A stretch of DNA of 64,000 bases. Source: Jiangella ureilytica (GTDB lineage: Bacteria; Actinomycetota; Actinomycetes; Jiangellales; Jiangellaceae). The position numbers and the translations under genes are program-made. Each line of letters starts with the position of its first letter. The first letter of the stretch is position 1. Location of the stretch: the NCBI RefSeq assembly GCF_004348545.1, contig NZ_SMKL01000004.1, positions 1 to 64,000 of the forward strand. Reading direction: 5' to 3'. Below are positions 1 through 64,000 of this stretch, piece after piece. The notes under the pieces were generated by a model that saw nothing but the letters and a program-made list of their open reading frames with translations, made no database searches and was not told where the DNA came from.

Positions 1-85
1 CCCCCGGCCCCGGCCCCGGCCTGACGGTCGAGCCGGCCGGTTGCTGTTCGCGCGAGTGTCGCCGGGGCCGGGTAAGGTCCGCGGC

Positions 86-808
86 ATGACGAGCGCAGCG
101 ACGGTGCGCCAGGCCGTGATCCTCGCCGGTGGGCAGGGGTCGCGGCTCAAGCCCTACACCGACACCGTGCCCAAGGTGATGATCGAGATCTCGGGCCGGT
201 GCATCATCGACCACCAGCTCGACTGGCTGGCCGAGGCCGGCGTCACCGACGTCGTCGTGTCGGCGGGGCACCTCAGCGAGGTCCTGCTCGACCACCTAGC
301 CTCGCGCGAGCTGCCGGTCCGGGTGCGCACGGTGGTCGAGGACGAGCCGCTGGGCCGCGGCGGCGGGCTGAAGTACGCCGGCAAGCAGCTGCCCGCGCCC
401 GACGACGGCTGGTACGCGCTCAACGGCGACATCTGGACCCGCTTCGACCTGCGCGGCATGACGGCGTACCACCTCGAGCGGCGGGCCGTCGCCACCATCG
501 GGCTGGCCCGCCCGCGCATGCCGTGGGGCGTCGTCGAGCTCGACGAGCTGGGCCGGGTCACCGACTTCGTCGAGTCGCCGCCGTCGCCCTATCCGATCAA
601 CGGCGGCGTCTACGTCTTCTCGCCGCAGATCCTCGACCTGCTGCCCGACGTCGGCGACCACGAGCGCACCACGTTCCCGTCGCTGGCCAAGGAGCAGCTG
701 CTGGCCGGCTATCCCATCGAGGGGTACTGGCGGGCCATCGACACCCCGAAGGACCTCGCCGAGGCGGCGAAGGAGCTCGAGGCGCTGCGGTCGTCGCTGG
801 GCGACTGA
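86..808 (+). CDS. Sugar-1-phosphate nucleotidyltransferase
   Basis: A 240-residue NDP-sugar pyrophosphorylase-like protein that would join a sugar 1-phosphate to an NTP to make an activated sugar for surface glycans. The N-terminus carries the nucleotide-binding signature GGQGSRLKPYT, followed by the metal-binding ALNGD segment near residue 115. It is shorter than full GlmU or RfbA enzymes and lacks a left-handed beta-helix tail. The ATG at 86 is chosen because a TAAGGT box ends 7 bases before it, suggesting a leaderless transcript. The exact sugar and nucleotide cannot be read from the sequence; mannose-1-P guanylyltransferase-like is one option. Confidence 0.85.
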   Translation: MTSAATVRQAVILAGGQGSRLKPYTDTVPKVMIEISGRCIIDHQLDWLAEAGVTDVVVSAGHLSEVLLDHLASRELPVRVRTVVEDEPLGRGGGLKYAGKQLPAPDDGWYALNGDIWTRFDLRGMTAYHLERRAVATIGLARPRMPWGVVELDELGRVTDFVESPPSPYPINGGVYVFSPQILDLLPDVGDHERTTFPSLAKEQLLAGYPIEGYWRAIDTPKDLAEAAKELEALRSSLGD

Positions 809-830
809 GCGCGGCCGGTAGGTTGGGCCC

Positions 831-1616
831 ATGGGCAGTGTGACGATCACCCGGCTCGATGAGGTGCCGGGTGTCCTAGAGCTGGTTCTGGGCCGGCCCG
901 AGGCGCACAATGCGCTCTCCACCGACCACGCGCGGCAGCTCGTCGCGGCGGTCGAGGAGATCGCCGCCGACCCGAAGGTGCGCGCCGTCGTGCTGTCGTC
1001 GTCGGCGCCTCGATCCTTCTGCGTGGGTGCGGACCTCAAGGAGCGCAACGACATCGACGACGACGGCCTGCGCACGCAGCGCGTCGTGTTCCGGGCCATG
1101 TTCACCGGGCTGCTCGAGCTGCCGGTGCCGACGATCGCGGCGGTGCACGGGCACGCGCTCGGCGGCGGGCTGGAGCTGGCGCTGTCGTGCGACCTCATCG
1201 TCGCCGAGGAGACCGCCGTGGTCGGGCTGCCCGAGGTGTCCGTCGGCGTCATCCCGGGCGGCGGCGGGACCCAGCTGCTCACCCGCCGGCTCGGCTGGAG
1301 CCGGGCCGCCGATCTGATCTTCACCGCCCGCCGGTTCGACGGCGCCGAGGCGTACCGGCTCGGGCTCGCGGACCGGCTGGTGCCGGCGGGGTCGGCGCGT
1401 TCCGAGGCGCTGTCGCTCGCGGCGACGATCGCGGGCCATTCGCCCGTCGGCGTGCGCAACGCCAAGCGGGCCATGCGGCAGGGCTTCGACGCCCCGCTCG
1501 CGGCCGGGCTCGACATCGAGGACGCCGCGTGGCGCGCCACCGCGTTCAGCGGGGATAGAAAGGAGGGCGTCGCCGCGTTCAACCAGAAACGGCGCCCGGA
1601 TTGGCCAGGTGAGTGA
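831..1616 (+). CDS. Enoyl-CoA hydratase/isomerase family protein
   Basis: A 261-residue crotonase-fold enzyme acting on acyl-CoA double bonds. The oxyanion-hole segments are visible (SFCVGADLKER near residue 65 and AVHGHALGGGLELA near residue 103), as is the catalytic-glutamate region GLPEVSVGVIPGGGGTQ near residue 128. It overlaps the downstream HMG-CoA lyase gene by 8 bases. This suggests it may be the methylglutaconyl-CoA hydratase step of leucine breakdown, an inference from context. TAGGTT sits 6 bases before the ATG, consistent with a leaderless mRNA. Confidence 0.88.
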   Translation: MGSVTITRLDEVPGVLELVLGRPEAHNALSTDHARQLVAAVEEIAADPKVRAVVLSSSAPRSFCVGADLKERNDIDDDGLRTQRVVFRAMFTGLLELPVPTIAAVHGHALGGGLELALSCDLIVAEETAVVGLPEVSVGVIPGGGGTQLLTRRLGWSRAADLIFTARRFDGAEAYRLGLADRLVPAGSARSEALSLAATIAGHSPVGVRNAKRAMRQGFDAPLAAGLDIEDAAWRATAFSGDRKEGVAAFNQKRRPDWPGE

Positions 1617-2517
1617 CGTGACGTTCCCCTCCCGCGTGAGCGTGCGCGAGGTCGGCCCGCGCGACGGGCTGCAGAACGAGGACCCGATCTCCACCGACGC
1701 GAAGGTCGAGCTGATCGACGCGCTGGGCCGCACCGGCGTGCGGCGCATCGAGGCCCTGTCGTTCGTCCACCCCAAGGCGATCCCGCAGATGGCCGACGCC
1801 GACGAGGTCTGGGAGAAGGTCACGCGCGACCCCGGCATCCGCTACTCCGCGCTCGTCCCGAACCTGCGCGGCGCCGAGCGGGCACTGGCCGCCGGGTTCA
1901 CCGAGCTGGAAGTCGTCGTGTCGGCGTCGGACACCCACAACCAGCGCAACATCAACCGGACGACGGAGGAGTCGCTGGCGCAGCTGCCGTCGTTGGTGTC
2001 GGCCGTGCATGAGGCGGGTGGGACGCTGCAGCTCATCGTCTCGACGGCGTGGGGCTGTCCGTACGAGGGCGACGTGCCGGTCGACCGGGTGCTGTGGGTG
2101 GTGTCGCGCGGGCTCTCGGCGGGGGTGGACTCGCTGGTCTACGGCGACACCACCGGCATGGCGACGCCGCCGCGGGTGACCCGGCTGGTGGGTGCGACCC
2201 GTTCGTCGCACCCTGACGTGGCGTTGGGACTGCACTTCCACAACACCCGGGGGACGGGGCTGGCCAACGTCTACGCGGCGCTGGAGCTGGGCATCGACGA
2301 CTTCGACGCGTCGGTCGGCGGGCTGGGCGGCTGCCCGTACGCGCCCGGAGCCTCGGGCAACATCGCCACCGAGGAGCTGGTGTACCTGCTCGAGGACATG
2401 GGCATCGACACCGGCATCGACCTGCGGGCGATGATCGGGGTGGCCCAGCTGGCCGAGCAGCTGGTGGGCCGCAAGCTGGACTCGCAGGTGCTGCGGGCCG
2501 GGCCGGCGGTGCGCTGA
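1609..2517 (+). CDS. Hydroxymethylglutaryl-CoA lyase
   Basis: A 302-residue HMGL-like TIM-barrel enzyme that would cleave HMG-CoA to acetoacetate and acetyl-CoA in leucine catabolism. The signature VREVGPRDGLQNE begins near residue 9, and the catalytic cysteine loop GLGGCPYAPGASGN lies near residue 237. The HFHNTRG segment supplies the metal-binding histidines. The GTG start overlaps the end of the enoyl-CoA hydratase gene, so the two are probably translationally coupled. The next gene is convergent, so this two-gene unit ends here. Confidence 0.9.
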   Translation: MSDVTFPSRVSVREVGPRDGLQNEDPISTDAKVELIDALGRTGVRRIEALSFVHPKAIPQMADADEVWEKVTRDPGIRYSALVPNLRGAERALAAGFTELEVVVSASDTHNQRNINRTTEESLAQLPSLVSAVHEAGGTLQLIVSTAWGCPYEGDVPVDRVLWVVSRGLSAGVDSLVYGDTTGMATPPRVTRLVGATRSSHPDVALGLHFHNTRGTGLANVYAALELGIDDFDASVGGLGGCPYAPGASGNIATEELVYLLEDMGIDTGIDLRAMIGVAQLAEQLVGRKLDSQVLRAGPAVR

Positions 2518-2530
2518 GGCCGGTCGCCGC

Positions 2531-3070
2531 TCAGGTGGTCTGCTGCTGCGGCTGGGCGTGCGCGGGGAAGACCCAGGTGCGGTACGACCAGAACCGGAAC
2601 AGCGTCCCCAGCAGCAGGCCGACCACGTTGGCAGCGATGTTGTCGGCCAGCGGGCCGGACAGCCCCAGCACGTAGCGCGAGAAACCGAGGCACGCCAGCG
2701 CGATGCCGAGGCCGACGCCGTTGAGCACGAAAAACAGCGTGTACTCGCGGGCCAGGCCGGTGCGGGCGCGGTGCCGGAAGGTCCACAGCCGGTTGCCGGT
2801 GTACGTGACCGACGTGGCGCCGACGACGGCGATGGTCTTGGCCCACAGCGGGGCGTCGTGCAGCGGGCCGATGCCGTCGGGACCCCAGAACAGCAGCGCG
2901 TTGAAGATCATCAGGTCGACGACGAAGCCGACGCCGCCGACGGTGGCGAACTTCGCCGCCTCGCGGATCAGGTGGTGCAAGCCGTACCAGAGTCGGGACA
3001 CCGCACCCGGCAGACGCGGGGTGCGGCGCTTCTGTGGTGCGGTATCGAGCACGGCCCCAGGGTAAGGCAC
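2531..3070 (-). CDS. GtrA family membrane protein
   Basis: A 179-residue protein with four predicted membrane helices in the GtrA/DPMS-like pattern (AKFATVGGVGFVVDLMIFNALL, an internal NRLWTFR motif, and a C-terminal RFWSYRTWVF). GtrA proteins help move undecaprenyl-linked sugars or form part of polyprenol-phosphate sugar synthases. The NRxWTF and FWSYRxWVF motifs are family hallmarks. The start is taken as the GTG at 3070; a GTG about eight codons further in is an alternative. It is convergent with the HMG-CoA lyase gene and divergent from purK. Confidence 0.85.
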   Translation of the reverse strand: MPYPGAVLDTAPQKRRTPRLPGAVSRLWYGLHHLIREAAKFATVGGVGFVVDLMIFNALLFWGPDGIGPLHDAPLWAKTIAVVGATSVTYTGNRLWTFRHRARTGLAREYTLFFVLNGVGLGIALACLGFSRYVLGLSGPLADNIAANVVGLLLGTLFRFWSYRTWVFPAHAQPQQQTT

Positions 3071-3180
3071 GCCGCCCGGATCGTCGCATTCCGCTCGGTT
3101 GGCGCAGGTCAGCGCTTGATCCTTCGTCTCACGACGTGGCTGTGCGGGTGGCGGCGCGCGGTGCCGTAATCTCGTGGCTC

Positions 3181-4332
3181 GTGGGTGATGAAGCGACGTG
3201 GCCCGTGGTGGGCATGGTCGGCGGAGGACAGCTGGCCCGGATGACCCAGCCGGCGGCGGTGGCCCTCGGCGTGCGGCTGAAGGTGCTCGCGGCGTCCCCC
3301 GAGGAGTCGGCGGCGCAGGTGGTCAACGACCCAGTGGTCGCCGACGAGAAGTCGCTGGCCGACCTCCGCGCGTTCGCCGCCGGCTGCGACGTCCTGACGT
3401 TCGATCACGAGCACGTCCCGCCCGCTCATCTGCGGGCGCTGGAGGCCGACGGCGTCCTGGTCCGGCCCGGGTCGGCGGCCCTGCTGCACGCCCAGGACAA
3501 GGGCGTCATGCGGGAGCGGCTGACGTCGCTGGGCATCCCGTGCCCGCGGTGGGCCGTCGTGTCCGGCCCGGACGACGTGGCCGCGTTCGCCGCCGGCGGT
3601 GAGGTCGTGCTGAAGACGACCCGCGGCGGCTACGACGGCAAGGGCGTCTGGCTGGTCTCCGGCGACACGCCCGCCGAGGTCGTGGCGGAGCCCTTCCGCG
3701 CGGGCGTCCCCGTCCTGGCGGAGGAGCGGGTCGACTACGCGCGCGAGCTGTCCGCCGTCGTCGCCCGGTCGCCCCACGGCCAGGCCGTCGCCTACCCCGT
3801 CGTCGAGTCGGTCCAGCGCGACGGCATCTGCGTCGAGGTGGTCGCGCCCGCCCCGGGGCTGTCGTCGTCGCTCGCGGTGGAGGCGCAGCGACTGGCGCTG
3901 ACGGTGGCGTCGTCGCTGGGCGTGGTCGGGGTGCTGGCGGTCGAGCTGTTCGAGACGACCGACGGGCGGCTGCTGGTCAACGAGCTGGCGATGCGGCCGC
4001 ACAACTCCGGGCACTGGTCCATCGACGGCGCCGTGACCAGCCAGTTCGAGAACCACCTGCGGGCAGTGCTGGACCTGCCGCTCGGCTCGCCGGCCGCGCG
4101 CGCCCCGTACACCGTCATGGTGAACGTGCTGGGCGGCGACCTGCCCGAGGTGTACCCGACCTATCGGCACATCATGGCGCGCGACCCCGGGCTGAAGGTC
4201 CACTGGTACGGCAAGGGCGTCCGGCCGGGCCGCAAGGTGGGGCACGTGACGGCGTACGGCTCGGACCTCGATGACCTGCGCGAACGGACCTGGCACGCGG
4301 CCGACTACATCCGAGGGGACATCGATGAGTGA
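3181..4332 (+). CDS. purK: 5-(carboxyamino)imidazole ribonucleotide synthase
   Basis: A 383-residue ATP-grasp enzyme that carboxylates AIR to N5-CAIR in purine synthesis, using ATP and bicarbonate. The N-terminal [11 protein letters not shown] is the characteristic PurK opening. [13 protein letters not shown] is the ATP-grasp glycine-rich loop, and [18 protein letters not shown] near residue 265 is the PurK substrate-binding signature. The GTG at 3181 gives the standard N-terminus and lies 8 bases after TAATCT. It overlaps purE by 8 bases, the usual purKE arrangement in actinobacteria. Confidence 0.95.
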
Positions 4333-4897
4333 GGCTTCCGGCGACGGTGTCGGCGACGGCGTCGGCGACCTGGTGACGGCGCGGGGTTCGGGTGAGCCGC
4401 TGGTCGGCATCGTCATGGGCTCGGACTCCGACTGGCCGGTGATGTCCGCGGCGGCGTCGGTGCTGGACGAGCTGGGGGTGGCGTACGAGGTCGGCGTCGT
4501 GTCGGCGCACCGGATGCCGCAGGCGATGCTGTCCTACGGTGCCGAGGCCGCGGGGCGCGGGCTGCGGGTGCTGGTCGCCGGGGCCGGCGGGGCCGCGCAC
4601 CTGCCCGGCATGCTGGCGTCGGTGACGTCGCTGCCGGTCGTGGGCGTGCCGGTGCCGCTGAAGTACCTCGACGGCATGGACTCGCTGCTGTCGATCGTGC
4701 AGATGCCGGCCGGCGTGCCCGTCGCGACGGTGTCGGTCGGCGGTGCCCGGAACGCGGGGCTCCTGGCCGCCCGCATCCTCGGCGCGTCCGACGCGTCGTT
4801 GCGTGAGCGCCTCGACGCCTTCCGCGCGTCCCTCGAGGAGGCCGCGACCGCCAAGGGCGCCGCTCTCCGCTCCCGTCTGACCACGCCGGAGCCCTGA
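4325..4897 (+). CDS. purE: 5-(carboxyamino)imidazole ribonucleotide mutase
   Basis: A 190-residue PurE that converts N5-CAIR to CAIR, the step after PurK. Class I motifs are clear: [13 protein letters not shown] (phosphate loop), SAHRMP with the catalytic histidine, and [15 protein letters not shown] Gly/Asp-rich N-terminal extension of about 25 residues (repeats of GDGVGD) precedes the conserved domain. The ATG overlaps the last codons of purK, indicating translational coupling. The stretch after it contains no gene until 5327. Confidence 0.95.
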
Positions 4898-5326
4898 CCT
4901 CCGACCCGTTGCCCGCTCACCGCTGCCGCCCGCACCCGCGCTGAGCCGTCTTCTCCGTCGCCCGCCGTCTTCACTTCCGGGAGTCGTCTTCACTTCCGCA
5001 AACCGTCTTCTGCGTCCCAGAACCTCCGCACGAGACGATCGACGGCAGTGAAGACGGTCGGCGGGAGTGGAGTCGGTCGGCGGGAGTGGAGTCGGTCGGC
5101 GGAAGTGAAGACGGTCGGCGGAAGTGGAGACGACTCCCGGAAGTAACGACGGTGGGCGGTGGTGGAGACGGTCGGCGGAAGTGCAGACGGTCGGCAGGAG
5201 TGAAGACGACCCCCGGACGTGACGACGCCGGCGGCTGTTTCCACAGATCGACCGGGCCGGCGGAGTTGTCCACATTCTCGGGAATCGGCGGCTTCTCCGG
5301 CCGAGCGATCGATCAATCTGAGTGTT
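4898..5326. repeat. Intergenic 19-bp minisatellite with inverted outlier copies
   Basis: This 429-base gap has no convincing gene. From about 5044 to 5215 there are roughly nine tandem units with a 19-bp period, consensus GGCGGnAGTGrAGACGGTC, varying mainly between GAAGTGAAGACG, GGAGTGGAGTCG and GAAGTGGAGACG. Upstream, at about 4966-5013, three units occur in the opposite orientation (CGTCTTCACTTCC, twice nearly identical), so the array forms imperfect inverted arms. Nineteen is not a multiple of three and the phase would shift in any frame, so this is non-coding repeat DNA. Two TCCACA motifs follow at 5240-5274. Confidence 0.75.
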
Positions 5327-6109
5327 GTGACGATCATCCTCACGCGTGGGCTCCCGCCGTTGCCCACCGTCGTGCGGTGCAAAACACCGTCTCTGAAGCC
5401 GGCGGTCAGGGCGTTCGGACGGGTCCTGGTCGCGCACGTGCCCGAAGTCCATCGACGCCGTGCGGCGGGAACGCCCGTCGTCAGCCGGCCGTGGGCCGCG
5501 GCCGACATCGCCCGCACGGCGCCGGTCATCGAAGCGTTGATCATCGCCGACGCCGTCGCTCGATCGGGCTTCGACATCCACGAGGCGATCGGTCACATGG
5601 GTCACTGGCCGGGGGTGACGCGAGCGCGGTGGGTGGCCGAGCATGCCGACCCGCGGGCGGAGTCGCCGCTGGAGACGCTGGGCCGGTTCACGTGTCTGCA
5701 GTTCGACCTGCCGCTGCCGGTCTGCAATGCGTGGGTGGGCGAGAACGATCCGGAGTACCGAGTGGACGGGCTGTGGCCCCATCACCGGGCCGTGTTCGAG
5801 GCCGACGGTGCGGTGAAGTACGACAACCGTCACGACGCGGCGCGGATCGTGGCGCGGCAGGGCGAGCGGGAGTGGCGGCTGCGCCGCCTCGGCCTCGACG
5901 TGGTGCGGTTCGGCTGGGACCTCGCCGTGCGCAATCGGGACGAGCTCGCTCAGCGGTTCGCCGTCCTGCTCCGTGACAACGCCCAGAACGAGCGGCCGAT
6001 CCGCTGGTGGAAGCACGTCCCGGGCACAGGCGCCGTCGAGCCCGAACCGGAGGACTGGCCGTCGCCGGGACCGAGCGGCATCGTCCTGCCGGGCGGCTGG
6101 GACCGCTGA
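5327..6109 (+). pseudogene. N-terminally truncated AbiEi/DUF559-type protein
   Basis: The 260-residue reading frame matches the back half of a common actinobacterial family of roughly 300 residues that combines an AbiEi-like N-terminal winged helix with a C-terminal Vsr/DUF559 endonuclease-like fold. The segments WPGVTRARWVAEHADPRAES, LWPHHRAVFEADGAVKY and LRRLGLDVVRFGWD are typical. The usual helix-turn-helix half is missing. Upstream sequence runs directly into the 19-bp minisatellite. I infer 5' loss by rearrangement at the repeat; a shortened but expressed protein cannot be excluded. The GTG at 5327 is the first plausible start. Confidence 0.5.
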
Positions 6110-6310
6110 CCCGGGCCGGCCGAAGGCGCGGAAATTCAGTTGCGCGCGCCGGCGCGGAACGGGTTGGCTGGGCCGTGCACAGGTGTGTCGGCGCCCACGA
6201 GGCGTCCGGCGTTGGTGAAGGGAGGCGTGACCTGATGGCTGCCCGCTCGAGGCGGCGCGACTTCGCGTGCGCGCCACAGTGTCCTCACCTTCCCGTTCCC
6301 ACCGCCTGAA

Positions 6311-6355
6311 CCACCAGGAGCCGCGGTGGGGACCTCCTCGTCAGGAGACCACCGC
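6311..6355 (+). promoter_or_regulatory. Hairpin sequestering the ribosome binding site of the RIO kinase gene
   Basis: GCGGTGG (6323-6329) pairs perfectly with CCACCGC (6349-6355), and inside it CTCCT (6334-6338) pairs with AGGAG (6343-6347), the ribosome binding site nine bases before the GTG start. An upstream CCACC (6311-6315) could instead pair with GGTGG (6325-6329) and free the site. This is a visible possible two-state leader; function is inferred. Confidence 0.45.
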
Positions 6356-6356
6356 A

Positions 6357-7304
6357 GTGCCGAACCACGATGAGTTCCAACCCATGCGCTCCCGCGGCCG
6401 CAGCCGCACCCGCGAGGACCGCGGCCCCGTCACCAAGCACCACGTCGACGACACGTTCGCCCGGTACGCCGCCGAGTACGGCCTCACCCCGCCCGGCGAG
6501 GAGACGGTCACCGACGACCCGCCGTACGGGGATCGGTGGACCACCTGGGACGACTCGACCGCAGGCGAACGCGGCCCGCGGCCGTACCCGGACTGGGTCG
6601 TCACCGACCTCGGCGCCGTCGACACCGAGCTCGGCATCCTGAAGACCGGCAAGGAGTCCGACGTCTTCCTGCTGGAGCGCTCGGTGCCAGGTACGGAACG
6701 CGCCACCCTCATGGCCGCCAAGCGCTACCGCGACCCCAAGCACCGGATGTTCCACCGCGACGTCGGCTACCGCGAGGGCCGCCGCGACAAGGAGTCGCGG
6801 GTCAACCGGGCCATCGCCAAGGGCAGCGCGTTCGGCCGCGAGGCGATCGCCGGGCAGTGGGCGCGTGCCGAGTTCGACGCGCTCACGTCGCTCTGGTCCG
6901 CAGGCGTCACCGTCCCGTACCCGGTGCAGATCCTCGGCACCGAGCTGCTCATGGAGTTCATCGGCGACGGCGACGGCGGGGCGGCCCCGCGGCTGGCCCA
7001 GTTGCGGCCCACACCGGACGAACGCGACGACCTCTGGGACCAGCTGGCGCACAACCTGACGCTGCTGGCGCTGGCCGGGTACGCGCACGGCGACCTGTCC
7101 GCGTACAACCTGCTGGTGCACGACGGCCGGCTGGTGGTCATCGACGTGCCGCAGATCGTGGACGTCGTCGGGAACCCGCACGGCCGCGAGTTCCTCGACC
7201 GCGACGTCCGCAACGTCGGCGGCTGGTTCACCGCCCGCGGCCTCGACCCGCGGCGGGTCGGCGACCTCAGCGAGGCCCTCGCCAAGGACGCGCGGCTCGC
7301 CTGA
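6357..7304 (+). CDS. RIO1-family serine protein kinase-like protein
   Basis: A 315-residue protein with a RIO-type kinase core. GILKTGKESDVFLLE near residue 98 is the ATP-binding loop, YAHGDLSAYNLLVHD near residue 245 is the catalytic loop, and VVIDVPQ near residue 263 is the metal-binding DFG-equivalent. In archaea and eukaryotes RIO kinases act in ribosome maturation; the bacterial role is poorly defined. About 95 charged residues precede the core. The GTG start lies nine bases after an AGGAG that sits in a hairpin. It is convergent with the subtilase gene and stands alone. Confidence 0.85.
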   Translation: MPNHDEFQPMRSRGRSRTREDRGPVTKHHVDDTFARYAAEYGLTPPGEETVTDDPPYGDRWTTWDDSTAGERGPRPYPDWVVTDLGAVDTELGILKTGKESDVFLLERSVPGTERATLMAAKRYRDPKHRMFHRDVGYREGRRDKESRVNRAIAKGSAFGREAIAGQWARAEFDALTSLWSAGVTVPYPVQILGTELLMEFIGDGDGGAAPRLAQLRPTPDERDDLWDQLAHNLTLLALAGYAHGDLSAYNLLVHDGRLVVIDVPQIVDVVGNPHGREFLDRDVRNVGGWFTARGLDPRRVGDLSEALAKDARLA

Positions 7305-7319
7305 GGACACAACGCGAAC

Positions 7320-7359
7320 GCCGGCGCGGCGGACCCCTGAAGGAGCCCGCCGCACCGGC
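7320..7359. terminator. Bidirectional hairpin between convergent genes
   Basis: GCCGG-C-GCGGCGG (7320-7332) pairs with CCGCCGC-A-CCGGC (7347-7359): a 12-bp stem with one mismatch and a 14-base loop. It lies exactly between the ends of the RIO kinase and subtilase genes. There is no T-run, as is common for actinobacterial terminators. Confidence 0.6.
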
Positions 7360-7379
7360 GCTACTGCGGATCAGACCCG

Positions 7380-10300
7380 TCAGCGACCGTCGCTGACGAT
7401 GTCGACCGTGGCGGAGGCCGGGTCACCCACCAGATACCCCGGGCCGTCCGAGACCGTGATCGTCACCGAGCGCGGCTGCGGGCTGGGCCCGCGCCGGTCG
7501 ATGACGCCCACGGTCTCGACCGCGGTGGTCTGGCCGGGTGCGAACGTGACCGTGCCGTCCAGCGGCTCGTAGTCGCGGCCCGGCCGGGTGTAGCGGCCGT
7601 CCTCGACGGAGTAGCTCACCGTCAGCTCGCCGGCCGCGGAGCCCGCCGGACGAGTGAAGGTGACCGTGCCGTCCGTCGCCGGCTCCACCGCGTCGGCCGT
7701 GGCCGCCACGGTGATGGCCGGCAGCGACACCGCCACGCTGTCGGAGACGGTGACCTCCTGCGCACCCGGGTTGTCGGTGACGTGCACCGCCGAGTTCGTC
7801 AGCACCGCGCCGTCCTCGACGTCGGCGTCGACGGTGACGTCGTAGGTGATGACGACGGGGTCGAGGTCCGGCCCCTCGTAGCTGGCGCAGACGACGGTGT
7901 CGTTGGCGATGACACCGGCCGCGCTGCCTGCGTTGACCAGCGACGTCGCCGACGTGCCGGTGGCGTTCTCGGTGCCGATGGTGATCGGCCCCGCCAGCGG
8001 CCCGGTGATGTTGTCGTAGGCGAACACCAGGTCGTTGCTGCCGGTGAAGAGGAACGCCTCCATGTCGTACGTGCCCTGCGCACCAGTGGGGTCACTGGCG
8101 AGGCGCAGGTCGTCGACCTCGATGACGGCCAGGCCGGCGCCCGCCGTCGCGAGCGAGATGCCGGAGTTGGCGGCCTGGTTGTAGACGATCTGCATGTCCT
8201 GCCAGAGCATCGCGGCCAGGTTGTTCGGCCGTGCCGCCGTCGGCAGTGACTGCGGAGTGGCCGGACGGGCGCCGTCGTTGGCGGCGTAGTCGTAGATCAG
8301 GAAGCCGTCGTCGGACAGCCCGACCCCGGCGTACGGCCGGTCGTAGAACCCGTAAGTGCGGCTGGCCAGGGCGGTGACGACGATGCCGTCGCCCTCGATG
8401 CCCGCCTGCGCCAGGATGCCGAAGTCCTGCAGGTTCGAGTACTCCTGCGTCCCGGTGACGGGGTTGACGCACTGCGGGTCGGTGGCGCTGGTGGTGATGG
8501 AGTACGCGCCCTCCGCGCCGACCGCGGTGGGCAGGGTGCCCTCCCACGTCAGCACGCCGTCCTCGACGGTGGCACCCTCGGTCGCCGTGCCCTCCACGTA
8601 CGTCGTGCCCTCGGGGAGGGTGTCGGTGATCGTGTAGGTGAGGTCCTCGGGCGTGACGTTCGGCGCGACCGTCAGCATGTACCGGATCGTGTCGCCCGGC
8701 CCGGCGGTGTCGACGGAGGCCGTCTTGGTGACGTCGTCGGCGTGCCGGTTGACCGTGACCGGGATGACGCCGATGTCGCCCTCGGAGTCCGGCGCGGAGC
8801 CCAGCGCGATGGCGCCGTACCAGGTCTCGCCCGGGTCGAGGTCGTCCTCGTCGTAGAAGGCGCGGATGGTGAACGGCTCGCCGGCCGGCTGCGACTCCGG
8901 GCCCTCGACCGTCAGGTTGCCCTGGTCACCGGCCACGACGGCGGTGCCCAGCGTGACGGTGTCGGTGCCGCCCGGCGTGGAGGCGTCCCAGTTCTGCACC
9001 AGGATCCACCAGGTGCCGGCTTCGGGGCTGCCGACGTCGCAGAACTCGTCGGCGGTGCCGGTGGCGCTGGAGCAGACCTGCGTGGCGGCGCTCGGCGTGC
9101 TGCCGGTGCCGACGAACAGGTCGAGGTCCGGCGCCGTCGAGTCGGACAGGTCCGCGATCAGCCGTGCGGCGTTCTCGGGCACCTCGACCAGGATCGTCTG
9201 CGTGCCGTTGCCGTCGTACGGGTCGGTGTTGGTGGTGTCCTCGGGGATCGAGAGCTGCTGCTCCTGCACCGGGACCAGGCCCGACACCGTCGCGGTGAAG
9301 TCCTCGATCTCGATCGCCTCGATCGGCGCGGACTCCTGCGAGCCGGCGTCGCGGCGGGTGTCGATCTCGATGCCGTCGGGCAGCACGCCGGTCGACGGCA
9401 GTGCCGCCACGGGCAGGTGCGCCGCCGGCGCCTCGGAGCCCTCCTGCGGCGTCAGGACCACCGCGCCGAACAGGTAGTCGTCGGTCGGGGCGCCCGCGAC
9501 GTCGGCGGTGATGGTGATCTCGACGTCCTCGCCCTCGGCGATGGTGAACGTCGACGGCTCCGCGGTGACGGTGATGCCGTCGCTGAGGGACTCGGTGCTG
9601 ACCGTCCACGTGCCGGCGCCGGTCTCGGTGCCGGTGACGGTCCGGGTCCACTCACAGGTCTCCAGGCACTGGCGGTCGGCCATGCTCGGCAGGTTGAGGT
9701 CCTTGACGTCGCCGCCCTCGGCCGGGTTGGCCGCGGCGTACTCGGCCGGCGTGACGTCCAGGACCAGGCCGGCCTTCGCGGCGACGTTGAGGTCCACCCG
9801 GCCGGAGCCCATGTCGAACCAGTCGGCCACGGTGCCGTCGTTGTCGGTGACGGTGGTCTTCGACGTCGTCATGGCCGCGGACTGCGCCTCGGCCGGCGTC
9901 CAGTCGCCGTGGATGGACTTGAGCAGCGCGTACGAGCCGGCCATGTGCGGGCTGGCCATCGAGGTGCCGGAGATGAAGCCCCAGCTGGTCTCATTGCCCA
10001 CACCGTTGGCGGCGATGATGTCGACGCCCGGCGCGGTGATGCTGGGCGAGACGATCTCGACGGCGCGGTTCGGGCCGCGGCTGGAGAACGAGGCCATGAT
10101 GTCGCCGACGGAGTCGGAGATGACCTCGATGCCGCCGGACAGCGACGCCTTCTCGCCGGTCACCGAGGCCATCCAGGCCTTCAGCTCGACGCCGTCGTCG
10201 TACGTGATGTGCACGGCCGGCAGCACGTGCGCGTCGGCGTTGAGCGAGTCGCCGCTGGCGGCGTCGTTGGCGAGGATCATGCCCTCGGCGCCGAGCGCGG

Positions 10301-11798
10301 CGACGATCTGGCCCTTCTCGACCCGGCCGTTGTTGCCGCGGTCGCAGACCACGATCTCGCCGGTGAAGTCGGTGCCGGCCGGGAACGCGCCGGTCAGGCA
10401 GAGCGGGTTGCCGAGGTCGCCGGCGTAGACGATCGGGAACGTGCCGGTGGTCGCGGCGCTGAAGCCGAGGCCGCGGACCGGGTCGTGGGTGACGCCGCCG
10501 TCGGCGGTGACGTTCTGCACCTCGGCCTGCCACTGCCGGTCGTGCTGGGCAGCGGCGGTCGACGTGGTCCAGGGGATGTCCGCGGGGGAGCCGACGGTGG
10601 CCTCTCCCGGGCCCTCGTTGCCGGCCGACTGCGCGACGTGGATGCCGGCCGCGCGGGCGTTCAGGAAGCCGACGGCGTCGGTGTCGGTCCACGGGTCGGG
10701 CGAGGCCGCCGGGCTGCCGATCGAGTAGTTGATGACGTCGACGCCGTCGGCGATGGCCTGGTTGATCGAGGCAAGCGTGGCGGCACCGGGGCAGCCGGCC
10801 GCGCAGGCGTCGTAGGCGATGACGTTCGCGTGCGGCGCGACGCCCTGGATGTTGCGGGTGACGCTGAACTCGTGCTCGGTGCCCTCGGCGCTGTAGACCG
10901 TGGCGTCGGTCTTGTTGCCGGCCGCCGTGCTGGCGGTGTGGCTGCCGTGGCCGTCGTTGTCATACGGGTTCGGACCGTCGGGGGTGGCGAAGTCCCACGC
11001 GCCGATCAGCTTGTCGTTGCAGCCCCAGTTCGGGATGTGATTCGGGTTGGCCGGGTCGCAGACACCGACGTAGTTGCCGGCGCCGCGCGGGTTGGTGTGG
11101 TCGTAGCCGTCGCCGCCGGCCGAGGTCGGCACCACGTCGGCGAACGACGGGTTGGCCGGGTTGATGCCGGTGTCGATGACGCCGACGACGATTCCCTCGC
11201 CCTTGGTGCCGGTGTCGTCGGCGGCGGGGGTGCCGGAGCCGTCCCAGAGGGCCGGCGCGCCGATCCAGCCCGGGCCGCGGTCGGTGTGCAGCTCACGCAC
11301 CTGGTCGACCTGCACCGACGTGACGCCCGGCAGCTCAGAGACGGCGAGCGCCTCGTCCTTCGTCAGCTCGACGGCGATGCCGTTGAGCGCGTAGGTGTAG
11401 GTGAACGGGACCTCGGGGGTGCGGCCGATCTCGTCGCCGATCTGGTCGACCAGCTCGGCCTGCGCCGCCTCGAGGTGGCCGGTGTAGGCCTGGGCGGCGC
11501 GACTGTCGACGTCGAGCGGCGCGGCTCCGCGCGCCTCGGGGCCGGTGGCCGCCAGGCCCTTGATGCCGCCGTCGTAGGCGGGAACGGCGGCGTCCTCGAG
11601 CTGGACGATGTACAGCTCCGGCGCGGCGGCCGTGCCGAGGCGGAGCGCGACGCCCTTCTCCTGCTGGTGCAGGGCGAGGTCGGTCACCGCCTCGAGCTGG
11701 GGAGGTATCGGCGCCTCCGCGGGCGCGGCGCCGGCGCCCTGGGTGAGTCCCAGGGCACAGGCGACCGCAGCCGCGAGGGTCAGGCTGCGACGCAACAT
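7380..11798 (-). CDS. Large secreted subtilisin-like (S8) serine protease
   Basis: A 1472-residue secreted protease. Residues 1-28 form a signal peptide. A long I9-like propeptide (about 60-170) follows. The S8 catalytic triad is Asp209 (GVIDTG), His284 (DGHGSH) and Ser613 (GTSMASPHMAG). A protease-associated (PA) domain is inserted at about 460-550. The C-terminal half holds several beta-sandwich modules: a pre-peptidase-type domain (DLDLFVGT), a DUF11-type repeat (TDTLPEGTTYVEGTA) and a terminal Calx-beta-like domain. There is no sortase motif. The ATG at 11798 follows GAAGGAG and gives a proper signal peptide. It is divergent from a TrmB-like regulator and shares its promoter region. Confidence 0.9.
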   Translation of the reverse strand: MLRRSLTLAAAVACALGLTQGAGAAPAEAPIPPQLEAVTDLALHQQEKGVALRLGTAAAPELYIVQLEDAAVPAYDGGIKGLAATGPEARGAAPLDVDSRAAQAYTGHLEAAQAELVDQIGDEIGRTPEVPFTYTYALNGIAVELTKDEALAVSELPGVTSVQVDQVRELHTDRGPGWIGAPALWDGSGTPAADDTGTKGEGIVVGVIDTGINPANPSFADVVPTSAGGDGYDHTNPRGAGNYVGVCDPANPNHIPNWGCNDKLIGAWDFATPDGPNPYDNDGHGSHTASTAAGNKTDATVYSAEGTEHEFSVTRNIQGVAPHANVIAYDACAAGCPGAATLASINQAIADGVDVINYSIGSPAASPDPWTDTDAVGFLNARAAGIHVAQSAGNEGPGEATVGSPADIPWTTSTAAAQHDRQWQAEVQNVTADGGVTHDPVRGLGFSAATTGTFPIVYAGDLGNPLCLTGAFPAGTDFTGEIVVCDRGNNGRVEKGQIVAALGAEGMILANDAASGDSLNADAHVLPAVHITYDDGVELKAWMASVTGEKASLSGGIEVISDSVGDIMASFSSRGPNRAVEIVSPSITAPGVDIIAANGVGNETSWGFISGTSMASPHMAGSYALLKSIHGDWTPAEAQSAAMTTSKTTVTDNDGTVADWFDMGSGRVDLNVAAKAGLVLDVTPAEYAAANPAEGGDVKDLNLPSMADRQCLETCEWTRTVTGTETGAGTWTVSTESLSDGITVTAEPSTFTIAEGEDVEITITADVAGAPTDDYLFGAVVLTPQEGSEAPAAHLPVAALPSTGVLPDGIEIDTRRDAGSQESAPIEAIEIEDFTATVSGLVPVQEQQLSIPEDTTNTDPYDGNGTQTILVEVPENAARLIADLSDSTAPDLDLFVGTGSTPSAATQVCSSATGTADEFCDVGSPEAGTWWILVQNWDASTPGGTDTVTLGTAVVAGDQGNLTVEGPESQPAGEPFTIRAFYDEDDLDPGETWYGAIALGSAPDSEGDIGVIPVTVNRHADDVTKTASVDTAGPGDTIRYMLTVAPNVTPEDLTYTITDTLPEGTTYVEGTATEGATVEDGVLTWEGTLPTAVGAEGAYSITTSATDPQCVNPVTGTQEYSNLQDFGILAQAGIEGDGIVVTALASRTYGFYDRPYAGVGLSDDGFLIYDYAANDGARPATPQSLPTAARPNNLAAMLWQDMQIVYNQAANSGISLATAGAGLAVIEVDDLRLASDPTGAQGTYDMEAFLFTGSNDLVFAYDNITGPLAGPITIGTENATGTSATSLVNAGSAAGVIANDTVVCASYEGPDLDPVVITYDVTVDADVEDGAVLTNSAVHVTDNPGAQEVTVSDSVAVSLPAITVAATADAVEPATDGTVTFTRPAGSAAGELTVSYSVEDGRYTRPGRDYEPLDGTVTFAPGQTTAVETVGVIDRRGPSPQPRSVTITVSDGPGYLVGDPASATVDIVSDGR

Positions 11799-12007
11799 GC
11801 GGGCTCCTTCAACGACGAACCCGCCGGCCACTCCGGGGTGTGGTGGCGGCGGGTCTGGGTTTCGAGCGAACTGCGGACGGTGTCGGGGGTGCGGCAGCCG
11901 ATGTGACAACGCGATGGCGTCGGCATCACCGGCCTCCCGAAACGGTGCGTTCCCTGGCAGATGACGTGCGGAGATGCACATTGTCATGAGCTGCCCGGTA
12001 ACCGGTG

Positions 12008-12052
12008 AAACTAGACGAACCTTGTCACCACTGTCAATGGTGACATTAAGGT
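12008..12052. promoter_or_regulatory. Divergent promoters overlapping a perfect palindromic operator
   Basis: TGTCACCA (12023-12030) and TGGTGACA (12038-12045) form a perfect 8+7+8 inverted repeat. On the plus strand TTGTCA (12022) and TAAGGT (12047) would start a leaderless mRNA at the regulator ATG at 12060. On the minus strand TTGACA (12037 to 12032) and TAGTTT (12013 to 12008), 18 bases apart, would drive the protease. Both promoters overlap the palindrome. Confidence 0.65.
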
Positions 12053-12059
12053 GTCCGCC

Positions 12060-12866
12060 ATGGACACCGCCGCGAACGTCGCCGGGCTGGTCGACCTCGG
12101 CCTGACCCGGTACGAGGCGCGGGCCTACCTGGCGCTCATCGGCCGCCGCGATGCCACGCCGGCCGAGATCGCGCGGATGGCGTCCATCCCGCGGCAGCGC
12201 GCTTACGACGTCCTGGCCTCACTCTCCGAGCGAGGGCTGGTCCAGCACGTGCCCGGCCAGGCGGTGCGCTACCGCGCTCAGCCGCCGGACCAGGTCACGG
12301 AGCTGCTCCTCGCGGTGCGCCGGCGCGAGCTGGACCGGCTGGCCCGGAACACGACGGACATGGTGAGTCAGCTCCGCTCGCTGTTCCAGCGCGGCCAGGA
12401 CCACGGGAACCCGTTCGACTTCGTCGAGGTGCTGCGCGACCGCGAGCACGCCGTCGAGCGGGTGCAGCGGCTCTGGACCGACGCCCGGCACGAAGTGCTG
12501 ACGTTCGTGCACCCGCCCTATCTCGGCGCGTCGACGCCGTCGAACTCCGAGGTGCCGGTGGGCATCGTGCAGCGGTCGATCTACGAGACGTCCATCCTCG
12601 ACGACCCCGAGATGACCGAGCGGGTGCGGACGTGGGCGGCGCTGGGCGAGCAGATCAGGCTGACGACGGAGCTGCCGCTGAAGCTGACCATCGTCGACGG
12701 CCGGTCGGTGGCGTTCAACATGCCCGATCCCGCCGAGGGCGACGGCTCCGTGACCACGCTCGTCGTGCAGCACGAGGCGCTGGCGACGACGCTGAAGATC
12801 GCGTTCGAGAGCCTCTGGTCCCAGGGCCGCACGCTCGACGACGTCGTGGCGGCGCGGACGTACTAG
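12060..12866 (+). CDS. TrmB-type helix-turn-helix transcriptional regulator
   Basis: A 268-residue regulator. The N-terminal winged helix (LGLTRYEARAYLALIGRRDA and then IPRQRAYDVLASLSERGLV) is the TrmB pattern. It is followed by a coiled-coil linker (about 75-105) and a C-terminal effector-binding or dimerisation domain. TrmB proteins usually sense sugars, but the ligand is not readable here. The ATG at 12060 is preferred over the GTG at 12051 because TAAGGT lies 7 bases upstream. It is transcribed away from the secreted protease across a shared palindromic operator, so it probably regulates both itself and the protease. Confidence 0.85.
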   Translation: MDTAANVAGLVDLGLTRYEARAYLALIGRRDATPAEIARMASIPRQRAYDVLASLSERGLVQHVPGQAVRYRAQPPDQVTELLLAVRRRELDRLARNTTDMVSQLRSLFQRGQDHGNPFDFVEVLRDREHAVERVQRLWTDARHEVLTFVHPPYLGASTPSNSEVPVGIVQRSIYETSILDDPEMTERVRTWAALGEQIRLTTELPLKLTIVDGRSVAFNMPDPAEGDGSVTTLVVQHEALATTLKIAFESLWSQGRTLDDVVAARTY

Positions 12867-12886
12867 CAGTCCTGGCAGCGGTCCGG

Positions 12887-13318
12887 CTACGGGCCGAGGC
12901 GAGGGGCCTCGATGGCCGGGCAGGTGTCCATGACGACCTCGAGCCCGGCCGCCTTCGCCCGCTCGGCGGCCGCCTCGTCGACGACGCCGAGCTGCAGCCA
13001 GACGGCGGTGATGCCGAGCCTGTCCTTCTCGGCGATGGCGTCGTCGACCACCTCGCCGACCCGCCGGCTGTTGACGAAGCAGTCGACGACGTCGACCGGG
13101 CCGGGGACGTCGGCCAGCTTCTTGTAGCCGGTCTCGTCGTGGGCACCCTCGCCGCGCGGGTTCACCGGCACGATCGTCATGCCGAGGCGGTCGCGGAGGA
13201 ACCGGGCGACCCCGTGGGCGGCGCGGGCCCGGTTCTCCGAGAGCCCGACGACGGCCCAGGTGGCGGGGGTGGTGAGCAGCCGGCGGACGGTACCGGGGTC
13301 GTTCACGTGCGTGGTCAC
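12887..13318 (-). CDS. CoA-binding domain protein (YccU-like)
   Basis: A 143-residue single-domain Rossmann-fold protein of the succinyl-CoA-synthetase-alpha-like CoA-binding family. The motif WAVVGLSENRARAAHGVARFL near residue 21 is the nucleotide-binding turn, followed by VPVNPRGEG and a late VVMDTCPAIE. Members bind CoA, but their physiological role is unclear. The GTG start lies 38 bases from the divergent neighbour. Its 3' end faces the TrmB-like gene across only 20 bases. Confidence 0.85.
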   Translation of the reverse strand: MTTHVNDPGTVRRLLTTPATWAVVGLSENRARAAHGVARFLRDRLGMTIVPVNPRGEGAHDETGYKKLADVPGPVDVVDCFVNSRRVGEVVDDAIAEKDRLGITAVWLQLGVVDEAAAERAKAAGLEVVMDTCPAIEAPRLGP

Positions 13319-13356
13319 CCTTCGAGCGTATGCCCGCCGGGTCGTAGGCTCGAGTC

Positions 13357-14004
13357 ATGACCCGACCGCCACTCACCGACCGGCAGATCGACCGAGCCGA
13401 GGCCGCGTCGAGCGGCGATCCGGCCGGGCTGGCGCGGCAGTTCGAGGACTGGGCCGCCGACCCGCAGCCCGGCGACGTCGACGACACCGGCACGCTGCTG
13501 GTCCGGGCCAGCGAGGCCTGGGTCCGCGCGGGCGAGCACGAGCGGGCGGTCGATGCCGCGCGCCGGGCGGTGGACACCGGCCACGAGGTCCCGCCCAACA
13601 CCCGGTGCTTCCTCGTCGACGCGCTGCTGGCCGCCGGCCGCGTCGAGGAGGCCGACGCGCTGGCGGGCGAGCTGCGTCGCGTGCGCGGCGGTGACACGTT
13701 CGTTCTGCTGTTCCTGGGTGAGAGTTACGAGGAGCGCGCGCACTCCGCGAAGGCGCATCGCTGGTTCACCATGGGCCTGACGGCGGCGGAGCGGCACGGC
13801 GACCCCGCCGGCGCGGTGCCGTCCCTGCTCGCCGCCCGATTCCGGGTCCGCCGCGACCTGGAGCTGCCGTACGACGCGCTCGACGAGGAGTACGCCGACA
13901 CCGTCGTCGAGGAGCTCGAGGAGGACGGCGTCGACGTCGCCGCCGAGGCCGCGGCGCTGATGCAGGAGGACGGCTCGAACCCGGACGCGTTCTTCCGGCC
14001 CTGA
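13357..14004 (+). CDS. TPR-like helical protein of unknown function
   Basis: A 215-residue acidic, soluble, mostly helical protein. Segments such as ASEAWVRAGEHERAVDAARRAVD and VDALLAAGRVEEADALAGEL have the spacing of tetratricopeptide-type helix pairs, pointing to a protein-interaction scaffold. There is no enzymatic motif and no signal peptide. TAGGCT sits six bases before the ATG, suggesting a leaderless mRNA. The function is not recognised. Confidence 0.7.
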   Translation: MTRPPLTDRQIDRAEAASSGDPAGLARQFEDWAADPQPGDVDDTGTLLVRASEAWVRAGEHERAVDAARRAVDTGHEVPPNTRCFLVDALLAAGRVEEADALAGELRRVRGGDTFVLLFLGESYEERAHSAKAHRWFTMGLTAAERHGDPAGAVPSLLAARFRVRRDLELPYDALDEEYADTVVEELEEDGVDVAAEAAALMQEDGSNPDAFFRP

Positions 14005-14026
14005 ACCGGGCGTGCCACGCCGCGTC

Positions 14027-14977
14027 TCACCCGGCGGCGAAGGCGTCGGTGGCGCGGCGCAGCTCGGTCGCCAGTCCGGCGTCGGCGGAGACGTGGCCGG
14101 CGCCGTCGACCACCACGAGCCGGGCGTCGGGCCAGGCCCGCGCCAGATCCCAGGCCGCTTGGACCGGGGTCTGCATGTCGGCGCGGCCGGCGACCAGCAC
14201 GCCGGGGATGCCGTGCAGCCGGCCGGCCTCGCGCACCAGCTGGTCGTCGGCCAGCCAGGCGCCGTGGCGGAAGTAGTGGACGACGATCCGCACGAAGGTC
14301 TCCGCGAACAGCGGGTCGGCGAAGGCCGTGGACGCGTGCGGGCCGGGGTGCAGGCTCAGCGTCGCCGCCTCCCAGGCGCACCAGGCCGCCACGGCGCCGT
14401 CGCGGACCGCGGGGTCGGGGTCGTGCAGCAGCCGGTGGTAGGCCTCGATCAGCTCGCGGGCGCCCGCGACGCCGGCCCCGCCCGCCGCCGCGCTGAACGC
14501 CGCCCACGCCTCCGGGAAGAACCGCGCAGCGCCGCCGCCGTACAGCCAGTCGTCATCGTCGGGCCGCAGCAGCGCGATGCTGGCGAGCACCAGCGCCGTC
14601 ACCCGCGACGGGTGCGCCTGCGCGTAGGCCAGGCCGAGCGTGCTGCCCCACGAGCCGCCGAGCACCAGCCAGCGCTCGATCCCACGGTCGGCCCGCAGCC
14701 GCTCGAGGTCGTCGACCAGCGCCCAGGTGTGGTTGGCCGACAGGTCGCTGTGCTCGTCGGCGACGCGCGGCGTGCTCCGGCCGCAGCCGCGCTGGTCGAG
14801 CAGGACGATGCGGTACGCCGCCGGGTCGAACAGCGTCCGGTGCGCCGGGGAGCAACCGGCGGCAGGGCCGCCGTGCAGCACCACCGCGGGCGCGCCGCCG
14901 GGGTTGCCGCACTCCTCCCAGTAGACGCGCTGCCCGTCGCCGACGTCGAGCAGCCCGTGCGCGTACGGCTCGATCAC
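14027..14977 (-). CDS. pip: Proline iminopeptidase (alpha/beta hydrolase, S33)
   Basis: A 316-residue cytosolic peptidase that removes N-terminal proline. The S33 signatures are all visible: VVLHGGPAAGCSP (oxyanion hole, near residue 27), LLDQRGCGRSTP, the nucleophile elbow GGSWGSTLGLAYAQ near residue 105, and late Asp and His in VAGRADMQTP and VDGAGH. The GTG at 14977 overlaps the stop of the upstream SMC gene in a GTGA junction. It may therefore be translated from the SMC operon mRNA even though it looks functionally unrelated. Confidence 0.9.
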   Translation of the reverse strand: MIEPYAHGLLDVGDGQRVYWEECGNPGGAPAVVLHGGPAAGCSPAHRTLFDPAAYRIVLLDQRGCGRSTPRVADEHSDLSANHTWALVDDLERLRADRGIERWLVLGGSWGSTLGLAYAQAHPSRVTALVLASIALLRPDDDDWLYGGGAARFFPEAWAAFSAAAGGAGVAGARELIEAYHRLLHDPDPAVRDGAVAAWCAWEAATLSLHPGPHASTAFADPLFAETFVRIVVHYFRHGAWLADDQLVREAGRLHGIPGVLVAGRADMQTPVQAAWDLARAWPDARLVVVDGAGHVSADAGLATELRRATDAFAAG

Positions 14978-17900
14978 GCGACGTCGAGCGTGCCGGGCCG
15001 GAACGACGTCATCCAGGTGCGCAGCAGCTCGACCCGGGCGGCGTTGGCGTCGTTGCCGACCACCACCGGCTCCTCGTTGTAGGCCATGGTGTCCGAGCGC
15101 CGCCGCAGCTTGACGTAGAGGCCGGACGCCTCGATGGCGTAGCGCTCCATGTCGTCCTGCAGGGCGCCGACGACGGTGATGTTGTGGTCGTTGCCGATGC
15201 GCTCGAACAGGGCGACGGCCTCGCGGCGGTGCTGCTTGCCGAGGTTGCGGCCCAGCTCGTCGAGGATCAGCAGCAGCGGCCGGTCGCCGCCGCGGGCCAG
15301 CGCCGCGGCGCAGACCAGCTTGACCGCCTTCTCGTCCATCTGCGCGGTGTTGCTGCGCAGCGTGTAGGCCGACATCCGCTGCCCCTCGGCCCGGCGCCAC
15401 TTGGGGCTGACGGTCCACCGCCACGGCTTGTCCGGCTCCGACGGCGGCTCCGGCTCCGGGTAGTCGAGGCCGGCGCCGTAGCCGCCGTACTCCTGGTCGA
15501 GCCGGTCGAACTCCGCAGCCACCTTCTTGAGCATGGCCTTGATGCCCGACGCCAGCGAGGTGCGGTGGGCCCGCGCGGTCTGCTCGGCCTCGCCGTGCCC
15601 GAGCCGGGCGGCGGCGAGGTCGGCGGTGCGCCGCGAGCGCTGCTCGGTGATCTGCTTGAGCTGGTGCTGGTCGTGCTCCTCGGTGTCCTCGAGGTGGGTG
15701 TCGAGCGCGCGCAGCAGCGGCGCGACCAGCGTCACCCGGGTCTCGAGCGTGCCGCCGGTCCAGTTCTGCGTGACCAGCAGCTCGCGCAGCTCGGCCGTCA
15801 GCTCCTCGGGCGGCGTGCCGGGCGGGAAGCAGCGGACGGCGACCTCGTTGGTCAGCCGCGTGGCCTCGTCGTCCCAGGCCGCGGTGGTGCGCGCCTGCGT
15901 GTCGCCCGGAAGCGCGACGAGGTGCCGGCGGGCGGCGTCGGGGGAGTCGCCCCAGGCCTTCTCGCGGTCGAGCAGGCCGAGCCCGTCGCGCTCCTCGGTC
16001 AGCGCGAACCGCTCGGCCTCCTTCTCGCGCAGGGTCTGGGTGAGCCGCTTGCGGGTGTCGCGGAGGCTGGTCACCCGCTCCTCGCGCGAGTTGTGCACGC
16101 CCAGCTCGCGCGCGTACGCGTCCTCGGCGGCGGCGAGGTCGGGAACCAGCGCCTCGCGGCGGTCCTGCCGGTCGGTGTTCGCCTCGCGCAGCTCACCGAT
16201 CTCCTTCCGCAGCGCGTCGGCGCGCTCGGCGGCGTCGGCCGCCTTGGCCCGCGCGTCGGCCCGGGCGAGCGCCGCCCGGGCCTGCTCGACCACGGCGGAG
16301 GCCGCGTCGAGCGCCGTCGTCAACTCGCGGTGCGCCTCCTCGGCGGCGGCGACACGCGCGGGCTGACCCGTGATCGGCTCGGCGAACCCGCCGATGGCCA
16401 GCACTCCGGCCGCTTCGTCGACGACGGGGTCGGCTGCGGCCCGGGCGGCGATCGCGTCGAGGAACGCCGTCAGGTCGGGTGCGCCCTTCTTGCCGTCGGC
16501 CAGCACGAGCAGCGAGCCGGGCAGCCCGGCCAGTGCCTTCACCGCCGTCGTCGCGTCCTTGCGCCCGACGACGACGGCCTCGCGGTAGGGGGTCAGCCGC
16601 GGCTCCCACACGTCCCGCTCGGCGGGGTCGACGGTGACGACGTCGACCAGCGCGACGGCGTCGACCTTCGCCGCCCGGAGCCGTTCGACCTGCTCGGCGG
16701 CGACGTCGTCGCCGGACTCCGTGGCCGTGACCCTGCGCCGGGCCTCGGCGGCGGCGGCCCGGGCGACCGCCTGCGCGGCGATGGCCTCCTCGAGCGCCGT
16801 GCGGGCCTCGTCCAGCTCGGCGGCGGCGACCGGCGGGGTGCGGCCGTCGGCGGCGCGCGCCTCGTCGAGGAGGGACCTGTGCGTCGTGGTCAGCCGGTCG
16901 AGATGCTGGCCGGCAGCCAGGTGCGCCGCCTCGAGCTCGCGGTCGCGGGCGATCAGCTCGTTGCGGGTGCGCTGGGCGGCCTCGAACCGGCGGGCGGACT
17001 CGTCGTCGTCGGTCAGCGCGGCCAGCCGGTCCTCGACCGCGTCGATCTCCTGTTTCAGCTCGGCCTCGGTCTCGTCCAGGCCGGCGAGGGCCTGGCGCAG
17101 CTCCGACGCCCGTTCGACGCCGTCGAGCAGGTGCCGGGCGCACCGCGAGCGCCAGGCCGTACGCGCCTCGTCGAGCAGCTCGCGCGCGGCCAGCCGGCGG
17201 GCGATGCCGGCCTCGACGACCGCCATCTCGCTCTCCCACGAGGCGAGGTCGCGCTCGGCGTCGAGGACGTCGCTGCGGTGCCGGTGCTCGGCCGTGCGCA
17301 GCACCTGCTCGTGCTCGAGCTCGCGGTCCAGCCCGGTGAGGGTCGCGATGGCGTCGAAGATGCGGTGCGGCGGCAGGTCGTTCAGCGGCTGGGCCAGCAG
17401 GTTCGCCGCCTGACTGGCGCGCACCGACGTCGACAGGAACGACACGCAGCGCGCGTTCTGCCCGAACAGCACCCGCGACAGCTGGCCGGCGTGGAAGTCG
17501 GTGCGGCCGTTGCTGCGCGGCAGCTCCGCCCAGAGCTCGTCGACGCGCGCGGCCCGCTCGGACTCCGTCGCGCCGTAGGGGACGTGCAGCCCGCCGGTCC
17601 AGCGCAGGTCGAGGTAGGGCGCCTTACGGTTGATGCGCAGCCAGACGGTGATGACGTCGCTGGTCAGCTCGGTGAGCGACCCCGTTCCGGGCGGGGCGAA
17701 CACGCCGATGACGTAGCCGCGGTCGACGTTGGACCAGCGGCCCTCCTGGGCGGCCAGCTCCGCGGTGAACAGCAGCTCGGCGGCCCCCGCCGCGCCGCTG
17801 GCCAGCCGCCACTGCTCGTCTGCGTGCAGCAGGCTGAGCGCGGCGATGAACGACGACTTGCCGGCGCCGTTGGAGTCCTTCGGCCCCTGCCCGGCGACGG

Positions 17901-18024
17901 TGACCAGCCCCTGGCCGATCATCGGGACCGGGTGGGTCGACAGCCGGGAGATGTCGACGACCTGGATGCCGACGAGCACCCGCTCGCCGACGACGTCGAA
18001 GGCGCCCGCTGCGGCAGCGCTCAC
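14974..18024 (-). CDS. SMC-like coiled-coil ATPase (MksB/JetC-like)
   Basis: A 1016-residue P-loop ATPase with the SMC layout: Walker A at residues 47-58 (GPKDSNGAGKSS), a long coiled coil (about 250-480), a central hinge-like globular stretch (about 480-580), a second coiled coil, and Walker B at 917-925 (LLLILDELG). The C-motif region before Walker B reads LRSNTAQMDEKAVKLVCAAA instead of the usual LSGGE signature, so it is a divergent branch. The GTG start overlaps the previous stop (GTGA). By analogy with MksBEF/Wadjet it would act as the DNA-loop-extruding motor with the three upstream proteins. Confidence 0.8.
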   Translation of the reverse strand: MSAAAAGAFDVVGERVLVGIQVVDISRLSTHPVPMIGQGLVTVAGQGPKDSNGAGKSSFIAALSLLHADEQWRLASGAAGAAELLFTAELAAQEGRWSNVDRGYVIGVFAPPGTGSLTELTSDVITVWLRINRKAPYLDLRWTGGLHVPYGATESERAARVDELWAELPRSNGRTDFHAGQLSRVLFGQNARCVSFLSTSVRASQAANLLAQPLNDLPPHRIFDAIATLTGLDRELEHEQVLRTAEHRHRSDVLDAERDLASWESEMAVVEAGIARRLAARELLDEARTAWRSRCARHLLDGVERASELRQALAGLDETEAELKQEIDAVEDRLAALTDDDESARRFEAAQRTRNELIARDRELEAAHLAAGQHLDRLTTTHRSLLDEARAADGRTPPVAAAELDEARTALEEAIAAQAVARAAAAEARRRVTATESGDDVAAEQVERLRAAKVDAVALVDVVTVDPAERDVWEPRLTPYREAVVVGRKDATTAVKALAGLPGSLLVLADGKKGAPDLTAFLDAIAARAAADPVVDEAAGVLAIGGFAEPITGQPARVAAAEEAHRELTTALDAASAVVEQARAALARADARAKAADAAERADALRKEIGELREANTDRQDRREALVPDLAAAEDAYARELGVHNSREERVTSLRDTRKRLTQTLREKEAERFALTEERDGLGLLDREKAWGDSPDAARRHLVALPGDTQARTTAAWDDEATRLTNEVAVRCFPPGTPPEELTAELRELLVTQNWTGGTLETRVTLVAPLLRALDTHLEDTEEHDQHQLKQITEQRSRRTADLAAARLGHGEAEQTARAHRTSLASGIKAMLKKVAAEFDRLDQEYGGYGAGLDYPEPEPPSEPDKPWRWTVSPKWRRAEGQRMSAYTLRSNTAQMDEKAVKLVCAAALARGGDRPLLLILDELGRNLGKQHRREAVALFERIGNDHNITVVGALQDDMERYAIEASGLYVKLRRRSDTMAYNEEPVVVGNDANAARVELLRTWMTSFRPGTLDVA

Positions 18025-18719
18025 GTGTCCTCGTTCCTCTCCGTCGTGCTCGTGCGGGTGGGGGTGGCGACGGCGGCAGCTGCAGCCGGGCGGCGGGCGC
18101 GGATGGCCGCCGCCAGCGGGCTGTCCGGCGCGGCCGCCAGGATCAGCTCGTGCTCCAGCCGCTCGCGCGCCGGTTTGGTGAGCCGGTGCAGCGCCGGTCC
18201 GGGCAGGTAGGCAGGCCCGTCCGTCGGGGCGGCCCGGCCGCGCGCCGGGGCGATCTGCACCAGCCCGGCGGCCCGCAGCCGCTGCAGCGCGGGGCGGATC
18301 TCGCCGCGCGGCAACTGCGTGTACCGGGTCAGCTCGTCGACCGGCGTGGGATGCCCCGACGTCCACGAGTCGCCGCCGATGAGCCCCTGGCTGCGCGGGA
18401 TCGCGACCGAGTGGATGAGCACCAGCACCAGGACCGCGCGGTCGACCCGCGACTGCGCCGTGGCGCCCTCGGCGGCCAGCTGCGCCGTGACGTCGTCGCG
18501 GAACCCCGACGTCCAGTGCGTGCTGCCGACGCGGACCAGCGTGCGGCCCATGCGGAAGAGGAGCCGCTGCAGGTCGCGGCGGACGGTCGCGTCGCGCAGC
18601 GCCAGCAGCTGGGCCTCGGCGACCGGCTCGCGGCCGTGCTCGAGGGCGGCGAACGCGGCCATGACCTCGTCGCGGTGGCGCTCGTTGAGGTCGGCGAGGA
18701 CGGTGTCGAAGATGGTCAT
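18021..18719 (-). CDS. Winged-helix partner of the SMC-like ATPase (MksE/JetB-like)
   Basis: A 232-residue protein with a probable winged-helix region around residues 120-170 (PVDELTRYTQLPRGEIRPALQRLRAAGLVQIAP) and an Arg-rich C-terminus (AAAIRARRPAAAAAVATP). Its size, fold and place directly before the SMC gene match the kite-type MksE/JetB subunit, but this is inferred from context. The ATG at 18719 overlaps the stop of the upstream gene (ATGA), and its own stop overlaps the SMC start, so expression is coupled on both sides. Confidence 0.6.
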   Translation of the reverse strand: MTIFDTVLADLNERHRDEVMAAFAALEHGREPVAEAQLLALRDATVRRDLQRLLFRMGRTLVRVGSTHWTSGFRDDVTAQLAAEGATAQSRVDRAVLVLVLIHSVAIPRSQGLIGGDSWTSGHPTPVDELTRYTQLPRGEIRPALQRLRAAGLVQIAPARGRAAPTDGPAYLPGPALHRLTKPARERLEHELILAAAPDSPLAAAIRARRPAAAAAVATPTRTSTTERNEDT

Positions 18720-19249
18720 GCCTCGCGCTCCGGTGCCGGCATGGAGCGCCACAGCTCACGCAGGGTGCTCAGCTCCGCCGCGCTCCACGACGCGACCCGC
18801 GGGCCCAGCCGCACGACCCGGGCGTCCTCGTCGAACAGCACCCAGCCGGCGCCCGCGAGCCGGCGGGCCGCACCCATGGCGGCGGCATGCAGCGCGCGCT
18901 CGTCGCGGTTGCCGGTGACCGCCCGGAACACGGCGACGACCTGGTCGTACGGTGCCGGGGCGGCGGGCCAGACCGGGCCGCTGGGCTCGGTCCAGCAGCA
19001 GCGCAGGCAGGCCGCGAGGACACGGGCGGTGTCATTGGGCTGGTCGACGGCGACGCCCGCCAGCCCCAGCTCGTCGAGCACGTCGGGGCGGGCGTTGTCG
19101 GGCAGTGCCGGCAGCAGCCAGACGGCGCTCGCGTCGGGCTCGACCAGCCGGGTCATGCCGGCCGGGTAGGCGCTGGCCGGGGCGACCCGCTGCGGCCCGG
19201 CCGCGCGGTAGCGCGCCCACCAGAGGGTGGTGTCGTCGTCAGTCGTCAT
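18716..19249 (-). CDS. Small unknown subunit of the SMC-like operon
   Basis: A 177-residue protein with no motif I recognise. The N-terminus is Trp-rich (TLWWARYRAAGPQR), the middle has LAACLRCCWTEPSG, and the C-terminal third could form a helix-turn-wing (ALHAAAMGAARRLAGAGWVLFDEDARVVRL). It may be a second kite-type subunit. It starts one base after the end of the first operon gene and overlaps the next by four bases, so it belongs structurally to the SMC complex. Confidence 0.6.
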   Translation of the reverse strand: MTTDDDTTLWWARYRAAGPQRVAPASAYPAGMTRLVEPDASAVWLLPALPDNARPDVLDELGLAGVAVDQPNDTARVLAACLRCCWTEPSGPVWPAAPAPYDQVVAVFRAVTGNRDERALHAAAMGAARRLAGAGWVLFDEDARVVRLGPRVASWSAAELSTLRELWRSMPAPEREA

Positions 19250-19250
19250 G

Positions 19251-20462
19251 TCAGGCGGTCCTGCGGAACGTGCCCTCGGAGGCCCAGGCGGGGCTGCGCT
19301 CGGGGTCGACCCGGAACCCGTCGGACCAGGTCAGCTCGTACTCGAGGTCGGGATGGTGGTGGATGGCGGTGAGGTCGGCCAGCACCCGGCGCGCGGCGAG
19401 CCAGTCGCCGACGCCGTCGAGCACGGCGGCGACCGCCACGGTGTCGCCGTCGCCGCTGTTCAGGAGTCGTTCCGCCGTCTCGCGCAGACCGGTGGCGTCG
19501 TCGGCCGGACGCAGGTCGTCGGGCGGCGGCGGCGCCGACCCCTCGGGCCGGGGCGGCGGCTGCCGGACCGTGGCCGCGCTGCGGCCGCTCTCGACCGCCT
19601 CGGTGAGCAGGTTCGGCGAGAACCACGGCGCCGGCGCGTCGAAGACGAACGTGTCGAGCACCCCGGCGAGGTCGTCCTCGGAGGCGGTGCGGGCGAAGCT
19701 CAGCCAGGTCTCGACCGACAGCAGGCCGAGCGCCCGCGTCGTGCCGGCCTGCTCGATCAACCGGCCGGCGGCCTTCTCGACGGCGTCGCCGTAGGCGGCC
19801 AGCGCGATGCGCAGCGCGGTGCACTCGCGGTCGAGCTGCGGCCAGCGGGTCAGCACGACGGTGTGGACCTCTTCGGCCTGGCTGATCAGGCCCTTGTTGC
19901 CCCACAGCAGCTGCGCGTGGTCGCCCAGCTGCTCGGCCGTGCTGCCGGCGGCGAGGATGGCGAGCTCGTTGCCGAGATGGCGGAAGATCCTGGTCAGCCG
20001 GCTGATCGTGGTCTGCCCGGTCTCGGGTCCGGCGTCGGGCGCGGTGACGCTGACGTGCTCGAGCGTGAGCAGCTGGTGCAGCTCGGCCTGGCCGCCCTGC
20101 TCGGCCAGCCGGCGGAGGAACAGCAGCATGACGTACGGCGCGAACGCGGCCCGGTGGAACCGCTCATGGGGCCGCTCGACGACCTTGCTGATGGCGCCGT
20201 AGTCGCGCAGCACCTCGAACCGGCGGTGGATGAGCCCCGGATCGATCGGGCGGCAGGCCGCGACCGCCTGGTCGACGGTGAGGCCGTCGCGTCCGGCGTC
20301 GGCGAACGCGTCGAGGATCGCCTCGTCGACGTCGAGCAGCTCGACGTCGCTGATCATGGCCCCGGACTCGCGGGCGAGCACGGCGAAGACCTGCCGGTAG
20401 AGCCGCTCGACGGCGGCATCGCCGGCCAGCTGGTCCAGCGTCAGCTCGGGCCCGGCGGTCAT
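19251..20462 (-). CDS. Kleisin-like partner of the SMC ATPase (MksF/JetA-like)
   Basis: A 403-residue mostly helical protein that starts the four-gene SMC operon. The N-terminal 100 residues look like winged helices (LTVDQAVAACRPIDPGLIHRRFEVLRDYGAISKV), typical of MksF/JetA kleisin-type subunits. A Pro-rich linker (about residues 300-320, PPPRPEGSAPPPPDDL) precedes a C-terminal domain. The assignment rests on length, order and the neighbouring SMC gene rather than a diagnostic motif. A 43-base gap separates it from the upstream SDR gene, so a shared promoter is possible. Confidence 0.55.
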   Translation of the reverse strand: MTAGPELTLDQLAGDAAVERLYRQVFAVLARESGAMISDVELLDVDEAILDAFADAGRDGLTVDQAVAACRPIDPGLIHRRFEVLRDYGAISKVVERPHERFHRAAFAPYVMLLFLRRLAEQGGQAELHQLLTLEHVSVTAPDAGPETGQTTISRLTRIFRHLGNELAILAAGSTAEQLGDHAQLLWGNKGLISQAEEVHTVVLTRWPQLDRECTALRIALAAYGDAVEKAAGRLIEQAGTTRALGLLSVETWLSFARTASEDDLAGVLDTFVFDAPAPWFSPNLLTEAVESGRSAATVRQPPPRPEGSAPPPPDDLRPADDATGLRETAERLLNSGDGDTVAVAAVLDGVGDWLAARRVLADLTAIHHHPDLEYELTWSDGFRVDPERSPAWASEGTFRRTA

Positions 20463-20505
20463 CGGGACAGCATGCCATCCGAGGCGGGCCGTCTGTCCAA
20501 CGGAC

Positions 20506-21219
20506 TCAGAGCTGCCGGCCGATCGGCCGAACGACGAGCTCCGCGACGTCGACGTGCGGCGGCTGCCGGAGCGCGTAGAGAACGGCCTCGGCGACGTCGC
20601 CGGGGTCGAGCCGCGGGTCGTCGCGGCGGCTCGGCGGGATCGACCCGGTGTCGGTGAGGCCGGGCTGCAGCAGCGTGACCCGCACGCCCGTGCCGGCGCA
20701 CTCGGCGTGGATCGCCTGCGCCAGCCCGGTGACCGCCCATTTCGTGGCCGAGTACAGGCTGCCGCTGCGCACGCCGCGGCCCGCGGTCGAGCCGGTGAGC
20801 AGCAGGTGGCCCCTGGTCCTCCGGAGCGCGGGCAGGGTGGCGCGGGCGGTCAGCGCCGGCCCGAGGACGTTGGTGAGGACGAGGTCGCGCCACTCCTCGG
20901 GCGGGGCGCCGCCGTCGCCGAGGAAGGACGTCAGGACGCTGGCGCCGGCGTTCGCGAGGACGGCGTCGAGGCGGCCGAAGCGCTCCTCGACCTCGGCGAC
21001 GAGCCCAGTCAGCGCCGTCCAGTCGGTGACGTCGACAGGCCGGGCCAGCACGTGGCCGGGGCTGACACCGTCGTCGCCGAGTTCGTCGGCCAGCGCGTGG
21101 AGCGGGCCGGCGGCTCGGGCGGTGAGGGCGAGGCGGTAGCCGGCCGCCGCGGCCCGCCGGGCGACGGCCGCGCCGATGCCGCGGGAGGCGCCGGTGATGA
21201 GCAGGACCGGATCCGTCAT
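20506..21219 (-). CDS. Short-chain dehydrogenase/reductase
   Basis: A 237-residue classical SDR. TGASRGIGAAVARRA near residue 8 is the NAD(P)-binding TGxxxGIG motif, VLANAGAS is the NAG strand, and YSATK is the catalytic Tyr-x-x-x-Lys with the Ser about 12 residues earlier (LLTGSTAGRG). The basic residue after GxxxGIG favours NADP(H). The substrate is unknown. It is divergent from the ROK regulator and sits 43 bases before the SMC operon on the same strand. Confidence 0.88.
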   Translation of the reverse strand: MTDPVLLITGASRGIGAAVARRAAAAGYRLALTARAAGPLHALADELGDDGVSPGHVLARPVDVTDWTALTGLVAEVEERFGRLDAVLANAGASVLTSFLGDGGAPPEEWRDLVLTNVLGPALTARATLPALRRTRGHLLLTGSTAGRGVRSGSLYSATKWAVTGLAQAIHAECAGTGVRVTLLQPGLTDTGSIPPSRRDDPRLDPGDVAEAVLYALRQPPHVDVAELVVRPIGRQL

Positions 21220-21288
21220 GGCGCGACCCTAGGCCGTTCCGCCGTCGTGTCGCGCCGCCGGCTTGCGCATGCGGTAATACTTTTCATC

Positions 21289-21303
21289 GGAAGGTGTCTT
21301 TCC
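21289..21303. promoter_or_regulatory. Putative ROK operator at its own gene
   Basis: GGAAGGTGTCTTTCC has GGAA and TTCC half sites seven bases apart. The same GGAA-N7-TTCC arrangement, again beginning GGAAGGT, occurs at 23185-23199 before the ABC transporter. It overlaps the start region of the regulator, fitting autorepression. Confidence 0.5.
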
Positions 21304-21305
21304 GG

Positions 21306-22505
21306 ATGGAGCGAGCAGACGTGTCGCAACGACCTGGCACTCCGAGCCTGCTGCGGGCGATGAACGACCGCAGCGCGCTCGAGCTGCTACTGGCCGCCGG
21401 GCCGCTGACGCGTGTCGACCTCGGCCGCATGACCGGGCTGTCCAAGGTGACGGCGTCCCAGTTGCTCGCGCGGCTGCAGGAGCGCGACCTCGTCGAGGTG
21501 GTCGGCACCCGGTCGGCCGGGCGCGGGCCCAACGCCGAGCTGTACGCCGTGCGGCCCGGCTGCTCGTATTCGGTCGGCGTCGAGCTGAACCCGGACCACG
21601 CGAAGGCGGCGGTCGCCGACGTCACCGGCGCGGTCATCGGGTCGGCGACGGCGGACGTGTCTGCCGAGATGGGGGCCGGCGGCGCCGACGCGCGCCGGCT
21701 CGTCCACGACATGGCGCTCGCCGCGGCTTCGGACGCCGGCATCGCCCTGGCCGACGTCGACGACCTCGTCATCGGCATGCCCGGCGTCGTCGACCCGTCC
21801 ACCGGCGACATCCAGCTCTCCTTCGACCTGCCCGGCTGGCACCGCGGCCTGCGCGAGCGGCTGGCCGCCGACCTGGGCTGCGTGGTGACGTTCGAGAACG
21901 ACGTCAACCTCGCCGCCGTCGCCGAACGGGCCGAGGGCGCCGGCCGCGACGTCGACGACATGGTGCTGCTGTGGGTGGGCCGCGGTGTCGGTCTCGCGGT
22001 GGTGCTCAGCGGCCATCTGCACCGCGGCGCCACCGGGGCGGCCGGCGAGATCGGGTACCTGCCCGTGCGCGGCGTCCGGTCGCCGGCGACGGTGGAGCGG
22101 CCCGCACAGGGCGCGTTCCAGGGACTGGTCGGCGCGGGTGCGGTGGACGAGCTGGCGGCGTCGCACGGCGTGCTGGCCGACGGCGCCGCGGCGGCTGTGC
22201 GGGCCGCGCTGGCCGGTGGCGGCGCGGCGGCCGAGGCGTTCCTGCAGGTGTTCTCGCACCGACTGGCCCTGGGGGTCGCGGCCGTCTGCACCGTCGTCGA
22301 CCCCGCCCTCGTGGTCGTGGCCGGCGAGATCGGCGCCGCGGGCGGGGAACGGTTGTGCGAGATGGTCGGCGACGACGTCCGGCGCATCGCCCCGGTCGAC
22401 CCTCTGGTGGTCCCCACGATGGTCCCCGATGCGCCGGTGCTGCGGGGTGCAGTGCTGACCGCTGTGGACCTGGCTCGGCAGACGTTGTTCGGGTCGACGG
22501 AGTAG
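21306..22505 (+). CDS. ROK-family transcriptional regulator
   Basis: A 399-residue repressor-type ROK protein. A winged helix at residues 15-70 (LTRVDLGRMTGLSKVTASQLLARLQERDLV) precedes a sugar-kinase-like ROK domain with FENDVNLAAVAE and the GHLHRGATGAAGEIGYLP loop. The zinc-binding CxCGxxGC cysteines that usually follow that loop are absent. It probably controls the downstream sugar ABC transporter and hexosaminidase, because both promoter regions carry a GGAAGGT-type inverted repeat. The ATG at 21306 is chosen; a GTG at 21294 is in frame. The ligand is probably an amino-sugar or its phosphate, which is an inference. Confidence 0.87.
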   Translation: MERADVSQRPGTPSLLRAMNDRSALELLLAAGPLTRVDLGRMTGLSKVTASQLLARLQERDLVEVVGTRSAGRGPNAELYAVRPGCSYSVGVELNPDHAKAAVADVTGAVIGSATADVSAEMGAGGADARRLVHDMALAAASDAGIALADVDDLVIGMPGVVDPSTGDIQLSFDLPGWHRGLRERLAADLGCVVTFENDVNLAAVAERAEGAGRDVDDMVLLWVGRGVGLAVVLSGHLHRGATGAAGEIGYLPVRGVRSPATVERPAQGAFQGLVGAGAVDELAASHGVLADGAAAAVRAALAGGGAAAEAFLQVFSHRLALGVAAVCTVVDPALVVVAGEIGAAGGERLCEMVGDDVRRIAPVDPLVVPTMVPDAPVLRGAVLTAVDLARQTLFGSTE

Positions 22506-22532
22506 GGCGGGCTCTCTGGTTGTGTCGGGTTC

Positions 22533-22677
22533 CCCCGTCCCCCTGCTGCCCATTCTCTTAAGCCGCGCGGATGCCCTCAAGTCCGCGCGCTCTGTGCTTG
22601 GGCGCCGCCGTGGTTGGGGGGCTTGGACTTGACCGCACCCGCGCGGCCTAAGAACGGGCAGCTATCAGGGGGACGGG
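22533..22677 (+). repeat. Structured palindromic repeat, copy 1
   Basis: It begins CCCCGTCCCCCTGCTGCCC and ends with the inverted counterpart GGGCAGCTATCAGGGGGACG. The nested stems are GCCGCGCGG/CCGCGCGGC and TCAAGTCC/GGACTTGA. It matches the reverse complement of copy 2 end to end, with paired substitutions in the inner stems. Confidence 0.7.
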
Positions 22678-22918
22678 GGGAGTCTGGCGACGGGTGCGGG
22701 GTCCTGGCGGCCTGCTGGTGTCCACGTGGTGGGATTTGGCGCGTTTCGCGGGGCCGTCACGAGGTTTTCTGCCGCTTCACGAGGCCTGCATGCCTGGTGA
22801 TGTGGCAGAACGCCTGGTGATGTAGCGGATCGCCGATGATCATCGCGGTGCACATCCCGGCAAACCGGGCCAACTGAGCGAAACGGGCACGCGAAACGGC
22901 GAGGCGTGCCCAGGGTCT

Positions 22919-23066
22919 CCCCGTCCCCCTGATAGCTGCCCGTTCTTAGGCCCCGGGTGCCCGGGTCAAGCCGAAGCCTCGCAAGCACAGCGGCGGGTGA
23001 CCAGAGAGGGCGCCGGCTTGAGGCGGGTGGCCGGGGTTAAGAGAATGGGCAGCAAGGGGACGGGGA
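22919..23066 (-). repeat. Structured palindromic repeat, copy 2 (inverted)
   Basis: Read on the minus strand it begins CCCCGTCCCCTTGCTGCCC and ends GGCAGCTATCAGGGGGACGG. The inner stem TCAAGCCG/CGGCTTGA replaces TCAAGTCC/GGACTTGA of copy 1, and CCCCGG/CCGGGG replaces the CG-rich stem. Pairing is thus kept while sequence changes. Confidence 0.7.
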
Positions 23067-23179
23067 GCCAACCTCAAACCCGGCCAACCACCGGCCACCT
23101 CGGCCAACCTCCGGCGAATCCCGAAGTTACGGGATCGTGACTGCCAACACTGGCAAGAAACCTTACAGTAGGCTCCATT

Positions 23180-23200
23180 ACTGGAAGGTAAGCTTCCAGT
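23180..23200. promoter_or_regulatory. Perfect palindromic operator before the sugar ABC transporter
   Basis: ACTGGAAG, five bases, CTTCCAGT: a perfect 8+5+8 inverted repeat 43 bases before the solute-binding protein start. It contains GGAA-N7-TTCC, shared with the ROK gene promoter. Confidence 0.6.
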
Positions 23201-23242
23201 TCACCGTCAGCGCCCTGCTCGGGCCGAACCGGAGGAACCGCC

Positions 23243-24538
23243 GTGAACAGAGCACTTCGCCTCACCGCCGGCCTGGCCGCCGCGGCGCTCGCCCTCTCCG
23301 CATGCGGCGGCGACGGCGACGACAGCACCGAACCCGCCGCCGGCGGCGAGGACGCCGGCACGCCGGAGCCCGCCGACCTGCGGCTCTGGCTCAATGGTCC
23401 CGACACGCCGCAGTCGATGCGCGACTGGCTGGTCGCCGAGTTCGAGGAGCAGAACCCCGGTTCGACTCTGACCATCGAGGAGCAGCAGTGGGAGGGCTTG
23501 GTCGACCGGCTCACCACGTCGCTCGGCAGCGAGTCGGAGACGCCGGACGTCGTCGAGGTGGGGAACACGCAGGCTCCCACCTTCACCACCGTCGGCGCGT
23601 TCACCGACATCACCGACCTGGTGCCCGAGCTGGGCGGCGACGACCTGCTGCAGGGCTTCGTGGAGGCGGGCAGCGCGGACGGCAAGACGTACGCCGTCCC
23701 GTTGTACGCCGGCTCGTCCTACATCTTCTACCGCAAGGACCTGCTCGCGGCGTCGGGCCTGGACGTGCCGACGAACATGCAGGAGTTCGTCGACGCGGCG
23801 GTGAAGCTGAAGCAGGACAATGCGAGCGTCCCGAACTTCTCCGGCTTCTGGTTGCCCGGCCAGGACTGGCGCGACGGCGCCGCGTTCCTGTGGGACGCGG
23901 GCGGCGACTTCGCCGTCGAGGAGGACGGCGAGTGGACCGGCGCCCTCTCGACCCCGGAGTCGCAGGAGGGACTGCAGCTGGTGCAGCGCCTGTTCACCGA
24001 GGCCTCCGGCGCGCCGAAGGACGGCAACGAGGCCGACGGCCACGTCCCGTTCTGCGCCGGTGAGGTCGGCATGATGCTGCGTCCGGGCTGGCTGCGCGGC
24101 AGCCTCGAGGACCCGGAGATCGGCTGCCCGGACATGATGGCGAACGTCGGCGTCTTCGCCCTGCCCGGCAGCGACGGCGAGCCGGCTCCCGTCCTGCTCG
24201 GCGGCTCGAACATCGCCATCTCGGCCACGTCGCAGAACCAGGAGCTGGCCGCGAACCTGCTCGAGCTCATCATGAGCGACGAGTTCCAGAGCCAGTACGC
24301 GGAGAACGGTCTCACCCCGGCGAAGGTCTCTCTGGCCAGCGGCCTGGGCACGGACGAGTTCGCCGCCGCCACCCAGGAGGCGGTCACGAACGCCAAGCTC
24401 ACGCCCGCCGCGTCCAACTGGGCCACCGTCGAGGGCTCGCGCATCCTCGAGGACCTGTTCGTCGCGATCGCCAACGGCGGCGACGTCCAGCAGCTGGCCG
24501 AGGAAGCCGATGCCGCCATCGCCGACCAGCTCGGCTAG
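23243..24538 (+). CDS. Sugar ABC transporter solute-binding lipoprotein
   Basis: A 431-residue family 1 extracellular solute-binding protein. The N-terminus has a lipoprotein signal with lipobox LSAC (Cys21), followed by a Gly/Asp/Glu linker and the periplasmic-binding fold (LRLWLNGPDTPQ, DVVEVGNTQAP, GKTYAVPLYAGSSYIFYRKD). It would capture sugar outside the membrane for the two permeases that follow. GGAGG lies eight bases before the GTG. With the GH3 hexosaminidase two genes on, N-acetylglucosamine or chitooligosaccharide is the likely cargo. No ATPase gene is present, so a shared MsiK-like ATPase is expected elsewhere. Confidence 0.9.
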   Translation: MNRALRLTAGLAAAALALSACGGDGDDSTEPAAGGEDAGTPEPADLRLWLNGPDTPQSMRDWLVAEFEEQNPGSTLTIEEQQWEGLVDRLTTSLGSESETPDVVEVGNTQAPTFTTVGAFTDITDLVPELGGDDLLQGFVEAGSADGKTYAVPLYAGSSYIFYRKDLLAASGLDVPTNMQEFVDAAVKLKQDNASVPNFSGFWLPGQDWRDGAAFLWDAGGDFAVEEDGEWTGALSTPESQEGLQLVQRLFTEASGAPKDGNEADGHVPFCAGEVGMMLRPGWLRGSLEDPEIGCPDMMANVGVFALPGSDGEPAPVLLGGSNIAISATSQNQELAANLLELIMSDEFQSQYAENGLTPAKVSLASGLGTDEFAAATQEAVTNAKLTPAASNWATVEGSRILEDLFVAIANGGDVQQLAEEADAAIADQLG

Positions 24539-25541
24539 CAGCCGGGCGGAGGAGCGGGCCGGCCGGGACCAGGGACCCGGCCGGCCGACTCCCCCCACCA
24601 CGTGGACCGGGCGGGGGCCGGCGGGTGACGTCGCACCCCGCCGGCCCCGGCGGCCCCGGCGCTCGCCGCTCCCGTACGCGCTCCTGGTGCCGGCGCTGGC
24701 GGTCCTGGTCGCCGCGCTGGGTTACCCGCTGTACCGCCAGGCGGTCATGTCGTTCCAGGAGTACGGCCTGGCGCAGCAGTTCGGGCAGCCGCCGGAGTGG
24801 GTGGGCCTGGACAACTACGTCACGCTGGTCACCGACTCGTACTTGTGGACGGTGATCGCCCGGTCGATCGTGTTCTGCGTCGCCAACGCCGCCATCACCA
24901 TGGTGGCCGGGACGGCCCTGGCGGTCCTGATGACGCTGGTCGGCCGCGGCCCGCGGCTGACGCTGCAGATCGGCCTGCTGCTGGCGTGGGCGATGCCGCA
25001 CCTGGCGTCGCTGACGGTGTGGCAGTGGCTGTTCGACTCGCAGTACGGCGTCATCAACTGGCTGCTGGTGAACCTCGGACTGGACCAGTTCGCGGGACAC
25101 TCGTGGCTGATCGACCAGCTGTCGTTCTTCACGGTGGCGACCGTGATCGTCGTCTGGATGAGCGTGCCGTTCGTGGCGTTCTCCGTCTACGCCGGGCTGA
25201 CGCAGGTGCCGGGCGAGCTGTACGAGGCGGCCGAGATCGACGGGTCGACGGCGTGGCAGCGGTTCCGCCAGATCACGGTGCCGCTGGTGAAGCCGGTGCT
25301 GCTGATCGTGGCGCTGCTGCAGATCATCTGGGACCTCAAGGTGTTCACCCAGATCTTCGTGCTGCAGGACGCCGGCGGCATCACGGCCGAGACGAACCTC
25401 ATCGGCACCTACATCTACCGGCTCGGGCTGGGCGAGGGGGAGTTCGGCCTGGCCGCGGCCGCGTCGTGGTTCGTCCTGCTGCTCACCGTCGCGCTGAGCC
25501 TCTACTACGTCCGGGTCCTGGTCCGCGAGGAGGAGCTGTGA
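24510..25541 (+). CDS. Sugar ABC transporter permease (MalF-like)
   Basis: A 343-residue inner-membrane permease with six predicted helices after a polar, Arg/Pro-rich N-terminal segment of about 50 residues. The EAA loop that docks the ATPase reads YEAAEIDGSTAWQRFRQITVPLVKP (about residue 240). The only in-frame start before the first helix is the ATG at 24510, which overlaps the binding-protein gene by 29 bases. The stop overlaps the next permease start. Confidence 0.88.
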   Translation: MPPSPTSSASSRAEERAGRDQGPGRPTPPTTWTGRGPAGDVAPRRPRRPRRSPLPYALLVPALAVLVAALGYPLYRQAVMSFQEYGLAQQFGQPPEWVGLDNYVTLVTDSYLWTVIARSIVFCVANAAITMVAGTALAVLMTLVGRGPRLTLQIGLLLAWAMPHLASLTVWQWLFDSQYGVINWLLVNLGLDQFAGHSWLIDQLSFFTVATVIVVWMSVPFVAFSVYAGLTQVPGELYEAAEIDGSTAWQRFRQITVPLVKPVLLIVALLQIIWDLKVFTQIFVLQDAGGITAETNLIGTYIYRLGLGEGEFGLAAAASWFVLLLTVALSLYYVRVLVREEEL

Positions 25542-26365
25542 GAACGCGCACGCGGCAGCGCACGTTCGGCGTCGTCGCCGTCGTCATCGCGCTGATCTGG
25601 ATGTTCCCGGTCTACTGGATGCTGAACAGCTCCTTCCTGCCGTACAACCGGATCCGGGCGGCCGAGCCGACCTTCCTGCCGCTGAACGGGACGGTGTCGG
25701 CGTACGGCCGCGTGTTCGACAGCAACTTCTTCGACACGCTGCGGGTGAGCGCGACCGTCACCGGCATCACCGTCGTGGCGGCGCTGCTGTTCGCGTTCCT
25801 CGCCGCGCTGGCGCTGTCGCGGTTCCGGTTCAAGGGCCGGCGCAGCTTCATCCTGGCGGTGCTGATCATCCAGATGATCCCGGCCGAGGGCCTGTTCATC
25901 TCGCAGTTCAAGCTGCTCGAGGGCTGGCAGTTGCTGAACAGCGTCATCGGGCTGTCGCTGCTCTACATCGCGGCGGTCGTGCCGTTCACCATCTGGATGC
26001 TGCGCGGGTTCGTCAACGGCGTCCCGCGCGACCTGGAGGAGGCGGCGCTGGTCGACGGCTGCAGCCGCCTGCAGGCCTTCTTCCGCATCACCCTCCCACT
26101 GCTGGCGCCGGGCCTGGTCGCCAGCGGGGTGTACGCGTTCCTGCAGGCCTGGAACGAGTTCACCCTCTCGCTAGTGATCATGACGAGACCGGAGAACATG
26201 ACTCTTCCGCTGTGGCTGCGCTCGTTCACCGAGTCCAATCGCATCAGTGACTGGGCCGGTATCATGGCCGGATCCGTCCTGGTGGCGGTGCCGGTGATGA
26301 TCTTCTTCCTGCTCGTCCAGCACCGCATGACCTCGGGTCTGGTGTCCGGGGCGGTGAAGGGCTGA
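25538..26365 (+). CDS. Sugar ABC transporter permease (MalG-like)
   Basis: A 275-residue second permease with six helices. The EAA loop is LEEAALVDGCSRLQAFFRITLPLLAPG near residue 165, and the C-terminal VQHRMTSGLVSGAVKG is typical of MalG-type subunits. The GTG start overlaps the previous stop (GTGA) and lies after AGGAG. It ends one base before the hexosaminidase start, so transport and hydrolysis are co-expressed. Confidence 0.9.
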   Translation: MRTRTRQRTFGVVAVVIALIWMFPVYWMLNSSFLPYNRIRAAEPTFLPLNGTVSAYGRVFDSNFFDTLRVSATVTGITVVAALLFAFLAALALSRFRFKGRRSFILAVLIIQMIPAEGLFISQFKLLEGWQLLNSVIGLSLLYIAAVVPFTIWMLRGFVNGVPRDLEEAALVDGCSRLQAFFRITLPLLAPGLVASGVYAFLQAWNEFTLSLVIMTRPENMTLPLWLRSFTESNRISDWAGIMAGSVLVAVPVMIFFLLVQHRMTSGLVSGAVKG

Positions 26366-26366
26366 C

Positions 26367-27851
26367 ATGAACCACCCTCACGATCTGCGCGGGCTCGCGC
26401 TCGCCACGCTCTTCCCGGGTTTCCTGGGCGCCCACGAGGTGCCGTCCTGGCTCGCCGGCCTGGCGGCCGAAGGGCTCGGGGGCGTCGTCCTGTTCGGCCG
26501 CAACGTCGACCCCGCCCGCGGCGACGCCGGCGTGGCCGCGCTCACCGCGGCCCTGCACGCGGCCAACCCGGACCTGCTGGTCGGCATCGACGAGGAGGGC
26601 GGCGACGTCACCCGGCTCGACGTGTCGACGGGGTCGACGCTGCCCGGCAACGCCGCGCTCGGCGCGCTCGACGACCCCGAGGCGACGGAGCGGGTGGCGG
26701 CCGAGGTCGGCGCCCGGCTGCGCGCCTGCGGCATCGACCTCAACTTCGCCCCCGTGGCCGACGTCGACTCCAACCCGCTGAACCCCGTCATCGGGGTCCG
26801 CTCGTTCGGCTTCGACCCCGACCTCGTCGCACGGCACGTCGCGGCGTTCGTCGCCGGTCAGCAGGCGCAGGGCGTCGCCGCCACGGCGAAGCACTTCCCG
26901 GGCCACGGCGGCACCAGCGAGGACAGCCACCTCACCGTGCCGTCCATCGACGACTCCCTCGACGTCATCCAGGCCCGCGACCTGCCGCCGTTCCGGGCCG
27001 CCGTCAAGGCCGACGTGAAGATCGTCATGACGGCGCACATCCGGTTCCCCGCGCTCGACGGCGACCGCCCGGCCACGCTGTCGCGGCCGGTCATCACCGG
27101 CCTGCTGCGCGACGAGCTCGGCTACGACGGCCTCGTCATGACCGACGGCATGGACATGCACGCCATCAGCCAGACCGTCGGGCACCCCGAGGGCGGCGTG
27201 CTGGCTCTGGCCGCGGGTGTCGACGCGCTCTGCATCGGCGGCGACACCGTCACACCGGAGCCGCTCGAGGCCATCGTCACGGCGATCGTCGAGGCCGTGC
27301 GGTCGGGCCGGCTGCCCGAGCAGCGGCTGGCAGAGGCGGCCGGCCGGGTCAAGGCGCTGTGCCGCTGGCTGCGTGAGCTGTCGCCGTCGCCGGTGGTCCA
27401 TGGTGCGGCCGCCGACGCCGCGCGGGCCGCCGTCACCGTCCACGGCGACGTCACGCTCACCGCGCCGCCGCTGGTCGTCGAGCTCGACGACGACCCCACC
27501 ATCGCCGCCGGCCCCATCCCGTGGGGCATCGGCCGGCACCTGGTCGACCGGCTGCCGGGGACGGTGCTCGCGCGGGTCACGGAGTCGACGGCGGACCTGC
27601 CGTCGGTGCTCGCCGCGCTGCCGGAGCGGCGGCTGGTCATCGGGGTGCGCGGGGTCCGACGGCGTCCGTGGCAGGTCGCGGTGGTCGAGGCCGCCCGGGC
27701 CGCCCGCCCGGACCTCATCGTCGTCGACCACGACGTCAACCCGCTGCCCGAGGTGCTGGGCGAGCACTACCTGCTGACTCACGGCGCCGCCCGCGTGACG
27801 GCGGAGGCCGCCGCCGAGCGACTCGCCGTGGGTCTAGCTCCGCAGGGGTAG
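26367..27851 (+). CDS. Beta-N-acetylhexosaminidase (glycoside hydrolase family 3)
   Basis: A 494-residue GH3 enzyme of the NagZ group, cytosolic (no signal peptide). The NagZ signature KHFPGHGGTSEDSH (about residue 172) contains the unusual Asp/His acid-base pair, and MTDGMDMHAI (about 258) holds the catalytic Asp nucleophile. It would release GlcNAc from imported chitooligosaccharides or muropeptides. A C-terminal domain of about 150 residues extends it beyond single-domain NagZ. It lies one base after the permease gene, at the end of the transporter operon. Confidence 0.92.
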   Translation: MNHPHDLRGLALATLFPGFLGAHEVPSWLAGLAAEGLGGVVLFGRNVDPARGDAGVAALTAALHAANPDLLVGIDEEGGDVTRLDVSTGSTLPGNAALGALDDPEATERVAAEVGARLRACGIDLNFAPVADVDSNPLNPVIGVRSFGFDPDLVARHVAAFVAGQQAQGVAATAKHFPGHGGTSEDSHLTVPSIDDSLDVIQARDLPPFRAAVKADVKIVMTAHIRFPALDGDRPATLSRPVITGLLRDELGYDGLVMTDGMDMHAISQTVGHPEGGVLALAAGVDALCIGGDTVTPEPLEAIVTAIVEAVRSGRLPEQRLAEAAGRVKALCRWLRELSPSPVVHGAAADAARAAVTVHGDVTLTAPPLVVELDDDPTIAAGPIPWGIGRHLVDRLPGTVLARVTESTADLPSVLAALPERRLVIGVRGVRRRPWQVAVVEAARAARPDLIVVDHDVNPLPEVLGEHYLLTHGAARVTAEAAAERLAVGLAPQG

Positions 27852-27866
27852 CGGCGCCGGGCCGTT

Positions 27867-27880
27867 CCCCCGTACGGGGG
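27867..27880. promoter_or_regulatory. Perfect 14-bp palindrome before the UbiA gene
   Basis: CCCCCGTACGGGGG lies between the hexosaminidase stop and the UbiA-type gene. It could be an operator or part of a terminator; no T-run follows. Confidence 0.4.
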
Positions 27881-27917
27881 AGGCCGACCCTACCGGCCGG
27901 CCGGGAGCATCGTCGGT

Positions 27918-28823
27918 ATGACGATGACGCGCACGCGGCCCGGGGTCCGGCAGCTGGCCGGCGACGTGCTGGCGATCGGCCGGCCGTGGTTCTGGTTCGT
28001 CTCGCTGGTCCCGTACTACCTGGGCGTGGTGCTGGCGACCCGGCGCCTCGTCCCGCCGGTGGGCGACTGGCCGATGCTGGCGCTGGGTGCGCTGGTGATC
28101 GGCCCGCTGGTCTGGCTCTCGGTGCTGGCCGTGAACGACGCGCACGACCTGCGCGGCGACCGGCTCAACCCGCGCAAGGCCGGGTCCCCGCTGGTCAGCG
28201 GCAGGCTGACCCCGTCGGCCGCCCTCGGGGTCTCGGCCGGTGCGGCGGCGCTGGCGGTGGCGGCGTCGTGGTTCGTGGGGCCGCTGTTCGCGCTCGGGAC
28301 GGCGTTCGTGCTGCTCGTCGGGTGGGCGTACAGCGCGCCGCCGTTGCGGCTCAAGGCCCGCCCGGGCTTCGACGTCACCGTCAACGCGCTGGCCATCGGG
28401 GCCGCCGGGCAGCTGGCGGGCTGGTCGCTGCTCCGCCCGCTCTCGGAGTTCCCGTGGCCCATGGCGGTGCTCGGGACCCTGGTCGGCGCGGCGCTGTACG
28501 TGCCGACGACGCTGGCCGACCTGCAGGCGGACCGCATCAGCGGCTACACGACGGTGGCGGTGCGGCTCGGGCCGCGGCGGGCGTACCTACTGGGGCTGGT
28601 GCTGTGGCTGGCGGCCGGGCTGTTGTCGCTGGTCATGTCGGCGGCCGACGTGGTGATCCCACGGTCGATGCTGCCGATGGAGATCGTGCTGGTGCCCCTG
28701 CTGGTGGTGGCGTACCGGCGGCTGGTCCGGGCCGAGCAGAGCTTCCGCGGCATCATCGCGGTCGCCACGCTGTTCCTGGTGCCGAGCGTGACGTTCGTGC
28801 TCACCTACACCGGCGTCGTCTAG
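27918..28823 (+). CDS. UbiA-family prenyltransferase
   Basis: A 301-residue polytopic membrane enzyme with about eight helices. The two Asp-rich motifs of UbiA enzymes appear as NDAHDLRGDRLNPRKAGSPL (about residue 73) and DLQADRISGYTT (about 198), which bind Mg-prenyl-diphosphate. RKAGSPLVSG resembles the chlorophyll/bacteriochlorophyll synthase and UbiA-like consensus. The aromatic acceptor is unknown. It is convergent with garR. Confidence 0.85.
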   Translation: MTMTRTRPGVRQLAGDVLAIGRPWFWFVSLVPYYLGVVLATRRLVPPVGDWPMLALGALVIGPLVWLSVLAVNDAHDLRGDRLNPRKAGSPLVSGRLTPSAALGVSAGAAALAVAASWFVGPLFALGTAFVLLVGWAYSAPPLRLKARPGFDVTVNALAIGAAGQLAGWSLLRPLSEFPWPMAVLGTLVGAALYVPTTLADLQADRISGYTTVAVRLGPRRAYLLGLVLWLAAGLLSLVMSAADVVIPRSMLPMEIVLVPLLVVAYRRLVRAEQSFRGIIAVATLFLVPSVTFVLTYTGVV

Positions 28824-29710
28824 GCGGACGCGCGGCCGGAGAGCCGCTCGACCTGCAGCAGGAGCGCGCCGTGGTCATGGTCGCCGTGGCCCTGGGCGCG
28901 CAGCGAGCCCATGAGCGTCGCCACCAGGGCGCCCACCGGGATCGCCACCCCGGCCTCGCGGGCGGCGGCGGTGACGATGCCGAGGTCCTTGTGGTGCAGG
29001 TCGACCCGGAAGCCGGGCCGGAAGTTCGCGGCCAGCATGGCCGGCGCCTTGCGGTCGAGCACGGCGCTGCCCGCGAGCCCGCCGGCCAGCACCTCGACGG
29101 CGCGCGCCCGGTCCACCCCGTGCGCGTCGAGGAACACCAGCGCCTCGGCGACCAGCTGCAGCGTGCCGCCGACGATGAGCTGGTTGGCCGCCTTGACCGT
29201 CTGCCCCGCACCGGCCGGGCCGACGTGGACGATGGTCTTCCCGACGGCGTCGAGCACCGGCCGGGCGGCCTCGAACGTCGCCGCGTCGCCGCCGGCCATG
29301 ACCGACAGTGTCGCGTCGATCGCACCCTGCTCGCCGCCGCTGACCGGGGCGTCCAGCACGCCGACCCCGCGCTGCGCACCCGCCGCGGCCAGTGACCGCG
29401 CCACGTCCGGGCGGATGGTGCTCATGTCCACGACGGTGGTCCCGGCCGCCAGCCGCGCGATGACGCCGTCGTCGCCGGAGCCCAGGAGCACGGACTCGAC
29501 GTCGGGGGAGTCGGGCAGCATGGTGATGACGACGTCGGCGCCCTCGACGGCCTCGGCCGCCGACGCCGCGCCGCGGCCCCCGGCCGCCACCAGCCGCTGC
29601 GTCTTCTCGGGGCTGCGGTTGTAGCCGGTGACCTCGAACCCGGCCTTCACCAGGTTCGCCGCCATGGGCCCGCCCATGACCCCCAGGCCGATGAAACCGA
29701 TGGCCGTCAT
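28820..29710 (-). CDS. garR: 2-hydroxy-3-oxopropionate (tartronate semialdehyde) reductase
   Basis: A 296-residue beta-hydroxyacid dehydrogenase. The N-terminal IGFIGLGVMGGPMAANL is the NAD(P)-binding and family signature. DAPVSGGEQGAIDATLSVMAGG is the substrate-binding loop, and GAGQTVKAANQ holds the catalytic lysine. It would reduce tartronate semialdehyde to glycerate. The ATG overlaps the stop of the hydroxypyruvate isomerase gene (ATGA), so both form a coupled glyoxylate-type unit. No glyoxylate carboligase gene lies in the window. Other 3-hydroxyacid substrates are possible. Confidence 0.85.
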   Translation of the reverse strand: MTAIGFIGLGVMGGPMAANLVKAGFEVTGYNRSPEKTQRLVAAGGRGAASAAEAVEGADVVITMLPDSPDVESVLLGSGDDGVIARLAAGTTVVDMSTIRPDVARSLAAAGAQRGVGVLDAPVSGGEQGAIDATLSVMAGGDAATFEAARPVLDAVGKTIVHVGPAGAGQTVKAANQLIVGGTLQLVAEALVFLDAHGVDRARAVEVLAGGLAGSAVLDRKAPAMLAANFRPGFRVDLHHKDLGIVTAAAREAGVAIPVGALVATLMGSLRAQGHGDHDHGALLLQVERLSGRASA

Positions 29711-30513
29711 CGCCAGCTCCCTTCCTTGCGCCACGCGAACGGGTCCGCGTCGGCGCTCACGTGCTCCAGTGCCATCCACCCGTCGTACCCGCCGGCGGTG
29801 AGGTCGTCGACCCAGTCGGAGAGCGGCAGCGACCCGGTGCCCGGCGCGCCCCGGCCCGGCGCGTCGGCCAGCTGCACGTGCGCGATGCGGTCGCGGTACA
29901 GCTCGATGGCGGCGGCGACGTCGTCGCCGTTGACGGACAGGTGGTAGACGTCGAGCAGCAGCCCGAGGTTCGTGCGGCCGGTCTCGGCGGCGACGCGGTC
30001 GGCGACGGCGACCACCTGCGCGGCCGTGCGCAGCGGGTAGGCGTCGATGCCGCTGACCGGCTCGAGCAGCACGGTCGCGTCGATGACGCCCAGCCCGGTG
30101 GCGGCGGCCATGAGGGTCCCGACGGCGACGGCGTCCTGTTCCGCGGGGTCGCGGCCCGGGAGCCGGTTGCCGTACAGCGCGTTGAAGCGGCGGCAGCCCA
30201 GCTCGGTGCCGATGTACGTCGCCACCTGCACACTCGCCAGCAGCTCCTCCTCGCGGCCGGGCCAGGAGACGACGCCGCGCTCGCCGGCCGGCAGGTCGCC
30301 GGCGAACAGGTTCAGCCCGACCAGCCGCAGCCCGGACGCCCTGACGGTGTCGACGAACGTCTCGACCTCGGCGTCGCTCGGAGTCGCGGTGGGGAACGGC
30401 CACCAGAACTCGACCGCCTCGAAGCCGGCGGCGCGCACGGTGTCGAGCCGCTCGCGCAACGGCAGGCTGGCCAGCAGGATCGAGCAGTTGACGGCGAATC
30501 GCGGCTCAGGCAT
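29707..30513 (-). CDS. hyi: Hydroxypyruvate isomerase-like TIM barrel enzyme
   Basis: A 268-residue xylose-isomerase-like barrel. FAVNCSILLASLPLRERLD opens the barrel as in Hyi, FWWPFPT follows, and catalytic glutamates lie in LLEPVSGIDAYPL and LDVYHLSVNGDD. It would interconvert hydroxypyruvate and tartronate semialdehyde, feeding garR next door. The start at 30513 is preceded by AAGGGA; a GTG three bases earlier is also possible. The promoter region contains a site repeated upstream of the GntR regulator. Confidence 0.85.
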   Translation of the reverse strand: MPEPRFAVNCSILLASLPLRERLDTVRAAGFEAVEFWWPFPTATPSDAEVETFVDTVRASGLRLVGLNLFAGDLPAGERGVVSWPGREEELLASVQVATYIGTELGCRRFNALYGNRLPGRDPAEQDAVAVGTLMAAATGLGVIDATVLLEPVSGIDAYPLRTAAQVVAVADRVAAETGRTNLGLLLDVYHLSVNGDDVAAAIELYRDRIAHVQLADAPGRGAPGTGSLPLSDWVDDLTAGGYDGWMALEHVSADADPFAWRKEGSWR

Positions 30514-30541
30514 CACAATCCCTTGGAGGTCCGGCCCGTCG

Positions 30542-30556
30542 TCGATTGGTCCAACC
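30542..30556 (+). promoter_or_regulatory. Putative GntR operator at the hyi-garR promoter
   Basis: TCGATTGGTCCAACC, with a palindromic core TTGGTCCAA. The same 15 bases recur in reverse orientation at 31559-31573, upstream of the GntR gene. Core and spacing resemble FadR-subfamily sites. Confidence 0.55.
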
Positions 30557-30596
30557 GCTCGGCCGATTCGACCATAGAAGCGCCGTGAAAGCGCTG

Positions 30597-31364
30597 TCAA
30601 CCGCCCGCGGCCGGGCCGGCCGGACCCTCGCCGGCGCGGTCCAGCTCCGCCAGCAGGCCGGTCTCGATGGCGCTCATGTGCATGACCATGAGCTGGCCGG
30701 CCCGCCGCGGATCGTGCTGCCGGATCGCCTCGAGCACCAGCCGGTGGTGCTCGAGGTAGTCCTCGGAGGCGTGCGACCGCGAGCGGGACCGGTGCTTGAG
30801 ATCGCTCCACATCTGCTCGTGCATGAGGTCGTTGAGGTTGCGCTGCAGCGCCACCAGGACGCCGTTGTGCGTGGCCTCCGCGACGGCCAGGTGGAAGGCG
30901 GCGTCGGCCTCGCTGGGGTCGCCGCCGGCGTGCGTGACCTCGGCCTGCTCGGTGACGGCGTCCTCGATGGCCTGCAGGTCACCGGGGTGGTGCGAGCGGG
31001 CGGCGTGCTCGGCGCAGACCGGCTCGATGGCGGCCCGGGCGACGATGAGGTCGAGCGGGCTGTGCTCGCCGATCACGGCCGCCTGGGCACGCAGGATGGT
31101 GGTGTCGGAGCCGCTGTCGAGGCTGACGTAGGTGCCGCTGCCCACCCGGACGTCGAGGACGCCGGCGTGCTCGAGCACGCGGATCGCCTCGCGCAGCGAG
31201 CCGCGGCTCACCTGCAGCTGGTGGGCCAGGACGCGCTCGGCCGGCAGCGCGCTGCCCGGCGGCAGCCGCCCGTCGCGGATGCTCGCCAGGATCTGGTCGA
31301 CGACCGAGGAGTACACCTTCGACCGTTCGACCGCGTGGAACGCGGGGCCTTCTGGTGGGGCCAC
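30597..31364 (-). CDS. GntR-family (FadR subfamily) transcriptional regulator
   Basis: A 255-residue repressor. The N-terminal winged helix (VYSSVVDQILASIRDGRLPPG and then LPAERVLAHQLQVSRGSLREAIRVLEHAGV) is followed by an all-helical FCD effector domain with metal-site residues in FHLAVAEATHN and HHRLVLEAI. It probably controls hyi-garR through the TTGGTCCAA site. The GTG at 31364 is preferred to the upstream GTG at 31397, because a TACAGT -10-like box covers 31396-31401 and AGAGGA precedes 31364. Confidence 0.87.
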   Translation of the reverse strand: MAPPEGPAFHAVERSKVYSSVVDQILASIRDGRLPPGSALPAERVLAHQLQVSRGSLREAIRVLEHAGVLDVRVGSGTYVSLDSGSDTTILRAQAAVIGEHSPLDLIVARAAIEPVCAEHAARSHHPGDLQAIEDAVTEQAEVTHAGGDPSEADAAFHLAVAEATHNGVLVALQRNLNDLMHEQMWSDLKHRSRSRSHASEDYLEHHRLVLEAIRQHDPRRAGQLMVMHMSAIETGLLAELDRAGEGPAGPAAGG

Positions 31365-31558
31365 CTGATGTCGATCCTCTCGTCGCCTCCGGACCACTGT
31401 AGTCGTCGTTCCACGTCGATGTGGGTCGTGAACGCGCAGGTCAGTATCGGTGTCGGCGTCACCTGCCGGCGGTGGCGGACGCGTGGCCGCCGGAGCCGCC
31501 GGCCTTGACCGGCCTGTCGACCGTGGTGAGGGTCACTTCAGTCTCAGACTGGCCGGGT

Positions 31559-31573
31559 GGTTGGACCAATCGA
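31559..31573 (-). promoter_or_regulatory. Second copy of the putative GntR operator
   Basis: The reverse complement of TCGATTGGTCCAACC, identical to the site at 30542-30556. It lies about 195 bases upstream of the GntR start, in a 290-base stretch without a convincing gene. Confidence 0.5.
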
Positions 31574-31654
31574 GCGTCGAGGTCCGCCACCCGGGCCGCC
31601 GGTCCGACATCGTCACCGTGCGCACCCTCGTCCCCGGCCCTTGACCCGCGGCGG

Positions 31655-33541
<1,887 letters not shown>

Positions 33542-33583
33542 ATGACCCTCCTGGCTTCTCTCATCTGACAATGCAGAGTTTAC

Positions 33584-33594
33584 CTCTTTAAGAG
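33584..33594. promoter_or_regulatory. Putative MarR operator
   Basis: CTCTT-T-AAGAG, a perfect palindrome in the shared region between the exporter and the MarR gene. Confidence 0.45.
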
Positions 33595-33626
33595 ATTGCA
33601 GCGCAAATTCGTGGTAGGGTGGCGGT

Positions 33627-34052
33627 GTGGAGACGGAGTCCGCGGCGCGCATCGCCGACCTGCTGACCAGCACGAACCGCCGGTTACGGCGGGCGTCGGG
33701 TCCCTCGCTCGAGGCGTCCGGAGTGACGCCGAGTCAGCTGCGCGTGCTGCGCGTCCTGGCCGGAGCCGCGTCGCCGCTGCGGGTGAGCGAGCTGGCCCGG
33801 CGCCTCGACGTCATCCCCCGGTCGGCGACGTCGGTGGTCGACCTGCTGGAGTCGCGAGGTCTCGTGGAGCGCCGCCCCGACCCCGACGACCGGCGGGCCA
33901 CCCTGGTCGCCCTGACGCCGTCGGGCGGCGACGTCCTTCGCGCACTGCGGTCGCGTCGTGCGGCCGGTCTCGCCGAGCTGCTCGACCGGCTGACGGCGGA
34001 TGAGCAGGCCGAACTGATCCGCCTGCTGTCCATCCTCACCGCCGACGACTGA
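33627..34052 (+). CDS. MarR-family transcriptional regulator
   Basis: A 141-residue winged-helix repressor. LRVLRVLAGAASPLRVSELARRLDVIPRSATSVVDLLESRGLVERRPDPDDRRA is a textbook MarR DNA-binding region including the wing (residues about 38-95). The GTG is preceded by TAGGGT six bases upstream, which suggests a leaderless mRNA. It almost certainly regulates the divergent ABC exporter. Confidence 0.9.
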   Translation: METESAARIADLLTSTNRRLRRASGPSLEASGVTPSQLRVLRVLAGAASPLRVSELARRLDVIPRSATSVVDLLESRGLVERRPDPDDRRATLVALTPSGGDVLRALRSRRAAGLAELLDRLTADEQAELIRLLSILTADD

Positions 34053-34069
34053 CCCCGCCGGTCGGCACC

Positions 34070-34130
34070 GTTGATCATGGAGAAATCGGGCCTCTGGCCG
34101 CGGCGGAAGTCCGATCTCTCCATGATCAAC
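34070..34130. terminator. Long intergenic hairpin after the MarR gene
   Basis: The left arm GTTGATCATGGAGAAATCGG (34070-34089) pairs with 34111-34130, 19 of 20 positions, across a 21-base loop. There is no T-run. It may be a factor-independent actinobacterial terminator or a dispersed palindromic repeat. Confidence 0.55.
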
Positions 34131-34236
34131 TGAGCGAACCGGCGAAGAGTCCGACCCCGTGCGTACGGTGACGCGCCTGGCCGACGGCCAGGACCGGCGG
34201 CGCGGTGCCGCCGGTCACCGCATTGGGGGGTACACC

Positions 34237-34641
34237 ATGTCCGGAACCATGCCCATGTCCGAGCCCGCGCTGCCGCAGCTCAAGCGGCGCAACCCGGGCC
34301 TCGCCTGGGTCCTGATGTTCGTGACGCTCGGCATCTACGGGCTGATCTGGTACTACAACGTCAACCGCGAGATCGCCGAGGCGTTCCCGCATCGCAAGGT
34401 CAGCCCCATGGGGGCGGTCCTGGCGATCACCATCGGCGGCCTCGTGATCATCCCGCCGTTCGTCAGCGTCTACAACACCGGTGAGCGCATCCGGAATGCT
34501 CAGCGCGACTCAGGGCTGGAGCCGACCTGCCAGCCGTGGGTGGGGCTCCTGCTCTCGCTCCTGCTCGGGTTGCACGTCGTGTACTACCAGATCCAGCTCA
34601 ACAGCGTCGCTGACGAGCCGGCGCGGCTGGCCGCGGCCTGA
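34237..34641 (+). CDS. DUF4234 domain membrane protein
   Basis: A 134-residue small membrane protein. LKRRNPGLAWVLMFVTLGIYGLIWYYNVNREI is the DUF4234 signature (helix, GIYGLIWYY, polar turn), followed by two more hydrophobic segments (about residues 63-80 and 106-120). The function of the family is unknown. The ATG at 34237 follows a run of six G residues at suitable spacing. Confidence 0.8.
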   Translation: MSGTMPMSEPALPQLKRRNPGLAWVLMFVTLGIYGLIWYYNVNREIAEAFPHRKVSPMGAVLAITIGGLVIIPPFVSVYNTGERIRNAQRDSGLEPTCQPWVGLLLSLLLGLHVVYYQIQLNSVADEPARLAAA

Positions 34642-34683
34642 TCGGGCCGCGGCGCGGACGGCCGGTGACCACCCGGGTGGGGG

Positions 34684-35043
34684 TCACCGGCCGGTGGCGG
34701 CCTTGATGACCTCGTCGAGGACCTGGCGGGAGCGTTCGAGGTCGCCGATGGCGCGGTCGAGCTTGTCACGCTGGGCGACGAGCTCCTGCTCGAGCCAGGG
34801 CGTCGCGTTCTCGCCCGGGCCGCCGTCGACGTCGCGCATGCAGGGGAGCAGCTCGGCGATGGTGGCGGAGTTGAGTCCCGCGGCGAACAGCTCCTGGATG
34901 CGGATGACCCGGTCGACGCTGGCGGGCGGGTACTCGCGGTGGCCGCCGGGCGTACGCGTGGACGCGAGCAGGCCCTGCTCCTCGTAGTAGCGCAGCGATC
35001 GCTCGCTGACGGCCGTCAGTCGTGCGAGCTCACCGATCCGCAT
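34684..35043 (-). CDS. MerR-family transcriptional regulator
   Basis: A 119-residue regulator. MRIGELARLTAVSERSLRYYEEQGLL is the MerR winged helix, GGHREY is the wing, and a dimerisation coiled coil (about 75-115) follows. It has a single cysteine and no metal-binding tail, so it is not a typical metal sensor or SoxR. The ATG at 35043 follows GGGAGG. It is divergent from an old yellow enzyme gene whose promoter has the stretched spacer and central palindrome typical of MerR targets. Confidence 0.9.
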   Translation of the reverse strand: MRIGELARLTAVSERSLRYYEEQGLLASTRTPGGHREYPPASVDRVIRIQELFAAGLNSATIAELLPCMRDVDGGPGENATPWLEQELVAQRDKLDRAIGDLERSRQVLDEVIKAATGR

Positions 35044-35060
35044 CGCCGGCCTCCCAGGGG

Positions 35061-35092
35061 TTGAAGCTGACATCAATGTCAGATTCTACGGT
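35061..35092 (+). promoter_or_regulatory. MerR-type promoter with stretched spacer
   Basis: TTGAAG (35061-35066) and TACGGT (35087-35092) are 20 bases apart. The spacer contains the perfect palindrome CTGACAT-CA-ATGTCAG (35067-35082). The -10 box ends six bases before the ATG at 35099, so the transcript would be leaderless. Confidence 0.7.
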
Positions 35093-35098
35093 AGCGTC

Positions 35099-36199
35099 AT
35101 GACGACAGACGCCCTGTTCAGCCCGGTGCGGGCCGGTCGGCTCGAGCTGCCCAGCCGCATCGTGATGGCCCCGATGACCCGGCTGCGCGCCGCCGAGGAC
35201 GGAACCCCCACGCCGGAGATGGCCGTCTACTACGCCCAGCGCGCGACCGCCGGGCTCATCGTCACCGAGGGGATCTGGCCGGAGCCGGCCGGGCAGAGCG
35301 AATGGCGGGTTCCCGGCCTCTCCGACGCCCGCCACGTCGACGGCTGGCGCCGGGTCACCGCGGCGGTCCACGCCGCAGGCGGCACCGTCGTCGCCCAGCT
35401 CATGCACGGTGGCCGCAAGGGTCATCCGCTGGCGCGCTGGGACGGGTCGGTCCCGGCCGGGCCGTCCGCCGTCGCGACGACCGAGGCGGAGCACCTGCCC
35501 GACGGGTCGAAGGCCGTGCCGCCCCCGCCGCGCGCGATGACGGTCGCGGACATCGACCGCGCAGTCGGCTCGTATGTGACGGCGGCGGCGAACGCGCTGG
35601 CGGCGGGGTTCGACGGCGTCGAGATCCACGCCGCGAACAGCTACCTGCCGCACCAGTTCCTCGCCGACAACACCAACCTGCGCACCGACGAGTACGGCGG
35701 CTCGATCGCCGGGCGGATCCGCTTCCCGCTGCGCGTCGCCCGGGCTGTCGCCGGCACCGTCGGCGCCGATCGGACGGCGATCCGGCTCTCGCCCGGCAAC
35801 CCGCAGTTCGAGATGTGCGAACGCGATCCCGCACCGGTCTACCGCGCGCTCCTCGCCGAGCTGGACGGGCTCGGCCTCGCCTACCTGCACCTCACCGACG
35901 ACGACGTGTACCCGGCGCTCGCCGACCTGCGGCCGCGGTGGTCCGGCACGCTGATCGCGAACGTCGGCGAGAACCGCGCGGCGACGACGGCGTCCGCTGC
36001 GGTCCGCGTGCTCGCGGCCGGCCTGGCCGACGCGGTCTCGTTCGGCCGCGGCTTCCTGGTCAACCCCGACCTGCCGCACCGGCTGCGGCACGGGCTGGCG
36101 TGGAACCCGCTGGACGAGGCGCACCTGTACACGCCCGGGCCGGTCGGTTACACCGACTACCCCGCCGTCGCGCGCGAGCCTCAGCTCACGATGCACTGA
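35099..36199 (+). CDS. Old yellow enzyme family alkene reductase
   Basis: A 366-residue FMN-dependent ene-reductase. LFSPVRAGRLELPSRIVMAPMTRLRA is the FMN-binding opening, QLMHGGRKGHP follows, and HAANSYLPHQFLADNTNLRTDEYGGS (about residues 178-204) is the classical OYE active-site signature. It would reduce activated C=C bonds, often in response to electrophile stress. It is transcribed away from the MerR regulator, which probably senses the substrate. Confidence 0.92.
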   Translation: MTTDALFSPVRAGRLELPSRIVMAPMTRLRAAEDGTPTPEMAVYYAQRATAGLIVTEGIWPEPAGQSEWRVPGLSDARHVDGWRRVTAAVHAAGGTVVAQLMHGGRKGHPLARWDGSVPAGPSAVATTEAEHLPDGSKAVPPPPRAMTVADIDRAVGSYVTAAANALAAGFDGVEIHAANSYLPHQFLADNTNLRTDEYGGSIAGRIRFPLRVARAVAGTVGADRTAIRLSPGNPQFEMCERDPAPVYRALLAELDGLGLAYLHLTDDDVYPALADLRPRWSGTLIANVGENRAATTASAAVRVLAAGLADAVSFGRGFLVNPDLPHRLRHGLAWNPLDEAHLYTPGPVGYTDYPAVAREPQLTMH

Positions 36200-36200
36200 G

Positions 36201-36234
36201 CGCGGCCGCCGTTGCACCGGACGATCCGGCCGCG
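36201..36234 (+). terminator. Hairpin after the alkene reductase gene
   Basis: CGCGGCCG (36201-36208) pairs with CGGCCGCG (36227-36234) across 18 bases, starting one base after the stop codon. Confidence 0.5.
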
Positions 36235-36305
36235 TGACATGGAACATCGCTGGTCAGAGGGTTCGTCACACCCCCGTCCGCCTGTCGACTCCCAGGAGGA
36301 CCGAC

Positions 36306-38171
36306 ATGGCACTGCATCGATCCCTCCCTCGAGCCCTGGGCCGCGTCGCCCTCGCGATCGCCGTCGCCGCCGGAGTGATGGTGACGGCGAGCCCGCCCGG
36401 CCTCTCCCTTCCGGACGCGGAGGAGGAGACGCCCGCGGCGCCCGCGGCGCCGGCCGCTCCGGCCGCGCCACCGGCGGCGCCGGCCGCGCTCGCCGGCAGC
36501 GCCACCGTCCCGCCGGGCGCGCTGTTCACCGTGTCGGACGACCACTTCATGGGCTTCCCCGGCCTGTTCAACGGCGCATCGACCAACGGCGAGGGCGTCC
36601 GCAACCAGCGGCTGATCGCCGGCTACAACAGGAACCGCGACGCCGTCGGCGCCGGGTCGGTGGTCCTGCGTGAGTCGACCGACGGCGGCGGCGTCTGGGG
36701 CACGTTCGCCTCCGCCGACGGCTATCTGCAGCCGATGAACTTCGTCCGGCTGCCGGTCGCGAGCGGAGCCGTCTACGCCATCGACTTCGAGGACCTCTAC
36801 ACCACCCGCGGCACGGACGCGGACGGCAACCCGAACTGCGCCATCCAGTGGTGCCGTGAGGTGTTCAACCGTCGCATGCTCGCGGGGAGCACGTGGGTGG
36901 ACGTCGCCGAGGACGCGAAGGTCTACTTCGCCGGCAAGACGGTGGCCTGGGCGCGGTTCCACCAGGGGCCGATCCTGATGAGCGACGGCAGGACCATGCT
37001 GAGCACGATGTACGGCCGCTACGGCCAGGCTCACGGCTGGACCTGGTTCACGGGCGTCGTGCGGAGCGGCGACGGCGGCCAGAACTGGTCGCTCGTCCAC
37101 GAGTTCTCCGTGACCGCGGCCCAGAGCTTCGCCGAACCGAGCCTCGCTCCGACCAGCGACGGCGGCCTGATCGCGGTGCTGCGCAAGGACGAGAACTTCA
37201 AGAGCCGCGCCATCCCGTCGAACGTCGCGCTGTACACCGTCCGTTCCAGCGACCAGACGGGGGAGAACTGGGGCGCGCCGATCCTGCTGTCGAGCGACGG
37301 CGGCAACTCGCCGTCCGTCGAGCTCCTGGGCAACGGATCCCTGGTGCTCGCGTCCGGGCGCACCGACAACCAGCTCCGGTTCTCCTACGACGGCCGCGGC
37401 ACCACCTGGGACGGCCCGTACCGGCCGTGGACCAACTACCCGACCACCGGCGGCGAGACCAGCGGTGAGTTCGCCGGCTGGTACCGGTACGACGCGGACG
37501 CCTCCGGCTGCTGCCTCTACCGGCCGATGCGGCACCTCGGCTCCAGCGGCACGATGGGCGTGGAGGCGATCTCCGGCAACCAGGCCTTCGTCATCGGCGA
37601 CAACTGCGGATCCGGCTGGGGCTGCCCCTGCCCGTGGGGCGCCGGCTGGATGTGTCCGCAGCGCGCCGGCGGCTACACCCGCGGCACCACGCACGGGCTG
37701 TGGAAGACCACCGTCACCGTGAACAACGGGCGGGCCGGCCGGCTGGACCTGCCGGCGATGTTCCGAGCGGACCAGCTGACCGTGGCGGAGACGGCCTTCA
37801 GCAGGTACGGACTCTGCCCGGACGGCATCGCCGGCTGCCGGCAGTCCTACGCGGCGTTCGCGTTCGACGGCGACATCCGGTCCGACACCAGCCTGGTCAC
37901 CCCGAACCGCTCCGTGACGCTGCGCCTGCCACGGGCCTACCAGCTCACCGGCGTCGGCCTGCACATGAACCTGCAGGGCCCGGCCGACGCGCGCATCCAG
38001 GTCTCGACGGACGGCGTCACCTTCACCACACCCGCCCGCGCGGCCCGCGACGGGTACCTCCGTCCGTTCGCGAGCCCGGTGACGGCGCAGTACGTGCGGA
38101 TCAGCGACCCCAACACGATCACCAACACCCTGGAGGCCTTCCTCAACGAGGTCGAGCTCTACGGCTCCTGA
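36306..38171 (+). CDS. Secreted sialidase-like (BNR repeat) protein
   Basis: A 621-residue secreted protein. A signal peptide (about 1-34) is followed by an Ala/Pro linker (PAAPAAPAAPAAPPAAPAA). A six-bladed sialidase propeller comes next, with Asp-box motifs STDGGGVWG (near 120) and SGDGGQNWS (near 256). A Cys-rich stretch CGSGWGCPCPWGAGWMC lies near residue 437. The C-terminal 140 residues look like an F5/8-type carbohydrate-binding domain. It may cleave sialic or related ulosonic acids. The ATG at 36306 follows AGGAGG. Confidence 0.8.
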   Translation: MALHRSLPRALGRVALAIAVAAGVMVTASPPGLSLPDAEEETPAAPAAPAAPAAPPAAPAALAGSATVPPGALFTVSDDHFMGFPGLFNGASTNGEGVRNQRLIAGYNRNRDAVGAGSVVLRESTDGGGVWGTFASADGYLQPMNFVRLPVASGAVYAIDFEDLYTTRGTDADGNPNCAIQWCREVFNRRMLAGSTWVDVAEDAKVYFAGKTVAWARFHQGPILMSDGRTMLSTMYGRYGQAHGWTWFTGVVRSGDGGQNWSLVHEFSVTAAQSFAEPSLAPTSDGGLIAVLRKDENFKSRAIPSNVALYTVRSSDQTGENWGAPILLSSDGGNSPSVELLGNGSLVLASGRTDNQLRFSYDGRGTTWDGPYRPWTNYPTTGGETSGEFAGWYRYDADASGCCLYRPMRHLGSSGTMGVEAISGNQAFVIGDNCGSGWGCPCPWGAGWMCPQRAGGYTRGTTHGLWKTTVTVNNGRAGRLDLPAMFRADQLTVAETAFSRYGLCPDGIAGCRQSYAAFAFDGDIRSDTSLVTPNRSVTLRLPRAYQLTGVGLHMNLQGPADARIQVSTDGVTFTTPARAARDGYLRPFASPVTAQYVRISDPNTITNTLEAFLNEVELYGS

Positions 38172-38189
38172 GCGCGTGCGCGGGCAGGG

Positions 38190-38615
38190 TCAGGCGCCGA
38201 GCCCGACCCGGACGGTGTCGAGCAGCTCGGCCGGCTGGCAGCGTTGCGCGATCCGGTCGAGGGGGACCCACTCGGACGCGGTGTGCTCGGCGCTGAGCTC
38301 CACGGCCGTGCCCCATGGCACCTCGAGCCGGTACACCCCGACCTCTTCGGCCTCATCGACGCGGACGGGCTCCGGCTCGGCGACGATCCCGGTCTCTTCG
38401 CGCAGCTCACGGGCTGCGCAGTCGGCGATCTTCTCGCACGGGTCGCGGACGCCGCCCGGCGGCACCCAGGCCCATTCACCGTCGAGAGCCTCGATGTCGG
38501 CCGGGTGCAGGAGCAGCACGTGCGGCCCCTTCGGCCCCCGGCTGGTCACCACGATCGTGGCGACGAACGGGCTCGTCTCGAGTGCCTCGCTGGTCGGGTC
38601 GGTCATGGCGGACAA
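38190..38615 (-). CDS. Nudix hydrolase
   Basis: A 141-residue Nudix protein. The Nudix box is GVRDPCE then REL-REETGI (GxxxxxE-x7-REUxEExGU) at about residues 58-80, preceded by WVPPGG. It would hydrolyse a nucleoside-diphosphate-linked compound; the substrate is not predictable. It is convergent with the sialidase gene across 18 bases. Confidence 0.9.
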   Translation of the reverse strand: MSAMTDPTSEALETSPFVATIVVTSRGPKGPHVLLLHPADIEALDGEWAWVPPGGVRDPCEKIADCAARELREETGIVAEPEPVRVDEAEEVGVYRLEVPWGTAVELSAEHTASEWVPLDRIAQRCQPAELLDTVRVGLGA

Positions 38616-38734
38616 GTGTGACGCATGACGTGGCGTGATGCGGGCGAATCGCCGGGGAAGGAGCCGTCCGGGCGATCCGCGGCGTTGTCCCCGTGGCCGC
38701 CCGCTGTTCGCCCGGCCGTCCTAACGTGGCGCGC

Positions 38735-39598
38735 ATGAAGCCTCGGGCGATGCTGATCACAGTCTGCGCCGCCGGCCTCCTGGCCGCCACCGTGCCCGCC
38801 GACGCCGGTCCGCTGGACCGTCGCATCTCGCCGACCGCGGTGGCGCCACGCCCGATCGTCGTCGACGCCGCGCCGGCCGAGCTGACGTACTCGCGGCAGG
38901 CGCGGTCGGAGTGGCAGTTGACGGAGTTCGACCGGTCGGGGAACGCGATCCTGGCCACCCACGTGCCGAGCGGCATCACCCTCGCGATCGACTACGACGA
39001 CCCCGCCGACGACCGGCACGCGGCCGGCATCGCGCCCGACACCGGGTGCGGCCCCATGGAGGGCGGGTTCTGGGGCTCGACCACGCCGTTGCTCTACCCG
39101 ATCCTCGAGCCGGACGCGCACGTGATCCAGGACGTCACGGTGGCGATGGACGGCGGCGAGGTGCGCGTCCGGATGGCCGGCGGCGCCTACGACCTGGTCT
39201 CCCCGGGTGCCGGCGACGAGCCGCTGTTCATGGACGCGACGTTCACCGTCGAGGACGGGCGGCTGCGGGCGCACACCAGGGGCCTGCACTACGTCCTGCC
39301 GTCCAAGGACCCCGCCACGACCGTCGACCTCACACTGGCCGACGGCTCCCGGGTCAGCCGCACGTTCACGATGGCCAGCCCGACCGGCCGCGAGTACCTC
39401 GACGACGTCCGCCTCGTCGAGGTGTCCGACGGCCGTTACGGCGACCTCTCCTGGACGACGGACATCGAGCGGCTCCAGTTCGACCTGAACACCAACCCGC
39501 TCCTCGACGTCTTCGAGATCGACGCCGACCACACGCTGAAGGACCGCGGACAGCGCGTCGTCACGAACGACTTCACCTTCGCGCCGGCCTGCGGCTGA
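38735..39598 (+). CDS. Secreted protein of unknown function
   Basis: A 287-residue protein with a signal peptide (MKPRAMLITVCAAGLLAATVPADA) and a beta-rich body. Two cysteines (CGPMEGGFWG near residue 107 and the C-terminal PACG) might form a disulfide. No family is recognised. TAACGT lies seven bases before the ATG. Eight bases after its stop codon begins the displaced end of the acyl-CoA dehydrogenase gene, so it is the left chromosomal neighbour of the integrated element. Confidence 0.7.
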   Translation: MKPRAMLITVCAAGLLAATVPADAGPLDRRISPTAVAPRPIVVDAAPAELTYSRQARSEWQLTEFDRSGNAILATHVPSGITLAIDYDDPADDRHAAGIAPDTGCGPMEGGFWGSTTPLLYPILEPDAHVIQDVTVAMDGGEVRVRMAGGAYDLVSPGAGDEPLFMDATFTVEDGRLRAHTRGLHYVLPSKDPATTVDLTLADGSRVSRTFTMASPTGREYLDDVRLVEVSDGRYGDLSWTTDIERLQFDLNTNPLLDVFEIDADHTLKDRGQRVVTNDFTFAPACG

Positions 39599-39605
39599 CG
39601 CCGGT

Positions 39606-39687
39606 TCAGAAGCCGACGGTGCCCTTGAGCAGCTGTCTTGCCATGACCATGCGCTGGATCTGGTTGGTGCCCTCGTAGATCTGGGTG
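39606..39687 (-). pseudogene. Displaced original 3' end of the acyl-CoA dehydrogenase gene
   Basis: On the minus strand this encodes [18 protein letters not shown] then LLKGTVGF and a stop. It is the native C-terminus of the gene now starting at 54981, cut off by integration of a 14-kb element. The interrupted gene continues with the element-supplied ending LLKGVVSF. Confidence 0.9.
39625..39687. repeat. attL, 63-bp core repeat
   Basis: Identical over 63 bases to 53831-53893, starting TTGAGCAGCTGTCTTGCC and ending TAGATCTGGGTG. It lies within the codons for the acyl-CoA dehydrogenase C-terminus. The flanks differ immediately on both sides. Confidence 0.93.
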
Positions 39688-39950
39688 GTTTCTCAGCGGC
39701 GTTTTGCCTGGTGGCGCTGACCTGGGCGAAAGTGCCGCTGACCTGCACGAACCTTCTCTACAGCTCTCGTTGGATCATGGCCGTTTCCGACGTCCCACGG
39801 CCCACAGACGGCCTGATCTTGGTCGTGTGGCGCTGGGCTCGCGGCCCGCCTGTGGCTGGATCTGCCTCATCTTTCAGTCGCCCCCGCCGGGTGCGGGAAC
39901 ACCCGGGCGGGGACTTGATCCACCACCAGAACCAAGCTGGAGGAAGACCC
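39688..39950. other. Left-end non-coding segment of the element
   Basis: 263 bases without a supported gene. Two CGCTGACCTG copies (39715-39724 and 39736-39745) lie exactly 21 bases apart, two helical turns, within 60 bases of attL. They are candidate integrase or excisionase arm sites. The rest shows nothing specific. Confidence 0.4.
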
Positions 39951-40517
39951 GTGGTTACCGTACCGACCCCTGAGAAGCGTGAAGAGATCACCCGTGTGCC
40001 GTTCGTTCATCCCGAGGTCGGGGAGATGGCGGCGTACCTCGGTGCCGAAGGTCCGATCATCGACGTGCAGGTGAAGCCCACCGATTCGGACATGTTCTGT
40101 GAGTTCACCTTGACGCCGCTGGAGGCGCGCGAGCTGGCCGAGAGTCTGCGGGCGATCGCGGACCAGGCGCAGCGTGCGGGCTGGTCGCGGAAGATGCTGG
40201 CCGACGTGCGCAAGCACTATCTGACTGACGCGACCGATGACGAGATCCGGGATCGGCTGGACGCGCTGACTGAGCGGCTGGGGGAGCGCATCCACGGCTT
40301 CCGCGGGCAGCTGTCCAGTCAGGCCGGCCGTCAGCTCCTGGCCGAGGACGCCGCTGCCGCCGCGGGACAGGCGTCGGGGGCGATCGGTGAGGTCGTCGAC
40401 CAGCTGGGGCGCCTCGGTGAGGTGTCCGGGCGGCTGGTCGAGGCGCAGCAGGCGTTCACCGACCTGGAGCGCCTGCACCGGGCGTCGATTGACAAGGCCG
40501 GGATCCGGAGAACGTAG
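39951..40517 (+). CDS. Hypothetical protein of the element
   Basis: A 188-residue soluble protein of unknown function. The first half is beta-rich (IIDVQVKPTDSDMFCEFTLTPLEARELAESLRAIADQA). The second half is a long charged helix (about 85-185), probably a coiled coil. The GTG at 39951 is preferred over upstream starts because GGAGG lies seven bases before it and codon bias changes there. It is the first gene at the left end of the element. Confidence 0.6.
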   Translation: MVTVPTPEKREEITRVPFVHPEVGEMAAYLGAEGPIIDVQVKPTDSDMFCEFTLTPLEARELAESLRAIADQAQRAGWSRKMLADVRKHYLTDATDDEIRDRLDALTERLGERIHGFRGQLSSQAGRQLLAEDAAAAAGQASGAIGEVVDQLGRLGEVSGRLVEAQQAFTDLERLHRASIDKAGIRRT

Positions 40518-40577
40518 TCGTCGAGTGTGAATGTGCAGCTAGGAGGCGTGCGAATGGGTGTCCGCTACCATGGGGGT

Positions 40578-40742
40578 ATGACGGTTCCGGCGTTCAGCGA
40601 TCCGGCCATTGTGGTCACCGCGACGCCTGCCGACCCCGAGCGGGAACGTGCGGAGTGGCGGGCGTGGTGGTCCACCCTGCCCGCGGTCGAGCGGGACCGG
40701 CCGGCGGCTGACGTGCTCGCCGAGATCCGCGACGAAGACTAG
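40578..40742 (+). CDS. VapB-like antitoxin
   Basis: A 54-residue acidic protein ending AADVLAEIRDED, with RAEWRAWWSTLP in the middle, a pattern seen in short antitoxins next to PIN toxins. Toxin and antitoxin overlap by one base (TAGTG). TACCAT lies six bases before the ATG, so the mRNA is probably leaderless; an ATG at 40554 after AGGAGG is the alternative start. It should neutralise the following PIN ribonuclease and may autorepress the promoter. Confidence 0.65.
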   Translation: MTVPAFSDPAIVVTATPADPERERAEWRAWWSTLPAVERDRPAADVLAEIRDED

Positions 40743-41143
40743 TGCCACAGCGCTACGTCCTCGATGCCTCTGCCGGTGTCGAGATCCTCAATCGCACGCC
40801 TTCTGGCCTGGCCCTGACCGCGCACACGTTCCGGCCCGGTGCCGAGGAATGGACCGTGGATCACTTCTACGTCGAGGTCGCCAAGGTGATCCGCCGTGAC
40901 GTGCTCCGCGGCGTCCTCACCGACGCCCAGGCAGGGAAGCTCGTCGACGGCCTGGTCCGCTGGCCGCTATCGGTCACCCAGTCCGCACCGCTGCTGCGAG
41001 ACGCCTGGACGATGCGCAACAACATCACCATCCACGACGGCCTCTACGTCGCCCTCGCCCGCCACCTCAACGCCACTCTCGTTACCGCGGACAGGAGACT
41101 CGCAAAGGCACCGTCTTTGAACGTGCCTGTGATCGTTTCCTGA
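40742..41143 (+). CDS. VapC-like PIN-domain toxin
   Basis: A 133-residue PIN-domain ribonuclease. The acidic active-site set is complete: Asp8 (YVLDAS), Glu45 (VEVAKVIRR), Asp99 (TIHDGLYVALA) and Asp117 (VTADRRL). VapC toxins cleave tRNA or rRNA when the antitoxin is lost, stabilising mobile elements. It starts with GTG overlapping the antitoxin stop and is followed by a strong hairpin. Confidence 0.85.
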   Translation: MPQRYVLDASAGVEILNRTPSGLALTAHTFRPGAEEWTVDHFYVEVAKVIRRDVLRGVLTDAQAGKLVDGLVRWPLSVTQSAPLLRDAWTMRNNITIHDGLYVALARHLNATLVTADRRLAKAPSLNVPVIVS

Positions 41144-41156
41144 CTGGCGGGCCACC

Positions 41157-41191
41157 GAAGGGCGCTCGCTCTGCTCGCTGGAGCGCCCTTC
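41157..41191 (+). terminator. Terminator hairpin after the VapBC-type pair
   Basis: GAAGGGCGCTC (41157-41167) pairs perfectly with GAGCGCCCTTC (41181-41191) around 13 bases. An outer CTGGC/GCCAG pair extends it. Confidence 0.7.
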
Positions 41192-41337
41192 TGCCAGATA
41201 CTGACCACCCTCATCGTCGAAGAAGTCTCGGACGGCGGGCACTCCCGGAAGCCCATCACACTGGGCGGCGCTCCCGACCCGGGTCGGCGCGCAACAGGTG
41301 CTAGCAAGCGAAGCGATGTCTACAGCATAATCGGATC

Positions 41338-42504
41338 ATGCGCGCACACTTTCCTGAGTACTTCGAATCGCCGCTAGAGCCCGAAGGCTTCATCAAAGAC
41401 GCCCTGATCATTCTGGACGCGAACGTGCTGCTAAGCGTCTATAGGTTGGGAGTTGATGCTCGGGAGGAAGCGCTCAAGGTCCTAGAGGATCCAGTGGTGA
41501 TGGACCGGCTATGGATGCCGTATCAGGTCGGTATCGAGTACTTGAGGAACCGCCGAGACGTAATTGACGAACTGCCAGATGCATACACTCGTGTCATGGA
41601 ATCGTTGAAGACCGTCCGAAAGGCCGTCGCGACAGCGTTCGGCGAAGGAAGGCGCTTCGAGAGTTCTCGCAGGGCCGTCCAGGACAGCGTTGGCGCTTCA
41701 TTAGATCAGCTCAGTACGCTCTTGGGCTCACTAAAGGACGGGGATGTTGCGATAATCGACCCTGATGATGATCAGGTAATGCCCCGGGTGGAGCGCCTCT
41801 TTACGGACCGAGTTGGCACTCAGCCGACTATGGATGTGCTGAAATCGCGCGCTACAGAATTCCTAGACTTCAGGATGCCAAATAGGGTGCCGCCCGGGTA
41901 CGAAGACTCCGCAAAAGATGGCTTGAGGCGGGCGGGCGATTATTTTATTTGGTGTGAGATATTGGATCATTCAACCAAGGTACAGCGGCCATTCCTGTTT
42001 GTGACCGATGAAAGGAAGGGTGATTGGTACGAGCAGAGCAAGGGAAGACGGCTTGGGCCGCGAAAGGAGCTGATTGCAGAGTTTGCTCAGCACTCGCCGC
42101 ACGGCTACTATCAAGTCAGCTTTGATCGATTCCTAGAGCTAGCGCGTGCGCACCTGAGCCTATCGATCGATGATGCGACGATCGAAGAAGTAGAGGAAGT
42201 GGATGAAGCCGCGGCTAAGGCAGCGGATCAGGCGAACACTCGCGCTGTGGCTGCAAAAATAGCTCAGCTCTACAATCTAGAAAACGCCACAGCAGCTAAT
42301 GTGGCCGCCATCAATCATGCTTACGCGGGCTTTGCTGCCAGAAATCGAGAGATGGTCGATAACCTTGTGCGGCAGTCGAATCTCACACCCCGGATTTATG
42401 AGCAGATGGCTGCACTGGCGAAGACGCAAAATGCGGCTATTCGGTCTGCGATGCTAGGGAGGCCATCCGCTGCCGACGTAAACGATTCTGCGGACGAGCC
42501 GTAA
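41338..42504 (+). CDS. PIN-like (PIN_8 type) domain protein
   Basis: A 388-residue protein whose first half matches the PIN_8/DUF4935 pattern: ALIILDANVLLSVYRL (Asp27), RLWMPYQVGIEYLRNR (Glu67) and, later, FLFVTDERKGDWY. A helical C-terminal half (about residues 265-370) with many Ala/Asn/Gln follows. Such proteins are predicted RNases often found in accessory islands. Base composition is visibly lower in GC than its neighbours, a sign of transfer. CATAAT lies six bases before the ATG. A defence or toxin role is inferred. Confidence 0.7.
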   Translation: MRAHFPEYFESPLEPEGFIKDALIILDANVLLSVYRLGVDAREEALKVLEDPVVMDRLWMPYQVGIEYLRNRRDVIDELPDAYTRVMESLKTVRKAVATAFGEGRRFESSRRAVQDSVGASLDQLSTLLGSLKDGDVAIIDPDDDQVMPRVERLFTDRVGTQPTMDVLKSRATEFLDFRMPNRVPPGYEDSAKDGLRRAGDYFIWCEILDHSTKVQRPFLFVTDERKGDWYEQSKGRRLGPRKELIAEFAQHSPHGYYQVSFDRFLELARAHLSLSIDDATIEEVEEVDEAAAKAADQANTRAVAAKIAQLYNLENATAANVAAINHAYAGFAARNREMVDNLVRQSNLTPRIYEQMAALAKTQNAAIRSAMLGRPSAADVNDSADEP

Positions 42505-43073
42505 CGGTCAGGAGTTCAAATCACATGCCAGCGGTTGGATTCCGGATCCGCTCATAGCGAGGCGTCGTCCTCGTAGCTGCCGGTCGTTGGCTGGAACGGA
42601 GCGGGTCAAGGGTCGGCGTAGCCGATCACGTAGTGACGCCGTAGGCGCCCTTGACGCGTGGAGCGGAGGCCAAAGAATGGCCGCTACGAGGGGGACGCCA
42701 CCACGTAATCTTGCAGGCGCGGCCGAGCTGGTGCCGGCCAGTCGGTGCCCGCCGGCCGACAGGGCCCGGAACGGCCGCCAGGCCGCACGCCCGGCCCGGA
42801 GGCCGGGCGGGCACGGCGCGCGCAGCGCGCCGCTTGATCTTAAAGAGCCAGGATCGGCAGAGCCCTCCGCACCGCAGGTACGCACGCCGAAGACGGACAA
42901 CGATCTGTGTAGGCCCTCAACGGTCCCGGAACGCTGAGGAACCCCTGCGAGGTACCGTTAAGTGTGCCTGGTACCGACCTTGCTCCGCCGCCCGGAGCCT
43001 TCCCATCAGTCCCTCATCGTGGCATGATGCGGTTCTCCGCGCGTGCGTGCGTGCCTAGAGCGAAGGGTTACCG
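42505..43073. other. 569-base non-coding segment with two hairpins
   Basis: No supported gene. It contains two adjacent perfect hairpins: CGCCCGGCC/GGCCGGGCG around CGGA (42788-42809) and GGCGCGC/GCGCGCC around GCA (42815-42831). A pair of GGTACCG motifs lies at about 42951-42977. It separates the PIN-like gene from the metallohydrolase operon and probably holds that operon's promoter. An RNA gene is possible but not recognised. Confidence 0.5.
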
Positions 43074-43802
43074 GTGGCAGCCCCTAAAATAGCTCTCGAA
43101 GCCGCGTCCGTCGTGATCCGGGGCCAGTTCAACCCCGCGGTATTCTCACCGTCCTGGTTTTTGTTGAATGGCTTGATAGGCCAAGCGGAGGCGAGCGCCG
43201 CGAAGGTCGACGCGATTGCCGCCCCAGTGGCCTCTTTCAAGGTGGATTGGCTTCAGATCCACGTCCAGACCGAGACGCTCCAGGTCTTGACTGAGAAGAC
43301 AGACGCGTACGAGTCGTTGAGAGACGTTGCGGTCGGCATCTTGGCGGCCCTGCCTGGCACACCGATTAGCCAGCTAGGCATCAACCGGCAGGTTCATTTT
43401 GCGGTTGATAATGCTCGTGAATGGCACGCCGTCGGGGACTCCCTTGTGCGGAACGATTTCTGGGAGGACGTGCTTATCCTTCCGGGTATGGCGGACGTGA
43501 CTACGTGGGGGGTGAGGCCGGACAAGTACTCGGGCTTCATCCAAGTGCAGGTTCAGCCTTCTGCGCGAGTGGATTTCGGGGTCTTTGTCGCATATAACGA
43601 TCATTACAATCTGTCGATTGTAGAATCGCAGCCAGCGTCGAGGGAGGAATTCGGCTCGGCCCGCCCGACCGCTGGCGAGGTACCGTTGTCTTCCGAAAAG
43701 GCTGCAATCGCCGTCGAGGTACTAACCGACCAGTGGTCGGAGTCGATGAAACGTTCGCAGCGCGTGGTGCAGCGCGTCGCGGCGCAAAGAGCGGGGGCAT
43801 GA
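43074..43802 (+). CDS. Unknown protein, first gene of a three-gene cassette
   Basis: A 242-residue protein of mixed alpha/beta character. Strand-like segments VDWLQIHVQTETLQVL and SGFIQVQVQPSARVDFGVFVAYNDHYN loosely recall TIGR04255-type proteins found in accessory regions, but I am not certain. There is no signal peptide or membrane helix. The GTG follows GAAGGG. Its stop overlaps the next start (ATGA), so it is co-translated with the following two genes. GC is lower than that of the chromosome. Confidence 0.55.
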   Translation: MAAPKIALEAASVVIRGQFNPAVFSPSWFLLNGLIGQAEASAAKVDAIAAPVASFKVDWLQIHVQTETLQVLTEKTDAYESLRDVAVGILAALPGTPISQLGINRQVHFAVDNAREWHAVGDSLVRNDFWEDVLILPGMADVTTWGVRPDKYSGFIQVQVQPSARVDFGVFVAYNDHYNLSIVESQPASREEFGSARPTAGEVPLSSEKAAIAVEVLTDQWSESMKRSQRVVQRVAAQRAGA

Positions 43803-44413
43803 TGGCTGAGACAACTATGCACGGTGGAACACAGGCCGCTTGGGCGACAAGCTCAGGCACGGGCGGCAGTGCTAGTGCTAGCTGGCCGGAACGGCGGGAT
43901 CCAGTTGCGGAGGTATGGCGTCGCCATTTGCAGGCGGCGTCTGAGAGTGAGACCGCTCCACTCTCGACGGTGGACCCTAAGTCACCCACAGCTTTCGAGG
44001 CTAGCGGCGTGCGGAATCCTGGTGAAGTAGCAAGCGGAGATGTTTCGAGGCAGCAGCCATTGGCGCATTCTGAGGCTAAGCCGGTTCTTGGTCTAAAGAA
44101 GTGGCAAGGTCGTGTGCTTGAGATTGAGGGTGACGTCTTCACGGCCGAGCTGACTCCACTCGATCCGACCGATCGCAGCCCGACGGTTCGTGCAGACTTT
44201 GAACTTCAACTGCTTTCGCCGGACGAATCGGAAGTGCGACCCGGCGATGCCTTTTATCTCACGGTTCGGACGGTCGAAGAGGGTGCTGGTCACAGGACGA
44301 CAACGTCGAGCCTCCGGCTCAGGCGGCTGGGACGCTGGACGGAAAGCGATATTGAACGGATACGAGAGCGCGCACGAGGGAAGTTAGCGCGAGTTCAGAA
44401 GTATGTTGACTGA
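43799..44413 (+). CDS. Unknown protein with a C-terminal beta-rich domain
   Basis: A 204-residue protein. The first 90 residues are low-complexity and probably disordered (SSGTGGSASASWPERR). Residues 95-180 form a compact beta-rich domain, WQGRVLEIEGDVFTAELTPL, ending in SSLRLRRLGRWTESDIERIRERA, suggestive of a small barrel plus helix. The domain reappears in my memory beside metallo-beta-lactamase genes in accessory DNA, but I cannot name it. It overlaps both neighbours (4 and 11 bases), so the three proteins are made together. Confidence 0.55.
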   Translation: MMAETTMHGGTQAAWATSSGTGGSASASWPERRDPVAEVWRRHLQAASESETAPLSTVDPKSPTAFEASGVRNPGEVASGDVSRQQPLAHSEAKPVLGLKKWQGRVLEIEGDVFTAELTPLDPTDRSPTVRADFELQLLSPDESEVRPGDAFYLTVRTVEEGAGHRTTTSSLRLRRLGRWTESDIERIRERARGKLARVQKYVD

Positions 44414-45500
44414 TCCGCCTGCCGAGGACGAGTTTGAGGTTTCGATTTTCGGTCCAGGAAAGGGCGAGTCGATCGTCGTCCACCTAGGGCAGAACGAGTG
44501 GATTATCGTAGACTCTTGCATCGATCAAGTCGATGGTTCGAATCCGGCGCTGCGCTATTTGGAGCAGTTGGGCGTTGACTCGTCGTCCGTTCTTCTTGTT
44601 GTGGCGACTCATGCTCATGACGATCATTTTGCTGGCATCGCAGAGGTGTTCCGAGTTTGCGAACGGTCCAGTTTTGTCTGTTCACCGGCAGTGGTGTCGG
44701 AGGAATTCTATGCGCTCACCGAGATAGATGAAGAACTAGAAAGGCTGATGCGTGCAAGCGCTCTAAGCGAGTATCGGAAGGTGATCCAGCATGTCGAGGA
44801 CCGAGGTCGTTCGGCCATTGGCTTGAAGTCGATGGTCCGGGCGTCCAATGGGAAGACTCTCGTGAAGCGGCGACAGTCGGACCTACCAATGACCGTCACC
44901 GCTTTGTCGCCCTCGGATGAAGCAGTCACTAGAGCGCTGAAGAGTCTCGCGCGTGGCGCGGCCTCGATCGGCGAGCGTCTACGACTGCCGGCGCACGATC
45001 CGAATGAGCTAGCGATTGCACTATGGGTGGAGGTCGGAGAATGTGCAGCACTCTTAGGTGCAGACCTTCTGAAAGGACCGGCCGGCTGTGGTTGGGGTGC
45101 AGTACTCGCGGAGTTTACGCCGGACTTTCCGGCATCGTTGCATAAGGTGCCGCATCATGGCTCCCCCAATGCGCATCATGATGAGGTTTGGGCGACGTTG
45201 CTAGAAGGTGCGCCGGTGGCGTTACTGGCACCTTATCGCGGGGGCCGAACGTATCGTCCGGCCCAGGCTGACCGGGAACGAATTTGTGGTTTGACAGATA
45301 AGGCCTTTGTCACCGCTTCGCCCGATCTTCCTAAACCGCGACGTGCCGTTAAGACAACAGCCGCGGCGCTGGGTCCATTGGCAATGCGCGTCCATGAGCC
45401 GTGGGGCCGCTCGGGGCAGATTAGGGCGAGGCGTAGCCCGGACGACAGGGCGTGGCGCATTGACTTATCCGAGACCGCTCGCCCTCTGTGCTCCCCGTAG
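44403..45500 (+). CDS. ComEC-like metallo-beta-lactamase fold hydrolase
   Basis: A 365-residue soluble hydrolase. The metal-binding motif is HxHxDH at His70, His72, Asp74 and His75 (THAHDDHFAG). LLGADLL (Asp221) and VPHHGSPNAHHDE (His251, His252) match the extracellular nuclease-like domain of ComEC, here without any membrane helices. It is probably a phosphodiesterase or nuclease. It is the last gene of a translationally coupled three-gene operon, with lower GC than its surroundings. Together with the two unknown partners it makes a candidate defence module. Confidence 0.75.
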   Translation: MLTDPPAEDEFEVSIFGPGKGESIVVHLGQNEWIIVDSCIDQVDGSNPALRYLEQLGVDSSSVLLVVATHAHDDHFAGIAEVFRVCERSSFVCSPAVVSEEFYALTEIDEELERLMRASALSEYRKVIQHVEDRGRSAIGLKSMVRASNGKTLVKRRQSDLPMTVTALSPSDEAVTRALKSLARGAASIGERLRLPAHDPNELAIALWVEVGECAALLGADLLKGPAGCGWGAVLAEFTPDFPASLHKVPHHGSPNAHHDEVWATLLEGAPVALLAPYRGGRTYRPAQADRERICGLTDKAFVTASPDLPKPRRAVKTTAAALGPLAMRVHEPWGRSGQIRARRSPDDRAWRIDLSETARPLCSP

Positions 45501-45617
45501 TGCAAGGAGTCGATGGTCTTGCTGTGCCGCCCGGCCCTCGCTGGAGGCTTGACCTCCTGCACTGCTACCTTTGGTGCGGCCTCGTACTTCTTGTGTGCCT
45601 TGGTGAGGGGAGTTGCT

Positions 45618-45938
45618 ATGTTCGCTCTGGTGGTGCGGTTCGATCTGCATGACGAAGATGCGGCCTTGGCGTTTGATGCGCTGGTGGCCCGAACGGCTCC
45701 GGGGATCAGGGATCTTGAACCGGGGACCCTGGTCTACGCGACGCATGGCGTCGAGGGTGACCCGCTGGCCCGGGTGTTCTACGAGGTCTACGCGGACCGT
45801 GCTGCATTCGAGGCGCATGAGCAGCAGCCGCACGTCAAGGCGTTCCTGACTGAGCGTGGGCAGTACTTGGCATCGACGCGGGTGGAGTTCCTGACCGATG
45901 GCCCGGCCAAGGGGCTGCCAGACGGGGCGAGAGGGTGA
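45618..45938 (+). CDS. Antibiotic biosynthesis monooxygenase (ABM) domain protein
   Basis: A 106-residue single-domain protein. ALVVRFDLHDEDAALAFDALVARTAPGIRDLEPGTLVYATHGVEGDPLARVFYEVYADRAAFEAHEQQPHVKAFL is the ferredoxin-like ABM/quinol-monooxygenase pattern, with the HxxxPH motif at about residues 70-75. It may oxidise a quinol or quench a reactive compound. GAGGGGAG precedes the ATG. It overlaps the next regulator gene (GTGA-type junction), a pairing that implies joint expression. Confidence 0.8.
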   Translation: MFALVVRFDLHDEDAALAFDALVARTAPGIRDLEPGTLVYATHGVEGDPLARVFYEVYADRAAFEAHEQQPHVKAFLTERGQYLASTRVEFLTDGPAKGLPDGARG

Positions 45939-47140
45939 CGGACGACGTTCAGGCGTTAGGCCGCAGGGTCGCTCAGGCTAGGAAGCGTCGCGGCTTGTCG
46001 CAGCGGGAGTTGGCTCGCCTACTTGACCGTTCCGAGACGTGGCTCTCGCAGGTGGAACGTGGCGTGCGGAAGATCGACCGCATGTCCGTGCTGGAACGCG
46101 TGGCTGAGGTGCTGGAAGTGCCGCTCACTGAGTTGGCACCGGACAGGCCGGTCGTCGCCGCGGCGCATGAACGGCCGGCGGCTGCGGTCAATCTGACCTT
46201 GGCGTTGAGTTCGAGCAACGCGCTTGCGGCGGTCCTCGCTGATCGTTCCTCGGCGAATTTGCGGGAGCTGACGGGGTCGGTTGACCAGGCTTGGTCGCTG
46301 GTTCATGCGGCGGAGTACGAGCGGGTCAGTGACCTCATGATGCGGCTGCTGCCTGCGCTGGAGTTCGCGGCTCGCGCCTCGGACGGTGAGCCTCGGAGCG
46401 CGGTCTATGCGGCGCTGGCCCGGACGTATCACGCCTGTGCTGCCGTTCTGTCGAAGCTCGGCGAGCCGTCGGGCGCTTGGGTGTCCGCGGACCGAGCGAT
46501 CGCGGCCGCGGAACGCTCTGGTGATGCGCTGTTGATGGCCGAAGGGGCGTTCCGGCTCTCTCTTGTGTTCCAGAGCGCCCGCCTCTATGGCCAGGTCATC
46601 CGGACCGCTTCGACCGCAGTTGATGCTCTCGCCGGCCGGGTAGCCGCCGAGGATCCCGCGGCCATCTCGTTGTCGGGCTCGATGCTGATGCAGATGGCCA
46701 TCACGGAGGCTCGTCGCAACAACGCCGACCAGGCCTACGCCTACCTGGTCGACGCGGAACGACTCGCACAGGCCCTCGGTACGGATCGCAACGACTACGG
46801 CACCGAGTTCGGGCCGACGAACGTCACGCTCCATCAGGTCACCGTCGCAGTCGAACTCGGTGACGCCGGCCGCGCCTTGCGGATCGCGGCAGATTTCGAT
46901 CCCGGGGGCCTCTCGCCGGAGCGGCGCTCGCGCTACCAGGTCGAGCTAGCTCGCGCGCACGCTCAACGCCGCGACGCCCCCGCCGCCGTGGCAGCGATCC
47001 GGCAGGCCTACGAGATCGCGCCTGAACTGGTCGTGGGCCACCCGACCGTCCATGCGCTACTGACCGACCTGCTGCGGACCGAAGGCGGACAGGCAACTGA
47101 CGTTCGAGACCTGGCGAGGCAGGTCGGCATGACACTCTGA
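45935..47140 (+). CDS. XRE-type regulator with TPR-like C-terminus
   Basis: A 401-residue regulator. The N-terminal helix-turn-helix (VAQARKRRGLSQRELARLLDRSETWLSQVERGVRKIDRMSVLERVAEVL, residues 9-58) is followed by about 320 residues of helical repeats (AALARTYHACAAVLSKLGEPSGAWVSADRAIAAAERSGDALL) that could bind a peptide or ligand. It is placed just before the Pra-like operon promoter, which carries a palindrome. It may therefore be the element's excision/transfer repressor, an inference. Confidence 0.75.
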   Translation: MTDDVQALGRRVAQARKRRGLSQRELARLLDRSETWLSQVERGVRKIDRMSVLERVAEVLEVPLTELAPDRPVVAAAHERPAAAVNLTLALSSSNALAAVLADRSSANLRELTGSVDQAWSLVHAAEYERVSDLMMRLLPALEFAARASDGEPRSAVYAALARTYHACAAVLSKLGEPSGAWVSADRAIAAAERSGDALLMAEGAFRLSLVFQSARLYGQVIRTASTAVDALAGRVAAEDPAAISLSGSMLMQMAITEARRNNADQAYAYLVDAERLAQALGTDRNDYGTEFGPTNVTLHQVTVAVELGDAGRALRIAADFDPGGLSPERRSRYQVELARAHAQRRDAPAAVAAIRQAYEIAPELVVGHPTVHALLTDLLRTEGGQATDVRDLARQVGMTL

Positions 47141-47162
47141 GCACCTTTCCACACTCTAAGTA

Positions 47163-47191
47163 TTGACCCGCACTATTAGTACGGGTAGCCT
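47163..47191 (+). promoter_or_regulatory. Promoter and operator of the replication/transfer operon
   Basis: TTGACC (47163-47168) and TAGCCT (47186-47191) are separated by 17 bases. The spacer is filled by CCCGCACTA-T-TAGTACGGG (47167-47185), a palindrome with one mismatch. A repressor there would block the promoter. Confidence 0.7.
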
Positions 47192-47247
47192 TCTGGTCAT
47201 GAGGCACGCCGGGGAACGTCCTCGGCGCCGCGTGAAGGAGGCCAGTC

Positions 47248-47718
47248 ATGGCGTTGATCAAGGGTCACCGGTTCCCGGTGGAGTTCGGTGAGGCGTTCCC
47301 GCGGGGTCTGGTGATGGTGGGTGAGATCGAGCCGGATCTGGAGTACCAGTCGCAGGAGGACCGGGCGCGCGGCAAGGAGCAGCGGCAGCGGGTGGACGAC
47401 ATCACGAAGCTGCGGCAGTGGAAGGCCACCGTGACGGACCCGGATGAGGCGAAGGCGAAGCGCGCGTCGTTCGAGGTCATCTTCCTCGCGGAGGTGCAGC
47501 CCGCGCCGCTGCCGGATGAGGTGCTGCCGGGGATGCGCCCGATCGAGCTGGTGGGTGTGACGGCGTCGCCGAAGGTGATGGGTCAGGGCGAGTTCAAGTA
47601 CCTCGGCTACGAGTACCGCGCCACCGGCGTCAAGGCCCCGAACGCTGCCCCGCGCCCGCCCGCCGCTGGTGCTCGCGGCCAGGGCGAGGCCAAGCACGGT
47701 GAGCAGAAGGCCGGCTGA
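47248..47718 (+). CDS. pra: Pra-like activator of replication, integration and excision
   Basis: A 156-residue protein opening MALIKGHRFPVEFGEAFPRG, the pattern of the Pra family of pSAM2-type elements, with a conserved beta-rich middle (SFEVIFLAEVQPAPLPDEVLPGMRPIELVGVTASPKV) and a Gly/Ala-rich tail. In pSAM2, Pra switches on the element's int, xis and rep genes. AAGGAGG lies before the ATG. It heads the long plus-strand operon that ends with the integrase. Confidence 0.8.
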   Translation: MALIKGHRFPVEFGEAFPRGLVMVGEIEPDLEYQSQEDRARGKEQRQRVDDITKLRQWKATVTDPDEAKAKRASFEVIFLAEVQPAPLPDEVLPGMRPIELVGVTASPKVMGQGEFKYLGYEYRATGVKAPNAAPRPPAAGARGQGEAKHGEQKAG

Positions 47719-47720
47719 CG

Positions 47721-48023
47721 ATGCCGACCGAGCGTGAGGCCTACTTGAGCGTGAGTGTGCCGGTGGCGCTGGCGGCGTCCTGGTCATCCGCCCACGAGGT
47801 CGTGATCATCACCGGTGCCCACGGCGCCTATCCGTCGTTGCAGATGCACCTCACCGTCGAGCAGGCCGCGGAGCTGGCGGCGTCGCTGATCCGCTCCGTC
47901 CTCGCGAGCGACTCGGACGGGCTGTCTCGGCGGCTGGTGGATGCGGCGGGGGAGGCGCTGGCGCACCACTGGCGCGACGCCATCCCCACCGCCGAACCGG
48001 CGTCGGTCGGGGTGGCGACATGA
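47721..48023 (+). CDS. Small element protein of unknown function
   Basis: A 100-residue protein with AHEVVIITGAHGAYPSLQMHLTVEQAAELAASLIRSVL; the pattern of a short beta sheet followed by helices suggests a compact domain. It lies two bases after pra and overlaps the next gene by four bases. Such small proteins are common in AICE operons, but no function is assigned. Confidence 0.6.
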   Translation: MPTEREAYLSVSVPVALAASWSSAHEVVIITGAHGAYPSLQMHLTVEQAAELAASLIRSVLASDSDGLSRRLVDAAGEALAHHWRDAIPTAEPASVGVAT

Positions 48024-48346
48024 CGACGACGGTCGAGCATGAGCCATGGTGCGAGGACCAGGCGGCCGGTCATGACGGTGCGTGCCGGTTCTACGGCGAC
48101 AGCCTGTCCGCCCGCGGGGTCGTCGTCACATCGACGGCGGAGGCAGTCGACGGTGGCGCTGTGGTGGTGCTGACGACGACCGGGCGGGACGGGCGACCGG
48201 TGCGGCTCGAAGTGGCCCCGGCGGTGGCGTCGTCGTTCGGCCGGTCGCTGACCCGGCTCGGCGCAGCGTTCGAGGACCGTGCCCCGCGTCGCTCACCACT
48301 CACAACGACGACGACTGCCCGCGGTGGTGTTGTCGTCTCGCGATGA
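48020..48346 (+). CDS. Small element protein of unknown function
   Basis: A 108-residue protein. The N-terminus WCEDQAAGHDGACRF carries two cysteines and a histidine that could form part of a metal site. The remainder is a beta-rich stretch (GVVVTSTAEAVDGGAVVVLTTTG) and a Thr/Arg-rich tail. The ATG overlaps the previous stop (ATGA). It is followed by a perfect 14-bp hairpin. Confidence 0.55.
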   Translation: MTTTVEHEPWCEDQAAGHDGACRFYGDSLSARGVVVTSTAEAVDGGAVVVLTTTGRDGRPVRLEVAPAVASSFGRSLTRLGAAFEDRAPRRSPLTTTTTARGGVVVSR

Positions 48347-48350
48347 GACC

Positions 48351-48399
48351 CCACCGGGGACGGGTGCAAGGCCTAGGAAACCGTCCCCGTCCCCGGTGG
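48351..48399 (+). terminator. Perfect 14-bp hairpin inside the transfer operon
   Basis: CCACCGGGGACGGG (48351-48364) pairs perfectly with CCCGTCCCCGGTGG (48386-48399) over a 21-base loop. No T-run follows and genes continue downstream. It may be a partial terminator, attenuator or RNA-processing site. Confidence 0.6.
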
Positions 48400-48433
48400 C
48401 CCCAACCACACCCCCACGAGGGAGGGGATTGGT

Positions 48434-48598
48434 GTGCCCAAGCCTACGTTCTGGCGACTCCCCGTCGCCCTACTGACCGTCCTGGCGGTCCTGGTCCTGA
48501 CCGCCGCGCAGCTCGCCACCGCGGTCACCGACGTCGACGCGGAGCGGTCCGACGCTGCCGACGCCGCGCAGTTCGTTCGGTGTGGTGGTCGGTCGTGA
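48434..48598 (+). CDS. Tiny single-helix membrane peptide
   Basis: A 54-residue frame starting with GTG after AGGGAGGGG. Residues 8-28 (RLPVALLTVLAVLVLTAAQLA) form one clear membrane helix, followed by an acidic stretch. Its stop overlaps the next start (GTGA), supporting translation. It could be an Spd-like spread or transfer accessory peptide. No homologue is recognised. Confidence 0.5.
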   Translation: MPKPTFWRLPVALLTVLAVLVLTAAQLATAVTDVDAERSDAADAAQFVRCGGRS

Positions 48599-48777
48599 AC
48601 GGCGACCCGGTCCTGTTCGGGCTGCTGCCCTTCGATTCCACGGCCCGGGCGTATGCGTTCCATTGCCCGGTCTGCGACAAGGTCCGCTCCACCACACCCG
48701 ACCAGCCGTGCCGGGACTGCGCACCCGTGGTCAAGCCCACCCGTCGGCGGACGACGAAGGGTCGTGGATCCCGGTGA
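48595..48777 (+). CDS. Tiny zinc-ribbon protein 1
   Basis: A 60-residue protein with two CxxC knuckles, FHCPVCDKV and PCRDCAP, and a basic tail (KPTRRRTTKGRGSR), a likely nucleic-acid-binding zinc ribbon. The GTG overlaps the previous stop and its own stop overlaps the next GTG, so it is part of a chain of coupled mini-genes. Confidence 0.6.
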   Translation: MNGDPVLFGLLPFDSTARAYAFHCPVCDKVRSTTPDQPCRDCAPVVKPTRRRTTKGRGSR

Positions 48778-48947
48778 ACCGGCCGCGCGTCCTGTCCTGC
48801 GACGGCTGCGGAGCGACGACCACCGATGCCGACAACGCGGGGGCCTGGTTCGTCTTCACCGTCGCCGACGTGCCGGGGAACGCCCGCTGCCCGGACTGCT
48901 TGCCCGAGCAGGCCCGTGCTGGCGGTGATCTGTCGTGTCTGCGCTGA
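48774..48947 (+). CDS. Tiny zinc-ribbon protein 2
   Basis: A 57-residue protein with CDGCGATTTDADNAGAWF and RCPDCLPEQ, a two-knuckle zinc ribbon. The GTG start overlaps the previous stop (GTGA). Its last 13 bases overlap the next mini-gene in another frame. Confidence 0.6.
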   Translation: MNRPRVLSCDGCGATTTDADNAGAWFVFTVADVPGNARCPDCLPEQARAGGDLSCLR

Positions 48948-49093
48948 CCGCCTGCTCGTCCTGCGGCCGCGCCGTGGATGCCGTGGAGGTGTGGTTCCAC
49001 CCCGGCACCGGCGAGGCCACCTGCACCGACTGTCACGAAGCCGTCCGGTCCCGGCATGCCCGGTTGACCGCGCTGAGAGGTGAGTTCCGATGA
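48935..49093 (+). CDS. Tiny zinc-ribbon protein 3
   Basis: A 52-residue protein, MSALTACSSCGRAVDAVEVW with a later CTDCHEAVRSRH knuckle. The GTG lies inside the end of the preceding gene and its stop overlaps the next ATG (ATGA). The conserved pattern of two CxxC pairs and tight overlaps supports real expression. Confidence 0.55.
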   Translation: MSALTACSSCGRAVDAVEVWFHPGTGEATCTDCHEAVRSRHARLTALRGEFR

Positions 49094-49287
49094 GAAGCCG
49101 TCCACGACTGCACACGAGGCACTGCAACCGCTGCGCCACGAGCCTGAACGGTGCGGGGATGCCGCTGCACGGTGCCGGGACGTTGTGCCCGTCCTGCTGG
49201 GTGACCACCCGCACGGAGCGGTTCGAGGGCCGTGCCCGTGCTGCCGTCGCGGCCACGCTGGCCGACGAGCAGATCGGCGGGTGGTGA
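49090..49287 (+). CDS. Tiny zinc-ribbon protein 4
   Basis: A 65-residue protein with HCNRCATSL and LCPSCWVTT knuckles and an Arg-rich N-terminus. The ATG overlaps the previous stop and its stop overlaps the FtsK-like start. It is the last of four consecutive zinc-ribbon mini-genes before the transfer gene. Confidence 0.6.
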   Translation: MRSRPRLHTRHCNRCATSLNGAGMPLHGAGTLCPSCWVTTRTERFEGRARAAVAATLADEQIGGW

Positions 49288-50759
49288 CGATGAGCAACCT
49301 GCTCACGCTCGTAAAGACGCTGCTGACTCTGCCGCGCAAGCGAGTGAACGGGGCGGCGTCGCTGCTGACCGGGTGGTGGCTGATCCGGCTGCTTTGGCGG
49401 CTCCGCGGCCTGGTCGCAATGACGCTGGTGGTCCTGTTCGTCTACTCGACGTGGGGCTGGGTCGGCCTCGTGCTCCTGGCGGTCTTGCCGCCGGTGTTGT
49501 CGTTCGCGTGGCGGGTGCTGCACCCGGTCTCGCACACCTGGCTCGTCAACGGCCTCACGGCTCGGCATCGGCTGCGCCACACCTACGGGTCCCGCTGGGA
49601 CGCCGTCATGGTCGCCTGCAACCTCCACGTACCTGCTCCCGGCGGCGACCACATCACCCCGACTCTTCAGAAGGTGACCTTGGCTCCGGTGGGGGACGTG
49701 CTGCACGTTCGCCTGTTGGATGGGCAGGCGCCGGCCGACTTCGCACGGCAGGCCGACGAGCTGGCGCACGCGTTCGGCGTTCCCGAGGTCCGCGTCACCA
49801 CCACAGGTCCGGGCCGGGTCGAGCTGGTGCTCGTGCTGCTGGACGTGCTCGACGAACCCGTGATCCTCACTGACGTGCCGCCGGTAACGGACCTGCGGCG
49901 CGTGCGGTTCGCCATCGGGGAGGACGGAGAGTGGCGGACCAGGAATTACGCGAACATCGCGGCCGAGGTCGGCGGCGGCGTCCCCGGCTCCGGCAAGACC
50001 GCGGGCGAAACGAGCCTCGCGTGCGGGCTGATCCAGAACCCCGCAGTCCAGTACGTCGTGATCGACGGCAAGGGCGGGGAGGACTGGTCCTGGATCGCAC
50101 CTCGAGCAGCCGCCTACTGCGCCGAAGACGAAGACCTGACCGCGGTCCTCGCCGTCGTCGAACAGGTGCACGGCCTGATGCGGCACCGCCTCAAGACGCA
50201 GAAGGCGAACCGGGGTGAAGCGAACTTCTGGAACCTCCCCCTCGACCCGAACCACCCTGCCGTGTTCCTGGTCGTCGACGAGGTGCAGACGTTCACCGAC
50301 ACCAAGGGCATGGATCCCGAGACGAAGCAGCTCGCCTGGCAGATCACCGCGCGGTTGTCGGCGCTGGTGAAGAAGGGCCGCTCCGCCGGCATCGTGACCC
50401 GGCTTCTGACGCAGAAGCCGACCAACGACGCGTTGCCGACCGCGATCCGCGACAACGCCTCGGTGCGTACCGCGTGGCGGGTCATGTCCAAGGACGCCGC
50501 CGAAGCCATCCTCGGCCCCATCGTTCGCGACACCGAGGTGTCCCCGGTCGACATCCCGGAGGCCATGCGCGGCATCGCCGTCGTCGCGACCGATGCCGGG
50601 CGGCTGGAACGGGTCCGGTTCCCCTTCGTCGACGAGCACACCGCCGAAATCATCGCTGCTCGGGTGGCGGGTCTGCGCCGGGAGCTGACCGAGTTCGGCG
50701 CACCCGCTGTCGAGGACGACCAGGAGGCCGAGGACGACCCGGCGGGGGTGCGGGCGTGA
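49284..50759 (+). CDS. FtsK/SpoIIIE-type DNA translocase (AICE transfer protein)
   Basis: A 491-residue membrane-anchored motor. Two N-terminal membrane helices (about residues 35-70) are followed by the ATPase with Walker A GGGVPGSGKTAGE (near 235) and Walker B VFLVVDEVQTF (near 325). It also has the arginine-rich VKKGRSAGIVTRLLTQKP segment. In AICEs this single protein (TraB-like) pumps double-stranded DNA between hyphae. The GTG overlaps the previous stop; an ATG six bases later is possible. Its stop overlaps the RepSA-like gene. Confidence 0.88.
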   Translation: MTMSNLLTLVKTLLTLPRKRVNGAASLLTGWWLIRLLWRLRGLVAMTLVVLFVYSTWGWVGLVLLAVLPPVLSFAWRVLHPVSHTWLVNGLTARHRLRHTYGSRWDAVMVACNLHVPAPGGDHITPTLQKVTLAPVGDVLHVRLLDGQAPADFARQADELAHAFGVPEVRVTTTGPGRVELVLVLLDVLDEPVILTDVPPVTDLRRVRFAIGEDGEWRTRNYANIAAEVGGGVPGSGKTAGETSLACGLIQNPAVQYVVIDGKGGEDWSWIAPRAAAYCAEDEDLTAVLAVVEQVHGLMRHRLKTQKANRGEANFWNLPLDPNHPAVFLVVDEVQTFTDTKGMDPETKQLAWQITARLSALVKKGRSAGIVTRLLTQKPTNDALPTAIRDNASVRTAWRVMSKDAAEAILGPIVRDTEVSPVDIPEAMRGIAVVATDAGRLERVRFPFVDEHTAEIIAARVAGLRRELTEFGAPAVEDDQEAEDDPAGVRA

Positions 50760-52330
50760 CCGTCACGCCACTCACCGGAGAGGTGCCGGATGACGCCACC
50801 CTGCGCGAGCTCGCCGCCGCGAAGGGCGTGTGCGTGCGGCCCATCCTGCAGCACGTCACCGACACCATGACCGGCGCCTCCAGGACGGTGGTGATCGCGT
50901 GCGGGGCCACCCGCGCCAAGGTCTGCCCGTCCTGCGCCGACACCGCGCGCCGGTTGCGGATCCAGCAGTGCCGCGAGGGCTGGCACCTCACCGAAGACCC
51001 ACCCAAACCCGAACCCGAGACCACGGAGGACGGTGGGGACGACGACGGCGACCAGGCCGACGAGCACGACGAGGACAACGGCCGGCGGGTGCGGTCCACG
51101 CGGCGGCGGCAGGACGCACCCGACCTCCCGCGCCTCGCCGTATCCGACCGCACCACGGGCCGGGTGTTCGAGACATCGGACGGCAAGACCTACCGGCCGT
51201 CGATGTTCGTCACCCTCACCCTGCCGTCCTACGGGCGCGTCACGTCTGAGGGTGTTCCGGTCGACCCGCGCTCGTATGACTACCGGCGGGCCGCGCTGGA
51301 TGCGATGCATTTCCCGAAGCTGGTGGACCGGTTCTGGCAGAACCTGCGCCGCGCCACCGGCTACTCGGTGCAGTACTTCGCCACCGTCGAACCCCAACGC
51401 CGACTCGCCCCGCACCTCCATGCCGCGATCCGTGGCGCGATCCCGCGCAAGCTGCTCAAGCAGGTGGTGGCGGCGACGTATCACCAGGTGTGGTGGCCGC
51501 GACTCGACGAAGTCGTCTACGCCGACTTGGACGAGCTGCCGGTGTGGGACGAGCTGGCTCAGGCCTACGCCGACCCGACCACCGGTGCCGTGCTGCCGAC
51601 GTGGGATGAGGCGCTGGACGCCATCGACGACGACCCCGACGCCCGGCCGGCGCACGTCATCCGGGCCGGGTCGCAGGTCGACATCCAAGGCGTCATCGCC
51701 GGAACCCCGCTCGCGGACCGGGTCATCGGCTACCTGACCAAGTACCTGACCAAGTCGATCACCGACCCGCTCCACGACGACGACACCGACGGTCAGCCAC
51801 CCGTCTCGGCCGCGCGCCGTGCGCACATCGACCGGATCGCCGACGAAGTCCGGTGGCTGCCCTGCTCGCCCACCTGTGCGAACTGGCTGCGCTACGGCAT
51901 CCAACCCAAGAACGCGACAGGCGGGCTCGAACCCGGCCGCTGTGGTTCGAAGGCGCACGACCGGGACCACCTCGGCCTCGGCGGGCGTCGCGTCCTCGTC
52001 TCCCGCCGCTGGACCGGCAAGACCCTCGACCAGCACCGCGCCGACCGCGCCGCCGTCGTCCGCGCCGTCCTCACCGAAGCCGGCATTGAGATGGACGACC
52101 ACGACGAGCTTGCGGCAACCGCCACCACCCCCGACGGCAGGCCGCGGTTCGTCTGGACCGTCACCCACCCCGGCGAGGTCGACGGCCCCACCTACGCCCG
52201 CCTCATCGCCCACGCCATCGCACAGAAACAACGCTGGCGGGCGCAGTACGAGGACGCCAAGACCCGCGCCGGACCCGCGGCGCTGGATCTTTCGGCAACC
52301 GCACAACCTGCCGCTGCCCCGGCGGCGTGA
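50756..52330 (+). CDS. repSA: RepSA-type replication initiator
   Basis: A 524-residue rolling-circle initiator of pSAM2-type elements. It has a cysteine cluster near residue 60 (KVCPSCADTARRL), a very acidic insert (DDGDQADEHDEDN), the HUH-related strand RLAPHLHAAIRG near 222, and the tyrosine-bearing helix VIGYLTKYLTKSI near 325. It would nick the element origin to start replication after excision. It starts with GTG overlapping the transfer gene and ends 18 bases before the excisionase. Confidence 0.85.
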   Translation: MTVTPLTGEVPDDATLRELAAAKGVCVRPILQHVTDTMTGASRTVVIACGATRAKVCPSCADTARRLRIQQCREGWHLTEDPPKPEPETTEDGGDDDGDQADEHDEDNGRRVRSTRRRQDAPDLPRLAVSDRTTGRVFETSDGKTYRPSMFVTLTLPSYGRVTSEGVPVDPRSYDYRRAALDAMHFPKLVDRFWQNLRRATGYSVQYFATVEPQRRLAPHLHAAIRGAIPRKLLKQVVAATYHQVWWPRLDEVVYADLDELPVWDELAQAYADPTTGAVLPTWDEALDAIDDDPDARPAHVIRAGSQVDIQGVIAGTPLADRVIGYLTKYLTKSITDPLHDDDTDGQPPVSAARRAHIDRIADEVRWLPCSPTCANWLRYGIQPKNATGGLEPGRCGSKAHDRDHLGLGGRRVLVSRRWTGKTLDQHRADRAAVVRAVLTEAGIEMDDHDELAATATTPDGRPRFVWTVTHPGEVDGPTYARLIAHAIAQKQRWRAQYEDAKTRAGPAALDLSATAQPAAAPAA

Positions 52331-52348
52331 ACGGAAGGAACAGCCCGC

Positions 52349-52525
52349 ATGACCAGCATGGATCAGCTCTGGACGGTGGACGACGTGTCGCACTTCCTCC
52401 GAGTTCCGGTGAAGACGCTCTACCAGTGGCGATGGCGTGGTGAAGGGCCTCCCGCACGCAAGGTCGGCCGGCATCTGCGGTACGACCCGGCGAAGCTGCG
52501 GATGTGGCTGGACGCCGAGGACTGA
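52349..52525 (+). CDS. xis: Excisionase (helix-turn-helix, Xis-like)
   Basis: A 58-residue MerR/BldC-like DNA-binding protein: LWTVDDVSHFLRVPVKTLYQWRWRGEGPPARKVGRHLRYDP is the excisionase helix-turn-helix-wing. It directs the integrase toward excision. GGAAGGA precedes the ATG. It lies nine bases before the integrase gene, the standard xis-int pairing. Confidence 0.88.
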   Translation: MTSMDQLWTVDDVSHFLRVPVKTLYQWRWRGEGPPARKVGRHLRYDPAKLRMWLDAED

Positions 52526-52534
52526 GGCGGCCTC

Positions 52535-53779
52535 GTGGGACACATCCAGGACCGCTGGTACCGGCAGAAGATCGACCCGGAGTCGGGCCAGCCGGTGTTC
52601 AGCTCGTCCGGCCGCCCGGTGCTGGAGAAGACCGAGCTGCACGGCACCGGCATGCGGTACAAGGTGCGCTACCTCTCGCCGGACAACAAAGAGCGATCGA
52701 AGTCGTTCCCGGATCGGCAGAAGCGGCAGGCTGAGGACTTCCTCATCGGGGTCGAGGCGGACAAGCGCGAGGGGCGCTACATCGACCCGGCGGCGTCGGC
52801 CATCACCTTTCGGCAACAGGCCGAGAACTGGCTGAAAGGACAGTCACCGGACCCCGGCACGCGCGAGGTGTTGCGCAGCCGTCTGACGAGCCGGATCTAT
52901 CCGTCCTTCGGCGACGTGCGGGTGGGCCGGATCACGCCGTCGATGGTGCGTGACTGGCTGGGGGAACTGGAAGAGCGCCGATATGCCTCGAACTACCAGG
53001 TGGCGTTGTTCACGCTGGTGTCGGCGGTGCTCGATGCTGCGGTGGACGACCGGCTGATCCGCGACAACCCGTGCAAGGCCAAGACCGTAAGACGGCCGGT
53101 GGGCGCCAGTCCGAGAGTCGTGGTGTGGACGGAGAAGCGGGTGCACGCCGTGCGCGCCGGCCTGGGGGAGCGATTCGGTGTGACTGTGCCGCTCGGGTCC
53201 GGGCTCGGCCTGCGACAGGGGGAGATCCTGGCGATCTCCCCCGACGACATCGACCGCTCAGCGAAGGTGGTCCTGGTCCAGCGGCAGCTCAAGACGGTCA
53301 AGGGCGTTCAGATGTTCGCGCTCCCGAAGGGCGGCAAGACCCGGACGGTCCCGGCGTCGGGCGGACTGATCGACGTTCTGGACGAGTACGGCGAGCAGTT
53401 CCCGCCGGTCGAGGTGAAGCTGCCCTGGCGCGTCCCTGACGGTGAGCCGGTCGCGGCTCGGTTGATGGTGACGGGCGAGAACGGTCGGCTGTACTCCGGT
53501 GACCTGTTCACGAAGGTGGTGTGGCAGCACGCGTTCAAGGCCGCTGGCCTGGTCTACCGACCGCGCGCGGACGGCATGCACGGGCTCCGGCACTTCTACG
53601 CCTCGATGCTGCTTGCCCGCGGGGTCTCGGTGAAGGAGCTGGCCGAGTACCTGGGACACGCCGACGCGGGCTTCACGCTGCGGACCTACACCCACCTCGT
53701 GCCGTCCAGCCACGAGAGGGCGCGACAGGCCATCGATGCCGTGTTCGGACCCGAAACTGACGGCCTGGAGACGGCCTGA
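52535..53779 (+). CDS. int: Tyrosine site-specific integrase
   Basis: A 414-residue tyrosine recombinase. An N-terminal AP2-like/SAM-like DNA-binding part (about 1-160) precedes the catalytic domain with Arg in LGLRQGEI (near 230), His349-xx-Arg352 (HGLRH), His375 (LGHAD) and the nucleophile Tyr385 (TYTHL). It recombines the 63-bp att cores. The GTG start is nine bases after xis. It ends 51 bases from attR and is convergent with the target gene. Confidence 0.95.
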   Translation: MGHIQDRWYRQKIDPESGQPVFSSSGRPVLEKTELHGTGMRYKVRYLSPDNKERSKSFPDRQKRQAEDFLIGVEADKREGRYIDPAASAITFRQQAENWLKGQSPDPGTREVLRSRLTSRIYPSFGDVRVGRITPSMVRDWLGELEERRYASNYQVALFTLVSAVLDAAVDDRLIRDNPCKAKTVRRPVGASPRVVVWTEKRVHAVRAGLGERFGVTVPLGSGLGLRQGEILAISPDDIDRSAKVVLVQRQLKTVKGVQMFALPKGGKTRTVPASGGLIDVLDEYGEQFPPVEVKLPWRVPDGEPVAARLMVTGENGRLYSGDLFTKVVWQHAFKAAGLVYRPRADGMHGLRHFYASMLLARGVSVKELAEYLGHADAGFTLRTYTHLVPSSHERARQAIDAVFGPETDGLETA

Positions 53780-53811
53780 TCATGAAAACCGGCCCCGCAA
53801 GCGCCTCCGCG

Positions 53812-54981
53812 CTAGAAGCTCACAACCCCTTTGAGCAGCTGTCTTGCCATGACCATGCGCTGGATCTGGTTGGTGCCCTCGTAGATCTGGGTGATCTTCG
53901 CGTCGCGCATCATGCGCTCGACCGGGTAGTCGCGGGTGTAGCCGTAGCCGCCGAAGAGCTGCACCGCGTCGGTCGTCACCTGCATGGCGACGTCGGAGGC
54001 GAAGCATTTCGCCGCCGCGCCGAGGAAGCCGAGCGAGGACTCGTCGCGTTCGGAGGCGGCGGCCGCGCGGTAGACCATCTGCCGCGCGGCCTCGGTCTTC
54101 ATGGCCATGTCGGCGAGCATGAACTGGACGCCCTGGAAGTCGGCGACGGGGCGGCCGAACTGCTGGCGGTCCTGGACGTAGGCCGTGGCGGCGGCGACCG
54201 CGCCGGCGGCGATGCCGACGGCCTGGGCGCCGATGGTGACGCGGGTGTGATCGAGGGTGCGCAGCGCGATCTTCAGGCCCTGGCCGAGGTCGCCGACCAC
54301 GCGGTCACCGGGGATCCAGCACCGATCGAAGAGCAGCTCGCGCGTCGGCGAGCCCTTGATGCCGAGCTTGCGCTCCGGCGCGCCGACCGAGAAACCCTCG
54401 TCGGAGGACTCGACGACGAAGGCGGTGATGCCGCGCGAGCCCGCGGCGGGGTCGGTGACCGCCATGACGGTGTAGTACTGCGAGACGCCGGCGTTGGTGA
54501 TCCACGACTTCTGGCCCGACAGCACCCAGCCGTCGCCGTCCTGGACGGCGCGGGTCTTCATGGCGGCGGTGTCGGAGCCGGCCTCGCGCTCGGAGAGGCC
54601 GTAGGAGAACATCGCCTGCCCGGCCGCGACCGGCGGCAGGTACTTCTCCTTGACCGAGTTCGACGCCGCCAGCAGCAGCGGCATGGTGCCCAGCTTGTTG
54701 ACCGCCGGGATGAGCGACGACGACGCGCAGGCGCGGGCGACCTCTTCGATGACGATGCAGGTGGCCAGGGCGTCGGCACCCGCGCCGCCGTACTGCTCGG
54801 GGATGTGCGGGGCGTGGAAGTCGGCCGAGCGCAGGGCGTCGTAGGAGGCCTGCGGGAACGAGCTGGTCTCGTCGGCCTCGGCCGCGTGCGGCGCCACCTT
54901 GTCGGTGCAGAGCTCGCGCACCGCGGACCGGATCGCCTCGTGCTCGTCGCTGAGCCGGTACAGGTCGAAGTCGGCATCCAT
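53812..54981 (-). CDS. Acyl-CoA dehydrogenase (element target gene, restored)
   Basis: A 389-residue FAD-dependent dehydrogenase for acyl-CoA thioesters. It has [35 protein letters not shown], and [35 protein letters not shown] with the catalytic Glu. The gene carries the integrated element at its 3' end: the 63-bp core encodes from TQIYEGT to RQLLK, and the final residues GVVSF come from the element instead of the native GTVGF. The protein therefore keeps its full length. It probably acts in branched-chain or short-chain acyl-CoA oxidation. Confidence 0.93.
53831..53893. repeat. attR, 63-bp core repeat
   Basis: A perfect direct copy of 39625-39687, lying inside the acyl-CoA dehydrogenase reading frame, 51 bases after the integrase stop. 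Confidence 0.93.
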
Positions 54982-55093
54982 TCCCTGATGCTACTCGTGG
55001 GTAGCCTCGCTGTGGCAAGTGCGCCGTGGCGAGCGCCCCAGCCGACTTGTAGCCTCGACCCGACGAACCGGCCACAACGGGTGGGATCTGATC

Positions 55094-56410
55094 GTGAGCT
55101 TGCGCATCTCCGTCATCGGCACCGGCTACCTGGGCGCGGTCCACGCCGTGGGCATGGCCGAGCTCGGCTACACCGTCGTCGGCATCGACGTCGACGCCGA
55201 CAAGGTCGCCGCGCTCGCCCGTGGCGAGGCGCCGTTCTACGAGCCGGGGCTGGACGAGCTGCTGGCCAAGCACTCCGGCACCGGCCGGCTCAGCTTCACC
55301 ACCGACTTCGCCGCGGCCGCCGACGCCGACGTGCACTTCATCTGCGTCGGCACCCCGCAGCGCCGCGACAGCATGGCCGCCGACCTGCGCTACGTCGAGG
55401 GCGCCGTCGACTCCCTCGCACCGCACCTGACCACCCAGTGCCTCGTCGTCGGCAAGTCGACGGTGCCGGTGGGGACGGCGGCGGCGCTGGCCGACCGGCT
55501 GGCCAAGACCGCGCCCGTCGGGGCCGGCGCCGAGCTGGCCTGGAACCCCGAGTTCCTGCGCGAGGGCTACGCCGTCGAGGACACCCTGCACCCGGACCGC
55601 CTCGTCTTCGGCGTCACGTCCGCCGAGGCGGAGCGGCGGCTGCGCGAGGTCTACGCGCGCGCCATCGACGACGGCACCCCGGTCATCGTCACCGACCTGC
55701 CGACGGCGGAGCTGGTCAAGGTGTCCGCCAACGCCTTCCTCGCCACGAAGATCTCCTTCATCAACGCCATGGCCGAGATCAGCGAGGTCGCCGGCGCCGA
55801 CGTCACCAAGCTCGCCGACGCCATCGGGCACGACGCCCGCATCGGCCGCAGGTTCCTCAACGCCGGCATCGGGTTCGGCGGCGGCTGCCTGCCGAAGGAC
55901 ATCCGCGCCTTCATGGCCCGCGCCGGCGAGCTGGGCGCCTCGCACTCGCTGGCGTTCCTCGCCGAGATCGACGCCATCAACCTGCGGCGCCGCCAGCGCG
56001 TGGTCGACATCGTCCGCGAACTGGCCGGCGGCAGCGTCGCCAACCGCCGGGTCGCCGTGCTGGGCGCGGCGTTCAAGCCGCACTCCGACGACGTCCGCGA
56101 CTCGCCCGCGCTGAACATCGCCGGGCAGCTGCACTTGCAGGGCGCACGGGTGTCCGTGTACGACCCCAAGGCCACCGAGAACGCCCGCAAGATCTTCCCG
56201 ACCCTGCCGTACGCCGAGTCCGCCCTCGACGCCTGCCGGGGCGCGCACGTGGTCCTGCACCTCACCGAGTGGCAGGAGTTCCGCGACCTCGACCCCGTCG
56301 AGCTGGCCCGCATGGTCGAGAACCCCGTGGTGGTCGACGGGCGCAACTGCCTCGACGCCGACGCCTGGCGGGCCGCCGGCTGGACCTACCGGGGCCTCGG
56401 GCGGCCCTGA
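55094..56410 (+). CDS. ugd: UDP-glucose 6-dehydrogenase
   Basis: A 438-residue enzyme oxidising UDP-glucose to UDP-glucuronate for surface polysaccharides. ISVIGTGYLGAVHAVGMAELGYTV is the NAD-binding opening. ELVKVSANAFLATKISFINAMAE holds the active-site lysine, and GIGFGGGCLPKDIRAF holds the catalytic cysteine (near residue 260). The C-terminal UDP-binding domain includes LGAAFKPHSDDVRDSP. The GTG at 55094 is chosen because it places the Rossmann strand at residue 5. Confidence 0.94.
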   Translation: MSLRISVIGTGYLGAVHAVGMAELGYTVVGIDVDADKVAALARGEAPFYEPGLDELLAKHSGTGRLSFTTDFAAAADADVHFICVGTPQRRDSMAADLRYVEGAVDSLAPHLTTQCLVVGKSTVPVGTAAALADRLAKTAPVGAGAELAWNPEFLREGYAVEDTLHPDRLVFGVTSAEAERRLREVYARAIDDGTPVIVTDLPTAELVKVSANAFLATKISFINAMAEISEVAGADVTKLADAIGHDARIGRRFLNAGIGFGGGCLPKDIRAFMARAGELGASHSLAFLAEIDAINLRRRQRVVDIVRELAGGSVANRRVAVLGAAFKPHSDDVRDSPALNIAGQLHLQGARVSVYDPKATENARKIFPTLPYAESALDACRGAHVVLHLTEWQEFRDLDPVELARMVENPVVVDGRNCLDADAWRAAGWTYRGLGRP

Positions 56411-56413
56411 CGC

Positions 56414-57814
56414 TCAGCGGCGGATCGCCTTCGGCGTCGCCTCGAGTGCGGCCTGCCAGGCGCGGGCCGCGTCGATCATCCGCGGCTCGAGCGGACGGGG
56501 TGCGAACAGGTAGTTCATGTACTGAAGTGTGGGGTCGCCGACGACGACGTCGGTCTCGGCCAGCGGATCGGCGCCGTTCAGGTGGAAGAAGTGGTAGCCG
56601 AACCTGCTCATCAGCGCCGCCAGCACCTGCTCCGGCGCCTGGTCGGCCAGCACCTCGCAGAAGATCCACGGCCGGTGCCTGGCGACGACCTCGCGGGCGC
56701 CCCGGAGCACGTAGTGCTCGGTGGTCTCGGTGTCGATCTTGAGCACGGCTGGGACCGAGCCGGTGCGACGGAGGTAGCGGTCCAGCGGCTCGACGAGCAC
56801 GTCGAGCTGCCGCTTGGAGTCTCGGAACCCCTTGGCCAGCGAGTTGGACGCATCGCTCTTCTCCGAGAGGTAGAACGTGGCGACGCCCGGGACCTCGCCG
56901 GCAGCGACCTGCTCCAGTGGGTAGTCCAGGCCGTTGACGGCGGACAGCTGACGGGCCCAGCCCGCGACCTCCGGCGTCGGCTCGAACGCGACGACCTCAC
57001 GATCGGTGTAGGCGCGTGCGAGCAGCGAGTAGAGCCCCAGGTTGGCGCCGACGTCCCAGACGGCACCGGGCTGCACGGTGTCGCAGAGCGCCAGGAACCA
57101 GGCCATCGTCGTCGGCTCGTAGCCGCCGATTCCGGCCCGATCGAGGGTGCGTCCGACCATGGATGTCGCCGGCACCTCGACCCGCAACGCCGGCGGCTGG
57201 TGCCGGCCGTCGCCCGGCGGGACCGGAGCGGGCACCTCGAGGCGCAACCGGTCGGTGCCCTGCACCGGCCTGGCGCCGCCGCTCGGCGCGGTCACGGCGT
57301 CGAGCTCGGCCCTGACCGCGGCGAGCGTCTCGGCGCAGCTCTCGTGTCCCGCCAACGCCCTGGCGAGGACCGCCCGGAGGCGCGCCCAGTCCGGACTGCT
57401 GCCGTCGACGGTGACCGCCGCCAGGTTCGCCGCGGCGAGACCGGCGCCCGCCCCTGAGCGCTGCAGCGACAGGCCGGCCAGCACCCGCACGCTCGCGGCG
57501 TCGTCGATCTCGACCGCGTGCAGCAGCTCGACACCGCGCTCTGCCAGCTCGACGGCCAGCTCGCGGCTGACCGGCTCGGCCGGCAGCGCGTCGATGAGGA
57601 GCACCGCGCGCTCCTTCTCGGCCAGATCGTCGAGCACGCTCAGCGCCGCGGGCAGCTCGGCGGTGCGGATGGCCGACACCCGGACCACCGGGCGCTCGCT
57701 CGGGTCCGCCGCCCGCAGGCCGGCGAGCGCGGCATGGCCGGGCAACGGCGACCCGGCCCACGCGAGGTCGCCGGCGTGCGCGGCCTGCGACATGAGGAGG
57801 TCTCGGAGCAGCAT
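56414..57814 (-). CDS. FkbM-type SAM methyltransferase with unusual N-terminal half
   Basis: A 466-residue protein. The C-terminal part is an FkbM methyltransferase: VWDVGANLGLYSLLARAYT (SAM-binding loop, near 240), VVAFEPTPEVAGWARQLS, PAVLKIDTETTEHYVLRGA and WIFCEVL. It would methylate a hydroxyl on a glycan or lipid-linked sugar. The first 210 residues (helical, Ala/Leu-rich) are not part of the standard FkbM domain and are unrecognised. The ATG at 57814 follows AAGGG. Confidence 0.82.
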   Translation of the reverse strand: MLLRDLLMSQAAHAGDLAWAGSPLPGHAALAGLRAADPSERPVVRVSAIRTAELPAALSVLDDLAEKERAVLLIDALPAEPVSRELAVELAERGVELLHAVEIDDAASVRVLAGLSLQRSGAGAGLAAANLAAVTVDGSSPDWARLRAVLARALAGHESCAETLAAVRAELDAVTAPSGGARPVQGTDRLRLEVPAPVPPGDGRHQPPALRVEVPATSMVGRTLDRAGIGGYEPTTMAWFLALCDTVQPGAVWDVGANLGLYSLLARAYTDREVVAFEPTPEVAGWARQLSAVNGLDYPLEQVAAGEVPGVATFYLSEKSDASNSLAKGFRDSKRQLDVLVEPLDRYLRRTGSVPAVLKIDTETTEHYVLRGAREVVARHRPWIFCEVLADQAPEQVLAALMSRFGYHFFHLNGADPLAETDVVVGDPTLQYMNYLFAPRPLEPRMIDAARAWQAALEATPKAIRR

Positions 57815-57843
57815 CGGCGACCCTTCGCGAAAGGCGGCGGCGC

Positions 57844-59124
57844 CTACGGCTGGGCCTCGATGACCTCGGGCGGGATGTCGTCGCCGTTCTGAAGGGCGGT
57901 CCACAGCGCGCCGGCGAGCTCGGGATCCCAGGTGACGGTGTTGCCGACGGAGCCGAGTGGGACGGTGATCGTGGCACCGGAGCCGCCGGACACCGAGCCG
58001 ATGCCGCGGGCGAAGGCGAACATGTCCATGGGGCCGGTGTTCTCGTCGAGCACGAGCGCGTCGCCGCCGGCCAGCGCCGTGCGGGTGAGCTCGATGGGAT
58101 TGACCAGCGTGCCGGGCGACAGCGCCTTGTCGGCGATGGCGGAGATCAGCTCGCGCTGGCGCTGCACCCGGCCGATGTCGGAGGTCGGGTCGAAGTGCCG
58201 GGCCCGCGCGTAGCCGAGCGCATTGGGCCCGTCGAGAACCTGGCAGCCGGCCGGCAGGTCGATGTGCGCCTGCTCGTCCTGCACCGGCTCGTCGAGGCAC
58301 ATCTCGACGCCGCCGAGGGCGTCGACGATGCCGGCGAAGCCGCCGAAGCCGATCTGGACGTAGTCGTCGATGGCGACGCCGGTGGACGCCTCGATGGTCT
58401 GCACGAGCAGCGGCGCGCCGCCGAACGCGAACGCGGCGTTGATGCGGTTCTCGCCGTGCCCGGGGATGTCGACGACGGAGTCGCGGGGGATGCTGACGAG
58501 GGCGTTCTGGGCGCCGCCGCCGGGCACGTGCAGCAGCATGATGGTGTCGGTGCGCTGGCCCTCGGTGCTGCCGGTGCCCAGCTCGCTCTGCTCCTCGTCG
58601 GTGAGGTCCTCGCGGCTGTCGGAGCCGACCAGCAGGAACACCCGCCCCTCGGAGAGCGCCGAGCCGTGGTCCTCGGGAATGGCGTCGACCTTCTCGATGC
58701 GGCCCCACACGTACCAGATGAGCACGCCGAGGGCGACGACGATGACCAGCAGGATGGCGAGCAGCCAGCGGAAGAACCGGCCCGCGCCGGAGCGCCGCTT
58801 CTTCGGCCGGGCCGGGGGCTCGGCGCCGTCGCGGCGACGGCGGGTGGGCGGCGGCGTGGCGGGCGGGCCGCCGAGGCCGTCGGTGTCGGCCGGGCCGTAC
58901 GCGTCGGCCGGCATCATGCTGGTGCCGCCGGCCGGTGCGGCCATGGCAGGAGCGGGCTCCGCCGCCTGGGCAGACTCGTCGTCGCGTGGGCTGTGGGCCG
59001 TGCCGCCGCGATAGGAGACGCCGGGCACGTGGCCGGCCTGGTACGTGGTGACCTTGATCTCGGTCCCGCGTGCTCCGCCGTCCGCCCCGGGCGCCGCCAT
59101 GCCTGCATCGCCGTCTGGTCGCAT
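57844..59124 (-). CDS. LytR-CpsA-Psr (LCP) family protein 1
   Basis: A 426-residue membrane-anchored ligase that attaches lipid-linked glycopolymers to peptidoglycan. A cytoplasmic basic, Pro-rich N-terminus (about 1-110) leads to one membrane helix (WLLAILLVIVVALGVLIWYVW) and the extracellular LCP domain. Conserved arginines and aspartates appear in GSDSREDL, QRTDTIMLLHV, SIPRDSVVDIPG, RINAAFAFGG and ARARHFDPTSDIGR. TATGGT lies eight bases before the ATG; a GTG one codon earlier is equally possible. Confidence 0.9.
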   Translation of the reverse strand: MRPDGDAGMAAPGADGGARGTEIKVTTYQAGHVPGVSYRGGTAHSPRDDESAQAAEPAPAMAAPAGGTSMMPADAYGPADTDGLGGPPATPPPTRRRRDGAEPPARPKKRRSGAGRFFRWLLAILLVIVVALGVLIWYVWGRIEKVDAIPEDHGSALSEGRVFLLVGSDSREDLTDEEQSELGTGSTEGQRTDTIMLLHVPGGGAQNALVSIPRDSVVDIPGHGENRINAAFAFGGAPLLVQTIEASTGVAIDDYVQIGFGGFAGIVDALGGVEMCLDEPVQDEQAHIDLPAGCQVLDGPNALGYARARHFDPTSDIGRVQRQRELISAIADKALSPGTLVNPIELTRTALAGGDALVLDENTGPMDMFAFARGIGSVSGGSGATITVPLGSVGNTVTWDPELAGALWTALQNGDDIPPEVIEAQP

Positions 59125-59187
59125 CACGCTCGACCATACCGTCGCCGAACCACTCTGTAACCTGCCGATCGGCACCGGCGCGGCGCG

Positions 59188-59997
59188 TCAGCTGCGCAGG
59201 TCGACGGTGTCGCCGTCGCGCAGGCCGAACTCGAGCGCCGCAGAGCCGCCGTTGACGACCAGTTCGAGGAACCCGGGCCCCGAGCTGCCGGTGACCAGCG
59301 CGGCCGTGCCGGCCGGTACCTCGGACAGGTGGTCGTGGTAGCGCACCTTCGTCCGGCCGACGGCGACCCGGTCGCCCGCCGTCAGGGCCAGGTCGGCGGC
59401 CGTGCACGTGAGCTTGCAGTTGCCGAAGTTGTCGACCAGGGCGACCCGGACGCCGTCGGGCCGGTCGGGGACGGGCAGCTCGACCGGCGACGACGGAACG
59501 GGGCGCTCGTCGAGCACCCACTTCGCCAGCAGCGGCAGGTACCAGAGACTGCGGAACTGCGTGGCGGCGACGTCGACGGCGTCGGGCTCGCCGATGCGGG
59601 CCCACGAGCCGGCCGCGTCGAGCACCGTCGGCGCGTCGGTCACCTCGACCGAGTCGACGCCGAGGTGGCGGCGCACCGGGTCGAGCAGCAGCGGGTCGTA
59701 GGTCGAGAAGACTGTGTGCCGGCCGTGCCGGAACCAGCAGAACGGCGCGCCGTTGGGCCAGCTGCCGTCGCGCGGCGCGACGTTGACCAGCGTTGCCGTC
59801 GGGAAGCCGTCCTCGCCGAGCAGCCGCGTGGACAGCAGCACGTCGAGCAGGGTCAGCCCGGCCGCCTCGAGGGGCGCCGGCCCGCCGAGCGGCAGCACCA
59901 CCGGCGACCGGCCGAACAGCGCGGCCATGCGCGTGGTCAGCCGGGCCTGCGCGTTGGTGTCCGAACAGTCGGTCAGGTACGTGATCGGCGGATACAT
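59188..59997 (-). CDS. Divergent SAM hydrolase / halogenase (DUF62) family protein
   Basis: A 269-residue protein related to S-adenosylmethionine hydroxide adenosyltransferases, which split SAM into adenosine and methionine. The N-terminal ITYLTDCSDTNAQ aligns with the family's LTDFG opening, and LVDNFGNCKLT with the C-terminal IDxFGN motif. The middle VVDPGVG-type loop is replaced by LVNVAPRDGS. Catalytic identity is thus uncertain. The ATG at 59997 follows GAGGGG. A leader peptide and terminator lie upstream, so expression is probably attenuated. Confidence 0.72.
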   Translation of the reverse strand: MYPPITYLTDCSDTNAQARLTTRMAALFGRSPVVLPLGGPAPLEAAGLTLLDVLLSTRLLGEDGFPTATLVNVAPRDGSWPNGAPFCWFRHGRHTVFSTYDPLLLDPVRRHLGVDSVEVTDAPTVLDAAGSWARIGEPDAVDVAATQFRSLWYLPLLAKWVLDERPVPSSPVELPVPDRPDGVRVALVDNFGNCKLTCTAADLALTAGDRVAVGRTKVRYHDHLSEVPAGTAALVTGSSGPGFLELVVNGGSAALEFGLRDGDTVDLRS

Positions 59998-60043
59998 CGT
60001 TCCCCTCGGGGCCGGGAGGTGGGCATGACACGTCATGGGCAAC

Positions 60044-60073
60044 AAAAAAGGGCCCCCGCGTGTGCGGGAGCCC
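60044..60073 (-). terminator. Intrinsic terminator in the 5' leader of the DUF62 gene
   Basis: On the minus strand GGGC-T-CCCGC, loop ACAC, GCGGG-G-GCCC, then six T residues. It lies 47 bases before the DUF62 start and 21 bases after the leader peptide stop, the position of an attenuator. CCGCACA within it can alternatively pair with TGTGCGG in the leader ORF. Confidence 0.75.
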
Positions 60074-60093
60074 GGTGAGCTGACGTGGACGCG

Positions 60094-60141
60094 TCAGGCC
60101 AGCATCGAACGGCCGCACAAGGAGTGCAGCATTCGCATCAT
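60094..60141 (-). CDS. Leader peptide MMRMLHSLCGRSMLA
   Basis: A 15-codon frame between a promoter and an intrinsic terminator, ahead of a SAM-hydrolase-family gene. Four of the 15 residues are Met and one is Cys, fitting ribosome-stalling control by methionine or cysteine supply. Its codons for Cys-Gly (TGTGCGG, 60119 to 60113) are complementary to CCGCACA in the terminator (60067 to 60061), so ribosome position could decide which hairpin forms. It is seen directly; the regulatory role is inferred. Confidence 0.6.
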   Translation of the reverse strand: MMRMLHSLCGRSMLA

Positions 60142-60166
60142 GGCCTGGCCGTGCGTCACGTCACAG

Positions 60167-60196
60167 ACCGTACCTACGCGCGTTCGACGTGGTCAA
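60167..60196 (-). promoter_or_regulatory. Promoter of the leader peptide and DUF62 gene
   Basis: TTGACC (60196 to 60191) and TACGGT (60172 to 60167) on the minus strand, 18 bases apart. Transcription would begin near 60160, about 19 bases before the leader ATG. Confidence 0.6.
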
Positions 60197-60213
60197 GCCG
60201 TACGGTGGCGAGC

Positions 60214-60726
60214 ATGAGTCCCGAGGGCCGGCCGTCGTCGGCCGCGCAGACCAGCCTGTCGCGCATCATGACCGCGCTCGACACCAACCTGCTCGGCACC
60301 GTGCACGGTGGCGTCATCATGAAGCTCGTCGACGACGTCGCCGGCGCGGTGGCGCAGCGGCACTCCGGCGGACCGGCCGTCACGGCGTCGATGGACGAGA
60401 TGACGTTCCTCGAGCCGGTGCACGTCGGCAACCTCGTGCACGCGCACGCGAAGGTGAACTGGACCGGCCGGACGTCCATGGAGGTCGGCGTGCGGGTGGT
60501 CGCCGAGCCCTGGAACGAGGTCCGCCCGGCCACGCCGGTGGCCACGGCGTACCTCGTGTTCGTGGCGCTCGGGGCCGACGGCTCGCCGCGCGAGGTGCCG
60601 CCGGTGCTGCCCGAGACCGACGAGGACCGCCGCCGGTTCGCCGAGGCGGAGATCCGCCGGACGCACCGGCTGGCCCGGCGCGCCGCCATCCTGCGCTCCC
60701 GCGAGCAGGGTCTCGCCGACGTCTGA
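60214..60726 (+). CDS. Acyl-CoA thioesterase (hotdog fold)
   Basis: A 170-residue YciA/BACH-type thioesterase. RIMTALDTNLLGTVHGGVIMKLVDDVAGAVA carries the active-site Asn/Asp region and HGG motif of the family, and MDEMTFLEPVHVGNLVHAHAKVNWTGRTSMEVGVRV is the central hotdog sheet. It hydrolyses acyl-CoA to free acid and CoA. TACGGT ends seven bases before the ATG, so the transcript is probably leaderless. Its promoter overlaps the divergent leader-peptide promoter. Confidence 0.9.
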   Translation: MSPEGRPSSAAQTSLSRIMTALDTNLLGTVHGGVIMKLVDDVAGAVAQRHSGGPAVTASMDEMTFLEPVHVGNLVHAHAKVNWTGRTSMEVGVRVVAEPWNEVRPATPVATAYLVFVALGADGSPREVPPVLPETDEDRRRFAEAEIRRTHRLARRAAILRSREQGLADV

Positions 60727-60905
60727 CGGACGGTTCGAGCGGGTCTGAGTGGGTATGCCTGGCTTCGTCCCCAAGAGTGTGACTCGTGTGACGGAAGAGA
60801 CGCTTGGGTTCGGCGTGCCGCCCGTGAGATCGCGATGCCTTGTGGTGATACTGACGAAGCGGTGAGCGTGGGGACTCGCCGGCTCGTCCGGTTTGGGGGA
60901 TGTGC

Positions 60906-62498
60906 ATGACGACAGCGGCCCGGCCGCCGGATCCTCGGCGCGTGCGCGCCCGCCGTGAAGCCATCGCCGCGCTCAAGGCCCAGCGGGCCGAGGCGGCGCG
61001 CTTCCGCCGTTCGGTGACGCTCATGGCCATGTCCGTCGTCGCGCCGGGGAGCGCGCAGCTGGTCGCCGGGCACAAGAAGACCGGCAAGATCGCCCTGGGG
61101 ATCTACGGTGGCCTGCTCGGCGTCACGGCGCTGGTGCTCTGGCTGGTGCCGCTGCAGGACCTCGCCGGGCTGGCCGTCCGGCCGTGGCTGCTGACGGCGT
61201 TCAAGCTGCTGGCGTTCGGAGTGGCCGCGGCCTGGGTCGTGCTGCTGCTCGACGCCTGGCGGCTCGGCCACCCGCCCGGCCTGAACCAGAAGCACCGGCT
61301 CATCATGATCGGCGCGACGCTGGCCCTGGCGGCCATGGTGTCGACCCCGTTCGTCGTCGCCGCCCGGTACGCCACGGCCGCCCACGACGCCGTCGTCGAG
61401 ATGTTCCCGTCGGGCGAGGTCGCGGCCGCCAGCGACGGCCGGCTCAACATCCTGCTGCTCGGCGTCGACGCCGGCGACGGCCGCGTCGGGGTGCGACCCG
61501 ACAGCATCAACCTGGTGTCCATCGACGTCCGCACCGGCGAGCCGGCGATGATCAGCCTGCCGCGCAACCTCGAGAACGCCCGGTTCGCCGACGGCACCCC
61601 CGCCGACGACGAGTTCCCGCGCGGCTTCTCCGGCGACGGCGAGGGCGACGCGTCCGACTACATGCTCAACGCGACGTGGACGTTCGGCGAGGAGAACCCG
61701 GAGCTGTTCGAGGGCCCGTCCGGCCCCGGCCCCACCGCCGTCAAGCAGGCCGTCGAGGGCACTCTCGGCGTGCCGGTGCACTACTACGTCGCCGTCGACC
61801 TGCAGGGCTTCCGCGACATCATCGACGCCATCGGCGGCATCACCATCCGGGTCAACGAGGAGCTGCCCATCGGCGAAAAGGGCCGCGTGCTCGAGCCAGG
61901 GCTGCAGGAGCTCGACGGCTACCACGCGCTCTGGTACGCCCGCTCGCGCGAGAGCTCGTCGGACTACGCCCGCATGGCCCGGCAGCGCTGCGTCCTCGGC
62001 GCGCTGGTCGACCAGGCCGACCCGCAGACCGTGCTGTCGAACTTCGTGGACCTCGCCGATGCGTCGAAGTCGGTCATCACCACCGACATCCCGCAGCAGG
62101 ACCTCGCCAACCTCGTCGGGCTGGCGATGAAGGCGAAGGACCAGGACATCACGTCGCTGCAGTTCGTGCCGCCGCTCATCGTGCCGGCCGACCCCGACAT
62201 CGGCCTCATCCACGACGAGGTCGACGCGCTGCTCGACGGCGACGCGAAGCCGGCCCCGTCGGAGTCGGCCCCGTCGGAGTCGTCCGCGGAGTCGGAGGAG
62301 CAGCCGGCGGACGAGCCGGCCGAGCAACCGGCCGGCGAGCCGAGCGAGGACCGGCCGAGCGAGGACCGGCCGAGCGAGGACCGGCCGAGCGACGAGTCGA
62401 GCGAGGAACCGGACGACGAACCCCGCGACGAGCCGAGCCAGGACGAGGACGACCCGGCGGACCCGGTCGAGATGTCGTCGGCCTGCTCCTACGAGTAG
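60906..62498 (+). CDS. LytR-CpsA-Psr (LCP) family protein 2
   Basis: A 530-residue LCP protein with three or four N-terminal membrane helices (about 35-160) instead of one. The extracellular LCP domain follows: LNILLLGVDAGDGRVGVRPDSINLVSID, SLPRNLENARF, GFRDIIDAIGGITIRVNE and HALWYARSRESSSDYARMARQR. The C-terminal 80 residues are an acidic tail with PSEDR repeated in tandem (15-bp DNA unit at about 62339-62390). The ATG at 60906 is six bases after GGGGG, whereas the ATG at 60900 would touch it. Confidence 0.88.
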   Translation: MTTAARPPDPRRVRARREAIAALKAQRAEAARFRRSVTLMAMSVVAPGSAQLVAGHKKTGKIALGIYGGLLGVTALVLWLVPLQDLAGLAVRPWLLTAFKLLAFGVAAAWVVLLLDAWRLGHPPGLNQKHRLIMIGATLALAAMVSTPFVVAARYATAAHDAVVEMFPSGEVAAASDGRLNILLLGVDAGDGRVGVRPDSINLVSIDVRTGEPAMISLPRNLENARFADGTPADDEFPRGFSGDGEGDASDYMLNATWTFGEENPELFEGPSGPGPTAVKQAVEGTLGVPVHYYVAVDLQGFRDIIDAIGGITIRVNEELPIGEKGRVLEPGLQELDGYHALWYARSRESSSDYARMARQRCVLGALVDQADPQTVLSNFVDLADASKSVITTDIPQQDLANLVGLAMKAKDQDITSLQFVPPLIVPADPDIGLIHDEVDALLDGDAKPAPSESAPSESSAESEEQPADEPAEQPAGEPSEDRPSEDRPSEDRPSDESSEEPDDEPRDEPSQDEDDPADPVEMSSACSYE

Positions 62499-62663
62499 CC
62501 GGCGGCCGGGCCCGGCGGGTGCGCGGGCTCGCCGCAGGACCTCGTCGACGGACGGCGGGCGCTCGCGAGGACGACGCATGACGAAGCGAAGAGGCTGCCG
62601 GGGAGACCGCGCAGTGGATCATCGGGTGCGAGACGGCGGGCACCGGGTAAGGTGCTCGCCGAC

Positions 62664-63755
62664 ATGAACGCCGCCGAACCCTTCCGTACCGGCCGGCCGA
62701 CCACGCCCGACGAGCGCGTGTGGCCGGCCGTCTCGGTCATCATGCCCGTACTCGACGAGGAGCGGCACCTGGCCGAGGCCGTCGCCGGCGTGCTCGCCCA
62801 GGAGTACCCGGGCGAGCTCGAACTGGTGCTCGCGCTGGGCCCGTCCCGCGACCGCACCGACGACATCGCGCGCGAGCTGGCCGCCGCCGACCCGCGCATC
62901 CGGCTGGTGCCCAACCCGGCCGGCCGCACCCCCGCGGGCCTCAACGCCGCGCTGGGCGTCGCCCGGCACGGCGTGGTCGTGCGGGTCGACGGGCACGGCG
63001 TGCTGTCCGACCACTACATCCGCACCGCCGTCGCCGAGCTGGAGCGCACCGGCGCGGCCAACGTCGGCGGCATCATGAACGCCGAGGGGCAGACCGACTT
63101 CGAGCGGGCCGTCGCCTGGGCGTACACGTCGCCGTTCGGGCTGGGTGGCGCGAAGTTCCACCTGGGCGGGCGGGCCGGCCCCGCCGACACCGTCTATCTC
63201 GGGGTGTTCCGGCGCGAGGTCCTCGACCGGCTGGGCGGCTTCGACGAGCACTTCGTGCGGGCCCAGGACTGGGAGCTCAACTACCGCATCCGCGCCGCCG
63301 GCGAGACCGTCTGGTTCACGCCCGACCTCGTGGTCAGCTACCGGCCGCGGCCGAACCTGCGCGCACTGGCCCGGCAGTTCTTCAAGACCGGCCAGTGGCG
63401 GCGCGAGGTGGTCCGGCGCTACCCGGACACCGCGAACGTGCGCTATCTCGCCGCGCCGGCCGTCACGGTCGCCGTCGCCGCCGGGACGGTGGCCGGGATC
63501 GCCGGGCTCGTGGGGCCGTCGTGGCTGCTCGCCGGCTGGCTGGCGCCGGCCGGCTACGCGCTGGGCGTCGTCGGCGCCGCGGCGCTGGCCGGGCGCGGCC
63601 TGCCGGCGAAGGCCCGGGCCTGGCTCCCGCCGGTGCTCGCGACCATGCACCTGACCTGGGGCGCGGGGTTCATCGCCGGGTCCCGCGACGCCGCGCGGTC
63701 CCGCCGCGGCGCCCCGGCACCGGGTGCCGCAGCCGCGGAAGGACCGGCCACGTGA
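62664..63755 (+). CDS. Glycosyltransferase family 2
   Basis: A 363-residue GT-A enzyme. VSVIMPVLDEERHLAEAVAGVLAQEYPGELELVLALGPSRDRT is the nucleotide-sugar-binding start. VVRVDGHGVL contains the DxD-equivalent, and AQDWELNYRIRAAGETVWF matches the ED-motif region. Two or three C-terminal hydrophobic helices (about residues 270-330) anchor it in the membrane. It is similar in layout to succinoglycan-type transferases. The stop overlaps the next glycosyltransferase gene. Confidence 0.9.
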   Translation: MNAAEPFRTGRPTTPDERVWPAVSVIMPVLDEERHLAEAVAGVLAQEYPGELELVLALGPSRDRTDDIARELAAADPRIRLVPNPAGRTPAGLNAALGVARHGVVVRVDGHGVLSDHYIRTAVAELERTGAANVGGIMNAEGQTDFERAVAWAYTSPFGLGGAKFHLGGRAGPADTVYLGVFRREVLDRLGGFDEHFVRAQDWELNYRIRAAGETVWFTPDLVVSYRPRPNLRALARQFFKTGQWRREVVRRYPDTANVRYLAAPAVTVAVAAGTVAGIAGLVGPSWLLAGWLAPAGYALGVVGAAALAGRGLPAKARAWLPPVLATMHLTWGAGFIAGSRDAARSRRGAPAPGAAAAEGPAT

Positions 63756-64000
63756 AGGTCCTGATGCTCGTGCAGTCGCCGATCGCCGGCGACTCGCGCG
63801 TGCTCCGCGAGGCCGCGACGCTGACGGCCGAGGGGCACACGGTGCACATCGTGGGCCGCGACGTCCCCGAGGGCTTCGATCCCGGCGACGGCGTCACCGT
63901 CGAGTCGGTCACCCGGTCGCGCGGCATGCGCCCGCCCGGCACCCCCCGCGGGGCCGCGCTGACGTCGTCGTCGGGCCCCAGGGCGGTGGTGCGCCGGGCC
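63752..64000 (+). CDS. Glycosyltransferase family 4-like, N-terminal part (runs off the window)
   Basis: The first 83 codons of a gene cut by the window end. KVLMLVQSPIAGDSRVLREAATLTAEGHTVHIVG is the Rossmann opening of GT-B glycosyltransferases (glycosyltransferase 4 type). The GTG overlaps the stop of the family 2 enzyme, so both add sugars in the same pathway. The C-terminal half with the EX7E motif is not in view. Confidence 0.7.
   Translation, partial: MKVLMLVQSPIAGDSRVLREAATLTAEGHTVHIVGRDVPEGFDPGDGVTVESVTRSRGMRPPGTPRGAALTSSSGPRAVVRRA

Follow-up and report, generated by a model that had tools for sequence, protein, structure and literature searches.

A conserved leaderless ORF with methionine codons around an invariant CGA: a candidate transcription attenuator of SAM-hydrolase-like genes in actinobacteria

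The window analysed here, a stretch of 64,000 nucleotides from Jiangella ureilytica (contig NZ_SMKL01000004.1), carries a gene for a SAM-hydrolase-like protein on its minus strand. Read 5′ to 3′ on that strand, a promoter, a short leader ORF, a terminator and the gene follow one another, and their positions were found again in the sequence:

60191..60196, minus strand: −35 box TTGACC, kept in most Jiangella relatives (L003 is without the box)
60167..60172, minus strand: −10 box TACGGT, of the TANNNT type
60094..60159, minus strand: leaderless leader ORF with GTG at the predicted transcription start, 21 codons (MTHGQAMMRMLHSLCGRSMLA) plus TGA; layout conserved in relatives
60096-60094, minus strand: leader stop codon TGA
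60127..60141, minus strand: codon core ATG ATG CGA ATG CTG (M M R M L)
60106..60135, minus strand: protective hairpin CGAATGCTGCAC / GTGCGGCCGTTCG, predicted from folds and the Jiangella alignment to mask the antiterminator element when no ribosome is present
60113..60119, minus strand: antiterminator 5′ element TGTGCGG, from sequence and folding
60061..60067, minus strand: antiterminator 3′ element CCGCACA, overlapping the 5′ arm and loop of the terminator
60050..60073, minus strand: intrinsic terminator hairpin of 10 pairs with a loop of 4, conserved in the Jiangella alignment
60044..60049, minus strand: terminator U run TTTTTT
60002..60007, minus strand: Shine-Dalgarno-like GAGGGG ahead of the gene
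59188..59997, minus strand: SAM-hydrolase-like gene of 269 aa, start ATG 59997, with a SAM_HAT_C domain and the fold of SAM hydrolases and halogenases; catalytic triad not conserved
60214-60726, plus strand: divergent 4HBT thioesterase (PF03061, by domain search), the upstream neighbour

An earlier sequence-only reading had described a promoter (TTGACC-N18-TACGGT, hence a spacer of 18 nt), a terminator with six T residues and a DUF62 gene in this order on the minus strand, and each lies where that reading had put it. The exact complementarity it reported between TGTGCGG (60119-60113) and CCGCACA (60067-60061) was confirmed in the sequence. Its statement that no minus-strand gene upstream requires the terminator also holds, since the upstream neighbour is the divergent thioesterase. 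The leader ORF was right in frame and stop but probably not in length: instead of 15 codons from ATG 60141, the sequence most likely contains 21 from GTG 60159, 7 nt past the −10 box. Within the leader, GTGCGG begins 17 nt past the C of CGA, and the GCAC-N5-GTGC of the protective hairpin is conserved across the Jiangella alignment while its loop varies. The same-strand downstream neighbour of the SAM-hydrolase-like gene is a LytR_cpsA_psr gene.

Taken alone, the J. ureilytica site is unremarkable. A strict promoter scan at the locus found no promoter, and terminator-like sites in 4 kb are at chance level (one, against a shuffle mean of 0.7). It is conservation that makes the observation real.

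Distribution and codon core of the leader

Loci with a relative of the protein were oriented (102 in all), and those sharing identical upstream sequence were dropped. Comparison of the upstream sequences placed the leader at 56 of the 57 distinct actinobacterial loci with the gene, 11 of them in Jiangella, 12 in Kribbella, two in Actinospica, one in Catellatospora and 30 in Streptomycetaceae. Conservation of the peptide and of the stems had been set beforehand as the check on the sequence-only reading, which came through it, with a leader ORF of the same core at these 56 loci. The sole leader-less actinobacterial locus is a decayed copy in Kitasatospora sp. MBT63 (L062, L141): along with the leader, the N-terminal half of the gene is gone, and the C-terminal half is retained.

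The closest named relatives are found in five Jiangella species (66-86% identity), followed by Actinospica at 55%, and a full-length ortholog is present in 11 of 12 Jiangella genomes. Elsewhere the gene is rare: a class-wide sample of 393 genomes yielded a strong ortholog in 12, with the leader pattern in all 12; 16 of 394 Streptomycetaceae genomes have the gene (one copy truncated), as do one of 300 genomes of Catellatospora's family, namely Catellatospora itself, and 4 of 197 in Actinospica's order. The leader precedes all five matches from the latter two scans (L151 included). The gene is thus scattered in actinobacteria, and intact copies come with the leader. Searches of plasmids and phages gave no relative of the protein. 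Among 21 distinct non-actinobacterial homologs, which have 29-39% identity and come from Patescibacteria and two bins without a phylum in the title, the core is absent from the 420 nt upstream (167 nt in L051). The Patescibacteria homologs (L040-L053, L056-L061, L064), at 29-39% identity, suggest an old transfer between very distant groups.

The leader pattern was found in 38 of the 393 class genomes, comprising the 12 with orthologs and 26 others, and a reversed control pattern in 10. Occurrence of the same leader ahead of other genes was considered and rejected: none of 19 non-ortholog loci has a start placed at a −10 box, against 11 of 11 in Jiangella, a check that took in 19 of the 26 genomes, the other seven having no locus.

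In all 56 leaders an in-frame ATG or GTG lies 6-8 nt past a TANNNT box, at exactly 7 nt in 52 of them. With a start codon at this distance from the −10 box the RNA should begin at the start codon itself, which would make the ORF leaderless. Leader promoters were called by consensus only. The start was sought in the frame of the core, so that a start-core distance in multiples of three is given by construction; its placement after the −10 box is independent. From start to CGA the distance spans 21 to 33 nt. Examples of the peptides are MQHTATLAMMRMMPPPPEALR (Streptomyces), MTWYAAMRMLSPRCGGL (Kribbella) and MTSPEPQPSLRMMRPVGRETAGA (Catellatospora). The stop codon is TAG in 43 leaders, TGA in 10 and TAA in two; at L054 both leader and gene are frame-shifted.

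Common to all leaders is the core (A/C)TG CGA ATG (A/C)TG. The search pattern itself demanded this core, but it caught every ortholog whose start is intact, and the invariance is therefore real within the set. Around CGA, Met occupies all four flanking codons in 32 leaders, three in 10, two in 13 and one in a single leader; regulatory codons are accordingly over-represented, with two to four Met around CGA in 55 of 56. The sequence-only reading had offered methionine or cysteine as the signal. Methionine stands, with ATG directly after CGA in 56 of 56 leaders, and cysteine is ruled out as the common signal because Cys is not conserved among them. Of the 29 intact Streptomycetaceae leaders, 28 have no Cys and L138 has a single one, ahead of the core; the two Actinospica leaders and that of Catellatospora have none, and in two of Kribbella Phe or Tyr takes its place. 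None of the 55 intact leaders has a run of Cys codons, the maximum being one Cys codon per leader.

Competing pairings and the predicted switch

Between ORF and gene, a terminator was detected automatically in 52 of the 55 leaders tried (L054 was omitted). In two of the misses (L016, L019) the hairpin is present and the U run weak; in the third (L021) the sequence ends ahead of the site. The antiterminator pairs are GTGCGG/CCGCAC in Jiangella, CGGAGG/CCTCCG in Streptomycetaceae and TCGGGA/TCCCGA in Catellatospora, and an imperfect pair containing GGAGG in Kribbella. The paired segments hardly vary within a clade and are not alignable between clades. Clade-specific as they are, these antiterminator sequences each start just past the edge of a ribosome that has CGA in its P site.

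For 52 leaders, RNA was folded from the ribosome front edge to the end of the terminator loop, the 3′ arm being not yet made; L016, L019, L021 and L054 lie outside this main set, and L016 and L019 were folded separately, giving 54 in total. With the ribosome on the core, the 5′ arm of the terminator has a competing upstream partner in all 54, with a probability of at least 0.64. Mean pairing of the 5′ arm with upstream RNA, CGA being in the P site, is 0.79 in Jiangella (n=11), 0.82 in Kribbella (n=11) and 0.79 in Streptomycetaceae and Actinospica (n=30). In the same order of groups it is 0.37, 0.28 and 0.11 with the ribosome at the stop codon, 0.42, 0.21 and 0.08 without a ribosome, and 0.54, 0.52 and 0.32 for shuffled sequences. 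Shuffles are beaten at 5/100 or better by 35 of the 52 leaders, namely 25 of 30 in Streptomycetaceae and Actinospica, 8 of 11 in Kribbella and 2 of 11 in Jiangella. For the J. ureilytica leader the values are 0.80 stalled, 0.59 at the stop and 0.57 without a ribosome, and 9 of 100 shuffles reach the stalled value. The default OFF state is weak in some leaders, as the ribosome-free arm is held upstream at this 0.57 in J. ureilytica, at 0.71 in L139 and at 0.65 in L019.

When the ribosome edge was moved along the RNA, pairing was kept as long as the first free base lay no further on than CGA+19, and dropped beyond. At +22 it falls to 0.12 in the Streptomycetaceae group (from 0.79 at +19) and to 0.37 in Jiangella; Kribbella retains 0.64, so that there a ribosome which has advanced by two more codons still permits some pairing. 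Pairing persists with later edges in Catellatospora (0.92 at +26) and is then 0.18 with the ribosome at the stop. Edges far upstream (CGA+3 to +8) are permissive but less so, with means of 0.52-0.61 (Kribbella and Jiangella to +5, the Streptomycetaceae group to +8). Counted from the first base of the codon in the P site, a ribosome's front edge lies at 16-17 nt. Combined with the limit at CGA+19, this makes the ATG after CGA and the next ATG or CTG the permissive A-site codons. The limit falls right after the last Met codon in Streptomycetaceae.

At equilibrium, the full-length RNA forms the terminator at 0.80 or more in every state, the stalled ribosome included. Antitermination must therefore be kinetic.

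In ribosome-free folds the A within CGA has a mean pairing of 0.94 in Jiangella (10 of 11 leaders) and of 0.83 in a group of 30 that takes in Streptomycetaceae and the Catellatospora leader; it is paired in Jiangella and in most Streptomycetaceae, and its usual partner is a downstream UUCG. The corresponding values are 0.10 for Kribbella, where UUCG occurs in one of 12 leaders, and 0.00 for Catellatospora. Pairing can account for the CGA in two clades, not in all.

The downstream protein and its neighbours

Pfam recognises the C-terminal SAM_HAT domain alone in 30 of 30 aligned members and does not recognise the N-terminal domain; there is a weak unrelated match in one of the 30 besides. An AlphaFold model built from the 30-sequence alignment has a mean pLDDT of 91.6. 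A structure search with it returned 26 PDB chains at E <=0.001, all of the SAM hydrolase/chlorinase/fluorinase family and matched over the whole length. The best is 2zbv_C (Z 21.1, 239 residues, rmsd 3.5 A), and the next fold has a Z of 6.4. On this modelling the fold is certain. An hhalign comparison of 30 members with 11 canonical proteins indicates that the catalytic residues, which from alignment and motifs we take to be the triad, are not kept: in an alignment that may be shifted by one or two residues, Asp corresponds to the invariant Ala74, His to the invariant Arg149 and Arg to a gap in the J. ureilytica protein. An invariant Asn72 lies close to the aligned Asp position. The water-activating triad of SAM hydrolases is given as D68-R75-H127 in PH0463 numbering (PMC4859513). 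SAM hydroxide adenosyltransferases, (R)-SAM hydrolases, chlorinases and fluorinases (PF01887/PF20257) thus have the whole-chain fold and the C-terminal domain in common with the protein here, but differ in that its N-terminal domain is unseen by Pfam and its D68-R75-H127 replaced (PMC4859513). Assignment to a SAM-cleaving family, made in the sequence-only reading, is borne out by fold and C-terminal domain and not by the known triad, and cleavage of SAM to adenosine and methionine by this protein is putative.

Enzymes with the leader are poor in methionine, with 34 Met among 14,603 internal residues (0.23%) and 23 of 53 without any; the counts leave out L021, L054 and L055. Leader-less homologs have 85 in 5,532 and upstream genes 99 in 6,973; as the proteins are related, Fisher p-values for these counts and for those of the transporter below are not taken as probabilities. 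The enzymes' Cys content, at 1.53%, is not reduced. Canonical actinobacterial SAM hydrolases are Met-poor too (17 of 4,722 residues, 0.36%, in 18 proteins, e.g. L114 and L117), so a low Met content is no peculiarity of the enzymes encoded behind the leader.

In Streptomycetaceae and Actinospica (e.g. L020, L007) the gene is followed by an amino-acid ABC transporter of the polar type (SBP_bac_3, permease, ATPase), and the substrate-binding protein was detected at 30 of the 56 leader loci. Trimmed transporter subunits contain 10 Met in 6711 residues against 10 in 1052 in paralogs of three genomes, 23 in 4148 against 61 in 2756, and 44 in 4384 against 56 in 1661, that is 0.15, 0.55 and 1.00% against 0.95, 2.21 and 3.37%; untrimmed, the subunits have 0.36, 0.50 and 1.21%. 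Paralogs with no Met at all number 2 of 8 ATPases and 2 of 16 permeases. In Catellatospora tritici (L016:4009-6614) a second metK, a B3/4-domain protein and a methyltransferase lie downstream of the leader-controlled gene, a gene content that suggests a SAM-related cluster. A transporter or metK neighbour was not evident at the Jiangella and Kribbella loci looked at; gene calls for neighbours were rough (a GC3 rule, 20 loci).

Met-poor operon proteins are broadly what would be expected of genes made under methionine scarcity, and methionine-poor cyanobacterial proteins were reportedly described in work of 1989. metK fits less simply: its second copy in Catellatospora is not visibly Met-poor, and as a consumer of methionine it is an odd partner for a methionine-starvation response.

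A methionine-sensing attenuator and its alternatives

The ribosome-mediated attenuation envisaged in the sequence-only reading is supported by the conserved ORF core (56 of 57 loci) and by the competing pairing (54 of 54 folded leaders). We consider it likely, at a probability of roughly three in four, that the leader is an attenuator of transcription which senses charged methionyl-tRNA and turns the gene on when methionine is short. The transcript would open with the start codon of the leader ORF, and 70S ribosomes would initiate on this leaderless RNA. The default state would be off: if the leader is empty, or its ribosome has run on to the stop codon, the antiterminator element would be masked or covered and the terminator would form. 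Under methionine scarcity the ribosome would halt on the core, holding CGA in its P site and the next ATG in its A site, so that its front edge stops just ahead of the antiterminator element. Thus freed, this element would capture the emerging 5′ arm of the terminator, and RNA polymerase would read through into the gene. Slow I-A wobble of the P-site CGA probably makes decoding of the ATG that comes next more sensitive. Wobble decoding renders CGA inhibitory in yeast, where a P-site CGA affects entry of the next tRNA (PMC6301793); by analogy, CGA may act on decoding of the next codon in actinobacteria as well. The product would be a divergent protein of the SAM-hydrolase fold that helps to supply methionine, e.g. 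from SAM or a related sulfonium compound.

The same attenuator might respond to another stall signal. A small molecule such as SAM or a related metabolite could arrest a short nascent chain ending in (M/L)-R, an improbable reading in our view. It would suit a gene that by its fold belongs to a SAM-using family, an Arg step that matters, as the invariant CGA implies, and the geometry, which matches a stall with Arg in the P site. However, the sole residue kept between clades is the one preceding Arg (M, in two leaders L), the sequence ahead of that residue varies (QHTATLA, THGQA, TWYAA, SPEPQPS), the chain at Arg would be only 8-12 residues long, and the need for CGA as a codon stays unexplained. 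Sensing of arginine through the CGA codon is very improbable. Apart from Met, Arg is the only invariant residue in the core, and stalling at CGA as the A-site codon would likewise free the antiterminator (first free base about CGA+13). Yet arginine starvation needs no CGA in place of the common CGC or CGG; of the 1188 Arg codons in the downstream genes, 43 (3.6%) are CGA. A single Arg also stands against two to four Met codons in nearly all leaders, and the Met-poor operon proteins, the SAM-family gene and, once, the metK neighbour are further points against arginine.

Two further readings do without sensing by a ribosome. SAM riboswitches (S-box and others) would couple transcription to SAM or methionine status, and the core could be part of a metabolite-binding RNA that reads as codons by chance. 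This would agree with a sequence core that is short and strict, and with the pairing of CGAA to UUCG in most Jiangella and Streptomycetaceae leaders. Outside the core codons, however, no sequence or structure was seen that is common to all clades; the A of CGA is mostly unpaired in Kribbella and Catellatospora, and in all leaders transcription is predicted to start at an in-frame start codon, the core being read as codons. A search of 59000-61000 of the J. ureilytica stretch against all 4227 Rfam families at E up to 1 gave three unrelated weak matches, all under their gathering scores. We give a riboswitch marginally less credence than arginine sensing, and least of all to a constitutive partial terminator beside an unrelated short ORF, with no switching. 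The latter would fit the full-length RNA, which always favours the terminator, and the Jiangella pairings, which are only modestly above shuffles. Against it, promoter and ORF core are kept together at 56 of 57 loci, and the competing pairing recurs in every folded leader, across five groups with differing antiterminator sequences.

A fuller picture may be sketched, tentatively and with the odds against it as a whole: CGA-AUG would be a dedicated sensor, in which the inosine-adenine wobble in the P site makes decoding of the following AUG highly responsive to Met-tRNA charging and one or two Met codons suffice for attenuation. The operon, itself Met-poor, would scavenge methionine by importing an amino acid such as a sulfonium compound, and the SAM-hydrolase-fold enzyme with its altered active site would free methionine from the import or from SAM. 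Attenuator, Met-poor operon proteins and, in some lineages, transporter or metK neighbours together would show when the cell wants this protein, which makes its role directly testable.

Like the present one, the actinobacterial attenuators of trpE, trpS, leuS and ilvB have a short and often leaderless ORF, with codons for the amino acid that they sense, and hairpins that compete; several also have an intrinsic terminator (PMC8079986, PMC1262725). Here, in contrast, Met codons surround an invariant CGA, and the target is a SAM-hydrolase-like gene instead of, as those sources have it, a biosynthesis or tRNA-synthetase gene. The metL leader before metNIQ of Streptomyces lividans is likewise leaderless, has Met codons and precedes a methionine-uptake operon, but it consists of 29 residues ending in CMCRRMCAF, and the authors who described it found no typical intrinsic terminator (PMC8079986); the pattern of its end occurs in none of 61 Streptomycetaceae genomes. 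Mycobacterial and other Cys leader peptides are likewise leader ORFs for a sulfur amino acid in actinobacteria. Close to their stop, however, they have Cys codons in runs, and those of Mycobacterium lack a conserved terminator (PMC1262725); the leaders described here do have a terminator, and their Cys is not conserved.

As a conserved, leaderless attenuator built on methionine codons, the system would thus belong to a known general kind; the comparisons suggest that the leader family, the CGA-ATG core and the target are themselves new. They were not found in the open-access literature. The eight leaders listed for S. lividans in PMC8079986 do not include the present one, and PMC1262725 reports no conserved structure upstream of methionine operons. 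Four peptides (from Jiangella, two Streptomycetaceae types and Catellatospora) had no match among the NCBIfam leader-peptide families. Should CGA-AUG work as proposed, bacteria would be tuning a leader peptide by an awkward P-site wobble, comparable with the inhibitory CGA codon pairs described for yeast (PMC6301793).

A 16-nt perfect palindrome, GCTTCGCTAGCGAAGC, spans the leader stop in most Streptomycetaceae leaders (L028, L031 and L140 are the exceptions). It could act as an RNA hairpin only, or be a DNA-binding site too.
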